This document shows positions 1-34,513 of a DNA stretch of 34,513 bases, in pieces. The number at the start of each line of letters is the position of its first letter. The first letter of the stretch is position 1. The position numbers were made by a program, and so were the translations under genes. The notes beneath the pieces are model-generated. The model was not told where the DNA came from and did not search any database. It saw only the letters and a list, made by a program, of their open reading frames with translations. This DNA is from Desulfovibrio sp. (GTDB taxonomy: Bacteria; Desulfobacterota; Desulfovibrionia; Desulfovibrionales; Desulfovibrionaceae), in contig JAITRF010000070.1 in assembly GCA_031288535.1 (NCBI GenBank), forward strand, positions 1 to 34,513. Reading direction: 5' to 3'.

Positions 1-225
1 GTCACCGGCCCGGCAACCGCCGGCTCGCCCGATATTTCCGTCAACGGCCAAAAAGTGTTGCGCATCGGCGATCCCGGCGTGCATTCCGTCTGCTGCGGCC
101 CTGACACCTGGAACTGCGCCGCCGGCAGCGCCACGGTCTTTGTCAACGGCATTCCGGTCGTCCGCCTGGGCGACGCCACCGCCATTCTTTTCCCTCAAGG
201 GGGCCTGTATGGCATCTTGGTATAA
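1..225 (+). CDS. PAAR-domain type VI secretion spike-tip protein (5' end outside window)
   Basis: The frame is open from base 1 and ends with TAA at 223-225, giving 74 residues of C-terminus. Two copies of the PAAR pattern are visible: a SPDISVNG...RIGD block at residues 9-24 and a SATVFVNGIPVVRLGDATA block near the end. A His28/Cys31/Cys32/Cys39 cluster between them can bind the metal at the cone tip. PAAR proteins cap the VgrG spike of type VI secretion systems and often carry or recruit effectors. The stop lies 17 bases past the start of the next gene, so the two are translationally coupled. That suggests the downstream secreted protein belongs to the same system. No VgrG or sheath gene is inside the window. 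Confidence 0.85.
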   Translation, partial: VTGPATAGSPDISVNGQKVLRIGDPGVHSVCCGPDTWNCAAGSATVFVNGIPVVRLGDATAILFPQGGLYGILV

Positions 226-1453
226 TCGACTCTTGCTGTTTTCCGCAATCTTTCCGGCACTCTGCTTCGCCGTCCCGGCCGTAGGGGCCGCTCCCTCCGC
301 CGGAGAGGCCGTGGCGCAAATATCCCATGGCGTGACGTTGTTTCTGAAGACGGACGGCACCCTGTGGGGCATGTACAGAGATCTGTGGTCCGATATGGAT
401 ACGCGGGACGCTTCGGCGGACAAATTCTTTCTGCTCATGACGAAGGTAAAAAGTATCGAACCGGGCGGGTGGATAGCCCTGCGGCAAAACGGAGAGGTCT
501 GGCAATGGTATGATGAGGGTAAAACGAGCTTGCCTTCAAGGCTTCTGCCAAAGCCTTTGCTTCGCGCCACCGGCGTCAAGAACTACACCGGCACTTACGT
601 TGGGACGAATGACGAAGAAGGCTATTTCATCACCGAGGACGACAACCTCTGGAGCCTGCACCCGCTGGCAATGTGGGAAGGTTCTTGCGTCATGGAGAGA
701 AACGGCCCGCCGCAACGCCTGCTGAAAAACGTCCGTTCCATAGTATCATCCGGTGGCATCAACTACGCCGTCACCCATGACAACCGCCTCTGGGTCTGGG
801 GCAACAACAATGAAGGATATAGAGGCAATGATTCGAATTACGGCTCCCTGGTTCCCAAAGGCAAGAATACCTGCAAACCGTTTGTGGCGCGCAACAACGT
901 CCGCCAGGTCTTTGTAGACACAGAACAGATCGTTATTCAAAGCACGGACGGGCGCTTGCGCCGCCGGGGGTGGAACGAGAAAAACTACAGCATGCCGGAG
1001 ACCAAACCTTTTTTACCGTTTACGGAGCGAACGTTGCCCATATCCAACGCAAGTTATGTGAAATGTTCCGGTGGTAATGGTTTTTTCTACCTGACGGACA
1101 AGCACGAATTGCGGGCCTATTTGTATAATGACTACTACTACACTCCCGAGTATTGCGGACCACAATTTGACAAAGCCGACATGCGCCCGGCGGACGCGCG
1201 GGGATTTGACGTTCCCTTTTTTGAGGATGTCGCTGACTTTTACATGGGAGACGGGATAATACTGAAACGCGACGGCACCGTGCTGGCCTGCGGCTTTGAG
1301 TGGGATCGAAAAATGAAAATCACAACATTCGATTATTACAACAAGGGGTATCAGTCGCTGGTGCTTCCGCCGACGCCGGAAAATCCTGTCGGCCTCCTGG
1401 ACCCTGCCATAGAAAAGATTCTGGGCGCACGACAGGAGGAAAATGCGCCGTAA
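209..1453 (+). CDS. Secreted RCC1-like seven-blade beta-propeller protein
   Basis: A protein of 414 residues. I chose ATG 209 rather than an upstream in-frame ATG because a purine-rich Shine-Dalgarno (AAGGGGG, 196-203) sits just before it and it opens directly into a signal peptide (hydrophobic LLLFSAIFPALCFAVPAVG, then AAPSA). The mature part has seven spaced copies of a 'hG-hhLpxDGxLWxWG' pattern, typical of RCC1/ATS1-type propellers. Examples are LFLKTDGTLWGM, IALRQNGEVWQW, YAVTHDNRLWVWG and IILKRDGTVLACG. Family members are interaction scaffolds, so no enzymatic role is claimed. Overlap with the PAAR gene suggests a type VI partner, a surface protein or a cargo adaptor. After the TAA the same frame stays open for another 56 codons (see next entry). 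Confidence 0.75.
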   Translation: MASWYNRLLLFSAIFPALCFAVPAVGAAPSAGEAVAQISHGVTLFLKTDGTLWGMYRDLWSDMDTRDASADKFFLLMTKVKSIEPGGWIALRQNGEVWQWYDEGKTSLPSRLLPKPLLRATGVKNYTGTYVGTNDEEGYFITEDDNLWSLHPLAMWEGSCVMERNGPPQRLLKNVRSIVSSGGINYAVTHDNRLWVWGNNNEGYRGNDSNYGSLVPKGKNTCKPFVARNNVRQVFVDTEQIVIQSTDGRLRRRGWNEKNYSMPETKPFLPFTERTLPISNASYVKCSGGNGFFYLTDKHELRAYLYNDYYYTPEYCGPQFDKADMRPADARGFDVPFFEDVADFYMGDGIILKRDGTVLACGFEWDRKMKITTFDYYNKGYQSLVLPPTPENPVGLLDPAIEKILGARQEENAP

Positions 1454-1645
1454 TATCTTGGCGAAAGACGCGGGAGTAAGGAGATCGACCAGGCTGAGTA
1501 TAAGGCGGAGGCCGCGGCTATACTGCAAATCTTGACTGCCCGTGCTGATGAGAAGGCCAGAGCAGCTGAGGCACGTTCCCGGGCAGCCCAGGAGATGGAG
1601 ACGCCGGAGACTCGGCAAGGTCCGAGCTGCAAGATATGATGGCCG
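1454..1645 (+). pseudogene. In-frame 3' extension of the RCC1-like gene (lost C-terminus or cassette remnant)
   Basis: Directly after the TAA at 1451-1453 the same reading frame continues without a stop to TGA at about 1640-1645. The translation is charged and Ala/Glu/Arg-rich and looks helical or coiled (EIDQAEYKAEAAAILQ..., ARADEKARAAEARSRAAQE). No start codon with a ribosome site precedes it. It looks like the former C-terminus of the upstream gene or of another effector spliced in. Its last 15 codons lie in the 158-bp direct repeat. Alternative: a chance open stretch in GC-rich DNA. Confidence 0.4.
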
Positions 1646-1752
1646 GGAGTGTGTCTCTATCGACTGATATTAGCCGTGATTGCAAAAATAGCTCGGAAAA
1701 ATTAGACTGAATTTGCACGGCTACCCTCTGGCCTAAGCGTCGGCACGGCGCA
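1595..1752 (+). repeat. 158-bp direct repeat, copy 1
   Basis: Bases 1595-1752 match 2596-2753 with only a handful of substitutions, at an exact offset of 1001 bp. Each copy contains the end of an open frame, an AT-containing spacer and the conserved tail ...CGGCACGGCGCA. Each is followed within about 45 bp by a Shine-Dalgarno and a signal-peptide gene. This is a module junction or homologous-recombination site, not an IS end: there are no inverted termini. Confidence 0.95.
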
Positions 1753-1797
1753 GCAAATGGCAAGGAGGGTGGACTAACTATCCTTCTAGGAGGCGAT

Positions 1798-2178
1798 ATG
1801 GCATTTTTTAGAAGTCTATTTTTAATATTTTTTTTAGTATTTAGCCCATCTATCGGGAATACTAATTCTGACATTATAGAGAAAGATATGAAAAATACTC
1901 TTTTAACTGAAATTGTGTTGGATATTAATGCACATAATCAAGAGGCAGCAAGAGAAATTATTCATGCTCTTTTTGATAAAACAGCATTATATGGATTTCA
2001 AGCATATTCGTGGAAAGGTATAATACATTATAAATTCGGATTTAGTAAAAATAATATACAAGATCCAATATTTTTTAAAGGAACATTTGAAAACTTTAAT
2101 TTAAATGTTTCAGATATTGTAATTGAATGTACAAATTTAAATGATTATATAAAGTTATTAGAAAAAATAGATTATTGA
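1798..2178 (+). CDS. AT-rich small secreted protein, immunity-protein-like (unknown)
   Basis: A protein of 126 residues with a strong Shine-Dalgarno (AGGAGG, 1789-1794) before ATG 1798. The N-terminus is a clear signal peptide (FFRSLFLIFFLVFSPSIGN), so the product is exported, probably periplasmic. The rest is a small alpha/beta protein (LTEIVLDINAHNQEAAREI..., then ...NLNDYIKLLEKIDY) with no motif I recognise. It is strongly AT-rich, unlike the GC-rich genes around it, which indicates horizontal transfer. Its position behind PAAR and secreted-protein genes, its size and its export fit an immunity protein for a periplasm-acting effector. That role is inference from context only. Confidence 0.6.
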   Translation: MAFFRSLFLIFFLVFSPSIGNTNSDIIEKDMKNTLLTEIVLDINAHNQEAAREIIHALFDKTALYGFQAYSWKGIIHYKFGFSKNNIQDPIFFKGTFENFNLNVSDIVIECTNLNDYIKLLEKIDY

Positions 2179-2189
2179 TAAAATGAATT

Positions 2190-2392
2190 AGTGAATGCTT
2201 CACCTGCTGAAGCAGGTGGCTTCGGGTAACAACTAAAGTTGGCGAGATCGGCTTCGCCGATTGTTCTCATAACCGACAGTTTTACCAAGGACGACATGCC
2301 CCAACGGGTGCCTCTGCCAAAAGAGAAGAAGAAATGCTGAAGCTGCCGCCTAAAGGCGGGGGTTTTGACCCTCCCAAAGTGTGACAATAAAA
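2190..2392 (+). mobile_element. Possible IS200/IS605-type end relic (structured non-coding segment)
   Basis: This stretch between two AT-rich genes has no convincing ORF but several stem-loops in series. They are CACCTGC/GCAGGTG (about 2200-2217), ATCGGC/GCCGAT (about 2248-2263) and CCGCC/GGCGG (about 2347-2360), the last followed by GGGGGTTTTGACCC. Multiple subterminal hairpins without inverted termini are typical of IS200/IS605 or IS1341 (TnpB) elements and of their nonautonomous derivatives, where the 3' end also encodes an omega-RNA. No tnpA or tnpB remains. It could instead be an unrelated structured intergenic RNA. Confidence 0.35.
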
Positions 2393-2404
2393 ATGGAGTA
2401 ATAT

Positions 2405-2668
2405 ATGAATCTTCGATATGCTTATATTGATCCAATTAAGTGTAATTGTTGCCATGCATGTATAAGTGTATGCCCAGTCAATATAATAATAATTCCTGAT
2501 AGTTCTATTTGTATTCCTTTTATATTCCCATTGGAGAATTGTACTGATTGTGGGACATGTGTTAAAGCTTGTCCACAAAATGCAATATCATTGAAATGGA
2601 GACGCCGGAGACTCGACAAGGCCCGAGTTGCAAGATATGACGGCCGGGAGTGTGTCTCTATCGACTGA
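2405..2668 (+). CDS. 2[4Fe-4S] ferredoxin-like protein with a chimeric C-terminus
   Basis: ATG 2405 has a GGAG site seven bases upstream. Residues 1-65 form a complete bacterial ferredoxin fold with two CxxCxxCxxxCP clusters (CNCCHACISVCP and CTDCGTCVKACP), as in small electron carriers or RnfB/HycB-type modules. The gene is AT-rich (ATA and AAT codons abundant) up to base 2595. From 2596 it runs into copy 2 of the 158-bp repeat, so the last two dozen residues (RRRRLDKARVARYDG...) are read out of repeat DNA in a different frame from copy 1. The true end was probably lost. Whether the product is stable is unknown. Confidence 0.7.
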   Translation: MNLRYAYIDPIKCNCCHACISVCPVNIIIIPDSSICIPFIFPLENCTDCGTCVKACPQNAISLKWRRRRLDKARVARYDGRECVSID

Positions 2669-2753
2669 TATTAGCCGTGATTGCAAAAATAGCTCGGAAA
2701 AATTAGACTGAATTTGCACGGCTACCCTCTGGCCTAAGCGTCGGCACGGCGCA
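2596..2753 (+). repeat. 158-bp direct repeat, copy 2
   Basis: The second copy of the element at 1595-1752, offset 1001 bp. Here it overlaps the 3' end of the ferredoxin-like ORF and is followed by AAAGGAGGGT (about 2761-2770) and a new signal-peptide start at 2778. This is the same arrangement as after copy 1. Confidence 0.95.
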
Positions 2754-2777
2754 AACGGAGAAAGGAGGGTATCAGCC

Positions 2778-3017
2778 ATGCGAAAGCTGGTTTTGGCCGC
2801 GTTTGTCGCGCTGATGCTGGTCTTGTTTTCAGCTACAAAAGCTGAGTAACAGTTGACCCCGTATCAGGTAGCGCTGATACGGGGTCGAAAGCTTGGCCCG
2901 AATGTCGGATTAAATATCACTCTTACAACGCCTTACAAGGATCTTGCGAAACGATCTGATCCGGCCCTTACACGCTTTCCCGCACGGTACCGAGCCAAAT
3001 TTGGCCTGGATTCATGA
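2778..3017 (+). pseudogene. Small secreted protein gene interrupted by a TAA after its signal peptide
   Basis: ATG 2778 follows a strong AGGAGG. It encodes MRKLVLAAFVALMLVLFSAT plus KAE, a textbook signal peptide, then TAA at 2847-2849. The frame then stays open for another 55 codons (QLTPYQVALIRGRKLGPNVG...) to TGA at 3015-3017. The simplest reading is a short exported protein of about 79 residues inactivated by a nonsense mutation. Directly after the stop lies a perfect 12-bp hairpin. The gene occupies the same place behind repeat copy 2 that the AT-rich secreted gene occupies behind copy 1. The two proteins show no visible similarity and this one is GC-rich like the chromosome. Confidence 0.55.
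2855..2886 (+). terminator. Perfect 12-bp hairpin after the internal TAA
   Basis: GACCCCGTATCA (2855-2866) pairs exactly with TGATACGGGGTC (2875-2886) around an 8-base loop. It starts five bases after the TAA of the broken signal-peptide gene. There is no U-tract, so it is a weak intrinsic terminator at best. It also reads in frame with the remnant coding sequence. Confidence 0.5.
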
Positions 3018-3181
3018 CCTGAAACCGGCTGCCCCGCGGGCGCTTAGGCGCAAGGTGGCGGTGGATTCTGGGAGAAAGGCGTTCTTGATGGCAATCGAAA
3101 AATCGGCTATGGTTGACCGGCGTACCGGCAGAAGAAGCGAGCCTCAGGGGAACGGGTTTTCCGCATTCAAATCCGTTTGAA

Positions 3182-3270
3182 CGCTGTTTGCAAATCCTTG
3201 GCGCGAAATGCTTGCAGGAGGGCTTCGCCCGCCGTCAAGCGGGCATTTCAAGCGTAACATGCTCCAATTG
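3182..3270 (+). repeat. Dispersed multi-hairpin element, copy upstream of the dehydrogenase gene
   Basis: Contains GCAAATCCTTGGCGCGAAATGC, a GGCGGG/CCCGCC-type hairpin (GGGCTTCGCCC core) and the terminal GCATTTCAAGCGTAACATGCTCC. It ends 19 bases before ATG 3289, so it forms the 5' leader of that gene. Same family as the elements at 7268, 16217, 24539, 25102, 26057 and 27308. The 3018-3181 stretch before it holds no gene I can support. Confidence 0.8.
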
Positions 3271-3288
3271 AAGCACAAGGAGGACATC

Positions 3289-4191
3289 ATGGCGGAGACA
3301 TTGCGCATCGGGTGGATAGGCACGGGCGTCATGGGCGGTCATATGGCGGGCCACCTTCTGTCTGCGGGTTTTCCCCTGACGGTTTATAACCGTACGAAGG
3401 CAAAGGCCGAACCTCTGCTCGGCAGGGGGGCGCAGTGGGCCGAAACTCCGCGCGCCGTGGCCGCCGTGTCGGATGTCGTTTTTTCCATCGTCGGTTACCC
3501 TGCGGACGTCGAGGAAGTCATGCTGGGCGGACAGGGCGCGCTCAGCGGGCTTGCCGGCGGCGGAATCCTGTGTGACATGACGACGTCGTCCCCCACGCTT
3601 GCGGGGCGAATCGCTAAGGCCGCCGCCGAAAAGGGCTGTATCGGCCTTGACGCGCCCGTGACCGGCGGGGATGTGGCAGCGCGGGACGCCACGCTTTCCA
3701 TTTTTGTGGGAGGGGATAAGGCCGGCTATGACAAGATCAGGCCGTGTCTTGAGAAAATGGGGTCCAAGATACTCCATTGCGGCCCGGCGGGTTTCGGACA
3801 GCAGGGAAAGCTGGCCAACCAGATCGCCATCGCGGGCGTGATGTTCAGCGTGTGCGAATCGCTCTTTTTCGCTCAGGAGGCGGGTCTTGACGTCGCCAAG
3901 TGGGTGGAGCTGGTCGTGTCCGGTTCCGCGGGCAGCCTCGCCATGGGCAATCTCGGCCGTCGCGCCATGAAGGGCGATTACGCTCCCGGATTTTTCATCG
4001 ATCACTTTATCAAGGATTTGGGTCTTTGTCTGGAAGAATGCCGCCGTATGCGCATTGTCCTGCCCGGCCTGGCGGCTGCGGAACAAATGTACCGCGCCAT
4101 GCAGGCGCAGGGGCAAGGCGGCAGAGGCACGCAGGCTCTGGTGCTGGGGATGGCGGCGCTGTCGGGCAAACAGTGGCGCACGCATTGCTGA
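3289..4191 (+). CDS. NAD(P)-dependent beta-hydroxyacid dehydrogenase (3-hydroxyisobutyrate dehydrogenase family)
   Basis: A protein of 300 residues, the usual size for this family. ATG 3289 is preceded by AAGGAGG. Family signatures are complete: the Rossmann glycine motif GTGVMG (11-16), the substrate motif DAPVTGGDVAARDATLSIFV (121-140), the catalytic lysine in GQQGKLANQ (Lys174, with Asn177) and the C-terminal Lys242 in FIKDLGL. Members oxidise or reduce 3-hydroxyisobutyrate, tartronate semialdehyde, glyoxylate or succinic semialdehyde. The sequence alone does not settle the substrate. It is followed after 136 bp by def and fmt, with no functional link evident. Confidence 0.88.
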   Translation: MAETLRIGWIGTGVMGGHMAGHLLSAGFPLTVYNRTKAKAEPLLGRGAQWAETPRAVAAVSDVVFSIVGYPADVEEVMLGGQGALSGLAGGGILCDMTTSSPTLAGRIAKAAAEKGCIGLDAPVTGGDVAARDATLSIFVGGDKAGYDKIRPCLEKMGSKILHCGPAGFGQQGKLANQIAIAGVMFSVCESLFFAQEAGLDVAKWVELVVSGSAGSLAMGNLGRRAMKGDYAPGFFIDHFIKDLGLCLEECRRMRIVLPGLAAAEQMYRAMQAQGQGGRGTQALVLGMAALSGKQWRTHC

Positions 4192-4211
4192 AACAGGAAA
4201 AAATATGCCCC

Positions 4212-4242
4212 AGAGCAGTTCGACTTGAAAAGGTTGGACCGC
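4212..4242 (+). repeat. Fragment of the dispersed hairpin element (H1 stem)
   Basis: AGAGCAGTTCGACTTG...GTTGGACCGC is a partial copy of the first stem of the multi-hairpin family. It lies in the 136-bp gap between the dehydrogenase and def and could end transcription of the former. Confidence 0.5.
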
Positions 4243-4327
4243 CCGGAACATGCGACGCCCGCAACGTGCCGCGCCTTCGTTGACCGGCGCGCGTGGCGGT
4301 TTGCCGAGGAAGTCAAGCGCGTTAACG

Positions 4328-4825
4328 ATGATTTTACCGGTATTGCAATATCCCGATCCCCTGCTGGCCCGCAAGGCTGAGCCGGTGCTGGAGATTACTC
4401 CGGCCGTCCGGGCGCTGGCCGCGGACATGGCCGAGACCATGTACGCCCGCGATGGCGTGGGCCTTGCCGCGCCACAGGTGGGTCAACCCCTGCGTCTGGT
4501 GGTCATGGACCTCTCCGGGCCGGAAAAGCGCTCCGATTTGCGCGTCCTCGTCAATCCTGTGCTTGTTTTGTTCGGAGAAGAGGTGGACGCCGAGGAAGGC
4601 TGTCTCTCCGTTGCCGATTATACGGCCAAAGTGCGCAGACGCGAATTCGCCAGGGTGGAAGCGACGGACCTTGAAGGACGGCCCCTGGCCTTTGACGCGG
4701 AAGGGCGCATGGCCGTGTGCGCGCAACATGAATGCGACCATTTGGACGGCATCCTTTTTGTCGACCATCTGAGCCGGCTCAAGCGCGGCATGTTCGACCG
4801 GCGTCTGAAAAAGAAAAAAAGCTGA
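4328..4825 (+). CDS. def: Peptide deformylase
   Basis: A protein of 165 residues from ATG 4328, chosen because MILPVLQYPDPLL is the family N-terminus. It removes the N-formyl group from nascent proteins at the ribosome exit. All three signatures are present: GVGLAAPQ (43-50), EGCLS (90-94, metal ligand Cys91) and QHECDH (133-138, ligands His134 and His138, catalytic Glu135). The third motif has Cys at the position usually held by Met, Ile or Leu. A GAGGAA lies about 15 bases upstream, which is a wide spacing. The gene ends 14 bases before fmt, the classic def-fmt pair. Confidence 0.95.
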   Translation: MILPVLQYPDPLLARKAEPVLEITPAVRALAADMAETMYARDGVGLAAPQVGQPLRLVVMDLSGPEKRSDLRVLVNPVLVLFGEEVDAEEGCLSVADYTAKVRRREFARVEATDLEGRPLAFDAEGRMAVCAQHECDHLDGILFVDHLSRLKRGMFDRRLKKKKS

Positions 4826-4839
4826 ACGGGGGTCGCCTG

Positions 4840-5892
4840 ATGCATGCATGCGCCGGGCGGGGAGAAACCCCGGTCACAGGACGCGAGAGACGTCCCTGGC
4901 GCACGGTCTTCATGGGCGCGCCGGCCTTTGCCGCTCTGATCCTGCGCCGTTTGCTCGATTCTCCCCTGCTTGAGGTTTGCGGCGTCTGCACCCGCCCGGA
5001 CCGGCCGGCCGGACGCGGACGCAAGCCCACGCCTACGCCGGTGAAAACCCTGGCCCTGCAGCGCGCCCTTCCGCTTATCCAGCCGCCGCACTTCCGGAAC
5101 GACCCGGAAGGCGACGCCGCCTTTTCCGCGCTGGCCGCATGGGAACCGGATCTGCTCATCGTGGCCGCCTACGGCCTCATCCTGCCCCGGCGCGTTCTCG
5201 ACCTTCCCCTGGTTATGCCGTTGAACGCGCACGCCTCGCTTTTGCCTCGGCACAGGGGGGCCGCGCCCATTCAGCGCGCTTTGCTGGCCGGGGACAGGGT
5301 GACCGGCATCAGCATCATGCGCATGGTGGGCGAACTGGACGCCGGGCCTTTGCTTTTGCAGCGCGCCCTGGCCATCGGAGCCGACGACACTTACGGGTCG
5401 TTGCATGATGAACTGGCCGGGATGGGCGCGGAGCTGCTCGTGGAAGCGGCGCAACGGCTGAAGGAGGGGCGGGCGGACCTCGTCGCCCAGGACGAAGCGC
5501 GCGCCACCTATGCTTCCAAAATAACCGGGGAAGACTGTCGCCTGGATTTTTCCCTGCCGGCCGCCTCTTTGCACGCCCGCGCCCGCGCCCTCCATCCCAG
5601 GCCGGGGGCGGTTACGACTCTGCGCCGCGCGGGCCGGGAAGACCTGCGGGTGACCGTTGCGCCCGGCCTCTATCCCCTGCCGCCGGAACTGGAAGAATAC
5701 GCCCGCGCCGCGAGCGGCGAAGGCGGCGCGATACTCGGGCGGAAAAAGGGCGCGCTGCTCGTATCCTGCCGCGACGGGGCCTACGCCTTTACCTGCCTGC
5801 GTCCCGCCGGGGGCAGGGACATGGGGGCGGACGCCTTTTTTAACGGCTACCTTTCCGGCGCATCCGATTTTTCCGTCTGCAAATTTCTTTAG
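4840..5892 (+). CDS. fmt: Methionyl-tRNA formyltransferase
   Basis: Formylates Met-tRNAfMet with 10-formyl-tetrahydrofolate to make the initiator tRNA. The protein is 350 residues from ATG 4840, with GGGGGT just upstream. This start adds about 20 residues before the usual RTVFMGAP N-terminus, so a shorter form is possible. The catalytic core is intact: LNAHASLLPRHRGAAPI with Asn129 and His131, and MRMVGELDAGPLL with Asp167. A C-terminal tRNA-binding domain follows. It is co-transcribed with def 14 bases upstream. An inverted-repeat element begins at its stop codon. Confidence 0.95.
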   Translation: MHACAGRGETPVTGRERRPWRTVFMGAPAFAALILRRLLDSPLLEVCGVCTRPDRPAGRGRKPTPTPVKTLALQRALPLIQPPHFRNDPEGDAAFSALAAWEPDLLIVAAYGLILPRRVLDLPLVMPLNAHASLLPRHRGAAPIQRALLAGDRVTGISIMRMVGELDAGPLLLQRALAIGADDTYGSLHDELAGMGAELLVEAAQRLKEGRADLVAQDEARATYASKITGEDCRLDFSLPAASLHARARALHPRPGAVTTLRRAGREDLRVTVAPGLYPLPPELEEYARAASGEGGAILGRKKGALLVSCRDGAYAFTCLRPAGGRDMGADAFFNGYLSGASDFSVCKFL

Positions 5893-6029
5893 GGAACCTC
5901 TATAAACCGTCTCCCCTGGCGGCGTCAGGCTCCTTTCGCCAACGGGTCGAATATGTTGAATATACTCCCTCTTGTCGAAACTCGCCTTCCTTGCCAGGAA
6001 ACAAAAATCCTGGTTTGTAGAGGTTCCCT
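5891..6029. mobile_element. MITE-like element with 18-bp terminal inverted repeats
   Basis: AGGGAACCTCTATAAACC (5891-5908) is the inverse of GGTTTGTAGAGGTTCCCT (6012-6029) with one mismatch, around a 103-bp non-coding centre. The element starts on the last base of the fmt stop codon. Size, terminal repeats and lack of coding fit a miniature inverted-repeat transposable element. No target-site duplication could be seen. As RNA it could also fold and end fmt transcription. The remaining 6030-6087 contains nothing I recognise. Confidence 0.55.
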
Positions 6030-6087
6030 GTAATCAGTAGTGGTCTGTGCAGGTTTTCCCGGACGCGAAAATGGGCGAAGGCGGCCC

Positions 6088-7251
6088 CTATCGCAGTTTT
6101 CTCTTTTCCCGCCTGCCGAAATGCCGGTAGTGATACTTGGCGTCGGGCAATTTGCCTTCGGCGACGGCCCTCGCGACATCGGGATTGGTCGCGAGATATG
6201 CCTGCTCGTCTATGTCGCAGAGTCGCTCAAGATACTTCCGATAGGCCTCGTACTGCGCGTATGCCGGGCGTTTCATCACCCACGCGTCTTTTTTGTGCGC
6301 GGTAAACAGGGCTACATCCACGACAAAATAGCCTGCCCCGTCGCAGAGTTCGGCCATTTTCAGCCTGTAGCCGGGCGGGATGTAGTGCTCGAGAACGAAA
6401 TCCCGTTGTCCGGCCAGCTCGAAAAATACCCCGGCGAGTTGCGGCAGCAGTCCGTCCTTGCAGATCTGCGTTGTAATGGCCGGCGGCATCATATGTCGTG
6501 TGCCTTCAACATAGCCGATGCGTTGTTTCAGCTCGGCGCTCGCGGCGATTTCCCCGTCATGGATGCCATGATACACCTTTTCGCCGTAGACCCTGAAAAT
6601 GTCCGGCCGCAAAAGCGACCCGGACACGGTGGACTTGCCGGAATAGTGGCCGTCCATGAACAGAACGGCCAGAGGCCGCTTGCGCTGCACGTGAATAACG
6701 TGGCGCGGAAGCGGGTCTCCCCGCTGCATGACGCTTTGCCCCATGTATTTGTGCGCATAGGGAGCGAGCATGGCGCGCACTTTGGCAAAGGTCGGGAAAA
6801 GACGCGTGTCGTCATTCTCGGCCGTCACCGAGCGCGCGATCGGCGTGAACTCCTCCGCATCTCCTTCGGCCACGCCGATTTCAAGGACCAGCAGACCGTC
6901 GGGTTCGAGCGTGTTCATCAGCAGGCGGATCAGGGCTTCCTGATCCGCCGCGTAATGCAGGGCCGAAAGGCATAAGATCACGTCATATTTTCGGGCGCCG
7001 AGGTTGGTCCAGTCCTTGCAGGAAAACGTGCATGAGGGAAACCAGACGCGCGCCTGCTCGATAAAGCGCGGTTCGCGGTCTATGCCGTGCACGAGCGCCG
7101 CTTTTTGAAAAGCGGCCCACCCGCAAAAATAGCCTTCGTTGCAGCCGACATCCAGAACGGATTTGCCCTGCAGCGCGGGCAGGGACAAGGACAACAGCTT
7201 GGCGAAGCTGTCCGATGAGCCTTTCTGCCAGGGAAAATCATGGTACGCCAT
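6088..7251 (-). CDS. SAM methyltransferase fused to a P-loop domain and a C-terminal NPDV/HYxxFGRxE repeat
   Basis: A protein of 387 residues. I chose the start at 7251 because a purine-rich site (AGGAGAGAAGG) precedes it; the longer frame would begin inside a repeat. Residues about 28-170 are a class I methyltransferase: SVLDVGCNEGYF (SAM-binding motif I) and YDVILCLSALHY. Residues about 192-330 carry a Walker-A-like MDGHYSGKST (199-208) and look kinase-like. The final 40 residues contain YLATNPDVARAV...HYRHFGRREKRK, a short repeat often seen at the ends of bacterial glycosyltransferases and cell-surface glycan proteins. Probable role: sugar or glycan modification. Substrate unknown. It is last in a leftward operon, 82 bases after the polyprenyl synthase. 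Confidence 0.7.
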   Translation of the reverse strand: MAYHDFPWQKGSSDSFAKLLSLSLPALQGKSVLDVGCNEGYFCGWAAFQKAALVHGIDREPRFIEQARVWFPSCTFSCKDWTNLGARKYDVILCLSALHYAADQEALIRLLMNTLEPDGLLVLEIGVAEGDAEEFTPIARSVTAENDDTRLFPTFAKVRAMLAPYAHKYMGQSVMQRGDPLPRHVIHVQRKRPLAVLFMDGHYSGKSTVSGSLLRPDIFRVYGEKVYHGIHDGEIAASAELKQRIGYVEGTRHMMPPAITTQICKDGLLPQLAGVFFELAGQRDFVLEHYIPPGYRLKMAELCDGAGYFVVDVALFTAHKKDAWVMKRPAYAQYEAYRKYLERLCDIDEQAYLATNPDVARAVAEGKLPDAKYHYRHFGRREKRKLR

Positions 7252-7267
7252 ACCGCAAACCTTCTCT

Positions 7268-7331
7268 CCTGACGGCGGACGAAGCCCGCCCGCAAGCATT
7301 TCGCGGCGGGGATTTGCGAGCAAATCCCCGC
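7268..7331 (-). repeat. Dispersed multi-hairpin element in the leader of the methyltransferase gene
   Basis: On the minus strand it reads as an 11-bp hairpin GCGGGGATTTG/CAAATCCCCGC (7306-7331), then GCGAAATGCTTGCGGGCGGGCTTCGTCCGCC. It begins three bases after the polyprenyl synthase stop codon and ends where the Shine-Dalgarno of the methyltransferase starts. It could act as an attenuator or mRNA stabiliser between the two genes. Confidence 0.75.
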
Positions 7332-7333
7332 TG

Positions 7334-8338
7334 TTATTCCTTTCTGGTCAGGATATAGCGGGTTATCTGGAGCAGTATCCGGTGTTCCGGCGTAGGCGGG
7401 AACGCCGCGAGGGCTTTTTCCGCTTGGCCGAGGTGTTCTTCGGCCAGATTGCGGGCGCGTTCCGCGCAGCCCTTGTTGTAGATTTCGTCGCAGATTCTTT
7501 CCAAATCGGCATCGGAAAACGCGTTATCGGCGAAATTTTTCCTGAAGATCGCCGCTTCCCGCGCGCTTAACCCCTCCAGATGGAAGAGCAGCGGGGGCGT
7601 CACTTTGCCTTCGCGCAAATCCCCGCCCCTTGGTTTGCCTGTTCCGGCCTCTGCGCGGGAGGGATAAAAGTCAAGCGCATCGTCCACTATCTGAAAGGCT
7701 ATGCCGAGTTCCAGGCCGAAAACGGCCGCCGCCTCCAGCAAAGGCGGTTCCGCCCTGGCGCTGAGAGCGCCGAGTTCGCAGGCGGCGCGCAGCATCCAGG
7801 CGGTTTTTCCGGTGACGATGCCGAGGTAGTCCTCATGCGAGAGCGAGATGTCGCGCAGGCAGGCGAATTCGGCGATTTCGCCCTCGGCGGTGCGCATCAC
7901 GGCTTCCGCTACGCAATCAATGAATCCGGGGTCTCCGAATGAGGCGACCATGCGCAGTGCCTTGGCCAGGAGCGCGTCTCCGGACAGAAGCGCCGGGACG
8001 GCGCCGAAGCGGATATGGGCGGCGGATTGGCCGCGGCGCAGGTGGGAGTTGTCCAGAATGTCGTCGTGCAGAAGGGTGGCGGCATGCACCATCTCCAGGG
8101 CCGCCCCCAGAGTGTAGAGGCCGTCGTCCTTGCAGCCCAGAGCCCGCCCGGTCAGCAGGGTGAGCAGGGGGCGCAGGAGTTTTCCCCCGGCCAGAAACAG
8201 GTGTTCGGCCGTGCGGCGCGTGTTCTCGGGCAGGGTCGCCAGATGCCGCCGGATCTCCGCGTGGATCTTCGGATGCTCGTGCGAAATGGCGAGCTGTAAT
8301 TCGCGCAGGCCGCGCATTCGCGCCATCGGCTTCATCAA
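7334..8338 (-). CDS. Long-chain trans-polyprenyl diphosphate synthase (octaprenyl/heptaprenyl type)
   Basis: A protein of 334 residues that condenses isopentenyl diphosphate onto an allylic primer to build the isoprenoid tail of the quinone. It shows GGKLLRP (51-57), the first aspartate-rich motif LLHDDILDNSHLRRG (DDxxD at 92-96) and the second, FQIVDDALD (219-223). Small residues upstream of the first motif fit a long-chain (C35-C45) enzyme. AAGGA precedes the tandem ATGs at 8338 and 8335. Its neighbour mqnB, 76 bases upstream, belongs to menaquinone synthesis, so it probably makes the menaquinone side chain. Confidence 0.92.
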   Translation of the reverse strand: MMKPMARMRGLRELQLAISHEHPKIHAEIRRHLATLPENTRRTAEHLFLAGGKLLRPLLTLLTGRALGCKDDGLYTLGAALEMVHAATLLHDDILDNSHLRRGQSAAHIRFGAVPALLSGDALLAKALRMVASFGDPGFIDCVAEAVMRTAEGEIAEFACLRDISLSHEDYLGIVTGKTAWMLRAACELGALSARAEPPLLEAAAVFGLELGIAFQIVDDALDFYPSRAEAGTGKPRGGDLREGKVTPPLLFHLEGLSAREAAIFRKNFADNAFSDADLERICDEIYNKGCAERARNLAEEHLGQAEKALAAFPPTPEHRILLQITRYILTRKE

Positions 8339-8414
8339 AAAATTCCTTTGTGGTCTGAAACCTCTACCTTCAGGGAAATCGCCGCTTGACGCCCGGCTTG
8401 CCGATGCCGTTCCG

Positions 8415-9350
8415 CTACGGCATTCTATGCTTGAGAATGTCGCCTGATACTGGTCCCAAAAGTCTGGAAACGGCGCGGCTCATCGCCGTGTCGGCCGCGT
8501 CCAGGTTCCGCTTGCGCAGAGGTCTTGCTCCCGCCTTGTTGGAAACGGCCCGCAGCTCGATGAAGGGTATGCCGACGGCGGCGCAGGCGAGGGCCAGGGC
8601 AAAGCCTTCCATGTTTTCCACCAGAGCGCCGCTTAATGACGCCATGCGCGCCGCCCGGCGCGCGCTTCCCGACACCCCGGCCACGGTGGCCGCGGCGCCC
8701 CGCAGCAGGGAATCTTTTTCATAGCCGCCGTCCTGATTGCCAAGGCCGAGTTCCGCCATGGCGCGGTCCGGGAAAAGCTCAAGGCGCGTAAAAACCGGAC
8801 CGGACTCCAGGCAGACCTGGGGCAGGGGCAGAGGCAGGGGAAAACCGCGTTCCCCGGACGACGGGGGATTGGCCGCGTCCTTGTCTTTCGTCCGTCTTTG
8901 CCTGCGCGCGACGGTTTCGTCGGATTCAACCCATACCCCGTATTCGGGCAAGTGTTCGGAAAGCGCCAGGACCACGCTCCCCAAAGGGGCGCGATCGAGA
9001 TCATAGCTGCCCGCGTAGCCGCAGTTTATCACCCCGGCCGGCCGGCCCTCGCCGCCAAGGCCGAGATGGAAGCCCAGAGACAGGGCGGCGGCTGCGGGAC
9101 CCACTCCGCAGACCAGGCAGCGGACCGCCAGTCGTTTGCGGGACGGGAGGGGCAGGGCGCAAAGACCGGCGCGCCTTTCCCCAAAGGCGAACGATGGCCG
9201 CTCCGGGATTTGCGCGGTCTCTCCCCCGGGCAGCGCTACGAGCGCCGCGCGCAATTCCGGAGCGGTCGCGGCGACCAGCAGCAGATATTCTTCTCCGGCG
9301 CCTCCCGGCCGGGGGGGCGTTTCCCCCGCATCCCCGTGCGTTTTTTTCAA
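8415..9350 (-). CDS. mqnB: Futalosine hydrolase (menaquinone biosynthesis)
   Basis: A member of the nucleoside phosphorylase/MTA-SAH nucleosidase fold, 311 residues. In the futalosine route it cleaves futalosine (or its aminodeoxy form) to the dehypoxanthine product. Signs are the glycine-rich VCGVGPAAAALSLG, the INCGYAGSYD loop and the conserved LVENMEGFALALAC followed by FIELRAVSNKAG, the ribose- and base-binding end of the fold. The only in-frame start near the N-terminus is TTG at 9350 with a weak ribosome site. Residues about 150-180 (RRQRRTKDKDAANPPSSG) are a low-complexity insertion. It lies 46 bases after psd in the same operon. Confidence 0.88.
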   Translation of the reverse strand: MKKTHGDAGETPPRPGGAGEEYLLLVAATAPELRAALVALPGGETAQIPERPSFAFGERRAGLCALPLPSRKRLAVRCLVCGVGPAAAALSLGFHLGLGGEGRPAGVINCGYAGSYDLDRAPLGSVVLALSEHLPEYGVWVESDETVARRQRRTKDKDAANPPSSGERGFPLPLPLPQVCLESGPVFTRLELFPDRAMAELGLGNQDGGYEKDSLLRGAAATVAGVSGSARRAARMASLSGALVENMEGFALALACAAVGIPFIELRAVSNKAGARPLRKRNLDAADTAMSRAVSRLLGPVSGDILKHRMP

Positions 9351-9396
9351 TGGGGCGTACCCTGTGTTTTTCGCTGTTGCGCGGAATCCGGCCGGA

Positions 9397-10053
9397 TCAG
9401 GTCGCGGATTTTTGTTCCGCTTCGGCGATGACGCTCAACCCGGCGAGAACCTTCCGGCCGGGCGCGACTTTCGCCTGCCATCCGGGGGGGAGGTAGACAT
9501 CGACGCGCGAGCCGAATTTGATCATGCCGATGCGTTCCCCTCTCCGCACCCGGTCTCCGACCTCGGCGCGGCAGACTATGCGCCGGGCGACGAGCCCGGC
9601 TATCTGCACCATGCTCCAGCTTTTCCCGTCCTCATCCTCCAGGGCGTAGGCGCAGCGTTCGTTGTCGCCCGAGGCTTTGTCCAGGGAGGCGTTGAAAAAT
9701 TTTCCTTCGTGGTAGGCTATATTTGTGATTTTGCCCGCCGTCGGGCTTCTGTTCACGTGCACGCTGAACAGGTCCATAAAGATGCAGACGCACTGGCGCG
9801 GTTCTCCGCTGAACGGGTCCGGCATGGAGGCGATTTTCACTATCCGCCCGTCCGCCGGGCTTACGGCCAGGCCGGGCGCGTCCGGGACGACGCGTTCCGG
9901 ATCCCTGAAAAAATTGCAGCAGAAAAACGTCAGCAGGAAAAAAAGGATCGCGGCCGGGACGGAATCGAGCAGGGCCGCGAGCAGCGCGGCCAGGGCGCAT
10001 AAAAATATCGCCGGGCGGCCTTCCGGGGTGATGCCGGCGTGGGCTTTGAGCAT
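9397..10053 (-). CDS. psd: Phosphatidylserine decarboxylase proenzyme
   Basis: A short (218-residue) membrane-associated proenzyme that converts phosphatidylserine to phosphatidylethanolamine. It has two N-terminal hydrophobic stretches, SPADG (65-69), VHVNRSP (98-104) and the self-cleavage site KFGSRVDVYLP. The bond between Gly181 and Ser182 breaks and Ser182 becomes the pyruvoyl cofactor. The site reads GSR instead of the commoner GST/GSS, as in several short-form enzymes. It lies 24 bases after pssA, which makes its substrate. Confidence 0.95.
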   Translation of the reverse strand: MLKAHAGITPEGRPAIFLCALAALLAALLDSVPAAILFFLLTFFCCNFFRDPERVVPDAPGLAVSPADGRIVKIASMPDPFSGEPRQCVCIFMDLFSVHVNRSPTAGKITNIAYHEGKFFNASLDKASGDNERCAYALEDEDGKSWSMVQIAGLVARRIVCRAEVGDRVRRGERIGMIKFGSRVDVYLPPGWQAKVAPGRKVLAGLSVIAEAEQKSAT

Positions 10054-10077
10054 GTCCTGATCCCTTTGCGCCTTTTT

Positions 10078-10854
10078 TCAATGCGGGTGATCGCCGTGCG
10101 GGTCCGTGTTGCGCCGAATTCGGTTGGCCAGTTTGGCCAGTCTCGGCAGGGTGAAAAACGTGTAGACCATGCCGGAAAAAATATAGCCGAAAAGCAGGAT
10201 GCCGGTGACGATCTTGGGTTGGGCTACGATCAGGGCGATGATTACGATGGCCGGGATCATGGTCCTGAACGGGTGGGCCTTGAAAAAGCCCAGTTCCTTG
10301 AAAGACGCGTAACGGATGCGGCTGACCATGAGAAAGGCCAGGCCCACGGCGCAGAGCAGGGCGAAGCCTTTTACACCGTAGCCGAAAAACTCCGGCAGCC
10401 CAGGGGAGAACAGTACGATGCTGGCCAGGGTGCACCCGGCCGCCGGACTGGGGAGGCCGGTGAAAAATTTCTTGTCCGCCGTTGCCGTGCTGACGTTGAA
10501 GCGGGCCAGGCGCAGGGCCGTGCATACGGTGAAAAGAAAGCATGCGGCCGTGCCGATGCTGTTGAAATCCTTGAGCGCATACTGGAAGATCAGAAACGAA
10601 GGGGTGACGCCGAAGGCGATCAGGTCCGCGAGGGAGTCGTATTGTACGCCAAATTCGCTGGATGTGCGGGTCATGCGCGCCACTTTGCCGTCAAGGCCGT
10701 CCATGATGGCGCTGACGAGCACCGCGCAGGCGCAGGATTCGTAGTTGCCCGCGGCCGCCCAGAGCAGGCCCAGAAAACCGGCGAGCAGGCTGGCGGTGGT
10801 GAACAAATTGGGCAGAATATAGACGCTCTTGTTTCTCGGCAGAGCACCGTTCAT
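10078..10854 (-). CDS. pssA: CDP-diacylglycerol--serine O-phosphatidyltransferase
   Basis: A 258-residue multi-span membrane protein, first gene of the leftward lipid/menaquinone operon. The start at 10854 has GGAGG five bases upstream. It carries the full CDP-alcohol phosphatidyltransferase signature DG(x2)AR(x8)G(x3)D(x3)D at 55-77 (DGKVAR...EFGVQYDSLAD). It makes phosphatidylserine from CDP-diacylglycerol and serine; psd then decarboxylates it. The rest is hydrophobic with about seven membrane segments, ending in a basic, His-rich tail. A good promoter lies just upstream. Confidence 0.95.
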   Translation of the reverse strand: MNGALPRNKSVYILPNLFTTASLLAGFLGLLWAAAGNYESCACAVLVSAIMDGLDGKVARMTRTSSEFGVQYDSLADLIAFGVTPSFLIFQYALKDFNSIGTAACFLFTVCTALRLARFNVSTATADKKFFTGLPSPAAGCTLASIVLFSPGLPEFFGYGVKGFALLCAVGLAFLMVSRIRYASFKELGFFKAHPFRTMIPAIVIIALIVAQPKIVTGILLFGYIFSGMVYTFFTLPRLAKLANRIRRNTDPHGDHPH

Positions 10855-10873
10855 GCGTCCTCCGGTTTTTGAA

Positions 10874-10902
10874 AATCTAGCCCATTCAACATTTATATGC
10901 AA
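10874..10902 (-). promoter_or_regulatory. Sigma70-type promoter of the pssA operon
   Basis: On the minus strand, TTGCAT (10902-10897) and TAGATT (10879-10874) are separated by exactly 17 bp. The expected start point leaves a leader of only about a dozen bases before ATG 10854, carrying the Shine-Dalgarno. A strong match, not tested. Confidence 0.65.
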
Positions 10903-10920
10903 GCCGCGGACCCTCGTCAG

Positions 10921-10946
10921 GGCTGACGCATCTTATTGCGTCAGCC
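10921..10946. promoter_or_regulatory. Perfect 10-bp hairpin between pssA and the microprotein genes
   Basis: GGCTGACGCA (10921-10930) pairs with TGCGTCAGCC (10937-10946) around six bases. It lies between divergent transcription units, so it may be an operator or the 5' structure of the rightward transcript, not a terminator for a known gene. Confidence 0.4.
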
Positions 10947-11005
10947 CCGCCTTGCGTCCAATGGACGAAGGTCGAAAAGGGGTTATCTGTTTAGCGAGGC
11001 TGAAC

Positions 11006-11179
11006 ATGACCGAGAAGCAAAAACTGGAAGCTGCCAACCTTCTTGCAGGTTGGTTGGATAAAGTCAGCGTGGGCTGTTTGGTGGTCGGTCTGTTTCAGCC
11101 GGAGCATATGGTCGGCGGCATAATCGGCAGTGTTATCTGTTTTATTGTCGCTCCGGCCGTCAAGATAAGGGGGGCGTAA
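11006..11179 (+). CDS. Small membrane protein, 57 residues (unknown)
   Basis: ATG 11006 has GAGG seven bases upstream. The protein has a charged N-terminus (MTEKQKLEAANLLAGWLDK) and two short hydrophobic segments (VSVGCLVVGLF and GGIIGSVICFIVAPAV) joined by a QPEH turn, ending in KIRGA. This is a hairpin-like inner-membrane microprotein. The frame would extend further upstream without a ribosome site, so the short form is preferred. It is followed one base after its stop by another microprotein gene. Function unknown. Confidence 0.6.
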   Translation: MTEKQKLEAANLLAGWLDKVSVGCLVVGLFQPEHMVGGIIGSVICFIVAPAVKIRGA

Positions 11180-11180
11180 G

Positions 11181-11264
11181 GTGACCTTCACCGCAGCCGT
11201 TGTTTGTGTCGTTGTCCTGGCTTTAATCGCCGGGGCGGCCGGTTTTTATCTGACCCGCAAATAG
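11181..11264 (+). CDS. Single-span membrane microprotein, 27 residues (unknown)
   Basis: GTG 11181 lies one base after the TAA of the 57-residue gene, with a G-rich run (GGGGGG) about seven bases upstream. The product (MTFTAAVVCVVVLALIAGA then AGFYLTRK) is almost entirely one transmembrane helix with a basic C-terminal tail. The tight spacing suggests co-translation. It is too short for automated gene calls. Possible roles are a membrane-protein regulator or type I toxin-like peptide, but nothing in the sequence decides. Confidence 0.5.
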   Translation: MTFTAAVVCVVVLALIAGAAGFYLTRK

Positions 11265-11267
11265 CGT

Positions 11268-11296
11268 TAGAGCAGTTTACGCTTGAACCGCTCTAA
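11268..11296. terminator. Stem fragment of the dispersed element between converging genes
   Basis: AGAGCAGTTT...GAACCGCTCT forms an imperfect 9-10 bp stem between the end of the microprotein gene and the end of the glycosyltransferase gene. It matches the H1 stem of the dispersed family and overlaps the glycosyltransferase stop codon. It may serve as a bidirectional terminator. Confidence 0.45.
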
Positions 11297-12486
11297 CCAC
11301 TGGCACAGCGTGCCAGCACTTCCTGATAAAAGGTCTTCAGTCCGGCGGCCGATTTTTCCCAACTGAAATGTTCTCTGGCGAACACCCGGCCCGCGATGCC
11401 TATGGCGGCCGCCTTGTCCGGCTCCCGGAGCAGAAAGAGGATGTTTTCCAGTATTTCTTCCGCCGTGCCCTGGCGCAGCAGCAGGCAGTTTTCACCGTGT
11501 CCGAGGCGCTTTCCCAGGTTGCTGTCCGGCAGGATGACCGGGCGGCCGCTTGCCAGAAACATCGGGAGCTTGCAGGGGAAGCGGTAGCGGTTGAAAGGGT
11601 TGTCGCAGCCGGGCTGGATCAGGATGTCCGCCGCCCGCATCACCTCCGGGATCTGCGCCTGGGTGATCCTGCCCGTGAGGTCCACAAGCGCGTCCGGACA
11701 CTCCAGGCGTGAAAACACCGCCCCAGGAATGTCGTATATGTACTGGCCGAACTTTATGATTCTGGCCTTGACCCCCTTCTTGCGCAAAAGTCCTATAGCG
11801 CAATACAGTTCCACGACCTCATCCGCGTTGTTCCTATGCGCGTTTCCCGGGTAAAAGAAAGTCACGCTGTCCCCGGGGATGCCCCAGCGTTCCTTGTCCT
11901 TTGCCGTGGGGCGGCGGGGCAGCGTAAAGAGCGTTTCTTCGCAGGCGGGTGAAAATACATGGCCGGGCGCCTGCTCCGGCTTGAAGTCCAGAAGGGATTC
12001 TATGATGCAGGTATAGCCCTGTGCCCCGGCGATAAATTCCTTGTAGCGCACGGGGTGGGAAAAACAGTGGAGTGCGCCGCCGGGTTCAAAATTGGCCGGA
12101 TCGGCTGTGACTTCAGGGGGCAGATGCCGGGTCGAGGTCTTGTAAATCTCGTCCTCGTTGTCTTCCATGTGCACGACATAGGGGAAGGTATGCGCCTTGA
12201 GCATGGCCAGCGTCAGTTCACGCGCCGCTTCGCGCGGGGTCCAGCTGTGCAGCACGCAGTCTTCGCCTTTGGCGGCCAGTTCCGCCGCCAGCCGTCCGGG
12301 AGACGTCGACCTGCGCGAGAGCACGCGGAACTTGGGTCTGCCGAACACCTCGGCCTGTCCCGCATCCTTTGGGTTATATACGCTGCATCTGACGCCCAGG
12401 CCGCCCAGGGCGTTCGCCAGATGAAAAATGTGCATGGAGCTCGGTGAGTAGTCGAAACCGCCGTAATTTATGAATATAATGTGCAT
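11293..12486 (-). CDS. Family 4-type glycosyltransferase
   Basis: A protein of 397 residues. The start at 12486 follows GGAGAA and gives the standard MHIIFINYGGFDYSPSSMHI N-terminus of GT-B enzymes. The C-terminal half has the nucleotide-sugar-binding layout of group 1 transferases: TFFYPGNAHRNN, RAADILIQPGCDNPFNRYRF, KLPMFLASGRPVIL and NCLLLRQGTAEEI. It probably transfers a sugar from a nucleotide donor to a surface polysaccharide or lipopolysaccharide. The acceptor cannot be read from sequence. No other glycan gene adjoins it; hldE1 lies far away on the same strand. Confidence 0.85.
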   Translation of the reverse strand: MHIIFINYGGFDYSPSSMHIFHLANALGGLGVRCSVYNPKDAGQAEVFGRPKFRVLSRRSTSPGRLAAELAAKGEDCVLHSWTPREAARELTLAMLKAHTFPYVVHMEDNEDEIYKTSTRHLPPEVTADPANFEPGGALHCFSHPVRYKEFIAGAQGYTCIIESLLDFKPEQAPGHVFSPACEETLFTLPRRPTAKDKERWGIPGDSVTFFYPGNAHRNNADEVVELYCAIGLLRKKGVKARIIKFGQYIYDIPGAVFSRLECPDALVDLTGRITQAQIPEVMRAADILIQPGCDNPFNRYRFPCKLPMFLASGRPVILPDSNLGKRLGHGENCLLLRQGTAEEILENILFLLREPDKAAAIGIAGRVFAREHFSWEKSAAGLKTFYQEVLARCASG

Positions 12487-12519
12487 TGGCGATTCTCCGT
12501 CAGGTGCGGGTTGGGCGAA

Positions 12520-12683
12520 GTCTGGCGTCATGCCGTTCGCAGAATGCCATGACGCCAGACACCCGGCGAAGCCGGGTGTGCCGCCGCGGGTAGCGTGAGC
12601 GATCCGAAGACCATGTTTTCGGCGGAGAGACACTCACGCCTGTTACGACAGAACGGGCGTGACTGTCACCGGGAGTCTCCCGG
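12520..12683. repeat. Stack of four consecutive stem-loops
   Basis: Four hairpins follow each other. A 13-bp perfect stem GTCTGGCGTCATG/CATGACGCCAGAC spans 12520-12532 and 12548-12560. ACACCCGGC/GCCGGGTGT spans 12559-12579. CACGCCTGTT/AACGGGCGTG spans 12635-12661. CCGGGA/TCCCGG spans 12669-12683. They fill the 259-bp gap between the PIN toxin end and the glycosyltransferase start. No ORF there is credible. They probably include terminators for the PIN/ImmA operon and may mark a mobile-element end. Confidence 0.6.
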
Positions 12684-12745
12684 ACCAAAGGGGAGGCAAA
12701 CAGATAACGTATTTGTATAACATGATAAACGAAGATGCCCTTTAT

Positions 12746-13237
12746 TCATGCTCCCTCCAGCACAAAACGCGCCCTTTCCAGACGCAACATGGCAAATGGC
12801 GTCATGAAGCGCAGGCCAAGCCCCGCGCAGACATTGGGAATTTTGATGCGTCTGGGAGAATTGGCAGGTACTTCATGGGTGACGATTACATGCTCTCCCG
12901 CCAGGGCATGGGCTATCAGATAAAAATCAGCTACCTGCAGAAAAGTGTTAACGGCCGCCGGCTCATAATTCTGCCCTGTGGCCCAGATACTGACCCGGCT
13001 GAAGTGCGAGGCGATATGCGAGTCGGTCTTGCGGAACAAACCATCACCGTGGCGACGCATCCAGTCGGCTAGTTCATCCGCGCCCGCGGCAAGTTCATCG
13101 GCCACTTTATCAATGCTGAACACCAGCCCGGCCGCATTTTTTTCAACCAGCCAGTCCCAGAAAGCCGGACAAAAATCCAGTCCGTAGTGCAGATTTTTGG
13201 CTTGAATGAACACATTTGCGTCGAGCAGATAGGTCAT
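12746..13237 (-). CDS. DUF4411 PIN-domain protein (putative toxin ribonuclease)
   Basis: A protein of 163 residues. PIN domains are metal-dependent ribonucleases. The N-terminus MTYLLDANVFIQAKNLHYG (Asp6), a SIDKVADEL acidic segment and FLQVADFYLIAHALAG supply the acidic residues of the active site and match the DUF4411 subgroup. The start codon overlaps the stop of the upstream HTH-peptidase gene by four bases (ATGA), so the two are translationally coupled. In many genomes this PIN subgroup is paired with an XRE/ImmA-type protein as a type II toxin-antitoxin module. Toxicity has not been shown here. Confidence 0.88.
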   Translation of the reverse strand: MTYLLDANVFIQAKNLHYGLDFCPAFWDWLVEKNAAGLVFSIDKVADELAAGADELADWMRRHGDGLFRKTDSHIASHFSRVSIWATGQNYEPAAVNTFLQVADFYLIAHALAGEHVIVTHEVPANSPRRIKIPNVCAGLGLRFMTPFAMLRLERARFVLEGA

Positions 13238-14391
13238 GAAATTACCTTCAGCCCGCGCGCTGCTTGATAAAAGGCGGCGCTTTTTTTTATGCCCAGCATC
13301 CGGAAAGCATCTTGAAAAAGCGTCTGGCCCTCAAGCGTATCGGCGAGAAGCGCCCGCGCAAAGCGTTTGCCGGTACGCGCACCGAGGGTGCGGTAAAAAT
13401 CGCCGCCTCCGCTGCCGCTACGGTCATGCGCTCGAATCTTTGCCATCTCCTCGCGGTAGGTTTGCCGAAGTGCGGGTTCGTCAATAAAGCCGGCATCAAA
13501 CAAGCGGCGGAGCGCCACCAGCGTACTGACCTTGAACAACTGCGCCAAGCGTTGGATTTCTTCCTGCAAGGAGAGGGCGGGCCGATATGCTTTGCGGGCA
13601 TCGTCTATGGGCATCAATAATTCGGCGGCTACGGCGTTGCACCAGCGTTCAATGCCGTGCGCGGGCAGACGCCCCGTCTCCGTGTTGGAAATACCGCTTT
13701 CGCCAAGCCACAAATGCGCCAATTCATGTGCCAAAGTAAACATTCGTGCGGCTTTGCTGTCCGACGCATTAAGAAAAATCAACGGCGCCAGATTGTCGGC
13801 CAGCGCGAATCCGCGAAACTCTTCCACATCCAGCTTGCGGCGACTATTGCTGCCGACAATGGAACTGGCCATCACCAGCACGCCGGCATCTTCGGTCTTG
13901 GCGATAAAGAGACGTAGGGCATCGGTCCAATTCGGCAATCTCCGGCGTTCCTCCAGTGAGAAACGCAACGTTGCGCCCAAGGCTTCCGCTACCGTCACCG
14001 GATCGTTGTCAATCGTGGCGCTGCCGACGAAATCTAAAGTGGAAAATCTCTGCATCAGTGCATAATTGCGATACCAGTCCTGCCGCTGCTGGCACAGGTA
14101 GAGAGTGTCCAGCAGGTCCGGGCTGGGACGTGTGACGCTACGATCCGCCACGGTGCGGAAATCCGGAATGGGCATTGTTTCCTGCACCGGTCGGGGCAGG
14201 AACAAATATCCAATGGGAACATGCACCGCATGGGCGAAGCTTTCCAGTTGCACGAGCGTCGGCTGCGACTCGCCGGCCTCCCATTCAGCAAGTTTGGGAA
14301 AGCGTTGTTCCAGGTTGAAAATTTCCAGCCCGGCGCGTTTTCGTGCCCAAGTCAGCAGTTCTGCGCGGACGGAGACAAGGTTGTTGCTCAT
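13234..14391 (-). CDS. HTH/ImmA-IrrE metallopeptidase-type antitoxin
   Basis: A protein of 385 residues from ATG 14391. The N-terminal 65 residues are an XRE-like DNA-binding region (WARKRAGLEIFNLEQRFPKL...WEAGESQPTLVQLESFAHA). The centre has the zinc-peptidase motif AHELAHLWLGE (His222, Glu223, His226) of the ImmA/IrrE family. Such proteins repress their own operon and neutralise or respond to a partner, here the PIN protein encoded directly downstream. No Shine-Dalgarno is visible. A TATACT hexamer (14410-14405) lies 13 bases before the ATG, so the mRNA may be nearly leaderless. Confidence 0.88.
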   Translation of the reverse strand: MSNNLVSVRAELLTWARKRAGLEIFNLEQRFPKLAEWEAGESQPTLVQLESFAHAVHVPIGYLFLPRPVQETMPIPDFRTVADRSVTRPSPDLLDTLYLCQQRQDWYRNYALMQRFSTLDFVGSATIDNDPVTVAEALGATLRFSLEERRRLPNWTDALRLFIAKTEDAGVLVMASSIVGSNSRRKLDVEEFRGFALADNLAPLIFLNASDSKAARMFTLAHELAHLWLGESGISNTETGRLPAHGIERWCNAVAAELLMPIDDARKAYRPALSLQEEIQRLAQLFKVSTLVALRRLFDAGFIDEPALRQTYREEMAKIRAHDRSGSGGGDFYRTLGARTGKRFARALLADTLEGQTLFQDAFRMLGIKKSAAFYQAARGLKVIS

Positions 14392-14546
14392 GGGTGTCAA
14401 CCAAAGTATAGAACGGCGGCGTGCCGCGGCTGTTTGATCCTGCGGCGATCCGGCAGTCGGGGGTGGCCCGGCAGTTCCCGCTGTAAACAGGTTATCATTG
14501 ACCTTGATATGAGACAAGCGAAGCCGAGCCGGGCGATAACAGTATA

Positions 14547-14731
14547 GCATGTTGCGCTTGAGATTGTCGCCTGACGGCGGGCGCGGCCCGCCTGCGCCAA
14601 TCTCGCGGGCGGTGTTACGCTTCGCTTCACACCGCCAGAGCATTTATCGGAAAGATACTTTCAATGACAAATGCTCTAATAGCATTTTGCGCTTGAGATT
14701 GTCGCTTGACGGCGGGCAAAATGCTCTAAAG
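14547..14731. repeat. Nested and partly duplicated dispersed hairpin elements
   Basis: This stretch holds one full element (CTTGAGATTGTCGCCTGACG...CCAATCTCG), a segment CAGAGCATTTATCGGAAAG...CAAATGCTCT, and a second partial element (AGCATTTTGCGCTTGAGATT...CAAAATGCTCT). It fills the divergent gap 14392-14852 between the antitoxin and FIST genes. The rest of that gap has no gene I can support. Similar text (GAGCATTTTATTGAAAAGATGC) recurs at 27400-27445. Confidence 0.8.
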
Positions 14732-14852
14732 TTGCGGCACTTATCCGATTGCCCGGACATTTGCCCCGCGCGCTTGCCGTCCGGGCGCGTTCGGGGTAAG
14801 GTGCCGGACGTAAGTCTTGTCGGGAGTGAGATCTGTAACGGGCGAGGTCGCC

Positions 14853-16046
14853 ATGAACAGCGCTGTTGCATACACGTCCGAGCTGGATGACGCTTTGGAA
14901 GCGGCCGCGCAACTTGCGGCGCAAATCCGTGAAAAACTTGAGTTGCAAAAGCATTCCGCCGGGATACTGCTTTGCGATGCGGATATGGACGGAGCGGCGG
15001 TCAGCGCCGAGCTGTCTAAGCTGCTCGGCAGCGAGATTCTGGGCATGACCACCCTGGCCACGCTTGACGCGGACGGCCATCACGAGGCGGCGGCGGTGCT
15101 CACCGTGCTTACGGCCGATGATTGCATTTTTTCCGCGTCCGTTTCCGCTTCCCTGCCCGGCGAAGACGCGCGGGCCGCCATAATCGAGGCGTACCGGGCG
15201 GGCGTGCCGGCGGAGGCCGCGCCCGGGCAGCGGCCGGGACTGCTGATGGCCTTTTGTCCTTACGGGCTGCCCTTTTCCGGAGACCTCTACCCCGCCGCGC
15301 TTTCCGCGGCCGCCGGAGACGCTCCGGTCATAGGGGGGGTCGCCTCGGACGATTACGACTATGAGCGGGCAAGGGTCTTTCTCTCCGGGCGCTCCTATAA
15401 GGATGCCATGGTCCTGCTCGGCCTCTGGGGCGCGGTCAGCCCCGTATTTTCCATCCGCCACGTGACCTCGCGCTTTGCCGAGCGCATCCGCAGAATAACC
15501 GAGGCCGAGGGCAACATAGTGCGCCGGGTGGGCGACGAAACTTTCGTGCAGTATCTTGAGGGGTTCGGCTTGAATACCGACGTTTCCGACCCTCTGCTCG
15601 CCTTTACCTGCTACCCCATGATGCTGATCAGCGACTCCGGCGACGAGGAAACGCCGCTTATGCGCCATATTTGCGGTTTGAACCGCGAAGACGGCTCCGG
15701 AGCCTTTTTCGGGGACGTGCCTGTAGGCGCCCTGGCCAACATCTGTCTCATCAACAAGGACGACCTGGTGCGCGCCTGCCGGGAGTCCATGGGCTCCCTC
15801 CTTGAAGCGGCCGCCGCGCGTCCGGAATATACGCCGTCCACCATCCTGTGCATTTCCTGCTGCGGGCGGGCCGTCATCCTCGGCGCGAACGCGGGCGCGG
15901 AGGGCAAGGCGCTTTCCGAGATGCTGCCGCCCGGAATTTCCCTTGCCGGCGCATACTGCCTCGGGGAGATTTGTCCGACTTTCTATAAGGACGGCAAGGC
16001 CTTGAACCGGTTTCACAACTGTTCCATCACCTTTTGCATGTTCTAG
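14853..16046 (+). CDS. FIST N/C domain sensor protein
   Basis: A soluble protein of 397 residues with GAGG six bases before ATG 14853. The layout is that of FIST proteins. The N-terminal half contains SAGILLCDADMDGAAVSAEL, LGSEILGMTTLA and DAPVIGGVASDDYDYERARV. The C-terminal FIST_C half (FAERIRRITEAEG... to LCISCCGRAVILG and LAGAYCLGEICPTF) has several cysteines (ISCCGR, YCLGEIC). FIST domains are thought to bind small ligands such as amino acids and usually sit next to or inside histidine kinases or chemoreceptors. The next gene is a hybrid kinase without its own periplasmic sensor, so FIST is probably its input. Confidence 0.85.
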   Translation: MNSAVAYTSELDDALEAAAQLAAQIREKLELQKHSAGILLCDADMDGAAVSAELSKLLGSEILGMTTLATLDADGHHEAAAVLTVLTADDCIFSASVSASLPGEDARAAIIEAYRAGVPAEAAPGQRPGLLMAFCPYGLPFSGDLYPAALSAAAGDAPVIGGVASDDYDYERARVFLSGRSYKDAMVLLGLWGAVSPVFSIRHVTSRFAERIRRITEAEGNIVRRVGDETFVQYLEGFGLNTDVSDPLLAFTCYPMMLISDSGDEETPLMRHICGLNREDGSGAFFGDVPVGALANICLINKDDLVRACRESMGSLLEAAAARPEYTPSTILCISCCGRAVILGANAGAEGKALSEMLPPGISLAGAYCLGEICPTFYKDGKALNRFHNCSITFCMF

Positions 16047-16216
16047 TATGCTGTAACGCTTGAACGCGGATCAAGCAGCGTACCAGCCGCCGGGCGACAA
16101 GCCCGGCGCGGCGGCGAAGCCGCAGGAGCAAAGCAAAAACCACGTTTTTTGCTTTGCGATCTTATCGCTTGAAACGAAGCGGATGCACAGTTTTAAGCGA
16201 TACATGGCGCCAGGGC
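16047..16216 (+). repeat. Dispersed repeat family B, copy 1
   Basis: About 170 bp similar throughout to 32341-32520. Shared landmarks are ATCAAGCAGCGTAC, CGCCGGGCGACAAGCCCGGCG (8-bp stem), GGCGGCGAAGCCGC, GTTTTTTGCTTTGCGATC and AGTTTTAAGCGATA. The last segment pairs with TATCGCTT. It is non-coding, with at least three stem-loops. It starts one base after the FIST stop codon. Confidence 0.85.
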
Positions 16217-16291
16217 GGTTCAACTTTGCCGCAAAACGCTTGCAGGCGGGCCTTGCCCGCCGCCACAGGGCAATCTCAAGCGCAAAATGCC
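16217..16291 (+). repeat. Dispersed multi-hairpin element upstream of the kinase
   Basis: GGTTCAACTTTGCCGC..., then GCTTGCAGGCGGGCCTTGCC and TCTCAAGCGCAAAATGCC. It ends 12 bases before the kinase ATG and includes the start of its Shine-Dalgarno region, as the copies before 3289, 7251 and 26197 do. Confidence 0.75.
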
Positions 16292-16303
16292 GGAGACTCG
16301 CGC

Positions 16304-18375
<2,072 letters not shown>

Positions 18376-18385
<10 letters not shown>

Positions 18386-19788
18386 CCCGGCGCCGGGAGT
18401 ATGAGGATTTTTTCCATGCGTTCCAGAATGGTGCCGGGCGGGCACAGGTCAGGCCTCTCCAGACCCGGCTCCAGGCTGGTCACGACCGCCCTGCCTATTA
18501 CGGCCCGGCCCTCGCAACCGCCCGAGGCGTCTTTGGTGCGCAGGCCCCAGATATTGTGGAAAATCAGCCCCCGGCCCCGATACTCCCCGAGATACAGGGC
18601 GATGTGCCCTCTCAGCCAGAGCAGGGTGCGAAAGGGAGGGGCGGAGCGTATGGCTTCTTTTTTTTGCCCGGCGCTCAAGCCGGCGATGGAGTTCCCCGCG
18701 CCCGCCTGGGACGCCGAATTGCGGGGCAGCCAGATCCCGAACGGGGCGAACAGATCCCGGGTCAGGGCCGAGCAGTCCCGTCCCCCGTCCAAGCCTCCCC
18801 AGGTATATGCCTGACCCGTCATCCCGTTGCCTATGCGGGCCACGTTCGCGGCGTCAAGACGCAGAGGCACGGGCGCGGCCGCCCCGGCCGGCAAAGCGCG
18901 GCGGACTTTTTCCGCCTTTCCCTCTCCCGAGGTCACGGGATAATACAGCGAAATCCCCGCTTCCCGTTCTCCGGCAATCGGCAGCAGGGCGCCGATTCCG
19001 ACTTCGCTTTCGCCGATGCGCGTTTTGTCCCGCAGAACCGCCGCGAGAGGCAGGGACTGCCATTCCCGCATGAAAGGCTCGTCCACGCGCGCCACGTCTT
19101 TTGTCGGCAGCCAGCCGGATGCGGCCGGGCATTCCGCCAGCATCCAGGCCCCGTCCCTGGAGACGTTGCTTATGTAGATCGGGGTGCCGGGCGGCAGAGA
19201 GGTGAGCTGGAAGTAGTCGAAGGGATAGCCTTCGCCGGGCAGGTCCGGGCGCAGGTAATAAGGCCGGGCGCTCGGCATGGCGCGCATATCCGTGTCGCGC
19301 AACGTGATCCCGGGCCCGGCGTTTTGCCCGAAGGCCGGCTCGTTGCCGTTTTCTTTCAGTTCCCGCCAGAGCTCCGCAGGAAACCGGCTGTGCCCGTCGA
19401 TGTATCCCGGTTCCGGGCGCATGTTGAAATCGCCGCGCAACTGCGCGCGCAGGCCGGGCGTAGGCCGGGTCCGCCGCCAGGGACCGTAGAAGATTTCTTT
19501 CTGGCGCGCGGCGGCGGCGGTCTGCGCTTCATGCGCGACCAGAGGACGCGCGCTGGCCGCCCCGGCGTAAACGGACAGGTCCTGAGGCAGGGTGATCACG
19601 TCCAGGCAGGCCGGGCCGGTGTAGTCTCCGCCGGATTTGGCGCAGGCGCAGACAAGCAGGGACAGCGCAAGGACCAGGAAGCGTAAGGACGGAAGCGCGG
19701 GAGGGCGGCCGAGGGCGGACGGCCCCCATGCAGCGCGTGCGGGAAACCGAACGGGCGCAGGCGCGGGCGGGCACGCAGGGGGGGTCAC
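18376..19788 (-). CDS. NlpC/P60 lipoprotein with SH3 domains (cell-wall endopeptidase)
   Basis: A protein of 470 residues starting with GTG 19788, whose GTGA overlaps the recD2 stop. After a basic N-terminus comes a lipoprotein signal (FLVLALSLLVCACAKSG) with a cysteine to be lipidated. The middle resembles SH3-type wall-binding domains (GTPIYISNVSRDGAWMLAEC, ASGWLPTKDVARVD). The C-terminal NlpC/P60 domain has the catalytic Cys in YTWGGLDGGRDCSALTRDLF and the His in LRGHIALYLGEY. Such enzymes cut peptidoglycan stem peptides between D-Glu and diaminopimelate. The long proline/alanine-rich stretch before the signal may mean the true start is later, but no better codon is in frame. Confidence 0.85.
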
Positions 19789-21995
19789 AGCCCGTTCCCC
19801 GATTCCGCGCCCAGGCGTCTGTCCAGCCAGCTGTAGCGTCTGGTCGTGCGGTTGTTGCCCACGGCCATGTGCATGGCCCGCGGCGAGCCTACCAGCACCA
19901 CGAGCCGCTTGCCCCTGGTCACTCCCGTATAGAGCAGGTTGCGTTGCAGGAGCATATAGTGTTCGGTAAGCACCGGGATGACGACGGCCGGGTACTCCGA
20001 CCCCTGGGATTTGTGGACGCTGACGGCGTAGGCCATGCTGATCTCGTCCAGTTCCTCGTAAGAGTAGAGGACGTTCCTGTCCTCATAGCGCACCACAAGT
20101 TCCCGGTCTTCTTCGTTTATCAGGCGGATTCTGCCTATATCCCCGTTAAAGACGTCCTTGTCGTAATTGTTCCTGGTCTGCATTACCTTGTCGCCCAGAA
20201 AAAAGCTGCGCGTCCCGCGCGTTATGCGCTGCTCCCGGCTGTTCAGGGCCGCCTGCAGGCGGGAGTTAAGCTCTTCCACCCCGGTTGCGCCCTTGTGCAT
20301 CGGGGAAAGAACCTGGATGTCGTCCACCGGGTGGAAGCGGAATTTGTTCGGGATGCGCTCGCGCACCAGTTCGATGATCAGGTTCGCCGCCTCGACCGGG
20401 TCGTCGCGCCGGATGAAATAAAAATCCGAGGACGCGCCGCTGTTGCCGCGCAAAGGCGGAACCTCGCCGTGGTTTATGAGGTGCGCGTTGACTATTATGT
20501 CGCTTTCCGCCGCTTGCCGGAAAATTTCCGTCAAGCGTACGATTTTCGCAGTCCCGGATTTCATTATGTCTCCGAGCACGTTCCCCGGCCCCACCGAGGG
20601 GAGCTGGTTCACGTCCCCGGCCAGGACCAGGGTGCTGCCCAAGGGCAGGGCTTTGGCCAGATGGCTCGTGAGCATGGTGTCCAGCATGGAGGCCTCGTCT
20701 ATGACCAGGAGGCCGCAGGCCAGGGGGTGGTTTTCGTTGCGGGCGAAGCCGTCTTCGCGCGGGCTGTATTCGAGGAGCCTGTGGATGGTCTTCGCGTCTT
20801 TGTCCGTCGCTTCGGCCATGCGTCGGGCGGCCCGGCCGGTGGGCGCGGCCAGGAGCACCTTGGCGCCCCTTTTTTCATAGAGTTTGATGATGGCGTTGAT
20901 GACCGTGGTTTTGCCCGTCCCCGGACCGCCGGTGATCACCAGCAGTTTGTCCGAAAGCGCGGCGCGCGCTGCCTTAATCTGTTCGTCGGCCAGTTCCAGG
21001 GGCAAGGAGCTCAGCACCCCGGCCAGCAGGACCTCCGGGTCGGGGAAATGCACGGATTTCGGGGAATTCAGGATGCGCCGCAAATAGAGGGCGATGTTTT
21101 TTTCGTAATGATAGTAGCGGGTGAGGTAAACACCGAAGTACGGCCGTCCCAGGTCTTCGGACAATTCGTCTATGACGACGCGCTGTCCTTCGGCGAGCGC
21201 GCGCAGGGCGGTGCGCACGGTTTGCGTTTCCACGCGCAGTTCGTCGGAACACTTGTGTACGAGTTCCTCAAGGGGAAAAAAGACGTGCCCTTCGTCGCCG
21301 AGCTTGCGCAGCAGGTAGAGCAGCCCGGCCTCGGCGCGCAGGACCCCGGCCGGATCGAAGCCCAGCTTCATGGCTATGGAGTCCGCGGTGACGAAGCCTA
21401 TGCCCCGGATGTCCATGGCCAGGCGATAGGGGTTCTCTTTCACCACGTCGAGCGCGCCCGCCCCGTATTCCTTGAAGATGCGCACGGCGTAGGCCGCCGA
21501 TATGCCGTGCGGCTGCAGAAACATGATCAGGTCCCTGATGCCCCTGTGCTCGGCCCAGGCGGCTTTTATCCCTTCAAGCTTGCGCGCGGAGATGCCCTTG
21601 ATCTGCCGCAGCAGTTCCGGCTCCTCGTCCAGCACGCGAAAGGCGTCGCGGCCGAATTTGTCCACGATGCGCTTGGCCATGCCCGAACCGACCCCCTTGA
21701 TCAGTCCCGAGCCGAGGTAGTGTTTGATTCCGTCGATATCCGCCGGGAGCAGGTTCTCGAAACTCTCCATTTTGAACTGGCGCCCGAAGCGCGGGTCGTT
21801 CACCCAGACCCCGGTTACGCTCAAGGCCGCTCCGGGCTGGGGCGAGGGCAGCTCGCCCACCACGGTGACCGGGTCGGCCAGGCTTTGCAGCTTTAGGCGC
21901 AGTACGGTCCAGCAGTTTTCCTCATTGTGGAAAACGATGCGGTCCACCGTGCCGCGCAAGGTGCGGCGCGCGTCTTCGTCAGGAGGGGTGTTCAT
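19785..21995 (-). CDS. recD2: RecD2-type ATP-dependent DNA helicase
   Basis: A 5'-3' superfamily 1B helicase of 736 residues (YrrC-like, acting without RecBC). Order: N-terminal OB-like region, helix-hairpin-helix-type repeats (GSGLIKGVGSGMAKRIVDKF; LRQIKGISARKLEGI; GIGFVTADSIA), Walker A GGPGTGKTT near residue 355, Walker B LVIDEASMLD, motif III GSTLVLAGDVNQLPSVGPG and the C-terminal SVHKSQGSEYP. All catalytic motifs are intact. The start at 21995 lies inside the last codons of hflX (17-bp overlap) and the stop overlaps the lipoprotein start, so the three are translationally coupled. Confidence 0.95.
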   Translation of the reverse strand: MNTPPDEDARRTLRGTVDRIVFHNEENCWTVLRLKLQSLADPVTVVGELPSPQPGAALSVTGVWVNDPRFGRQFKMESFENLLPADIDGIKHYLGSGLIKGVGSGMAKRIVDKFGRDAFRVLDEEPELLRQIKGISARKLEGIKAAWAEHRGIRDLIMFLQPHGISAAYAVRIFKEYGAGALDVVKENPYRLAMDIRGIGFVTADSIAMKLGFDPAGVLRAEAGLLYLLRKLGDEGHVFFPLEELVHKCSDELRVETQTVRTALRALAEGQRVVIDELSEDLGRPYFGVYLTRYYHYEKNIALYLRRILNSPKSVHFPDPEVLLAGVLSSLPLELADEQIKAARAALSDKLLVITGGPGTGKTTVINAIIKLYEKRGAKVLLAAPTGRAARRMAEATDKDAKTIHRLLEYSPREDGFARNENHPLACGLLVIDEASMLDTMLTSHLAKALPLGSTLVLAGDVNQLPSVGPGNVLGDIMKSGTAKIVRLTEIFRQAAESDIIVNAHLINHGEVPPLRGNSGASSDFYFIRRDDPVEAANLIIELVRERIPNKFRFHPVDDIQVLSPMHKGATGVEELNSRLQAALNSREQRITRGTRSFFLGDKVMQTRNNYDKDVFNGDIGRIRLINEEDRELVVRYEDRNVLYSYEELDEISMAYAVSVHKSQGSEYPAVVIPVLTEHYMLLQRNLLYTGVTRGKRLVVLVGSPRAMHMAVGNNRTTRRYSWLDRRLGAESGNGL

Positions 21996-23766
21996 CGATT
22001 CTGTTTCTTATCTCTCTTGCGCGCATCCAGTCAATGCGTCCGGCTATCGCCTCCGCGAGTTCCTTCAATCCCAATCCCGCGCGAGCCGATATGAAACAGG
22101 CCCCGGGGTGCGCTTGTTGCAGCTCCTGAAAAGCCTGAGGCGTCAGGTGCTCCGGCGTGCGCGCGCTGTCCGGCGCATCCTTTTCGGCAAAGGCGTCTAT
22201 TTTGTTCAGCGCCAAAAGCCTCGGCGTTTTGTCCAGGTCGAGCCGTTCCAGAATTTCCTCTACCGCCGCAAGCTGCATCTCCAGTTCCGGGTGCGAGGCG
22301 TCAAGCACGTGCAAAAGCAGTTCCGCTTCCTCCAGTTCCTCCAGGGTGGCCTGAAAGGCTTCCGTCAGCTCGCGCGGCAGGCTGCGCATGAAGCCCACGG
22401 TGTCGGTCAGGACGACTTCCCGCTCCTCGGGAAAGCGCAAGCGTCTGGCGGTGGGGTCCAGGGTGGCGAAAAGACGGTTTTCCGTTTCGATCGAGGCCCC
22501 GGTAAGGGCGTTCAGCAGAGTGCTTTTCCCCGCGTTGGTGTAGCCGACGAGGGCGACGACGGGCAGGCTGTTTTTGGCGCGTCGCGCCCTGGCGTGGGCG
22601 CGTTGTCTGCGGAGGGTCTTCAGGGCCGCCTTGATGCCGGTCACCCTTTCCCTCAGGCGGCGGCGGTCGGTTTCCAGTTTGCTTTCCCCCGGCCCCCTGC
22701 CGCCTATGCCGCCCGCCAGACGGTCCAGGGCGCCGCTTTTGCCGATCAGGCGCGGTAGCATATACTGGAGCTGGGCCAGTTCGACCTGCAGTTTTCCGGT
22801 CCGGCTGCGCGCCCTTTGCGCGAAAATATCCAGGATAAGCTGAGTCCGGTCCAGGACCCTGCGTTCCGTGATTTCGGTCAGGTTGCCCAACTGGGCCGGC
22901 GTAAGCTCGGCGTCGAAGATGATCAGTCCGGCGTTGCTGCGCAAAGCCTGGACCTCAAGGTCCGCCAGTTTTCCCTTGCCCAGGATGAAACGGGGGTTAA
23001 TCCTGCCGACCCTCTGCACCAGCGTGCCGGTGACCTGGACTCTGGCGGAACGCGCCAGTTCCGCAAGCTCACGCAGCCCGGATTCCATTTCCTCCCCGGA
23101 TTTTGTGGATACGCTGACCAGGATGGCCCTGTTTTCCGGCCCCGCATCGGGCGCGTCGTCTTCCGGGCAAATATCGCCCGGCCGTCCGGACCAGGGGGCG
23201 TGCCCCGCGGCGGCGAGATTTGTCCCCTTTTTGGCGGAGCCGCGCGGCGGACCTTTGCGTTTCCGCCGCGCAAAAGCGCCGATCTCCATGAAGTCGCGGG
23301 CCAGCTCCGCTTCTATGGCCAGGGCTTCCGCGACAAAGTCCGCATCCGTCTGGTCCCAGGGCGTCGGCGGGTAGAGTCTGTAAGGGGCGTTGCCGGGATT
23401 CGGCGGCAGCAGATGCGCGCGTTGCAGGCGCACCGGCTCGCCTTTTTCATCCACGCACAGGACCGCCATGGCGTCCAGGCGCAGAAAAAGCAGGTCCATC
23501 AGGTCTTCCTGGGAGAGGAGGTCGGCGTTCAGATGGGTGTGCAGAAAGCGCAGGCCGCGCAAGCGGTCCGCGCCTTCACGGGCGCGGGCGAGCTGCGGGA
23601 TCAGGATGCGCGCGGCATCGCCGACGAGGACCATGCGCGGGTGCCCCTGCCGGTCTATGAGCAGGCCTATTTGCCGTCCGCTCTGTCTTGACAGCCTGGA
23701 AAGCTCGCGCGCCTGCTCCGGGCTGTAGCCGACGGGCGGAAAACGCCGCGCGTAGAGGCGGAGCAT
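21979..23766 (-). CDS. hflX: Ribosome-associated GTPase HflX
   Basis: 595 residues from the first ATG. HflX binds the ribosome and rescues or splits stalled ribosomes under stress. The N-terminal HflX domain contains GRINPRFILGKGKLADLEV, IIFDAELTPAQLGNL and RTQLILDIFAQRA. The linker has GGIGGRGPGESKLETDRRR. The G domain has GYTNAGKSTLLN, DTVGFM and NKID. Homologous sequence (GNTQGLKPSLIRA) continues in frame upstream of the ATG to a TAA at 23833, without a standard start codon. A well-placed AGGAAA lies before an ATC at 23820, so translation may begin there. A charged insertion near residues 165-205 lengthens it. Confidence 0.93.
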   Translation of the reverse strand: MLRLYARRFPPVGYSPEQARELSRLSRQSGRQIGLLIDRQGHPRMVLVGDAARILIPQLARAREGADRLRGLRFLHTHLNADLLSQEDLMDLLFLRLDAMAVLCVDEKGEPVRLQRAHLLPPNPGNAPYRLYPPTPWDQTDADFVAEALAIEAELARDFMEIGAFARRKRKGPPRGSAKKGTNLAAAGHAPWSGRPGDICPEDDAPDAGPENRAILVSVSTKSGEEMESGLRELAELARSARVQVTGTLVQRVGRINPRFILGKGKLADLEVQALRSNAGLIIFDAELTPAQLGNLTEITERRVLDRTQLILDIFAQRARSRTGKLQVELAQLQYMLPRLIGKSGALDRLAGGIGGRGPGESKLETDRRRLRERVTGIKAALKTLRRQRAHARARRAKNSLPVVALVGYTNAGKSTLLNALTGASIETENRLFATLDPTARRLRFPEEREVVLTDTVGFMRSLPRELTEAFQATLEELEEAELLLHVLDASHPELEMQLAAVEEILERLDLDKTPRLLALNKIDAFAEKDAPDSARTPEHLTPQAFQELQQAHPGACFISARAGLGLKELAEAIAGRIDWMRAREIRNRIDEHPS

Positions 23767-23832
23767 GGCCCGGATCAGGCTTGGCTTGAGCCCCTGGGTA
23801 TTTCCTTCCAGTCTGGCGATGGCGGTTTCCTG

Positions 23833-24444
23833 TTATTTTGTCCGCCCGCCGCCGTTTGCGGCCAGATAGGCGGCGATTGCGGCGTCGTACGCGGATGTGG
23901 CCGCAAAAACCCCTGCGGCGCATTCCCTGCGCAGATCAAGTGGCGCTTTCATGGCGCCGGCTGCGAGAACTTTCATTATTCGCGGATAGAGCGCAGGCGA
24001 ATTCGCTACCAGCACGGAATGGTAATTTTTCGCCGCCGCCCGCATCATGCAGGGGCCGCCGATATCGATCTCTTCCACGGCCTCGCCCGCCGGGAGGTTA
24101 TTTTCCGCCGCCCGGGCGAAATTGTACAGATTCACGCAGACAAGGTCAAAGGGCGCGACCCCGAGGCGTTCGAGGCTTCGCAGGTGTTCGGGCTTGTCCT
24201 TGTCCGCGAGTATCCCGGCATGGATGAACGGATGAAGGGTCTTTACCCGTCCGTCCAGGATCTCCGGAAAACCGGTGATGTCGCTTACCTCGAGCACCTT
24301 TACTCCCGCCTTTTGCAGAAAGCTGGCCGTGCCGCCCGTGGAAACGATTTCCACCCCGTTGCGCGCGAGAAAGGCGGCAAATTCATCAAGACCGCTTTTG
24401 TCGGTTACGCTCAGGATGGCTCTTTTGATCGGCAGCAATTCCAT
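23833..24444 (-). CDS. purH: Stand-alone IMP cyclohydrolase (N-terminal half of PurH)
   Basis: A protein of 203 residues covering only the MGS-like cyclohydrolase domain of PurH, which closes FAICAR to IMP in the last step of purine synthesis. Signs are RAILSVTDKSGLDEFAAFLA, GVEIVSTGGTASFL, ITGFPEILDGRVKTLHPFIH and VNLYNF. The AICAR formyltransferase half, about 300 residues in the normal bifunctional protein, is absent and no remnant follows. A separate enzyme must do that step. The stop (23833) is in the same frame as the next gene, hflX, which begins directly behind it. The leader upstream to 24540 carries a dispersed element. Confidence 0.92.
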   Translation of the reverse strand: MELLPIKRAILSVTDKSGLDEFAAFLARNGVEIVSTGGTASFLQKAGVKVLEVSDITGFPEILDGRVKTLHPFIHAGILADKDKPEHLRSLERLGVAPFDLVCVNLYNFARAAENNLPAGEAVEEIDIGGPCMMRAAAKNYHSVLVANSPALYPRIMKVLAAGAMKAPLDLRRECAAGVFAATSAYDAAIAAYLAANGGGRTK

Positions 24445-24538
24445 GGTGTTTTCTCTTTGCGGCCTTGCGCCGCGGGGATTTGGAGTATTTTGTCGTTGAA
24501 ACTATCTTTCCGAATGCTCTGACGGCGTGAAGCGTACT

Positions 24539-24623
24539 TAGAGCAATTTCACTTTGAAATTGCTCTGGCGGGATTGGCGCGGGCTGGCCGCGCCCGCCGT
24601 CGAGCGGCGAACGCAAAATGCCG
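24539..24623 (+). repeat. Dispersed multi-hairpin element
   Basis: Begins with a perfect 12-bp hairpin AGAGCAATTTCA/TGAAATTGCTCT (24540-24566) and continues with GGCGCGGGCTGGCCGCGCCCGCC and CGCAAAATGCC. It lies between the hypothetical gene (24647) and IMP cyclohydrolase (24444). On the minus strand it could end transcription of the former. Confidence 0.75.
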
Positions 24624-24646
24624 AGGAACGGGAAGAAGCTCCGGGG

Positions 24647-25039
24647 TCAGTCGCCCTGTCCGGGGTCTTTGCGAACTGGGTCCAGTCTCCCGTACCAGAG
24701 GCAGAACTCCAGCACGGCCCGATATTTTCCCTGCCCGCCGGCCAGACCCATGGCGAACTCTTCCACCGCCCGCCTGTCCGCTCCAAACTCGGCCTCTTTG
24801 TTTTGTTCGCAAAAAAAAGCCTGCGCAAGCCGCCTTGCGGCAAGGCCGGCGTCTTCACCGCGCAGATCGGGCGGTTCCTTGGGAGGGGCGAAGGGATTCC
24901 AGTCCGCATAGCCCAGGCGGTCCACAAATTTTCTGCGTCTCGGGGACAGACGCTCATAGATGCAGCGTTTCAGCTCCGACTGCGTTTCGGCGGCGGCGGC
25001 TTCGTCCGCCGTATTTTCGGGTAGGCGCTTTTTTCCCAT
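24647..25039 (-). CDS. Conserved-looking hypothetical protein
   Basis: 130 residues from ATG 25039. A longer reading would start at a TTG inside a repeat and is not preferred. It is a charged, soluble protein (MGKKRLPENTADEAAAAETQ; RCIYERLSPRRRKFVDRLGY; DWNPFAPPKEPPDLRG; VEEFAMGLAGGQGKYRAVLE). It has no membrane segment or motif I can name. Third-position GC and gene position, upstream of purH/hflX/recD2, look native. No clear Shine-Dalgarno. Function unknown. Confidence 0.65.
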   Translation of the reverse strand: MGKKRLPENTADEAAAAETQSELKRCIYERLSPRRRKFVDRLGYADWNPFAPPKEPPDLRGEDAGLAARRLAQAFFCEQNKEAEFGADRRAVEEFAMGLAGGQGKYRAVLEFCLWYGRLDPVRKDPGQGD

Positions 25040-25101
25040 GTGCCGGGTGTAAATTGGAGCTCGGGCGGCGGCTTCGGGAGCCACGGCCGCGTGTGGCGTT
25101 T

Positions 25102-25245
25102 TAGAGTGGTTCAACTTTGAAAAGTTGGACCGCTCTGCAAGGATCTGCTTGCAGATCCTTGCCGCGAAATGCCTGCAGGCGGGCTTTGCTCGCCGTCAGG
25201 CAGGCATTTCAAGCGTAAAATGCTCTAGAGCTGTTTGACGTTGAA
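25102..25245 (+). repeat. Full-length dispersed multi-hairpin element (best example)
   Basis: Three stems stand in order. H1 is AGAGTGGTTCAACTTT / AAAGTTGGACCGCTCT (25103-25136). H2 is the perfect GCAAGGATCTGC / GCAGATCCTTGC (25137-25162). H3 is GAAATGCCTGCAGGCGGG / GTCAGGCAGGCATTTC (about 25166-25212). Then comes AAGCGTAAAATGCTCT. This order is the reference for the other copies. It has a REP/BIME-like character and no coding capacity. Confidence 0.85.
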
Positions 25246-25646
25246 AACGTAGCAGCCGCTCTCTTGATGAAACGCCGATCAATCGGTGCTCCGCCCCGAA
25301 CCCCGCCCCAAACCTCGCCGGGACGCGCCGGACGCAGGCGGGGAACCGTACGGATGACGGCGGCAACGATAACTATTTCCCCCGGACCCCCTCATTCGTA
25401 GCGCACTGCGCCGACTACCGGGTGTGCGGGGGACTGATCCCGGCGGGGGTAGTTCGACGGGGCAGAACCCCCTCAAAGGAATAAATCGGCGGTTCCCTGA
25501 CGTATGCTGCGAATTTTCCGCGAAGAGCGAACGCGTCCCTGATTTGGGAAAGCAGGACTCGGACGCCTCCGCCCGGGTCATTTTGGCGCTTTACCCGCTC
25601 CGGGCCTTGCCGCGGAGGCGCAAAGCGGGCAGCAGCGCCTGCTCGT
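25246..25646. other. Intergenic stretch without a supported gene
   Basis: About 400 bp between a dispersed element and the ferredoxin stop. Open frames exist on both strands but have proline/arginine-rich shadow composition, no ribosome sites and no recognisable motif. No tRNA, SRP RNA or RNase P signature was seen. The C/G-rich 25260-25340 segment may be decayed coding DNA. Confidence 0.5.
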
Positions 25647-25835
25647 TCAGGCTTCTTCCACGCTGACGGCGCCGGCTTCGCAGGCCTCCACGCAGGATTC
25701 GCAGCCAAGACACTCTTCCACGTTCGTGGGCACGGATTTGCCGTCCTGCAGTTCATAAACCTCTACCGGGCAGATATCCACGCATTCGCTGCAGCCGGTG
25801 CACCTGTCGCTATCAACGGTCACATTCCAGGACAT
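25647..25835 (-). CDS. 2[4Fe-4S] ferredoxin
   Basis: A 62-residue low-potential electron carrier, typical in length for clostridial/Desulfovibrio-type ferredoxins. The start at 25835 has GGAGG immediately upstream. Two clusters: CTGCSECVDICP (with the usual Pro) and CLGCESCVEACE (Pro replaced by Glu). The protein is very acidic (VEVYELQDGKSV, VEECLGCE, SVEEA), as expected for an electron-transfer partner. It is a separate transcription unit with its own strong promoter and a leader of about 120 nt. Partner enzymes are not encoded nearby. Confidence 0.95.
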   Translation of the reverse strand: MSWNVTVDSDRCTGCSECVDICPVEVYELQDGKSVPTNVEECLGCESCVEACEAGAVSVEEA

Positions 25836-25960
25836 ATTTTCCTCCAATGGCGTTATGTGGCAATCCATACCCGCGATTATAGGCCGATTTTTCGGGATTG
25901 GGCGGGCGGGATTGAGCGGGCCGGACGCCTTGGTTTGCAGGCAAGGCGCGGCTAAATGGC

Positions 25961-25989
25961 TCAATAGCCGCCGCTCTTGGGCCTGTCAA
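25961..25989 (-). promoter_or_regulatory. Strong sigma70-type promoter of the ferredoxin gene
   Basis: On the minus strand, TTGACA (25989-25984) and TATTGA (25966-25961) are 17 bp apart, a perfect -35 and a good -10. Predicted transcription starts near 25955 and leaves a leader of about 120 nt before ATG 25835. The rest of the 25836-26196 gap carries only this promoter and the repeat at 26057. Confidence 0.75.
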
Positions 25990-26056
25990 GCAATTTTTTA
26001 TTGTTCCCGGTATGTCTGTGTGATAGCAACATGTTGGAAGCGGTTTTGATTTGAAA

Positions 26057-26182
26057 TGAGAACGGTTCAACTTTGAAATTTGGACCGCCCTGCAAGGATT
26101 TGCTTGCAAACCCTGCCGCGAAATGCTTGCAGGCGGGCTTCGTCCGCCGTCAGGCAGGCATTTCAAGCGTAAAATACTCCAA
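26057..26182 (+). repeat. Dispersed multi-hairpin element in the cobT leader
   Basis: Full element with H1 (GAACGGTTCAACTTTG...TTGGACCGCCC), H2 (GCAAGGATTTGC/GCAAACCCTGC, imperfect) and H3 (GAAATGCTTGCAGGCGGG / CAGGCAGGCATTTC). It ends 15 bases before ATG 26197. No cobalamin riboswitch box is visible in this leader. Confidence 0.85.
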
Positions 26183-26196
26183 AATACGGATGTGCC

Positions 26197-27285
26197 ATGC
26201 CCCTGCCCGATGATTTGCGCGATGAGTGTTCTTTGGTTCGAGACCCTGCGGCCTTCCGCGGATCGGAGCTTGAAGCCGCTGCAGCGCGGCGGCTGGATTC
26301 CCTGTTGAAGCCGCCCGGCAGCCTCGGGCGTCTGGAGGAAATCGCCCGGACCCTGCATGTGATTCAGGGTTCCGCGCCCTTGCGCGTCAGGCCGGCGCGC
26401 GTTTACGTAATCTGCGCGGATCACGGGATAATGGACCAGTGCGTCAGTTCTCAGCCGAGGGAAGTGACCGCTCTGCTCATGCGCGGATTTCTCGCGGGCG
26501 GGCTGGGCATAAACTGCCTCTGCCGTTCGGTGGACGCGCAGGCCTTGCTGGTGGACGCCGGCTGCGCCGCTTGCATGCCCGAGCATCCGCAACTGATACG
26601 GGCGAAGATTGCCCCGGGCACTGCGGACATGTCTCTGGGGCCGGCCATGAGCGCGGAGCAATGCCTTGCGGCCCTGCGCCTGGGAGTGGAGCTGGCCGCG
26701 CAGGCGCAGCGGGACGGGGTGCGCGCGCTCGGCACCGGGGAGATAGGCATAGGCAATTCCACTGTCGCGACCGCGCTTTTTTGCGCCTGCCTGGGCTTTG
26801 CGCCGGAGGAGATATGCGGGATGGGCGCCGGTTGTCCTCCGGGCGGGATCGAGCATAAAATATCCGTTATCCGCAAAGCGCTTCGGCACAACGAGGTGGC
26901 CGTCAGGGACGCGGACCCCGTTGCCGCCCTGTCGGCTTTCGGCGGTTTTGAGATCATCGCCTTGGCCGGGCTGATTATAGGCGCGGCAGCGCGCTCGATT
27001 CCGGTAATGGTGGACGGTTTTATTTCCACCGCAGCCTTCGTGGCGGCCTGCCGCCTTGCCCCGGCGGCGCGTTTTTACTGCTTTTTCAGCCACGCTTCGG
27101 CGGAAGCCGGGCATGTCAAGATTTTGCGCAGACTTGGCGTCAAGCCCTTTTTTGACTTGGGCATGCGCCTCGGCGAAGGGACGGGAGCGGCCCTGGGCTT
27201 CACCCTGCTGGACGGGGCGGCTTCGGTTTTTAACGACATGCTGACCCTGGAGAGCGCCGGCGTGGTCATTCCGGCTGGCGGGTAA
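26197..27285 (+). CDS. cobT: Nicotinate-nucleotide--dimethylbenzimidazole phosphoribosyltransferase
   Basis: A protein of 362 residues that makes alpha-ribazole phosphate for the lower loop of cobalamin. Family landmarks are LLKPPGSLGRLEEIA, VICADHGI, GTGEIGIGNSTVATAL, MVDGFISTAAFVA and the catalytic glutamate in MRLGEGTGAAL (Glu327). It stands alone, without other cobalamin genes. ATG 26197 has only a weak ribosome site, and the leader is formed by a dispersed hairpin element, which may influence expression. Confidence 0.95.
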   Translation: MPLPDDLRDECSLVRDPAAFRGSELEAAAARRLDSLLKPPGSLGRLEEIARTLHVIQGSAPLRVRPARVYVICADHGIMDQCVSSQPREVTALLMRGFLAGGLGINCLCRSVDAQALLVDAGCAACMPEHPQLIRAKIAPGTADMSLGPAMSAEQCLAALRLGVELAAQAQRDGVRALGTGEIGIGNSTVATALFCACLGFAPEEICGMGAGCPPGGIEHKISVIRKALRHNEVAVRDADPVAALSAFGGFEIIALAGLIIGAAARSIPVMVDGFISTAAFVAACRLAPAARFYCFFSHASAEAGHVKILRRLGVKPFFDLGMRLGEGTGAALGFTLLDGAASVFNDMLTLESAGVVIPAGG

Positions 27286-27307
27286 ACGGCGTCTGCCTTG
27301 CCCCGAG

Positions 27308-27445
27308 TTGGAGCGGTTTATGCCTGATGTTGCAGCTTGACGGCGAGCGTAGCCCGCCTTGCCAATCTCACGAGCGGGGTTACCTTTCGCTTCACACTGT
27401 CAGAGCATTTTATTGAAAAGATGCTTTCAATGGCAAAATGCTCCA
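27308..27445 (+). repeat. Dispersed hairpin element downstream of cobT
   Basis: GAGCGGTTTATGCC...GCTTGACGGCGAGC, AATCTCACGAGCGGGG, then CAGAGCATTTTATTGAAAAG...GGCAAAATGCTCC. It shares the last part with 14630-14675. It lies between the converging cobT and PemK genes. Confidence 0.7.
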
Positions 27446-27484
27446 AGTGGCGTGGAGATAATCGGTTTTTGGCTCAGAGAAATG

Positions 27485-27814
27485 TCAGCCCTGAATCCAG
27501 GCGGCTATATGAGACTTTATTTTGCCGGTCATTTCGACGGAGATGCGGCCGGTTTTGCGGATCACGAGATCAGGATCCGCAACCAGAAGGCGGTCCGGAC
27601 GCACGACACCGGCGACGCGCAACCCGGAACTTTCCAGATTTTTCTTGTCTAGGGGAATGGATTCTGCTCCATATGCCGCGCTGCTGATCATGCAGACAAG
27701 CAGATCGTTGTTCGGCGTGGAACACAAGACAACTGCCGGGCGGTTTTTGCTGTCAGCCTGATTTGTGAACGGAAACGGGAGAACAACGACATCTCCGGCT
27801 ACAAATCTTGCCAT
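27485..27814 (-). CDS. PemK/MazF-family toxin (endoribonuclease)
   Basis: 109 residues from ATG 27814. MazF/PemK toxins cut mRNA at short sequences. The fold signs are clear: GDVVVLPFPFTNQADSKNRP (the loop that contacts RNA), AVVLCSTPNNDLLVCMISS, SSGLRVAGVVRPDRLLVAD and IRKTGRISVEM. The active-site pattern (Arg in SKNRPAVV, Ser/Thr later) appears intact. The gene begins inside the last codons of the upstream 150-residue gene (16-bp overlap), the usual coupling in toxin-antitoxin pairs. The upstream partner is not a standard MazE/PemI. Confidence 0.9.
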   Translation of the reverse strand: MARFVAGDVVVLPFPFTNQADSKNRPAVVLCSTPNNDLLVCMISSAAYGAESIPLDKKNLESSGLRVAGVVRPDRLLVADPDLVIRKTGRISVEMTGKIKSHIAAWIQG

Positions 27815-28251
27815 GCAGTCTCTTCCTCGGCCCTGCACCAGTCGGAGAGGACGCCGGACGCGCAGGCCACTCTGAAACAGTCTTCGGCGGTGATGTCCCC
27901 GGCAAACAATTCTATGTCTTCAAAAAGTTTTTGGTATTCATCAAGCAGATTGTGCAGTTTTTTCCGCTTTGCGGGGTCGATGTTTTTTTTGCGGGCTGTC
28001 GCGCACAGTGCTTTGAGAAGGGTTACGCCGGTTCCGACCATGCCGGAGAGGGATTGCGCTTCCCCGGCGTTCAGGCGCTCATGGCCCAAAATTGTTCTGA
28101 TGTCCGGAAAAATGGCGGAAACGACGAAATCCCCTGCGGATATGACGGCGTCGAGCTTGTCCTGAAGCAAACTGTCCAAAGGCTGCCGGGGAAAGCTGAA
28201 AGCGGCCGCCAGAGGCGGCAGGCAGTCACGCAGGGGCATTGTTGATTCCAT
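27799..28251 (-). CDS. Putative antitoxin partner of PemK (unrecognised family)
   Basis: 150 residues from the start at 28251, with GGAGG seven bases upstream, so it is well translated. The protein looks all-helical: LRDCLPPLAAAFSFPRQPLD, LLQDKLDAVISAGDFVVSAI, RKKNIDPAKRKKLHNLLDEY, QKLFEDIELFAGDITAEDCF and an acidic end EEETAWQDL. No AbrB, ribbon-helix-helix or HTH motif of known MazE/PemI antitoxins is visible, and it is about twice as long as they are. Position upstream of and overlapping the toxin, plus an operator-like palindrome in its promoter, support an antitoxin role. That is inference. Confidence 0.6.
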   Translation of the reverse strand: MESTMPLRDCLPPLAAAFSFPRQPLDSLLQDKLDAVISAGDFVVSAIFPDIRTILGHERLNAGEAQSLSGMVGTGVTLLKALCATARKKNIDPAKRKKLHNLLDEYQKLFEDIELFAGDITAEDCFRVACASGVLSDWCRAEEETAWQDL

Positions 28252-28263
28252 GGTGGAGCCTCC

Positions 28264-28299
28264 GTTTTCAGAAAACCACACGGCATCCTGTTTTGTCAA
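28264..28299 (-). promoter_or_regulatory. Promoter with palindromic operator of the PemK operon
   Basis: On the minus strand, TTGACA (28299-28294) and TTTTCT (28275-28270) are 18 bp apart. A perfect palindrome GTTTTCAGAAAAC (28264-28276) covers the -10. It ends 12 bases before the ATG. This is the expected layout for autorepression by an antitoxin or toxin-antitoxin complex. Confidence 0.55.
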
Positions 28300-28388
28300 T
28301 ATGCGGGAATCAGAACCGGAGAGTGTAGGGGAGGTTACGCCGGCATCAAACGCAGCCGCCGTGGGGACCGGCGTCCGGAAACCCGGCG

Positions 28389-29450
28389 TTACTCCCACCT
28401 TTCGATATCCGGAACGGGCAGAAGAGCTACGGCTTCCCTGATTTCCCCCGGGCTTGCGGCCGCGGCCCCGGTTTTGCCGACCACCAGCCCGGCGGCGTAA
28501 TTCGCCAGCAGGCAGGAGGTTATGAGCGGCAAAGAGGCGGCGGCCCCCAGGGCCAATGCCGCTATGACGGTATCTCCCGCCCCGGTCACGTCGAACACCT
28601 GTCTGGCGGAGGTCGGGATGTGGCTGACCTCCTCCCCGGAAACGAAGACCGCCATACCCTGGCCGCCGAGGGTGATGATCAGGTGCGGGCAGGCGCATTC
28701 GCGCATGATGGCCCGGCCTGCGGCGACTATCTCCCGCGGGCCGGACACGGGCATCTTGGCGCAGGCTCCGCTCTCGTGCAGATTCGGGGTTAAGGCCGTC
28801 ACGTCTTTGTAGAGAGGAAAATTTTCCGGTTTGGGGTCCACCAGCAGCGGGATTTTCTTTTCGCCTGCCGCGCGCAATCCGCGCAATCCGCCCATGACTT
28901 CCGCGCACACCAGGCCTTTGTCGTAATCGGAGACGACTATCGCCGAACAGCGCGGCAGCTGTTCCCCGGCCTTGCGCAAAAGTCCCCGGACGGCTCCCGG
29001 AGTCAGAGGCGCGCGGTTTTCCCGGTCCACGCGCAGCATTTGCTGACCGCGCGCCAAAATTCTGGTTTTGAGAGGTGTCGGGTAGTTTTCCTGCGCAAAA
29101 AGGCAGGCTTCGATGCCTTCGCTTCGCAGGCGTTCTTCCAGGGTGCGGCCCGCTTCGTCGTCCCCGCGTCTTCCGATCAGGACCACTTCCCCGCCCAGAC
29201 TTCTGATGTTGAGGGCCACATTCCCGGCGCCGCCGATCAGCAGTTCTTCTTTTTCCACCAGGACTACCGGGATCGGGGCCTCCGGGGAGATGCGCGTGGC
29301 GTCGCCGGTCAGATAGCGATCCAGCATCAAATCCCCGATTACCAGCACTCTGGAGCCGGCGAACCTGTCCAGGGCCGCGAGCAGAGATTGCCTTATGTCT
29401 GCGGCTGTCACCTTTCGGTTTCTTCCGGGCTTCGCGAGCGCTCGGGGCAT
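28389..29450 (-). CDS. hldE1 (rfaE1): D-glycero-beta-D-manno-heptose-7-phosphate kinase
   Basis: 353 residues from ATG 29450 (GGAG eight bases upstream). A PfkB-type kinase that phosphorylates heptose 7-phosphate at C1 for ADP-heptose, the inner-core lipopolysaccharide sugar. Motifs are VLVIGDLMLDRYLTGDATRI, GGAGNVALNIRSLGGEV, VVSDYDKGLV and the catalytic DVTGAGDTVIAALALG. The cytidylyl/adenylyltransferase half of bifunctional HldE is absent, so that step is encoded elsewhere. It lies after parB in the same direction, 73 bases apart, possibly a shared transcript. Confidence 0.9.
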   Translation of the reverse strand: MPRALAKPGRNRKVTAADIRQSLLAALDRFAGSRVLVIGDLMLDRYLTGDATRISPEAPIPVVLVEKEELLIGGAGNVALNIRSLGGEVVLIGRRGDDEAGRTLEERLRSEGIEACLFAQENYPTPLKTRILARGQQMLRVDRENRAPLTPGAVRGLLRKAGEQLPRCSAIVVSDYDKGLVCAEVMGGLRGLRAAGEKKIPLLVDPKPENFPLYKDVTALTPNLHESGACAKMPVSGPREIVAAGRAIMRECACPHLIITLGGQGMAVFVSGEEVSHIPTSARQVFDVTGAGDTVIAALALGAAASLPLITSCLLANYAAGLVVGKTGAAAASPGEIREAVALLPVPDIERWE

Positions 29451-29523
29451 ATGCAAATCTCCGCGTCAGTTATGCGAATTGAAGTAGTTCGTTGAAATAT
29501 TTATCGGGAGTACGGAGCGGGGA

Positions 29524-30567
29524 TCACAAAGCGACAAAATGTCTTTTCGCTTTGCCGGCGCCGCCTGCGGCGGCCGGTGCGGTTTCGCCGAGGGACTGGA
29601 GTTTGTCTATAAATTCCTCCAGTTCTTCTTTGCTGTTATAGGTAAAGCTGACCCGCCCCCTGTCTTCCCGGCCGGTGACGCGCACCGGCATCCGCAGGCA
29701 GGCGCCGATGCGCGTCTGCAAATCCAGCAGGACAGCGCTCCGGTTTTTTTTCCCGATTTCGCCTTCCGCGTTTTGCGCCTGCGGCGCGGCGGCGCCTGCC
29801 GTGCTCCCTTGTTCGGGGTGGAGAGCCGCAGTTTTTTCGCCTTCTTCACGGACCGGGTCCCTCTCCCGCGCTTGGTCCAATCCGCCTTTTTCTTTCCAGA
29901 GAGCGGCCAGGCCTTCCGCTTCGCGTACCGACAGGCGTCTGTCCAGGATGAGGTCCTTGAGTTTTTCCTGCGCGCCGGCTTCAGGTACGCTCAACAGCGC
30001 CCGCGCGTGGCCGGGGCTCAATCTGCCGTCGGCCAGGCAGGAGCGCACTGTCTCCGGCAGGGTGAGCAGGCGCAGACTGTTGGCGATATAAGGCCGGCTT
30101 TTGCCGATTTTCCCGGCCAGTTCGTCCTGGCTCAGTCCGAATTCGTCTTTGAGAATTTGCAGGGCGGTGGCTTCCTCCAAAGGGTTCAGGTCTTCGCGCT
30201 GCAAGTTTTCGATGAGCGCCGAAGCCAGAGTGTCCTGTTCGGAAAGGACGCGCACATAGACCGGCACTTCCTCCAGGCCGACCATTTTGCAGGCGCGCCA
30301 GCGGCGTTCGCCGGAGACGATCTCGTATTTTCCCGGTTGCGCGGTCCCGGCGGGTCGAACGAGAAGCGGTTGCAGCAAACCTTGGCTGCGAATGGAATCC
30401 GCCAGCTCATCCATGCTTTTGGCGCTGAACTGGCGGCGCGGCTGTCGCGGGTTGGGCACGAGGTCTTCAAGCGGCAGCGTGCGCAGCCCGGTGACATTTA
30501 CGCTGTCCCGTCTTTCCCGGATCAGTGCGTCCAGGCCTTTGCCCAGACCGGTTATGTTTGCGGCCAT
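29524..30567 (-). CDS. parB: Chromosome-partitioning protein ParB
   Basis: 347 residues. ParB is a CTP-dependent clamp that loads at parS and spreads. It has the conserved start GLGKGLDALI, the CTP-binding boxes PNPRQPRRQF and GERRWRA (86-92), ENLQREDLNP (120-129), a central HTH (DELAGKIGKSRPYIANSLRL) and a C-terminal dimer domain after a variable linker (about 215-280) rich in Ala/Glu/Lys. Four perfect parS sites lie 1.5-3.7 kb upstream. It is separated from parA by 754 bp of repeat DNA, whereas the two genes usually adjoin. Confidence 0.97.
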   Translation of the reverse strand: MAANITGLGKGLDALIRERRDSVNVTGLRTLPLEDLVPNPRQPRRQFSAKSMDELADSIRSQGLLQPLLVRPAGTAQPGKYEIVSGERRWRACKMVGLEEVPVYVRVLSEQDTLASALIENLQREDLNPLEEATALQILKDEFGLSQDELAGKIGKSRPYIANSLRLLTLPETVRSCLADGRLSPGHARALLSVPEAGAQEKLKDLILDRRLSVREAEGLAALWKEKGGLDQARERDPVREEGEKTAALHPEQGSTAGAAAPQAQNAEGEIGKKNRSAVLLDLQTRIGACLRMPVRVTGREDRGRVSFTYNSKEELEEFIDKLQSLGETAPAAAGGAGKAKRHFVAL

Positions 30568-30639
30568 TTACGCCCTCCTTGTCGCCCTGCCGGCAATTTT
30601 GCGGGAGTGTTCGCGGAAACTGCTGTTTCCGGCGCGCCC

Positions 30640-31187
30640 GGCGTGGTTGCCCGCCATTTCAAGCTCTTTTCTCCGCCATCCCGATTTTCCTGCCCCGCCA
30701 CTCCGAGCGCCCGTCTCCGCCATTCCGATCGCCTTTCTCCGTCATGCCGGGTACCCTGCCCCGGCCGTTCCGGTAGCCTTTCTCCGTCATGCCGGGCACC
30801 CTGCCCTGGCCGTTCCGGTGGCCTTTCTTCGCCATGCCGGCGCCCCGGCGTGTTTGCCCGCCATTCAGATCGCCCTGCTCCGCTATTCCGAGCCTCTTTC
30901 TCCGTCATGCCGGGCGCCCTGCCCCGGCCGTTCCGGTGGCCTTTCTCCGCCACTCCGATCTCCCTGCCCCGGCCGTTCTGATGGCCTTTCTCCGCCATCC
31001 CGATTTTCCTGCCCCGCCACTCCGAGCGCCCGTCTCCGCCATCCCGATCGCCTTTCTCCGTCATGCCGGGCGCCCTGTCCCGCCGTTCCGGTGGCCTTTC
31101 TCCGCCATGCCGGCGCGCCCGGCGTGTTTGCCCGCCATTCAGATCTCCCTGCTCCGTCATTCTGAGCGAAGCGAAGAATCTATCTTC
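30640..31187. repeat. Degenerate tandem array of 20-31-nt units between parA and parB
   Basis: About 22 units follow each other with the consensus CTCCGYCATKCCGR then 6-12 variable bases. Examples start at 30671, 30694 and 30714. A block of about 80 bp at 30671 recurs at 30990 almost unchanged (offset 319). The array is framed by GGCGCGCCCGGCGTG near 30631 and GGCGCGCCCGGCGTGTTTGC near 31110. The last unit is TCATTCTGAGCGAAGCGAAG (about 31158-31177), a sequence widely scattered in bacterial genomes, so the array may be its expansion. Open frames across it are arginine/proline-rich shadows. The rest of the 30568-31321 gap has no gene. Confidence 0.85.
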
Positions 31188-31289
31188 CCGCCTTTTGTCT
31201 CCGGTGGCATGGGAGACATGAAAATGGCTTCTTTGCCTTCGGATCGGAATGACCCTGTGGATATCTCCACATCCACCGCGCTGGTGTCC

Positions 31290-31324
31290 AGGGCAGTCCA
31301 GCTTTTCAAAGTGAAACTGCTTTA
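31290..31324 (-). repeat. Fragment of the dispersed element at the end of parA
   Basis: Read on the minus strand, AGCAGTTTCACTTTGAAAAGCTGGAC matches stem H1 of the dispersed family. It overlaps the parA stop codon and may act as its terminator. Confidence 0.5.
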
Positions 31325-32092
31325 GTCTCTGCGTGGGGGTTTACGCAGGACGACTTCTTTGGCCAGACCGAGGTAGGCGTCCGCCCCTTTGGATTTTATG
31401 TCGTAGTGGATGATAGATTTGCCGTGGCTGGGCGCTTCAGACAGGCGGACGTTTCTGGGGACCACCGTTTCGAAAAGGCGGTCCTGAAAGCATTTGCGCA
31501 CCTCGTTTTTCACCTGGCGCGTCAGTCTGTTGCGGGTGTCATACATGGTCAGCACGACTCCCAGCAGCGAAAGGCCGGGGTTCAAGCGTTTTTTCACCAG
31601 GTCGAAGGTGTGCAGGAGTTTTGCCACTCCTTCCAGCGCGAAATATTCGCATTGCAGGGGAATGAGCAGCTCCCTGGCCGCGCACAGGGCGTTCAAGGTC
31701 AGCAGGCCCAGAGAGGGCGGGCAGTCCAGCAGGATGTATTCATAGCGGCTTTCGAGCTGGCGCAGAACTTCGGCCAGGTAGTATTCCCTGCCGATCTTGT
31801 CCACCAGTTCCATTTCAACGGCCACCAGGTCGGTGGTGGACGGCAGGACCGACAGGAAGGGGTATTTCGTCTCGACAATGGCCTGGGTCGCCAATTCCGG
31901 CTGAAAAAAGCAGGGATAAATATTGAATTGCCCCGCGCTTACCTCCAGGCCGCTGGTGGAGTTGGCCTGCGGGTCGCAGTCCACAAGCAGCGCCTTTTTC
32001 TCCATGATTGCCAGAGAGGCGGCCAAATTGATGGCCGTGGTCGTTTTCCCCACCCCGCCTTTCTGATTGGCAATGGCAACGATTCTGGCCAC
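31322..32092 (-). CDS. parA: Chromosome-partitioning ATPase ParA (Soj)
   Basis: 256 residues. It drives origin segregation with ParB on the nucleoid. Deviant Walker A KGGVGKTT (residues 11-18), LLVDCDPQANSTSGLEV, YILLDCPPSLGLLTLNAL and GVVLTMYDTRNRLTRQV are all intact. I prefer GTG 32092 over ATG 32098: GAGGA abuts the ATG directly but lies six bases before the GTG, and the GTG start gives MARIVAIANQKGG, the standard N-terminus. A parS site lies 21 bases upstream, so ParB could regulate this promoter. Confidence 0.96.
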   Translation of the reverse strand: MARIVAIANQKGGVGKTTTAINLAASLAIMEKKALLVDCDPQANSTSGLEVSAGQFNIYPCFFQPELATQAIVETKYPFLSVLPSTTDLVAVEMELVDKIGREYYLAEVLRQLESRYEYILLDCPPSLGLLTLNALCAARELLIPLQCEYFALEGVAKLLHTFDLVKKRLNPGLSLLGVVLTMYDTRNRLTRQVKNEVRKCFQDRLFETVVPRNVRLSEAPSHGKSIIHYDIKSKGADAYLGLAKEVVLRKPPRRD

Positions 32093-32112
32093 AAGCATTC
32101 CTCGGGTGAGAT

Positions 32113-32128
32113 TGTTTCACGTGAAACA
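32113..32128. promoter_or_regulatory. parS site 1
   Basis: Perfect 16-bp TGTTTCACGTGAAACA, the canonical chromosomal parS. It lies 21 bp upstream of the parA start, within its promoter region, and not inside the repeated module. Confidence 0.97.
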
Positions 32129-32285
32129 TGCTGTCGGTCCCGGTGCGACTTATTCGAATTTCAAATCAAAACCGCATCCATGCAGGTTTAATTTGTCGGC
32201 TGTGTCGGGAACGCGGTCCCGTACAGCCTCTCGAAATGCTTCGCATATCGGTGTGACATCCTGTAACGCTTTCCATTTCCAGATC

Positions 32286-32340
32286 AAAACTGAGAGCATT
32301 TTGATCCGGAATTAGGCTTGAGACCGGCGTTTGACGGCGA
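32286..32340 (+). repeat. Decayed fragment of the dispersed hairpin element
   Basis: GAGCATTTTGATCCGG...AGGCTTGAGACCGGCGTTTGACGGCGAAGC recalls the 5' part of the element at 14547. The stretch 32129-32285 before it has no gene. Confidence 0.4.
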
Positions 32341-32520
32341 AGCTAGTACGCTGTAGCAATTAAAAATGCAGATCAAGCAGCGTACAAACCGCCGGGCGAC
32401 AAGCCCGGCGCGGCGGCGAAGCCGCCGGAGCAAAACCGCGTTTTTTGCTTTGCGATCGTATCGCTCAAAACGGAGCGGAGGCGTAGTTTTAAGCGATATA
32501 TGGCACCAGTCCGCCTTGCG
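32341..32520 (+). repeat. Dispersed repeat family B, copy 2
   Basis: Second copy of the 16047-16216 element with the same hairpins (CGCCGGGC/GCCCGGCG and TATCGCT...AAGCGATA) and the TACGCTG...CAGCGTA pair at 32346-32381. It sits directly before the first parS module. Confidence 0.85.
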
Positions 32521-32530
32521 ATGGGCAGGC

Positions 32531-32747
32531 TCTATTTATTATGCGCGAAGGATAAAGTCAAGCTGACGAAAACCATTGCCCCTGCCTCCACGCCTTGCCG
32601 ATCGGCAAAGGCAAGGCTTCCGGCCGCAAACAGTGCTTGCGTGAAAATGTTTCACGTGAAACATTTTGCGCTACCTTCGACGGAGTTCGGGGCAAAGCCC
32701 GGATTAAACCGCGACTTCTATAAGTAGCGGCTCCTTAATTCGCGCAT
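32531..32747 (+). repeat. parS module R1 (about 217 bp)
   Basis: Starts with TATTTATTATG, then CATTGCCCCTGCCTCCACGC, a CCTTGCC/GGCAAGG stem, CTTCCGGCCGCAAAC, parS, and TTCGGGGCAAAGCCCGGATT, ending in GCGGCTCCTT. It is nearly identical to the next module, with a period of 217 bp. Confidence 0.9.
32648..32663. promoter_or_regulatory. parS site 2 (in module R1)
   Basis: Perfect TGTTTCACGTGAAACA, flanked by GTGAAAA and TTTTGCGC. The palindrome thus extends to AAAATGTTTCAC/GTGAAACATTTT. Confidence 0.97.
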
Positions 32748-32964
32748 GCGAAATTTATTATGTACCAGGGCAGGCCAACCGGGCGAAAGCCATTGCCCCT
32801 GCCTCCACGCCTTGCCGATCGACAGAGGCAAGGCTTCCGGCCGCAAACATTCCTTGCATGAAAATGTTTCACGTGAAACATTTTGCGCTACCTCCGGCGG
32901 AGTTCGGGGCAAAGCCCGGATTAAACCGCGACTTCTATAAGTCAGCGGCTCCTTCCCTGTATGA
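32748..32964 (+). repeat. parS module R2 (about 217 bp)
   Basis: Tandem copy of R1 with few differences: GATCGACAGAGG for GATCGGCAAAGG, CATTCC for AGTGCT. Conservation includes the hairpins flanking parS, not only the parS core. Confidence 0.9.
32865..32880. promoter_or_regulatory. parS site 3 (in module R2)
   Basis: Perfect TGTTTCACGTGAAACA, 217 bp from site 2, with the same AAAA/TTTT flanks. Confidence 0.97.
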
Positions 32965-33070
32965 AATTGTTTCAAAAGAAAAGGCACGGCGGGAAGCGAT
33001 CTCTTCTCCTATCCCGTCCACAAGCGATCAGGAGCGCTGGCTAACCCTGGAAAAACTTATCAGGGTGTAG
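32949..33070 (+). pseudogene. C-terminal gene fragment joined to parS module R2
   Basis: Open frame ending TAG at 33068-33070 with plausible coding content (LYEIVSKEKARREA; STSDQERWLTLEKLIRV). Its 5' part runs into repeat DNA and the parS site. It is probably the 3' remnant of a gene cut by module duplication. Parent family not recognised. The following 33071-33402 holds a C-rich tract (about 33128-33165, CCCCAG and CCTCTG repeats) and no supported gene. Confidence 0.4.
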
Positions 33071-33402
33071 TCCGCTCAAAAATAGAAAAGCATACACACT
33101 CTGGTTTACCAAGGAAATTTCTCCTGCGCCCCAGCCCCAGCCCCCAGCCTCTGCCTCTGCCGCTATCCGCCTCCGTTGCCCCTGTGGTCAGGGGCCGCTA
33201 CGCTCTCCGTTCCGCTCCGCTTTATTGCGCCCATGACCCCCGTGCGCGGCTCCGGCCTATGTTTCTTACGACGGCTGCTCCAGGGGAATTTTTCTTTGGG
33301 CATATACCGGAAACGGCAAATGGCCGCCAATGGACAGTCTTGCGGTTGTTTCAAAACGACAATATTATTAGGCAAAGAATTTCGCGTAGGAACCTTTTCA
33401 AA

Positions 33403-33813
33403 GTGATAGAAAACACTGTGAAATCATTACTGAAAGCTGTTACAGCCATCCTCTTGCGCCGAGCGAAACAGCCCGCCACATCGCCGGAGCAGGAGCGCAG
33501 GCGGCAAATAATTGAAAGCGACTATGGCCGGATGGGCGGATGGTATGTGGAGCACAATGGTCGCCGTATCGCCGCCTTGGCCGAACCGCAGTGGGAGGAC
33601 ATGTTTTGGGTAAGCTATGCAATTGAACCGTTAACCGAGGACGCAGAAGAACGCAGGCAACTGCTGGAGACCGATGCATTTTGGCTGACGGAATTTGTTT
33701 ACCGCAGCAAGCAATTTGGCGAAGTCGCCGACAACGCTATGCCTGCTTTGCATCCTTTTATCAGTCCGGGTCGTGTCAACATGCGCGGTCTGTATCTGAC
33801 CATTGATACTTGA
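33403..33813 (+). CDS. Hypothetical protein (unknown family)
   Basis: 136 residues from GTG 33403, with AGGAA about ten bases upstream. The frame is open further upstream but without coding character. After a short basic, amphipathic start (ENTVKSLLKAVTAILLRRAK) comes a compact domain: IIESDYGRMGGWYVEHNGRR, EPQWEDMFWVSYAIEPLTED, TDAFWLTEFVYRSKQFGEVA and PALHPFISPGRVNMRGLYLT. It is Trp/Tyr-rich and looks like a real, conserved protein. I cannot name the family. It sits between parS modules R2 and R3 with another unknown gene 103 bp downstream. Confidence 0.6.
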   Translation: MIENTVKSLLKAVTAILLRRAKQPATSPEQERRRQIIESDYGRMGGWYVEHNGRRIAALAEPQWEDMFWVSYAIEPLTEDAEERRQLLETDAFWLTEFVYRSKQFGEVADNAMPALHPFISPGRVNMRGLYLTIDT

Positions 33814-33916
33814 CTCGTGCGAGGCAGGAAAGCAAAAATACTCCTGCCCACCAAGGAGATAGCAATAAGTCCGTTTTCAGAAAATTCACGACTAAGGAGG
33901 CAGGCATACGGGCCTA

Positions 33917-34180
33917 ATGGACACGGGCTTTCAAAGCGGCCAGAAGGGCATCGTACCCTTGGAACATGGTTTCTATTATCTCCTTAGAATCATTGAGAGA
34001 TATTATAATATCCAGTTCACGGCGGAGGATGGCGGATGGATCACAGTGGACGGCAAGGAGTATCAGGTTCACTATGTGGATGAAATGCAATTGAGTAACT
34101 CATTGAAATATCTATTGGAAGTACAGAGGGGAAAGCCATCTAAAAAAATAAATCTGTGTTTCCTCAATGTTGAGATTATA
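33917..34180 (+). CDS. Hypothetical protein truncated by a parS module
   Basis: ATG 33917 opens a frame with credible coding up to about 34180 (MDTGFQSGQKGIVPLEHGFY; YLLRIIERYYNIQFTAEDGG; ITVDGKEYQVHYVDEMQLSN; KYLLEVQRGKPSKKINLCFL). From there the frame enters parS module R3 and the further translation, which includes ENVSRETF from the parS itself, is repeat-derived. The native C-terminus is therefore lost. AAGGAGG lies 16 bases upstream, rather far. Family not recognised. Confidence 0.5.
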
Positions 34181-34310
34181 AGGGGCAACGCTTCCGACCG
34201 CAAACATTCCTTACGTGAAAATGTTTCACGTGAAACATTTTGCGCTTCCTCCGGCAGAGTCTGGGGCAAAGCCCCGATTAAACCCCCGGTTCCTTTAAGC
34301 CCGCGCTATA
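34180..34310 (+). repeat. parS module R3 (3' part only)
   Basis: Matches the second half of R1/R2: CGCTTCCGACCGCAAAC, parS, TTTTGCGCTTCCTCCGGC, GGGGCAAAGCCCCGATTAAA. It is more diverged than R1 and R2 are from each other. It is followed at 34313-34370 by text resembling the start of a further module (ATTATTATATG, AGCATTGGCCCCTGCGTCC). Confidence 0.85.
34222..34237. promoter_or_regulatory. parS site 4 (in module R3)
   Basis: Perfect TGTTTCACGTGAAACA with the same AAAA/TTTT flanks although the surrounding module has diverged, which suggests selection on the site. Confidence 0.97.
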
Positions 34311-34337
34311 CGAAAATTATTATATGCAAAGGCGAGA

Positions 34338-34513
34338 TCAAGTGGGCGACAAGCATTGGCCCCTGCGTCCGCGCACCTGTTCGCCGATGGTGGAAAACTC
34401 GGATAAGATGTGCTGCAAAAAGTCCGCGCACAGGTCCGCCGCTGCGGAATTTGCCAGCAGTCGCTCCAGTGGGGGGAAAAAGACGTGCAGCGCTCCGTTC
34501 CTGAACTGAAAGG
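34338..34513 (-). CDS. C-terminal end of an unidentified protein (5' part outside window)
   Basis: The minus-strand frame is open from the window edge to TGA at 34340-34338. It reads FQFRNGALHVFFPPLERLLA, NSAAADLCADFLQHILSEFS and TIGEQVRGRRGQCLSPT. The first part looks like native coding. The last residues (RRGQCLSP) overlap DNA similar to the beginning of the parS modules, where the same strand reads AWRQGQWLSPG. The modules may have arisen from the 3' end of this gene plus its downstream parS. Family not recognised. Confidence 0.5.
   Translation of the reverse strand, partial: FQFRNGALHVFFPPLERLLANSAAADLCADFLQHILSEFSTIGEQVRGRRGQCLSPT

Follow-up and report, generated by a model that had tools for sequence, protein, structure and literature searches.

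A four-site parS cluster in Desulfovibrio sp. with a probable origin in tandem duplication of the region upstream of parA

How did four perfect parS sites come to be packed beside a single parA gene on the chromosome of an uncultured Desulfovibrio sp.? Both the variation in parS number and the drivers of parS clustering over evolutionary time are treated as open in the available text of a ParABS review (PMC7333895), and one answer appears to be readable at the locus described here, where tandem duplication apparently multiplied the region upstream of parA, with parS as the only part that later stayed intact. We hold it very probable that the cluster is a chromosomal parABS centromere enlarged by tandem duplication of the region from parA to the neighbouring gene, here called gene U. 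The value of the locus lies in the presence of an unduplicated sister species for comparison and of two array versions in one assembly. The analysed stretch of 34,513 nucleotides (the window) is the whole of contig C10 of a 2.83-Mb, 153-contig metagenome-type assembly. No earlier description of this parS repeat or duplication was found in a literature search with subscription journals mostly outside its range.

The parABS locus and its parS sites

The parA gene (31322–32098, minus strand) encodes a ParA/Soj-type ATPase of 258 amino acids (Pfam AAA_31, E 1.3e-59), whose best named matches come from Desulfovibrio and Desulfovibrionaceae MAGs and whose orthologues were found in 29 of the 31 genomes searched, its own genome counted. 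Adjacent to it lies parB (29524–30567, minus strand), encoding 347 amino acids with the Pfam domains ParB_N (PF02195) and HTH_ParB (PF17762) and, at residue 86, the CTP-binding motif GERRWRA, which conforms to the pattern GERRxR. This adjacent pair, with its ParA-ATPase, ParB_N and HTH_ParB domains, has the composition of a chromosomal ParABS system. Both parA and nusA occur once in the assembly, and no Rfam RNA was detected in the window at gathering thresholds.

On the other side of the array, the window ends within the 3' part of gene U (34338–34513, minus strand). The remainder of this gene lies on contig C79 (L153), where its reading frame spans 1–855 and is followed by coaBC, a cbiG-like gene, hemL and ahbB. 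The order parA, gene U, coaBC is found in the genus and the family wherever one contig spans all three. A label of "UDG-like" for gene U received no support from Pfam or NCBIfam and was dropped.

Four 16-bp sites in the window, at 32113, 32648, 32865 and 34222, match the parS consensus TGTTTCACGTGAAACA perfectly, in agreement with the original prediction. They fall within 2.1 kb near parA, and when up to three mismatches are allowed these four are still the only parS sites in the window, against a chance expectation of 0.07. parS1 (32113–32128) precedes the parA start codon by 15 nt. A parS placed some 15–35 nt from the start of parA recurs in this genus, in the window and in eight relatives (G002, G005, G006, G007, G008, G012, G013 and G014), a pattern which suggests that ParB may act on parAB expression. 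The rest of the genome holds five further, isolated parS sites, two perfect and three with one mismatch (L028 6754, L029 11730, L030 9872, L031 9780 and L032 11547), each within an ORF of at least 80 amino acids and devoid of the flanks that surround the clustered sites.

Anatomy and ancestry of the repeated unit

Module R1 (32559–32725) carries parS2 at 32648–32663, and module R2 (32776–32942) carries parS3 at 32865–32880; the two are 93% identical and stand in tandem at a period of 217 bp, as had been predicted. The third copy, R3 (34184–34299), has lost its left part: homology begins at 34184, the right two thirds of the module are retained, and identity is 88% over 101 nt. It is thus more diverged and yet keeps a perfect parS4 (34222–34237), which also bears out the prediction. 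Sites 2–4 were further said to share one stem-bearing module. They do lie in copies of one module, with the reservation that R3 is partial and lacks the CCTTGCC left arm.

The same prediction left site 1 outside the family, and here the alignments point the other way. In a whole-genome search the module's left part aligned with the start of parA and parS1 at 79% over 80 nt (E 8.6e-13), and since the left part thereby copies the parA start, parS1 belongs to the family. The parA starts of G006, G005, G008 and G012 align to the left part in the same register, and the boundary of the match falls 43 nt into the parA coding sequence both in this genome and in G006. The first 14 codons of parA (32056–32098, minus strand), homologous to the modules here and in G006, thus appear to be the parental segment (P) that was copied into every module. 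The P match is short, comprising about 43 nt of coding sequence plus the leader, which counts against the duplication account.

At the opposite end, the spacer between modules resembles the native stretch from parS4 to gene U (67–70% over about 150 nt, E 1e-13 to 1e-17) and matches G006 as well. The match passes the gene U stop codon and stops about 34 nt inside the U coding end, at the parental U segment that was the source of the module copies (34341–34374, minus strand). A further copy of this segment, U', runs from spacer into the gene U 3' end ahead of R1 (32530–32590) and is 73–77% identical to native U in both the window and G006. Judged from these alignments, the unit is best described as the entire parA–U intergenic region together with the gene ends on either side, and its tandem copies meet at U'-to-P' junctions. 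Assembly collapse or a false tandem, which had been raised as a possible artefact, is excluded: the longest exact repeat within the array is 45 bp, shorter than the 119-bp overlap between contigs, so the tandem is no artefact of the assembly graph.

The likely ancestral state is preserved in the closest relative, G006 (ParA 96%, CoaBC 85% identity), in which one contig carries parA, one parS, gene U and coaBC, and hence a single unit. From the parA start to U, its sequence can be aligned end to end, over 409 nt (E 1e-25), to one unit followed by native U of the present genome. Relatives carry one to three parS sites upstream of parA. Duplicated flanks around paired parS sites were absent beyond chance in G001, G008, G018, G015, G039 and G022, and the same check gave the same result in G005, G013, G010 and three named MAGs or genomes; the unit duplication is therefore particular to this genome among those sampled. 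The modules are at least as close to the parS1 region of G006 as to that of their own genome, so the duplication could predate the split between the two, in which case copies would have been lost in G006.

Between R2 and R3 lies a 1.23-kb insertion (32954–34183), which replaces 92 bp of a second version of the array, described below, and is missing from that version. It contains an ORFan of 131 amino acids (33418–33810, plus strand) for which 58 related genomes, the plasmids and NCBIfam yielded no relative; a longer ORF gave a sub-threshold Pfam match only. A second ORF, starting at 33917, runs through parS4. At the left edge of the insertion, TTCCCTGTATGAAATTGTTTCAAAAGAAA (32953–32981) looks like the left portion of a module whose parS has decayed (72% over 29 nt) and is possibly a dead fifth site.

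Taken together, the preferred scheme starts from the 5' end of parA, a parS, a spacer and the 3' end of gene U. An illegitimate exchange would have joined the 3' coding end of gene U to the 5' coding end of parA, creating a unit of about 217 bp with the order U', P', parS and spacer. Repeated events, in an order that we infer rather than read directly, would then have placed three extra units beside the native parS1. The parA and gene U fragments would have decayed, through a frame-breaking deletion in one copy and an insertion that removed the left half of another, while the extended parS palindrome would have been kept letter-perfect, with the flanks of the unit as passengers. Each parS presumably loads ParB-CTP clamps that slide outward, and four sites in 2.1 kb may raise ParB loading for ParA-driven segregation and SMC recruitment. 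Lying so near the parA start, parS1 could in addition couple ParB binding to parA expression, a layout that recurs in relatives.

A second array version and rival readings

A second array, of three modules (R1', R2' and R3') spaced exactly 218 bp apart, lies at the end of contig C11 (L027), the contig of the rimP-nusA-infB operon. The same 119 bases occur at the end of C10 (34395–34513), at the end of C11 (11421–11539) and at the start of C79 (1–119), and such an exact merge of two contigs into a third points to a sample that contains the locus in two versions. The C10–C79 join is, judged by G006, the ancestral one; the left side of C11 is ancestral too, since G006 retains the small ORF next to rimP. 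The copies on C10 and C11 are positional orthologues, with four sites supporting R1=R1' and R2=R2' against one that supports a within-contig grouping, and six specific sites supporting R3=R3'.

Homology between the two contigs starts at the edge of a dispersed repeat, family A (32146–32311), with about 25 copies in the genome. Copies of this family are 76–98% identical and stand also at several contig ends, where they may break the assembly. Adjoining it upstream of the parS array is a copy of family B (32343–32510; about 18 genome copies, 84–92% identity), of which another copy lies at 16043–16213. C11 is probably a second version of the same locus, either a co-occurring strain variant or a rearrangement, with rimP presumably linked to the array via the dispersed repeat by a misjoin or by a real rearrangement. 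A true second locus on one chromosome could also account for C11, though less probably.

When the six copies of the module are compared, 24 of 24 columns of the 24-bp palindrome AAAATGTTTCACGTGAAACATTTT show no variation, as against 54 of 86 columns in the flanks (Fisher p 9e-5), and the longest invariant run, 27 columns, was reached in 10 of 20,000 shuffles. Outside this core the copies diverge by 5–22%. The parA-derived part is not retained as coding sequence, as R3' has a one-base deletion and R3 lacks the left half. These observations are consistent with duplication first and selection on parS alone thereafter, although the identical cores could stem partly from gene conversion rather than from selection alone.

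This conservation bears most directly on the main rival, in which the unit is neutral and the extra sites persist by chance or unequal exchange with no benefit beyond parS1. Such a history is unlikely on balance but deserves to be taken seriously. In Pseudomonas aeruginosa one oriC-proximal high-affinity parS is sufficient, according to the available part of one report (PMC4368675), so the benefit of four sites may be small, and the one to three sites of the relatives fit the same picture. Against neutral persistence stands the parS palindrome, the most conserved stretch in copies differing elsewhere by up to 22%. A variant that goes further than the preferred reading supposes an actively changing centromere whose parS number is tuned within the species by repeated unequal exchange and insertion, with a functional copy of the array placed beside rimP in part of the population by a rearrangement of the origin region at a dispersed repeat; this we regard as rather doubtful.

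The original prediction had proposed that the module may be a mobile or amplifying centromere unit in which the flanking hairpins also matter. On a mobile reading, the module would insert parS at new places in the chromosome, and C11 would supply the second such place, beside rimP. Spreading of parS by module duplication is borne out, and the spread is local. The three-module array joined to the rimP-nusA-infB contig, with its left limit at a repeat of about 25 copies, would suit a mobile element, but that array runs into the same native gene U through the exact 119-bp overlap with C10 and C79, so that C11 shows no lone module but this very locus, or else a duplicate of the locus in full. Its copies are, moreover, orthologues by position of R1, R2 and R3, and the five other genomic parS sites carry no module. 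Module DNA is confined to this locus and its C11 version among the 15 genus genomes searched; the 14 other genomes gave only parA-start and short parS or hairpin-motif matches, and no module was found in the plasmid and phage collections. We consider a mobile unit very improbable. The prediction's own counter-scenario, flanks unique to this locus and copies left by one recent duplication, agrees with the confinement and the local duplication, and disagrees with the divergence between copies in that the event cannot have been very recent.

Hardly better placed, and in our estimation very improbable, is the idea that the hairpins are functional parts of an elaborated centromere and that selection acts on the module as a whole. 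Five copies retain both arms; three of these have an 8-bp stem and a fourth has a nearly perfect one, and R2 and R2' fold somewhat better than shuffled sequences (z about -2). Against this, no compensatory pair was found among the module copies and the covariation term is unfavourable (+2.89). R3 and the parental parA start lack stem 1 (CCTTGCC/GGCAAGG), and in the other copies the stability of this stem reaches z values of just -0.1 to -1. The predicted stem 2 (GGGGC/GCCCC) does exist, but it measures only 4–5 bp, is broken in R3', and its motif occurs also away from parS; the isolated parS sites elsewhere in the genome have neither stem. Enlargement of a chromosomal centromere by tandem duplication, with the flanks as passengers, remains the reading that we prefer.

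Relation to known centromere clusters

Multiplication of centromere sites as tandem units beside a par operon is familiar from plasmids, such as the sopC centromere of the F plasmid, where the repeats are short and regular and serve plasmid ParB types. The present unit differs in that each 217-bp copy reproduces an intergenic region surrounding parS of the universal chromosomal type. The secondary replicons of Deinococcus radiodurans likewise have direct-repeat arrays upstream of parAB with a role in partition (PMC7671480, available text); those arrays, however, belong to secondary replicons.

Among chromosomal systems, the four high-affinity, oriC-proximal sites parS1–4 of the Pseudomonas aeruginosa ParABS are alike in number, and no tandem unit is described for them in the accessible portion of the source (PMC4368675). 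Streptomyces coelicolor and Listeria innocua have up to 20–23 parS sites close to the origin, as stated in the consulted sections of the review (PMC7333895). A close counterpart is Myxococcus xanthus, in which many chromosomal parS are also packed upstream of parA: 22 sites in 3 kb, the first some 4 kb away from parA (PMC3899335), or 22–24 sites (PMC3899335, PMC3778016), in the available text of these papers. The original statement that chromosomal parS sites are normally scattered single sites is too strong in view of these clusters and of the one to three sites near parAB in the relatives. The present array differs from that of Myxococcus in having four sites in 2.1 kb, one of them in the parA leader, and copies that still contain recognisable parA and gene U fragments. 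An account of how the Myxococcus cluster originated was not found in the same portions of the two papers (PMC3899335, PMC3778016). The four-site cluster is thus of an ordinary centromere-cluster type, and what is unusual about it is an origin legible from the sequence.
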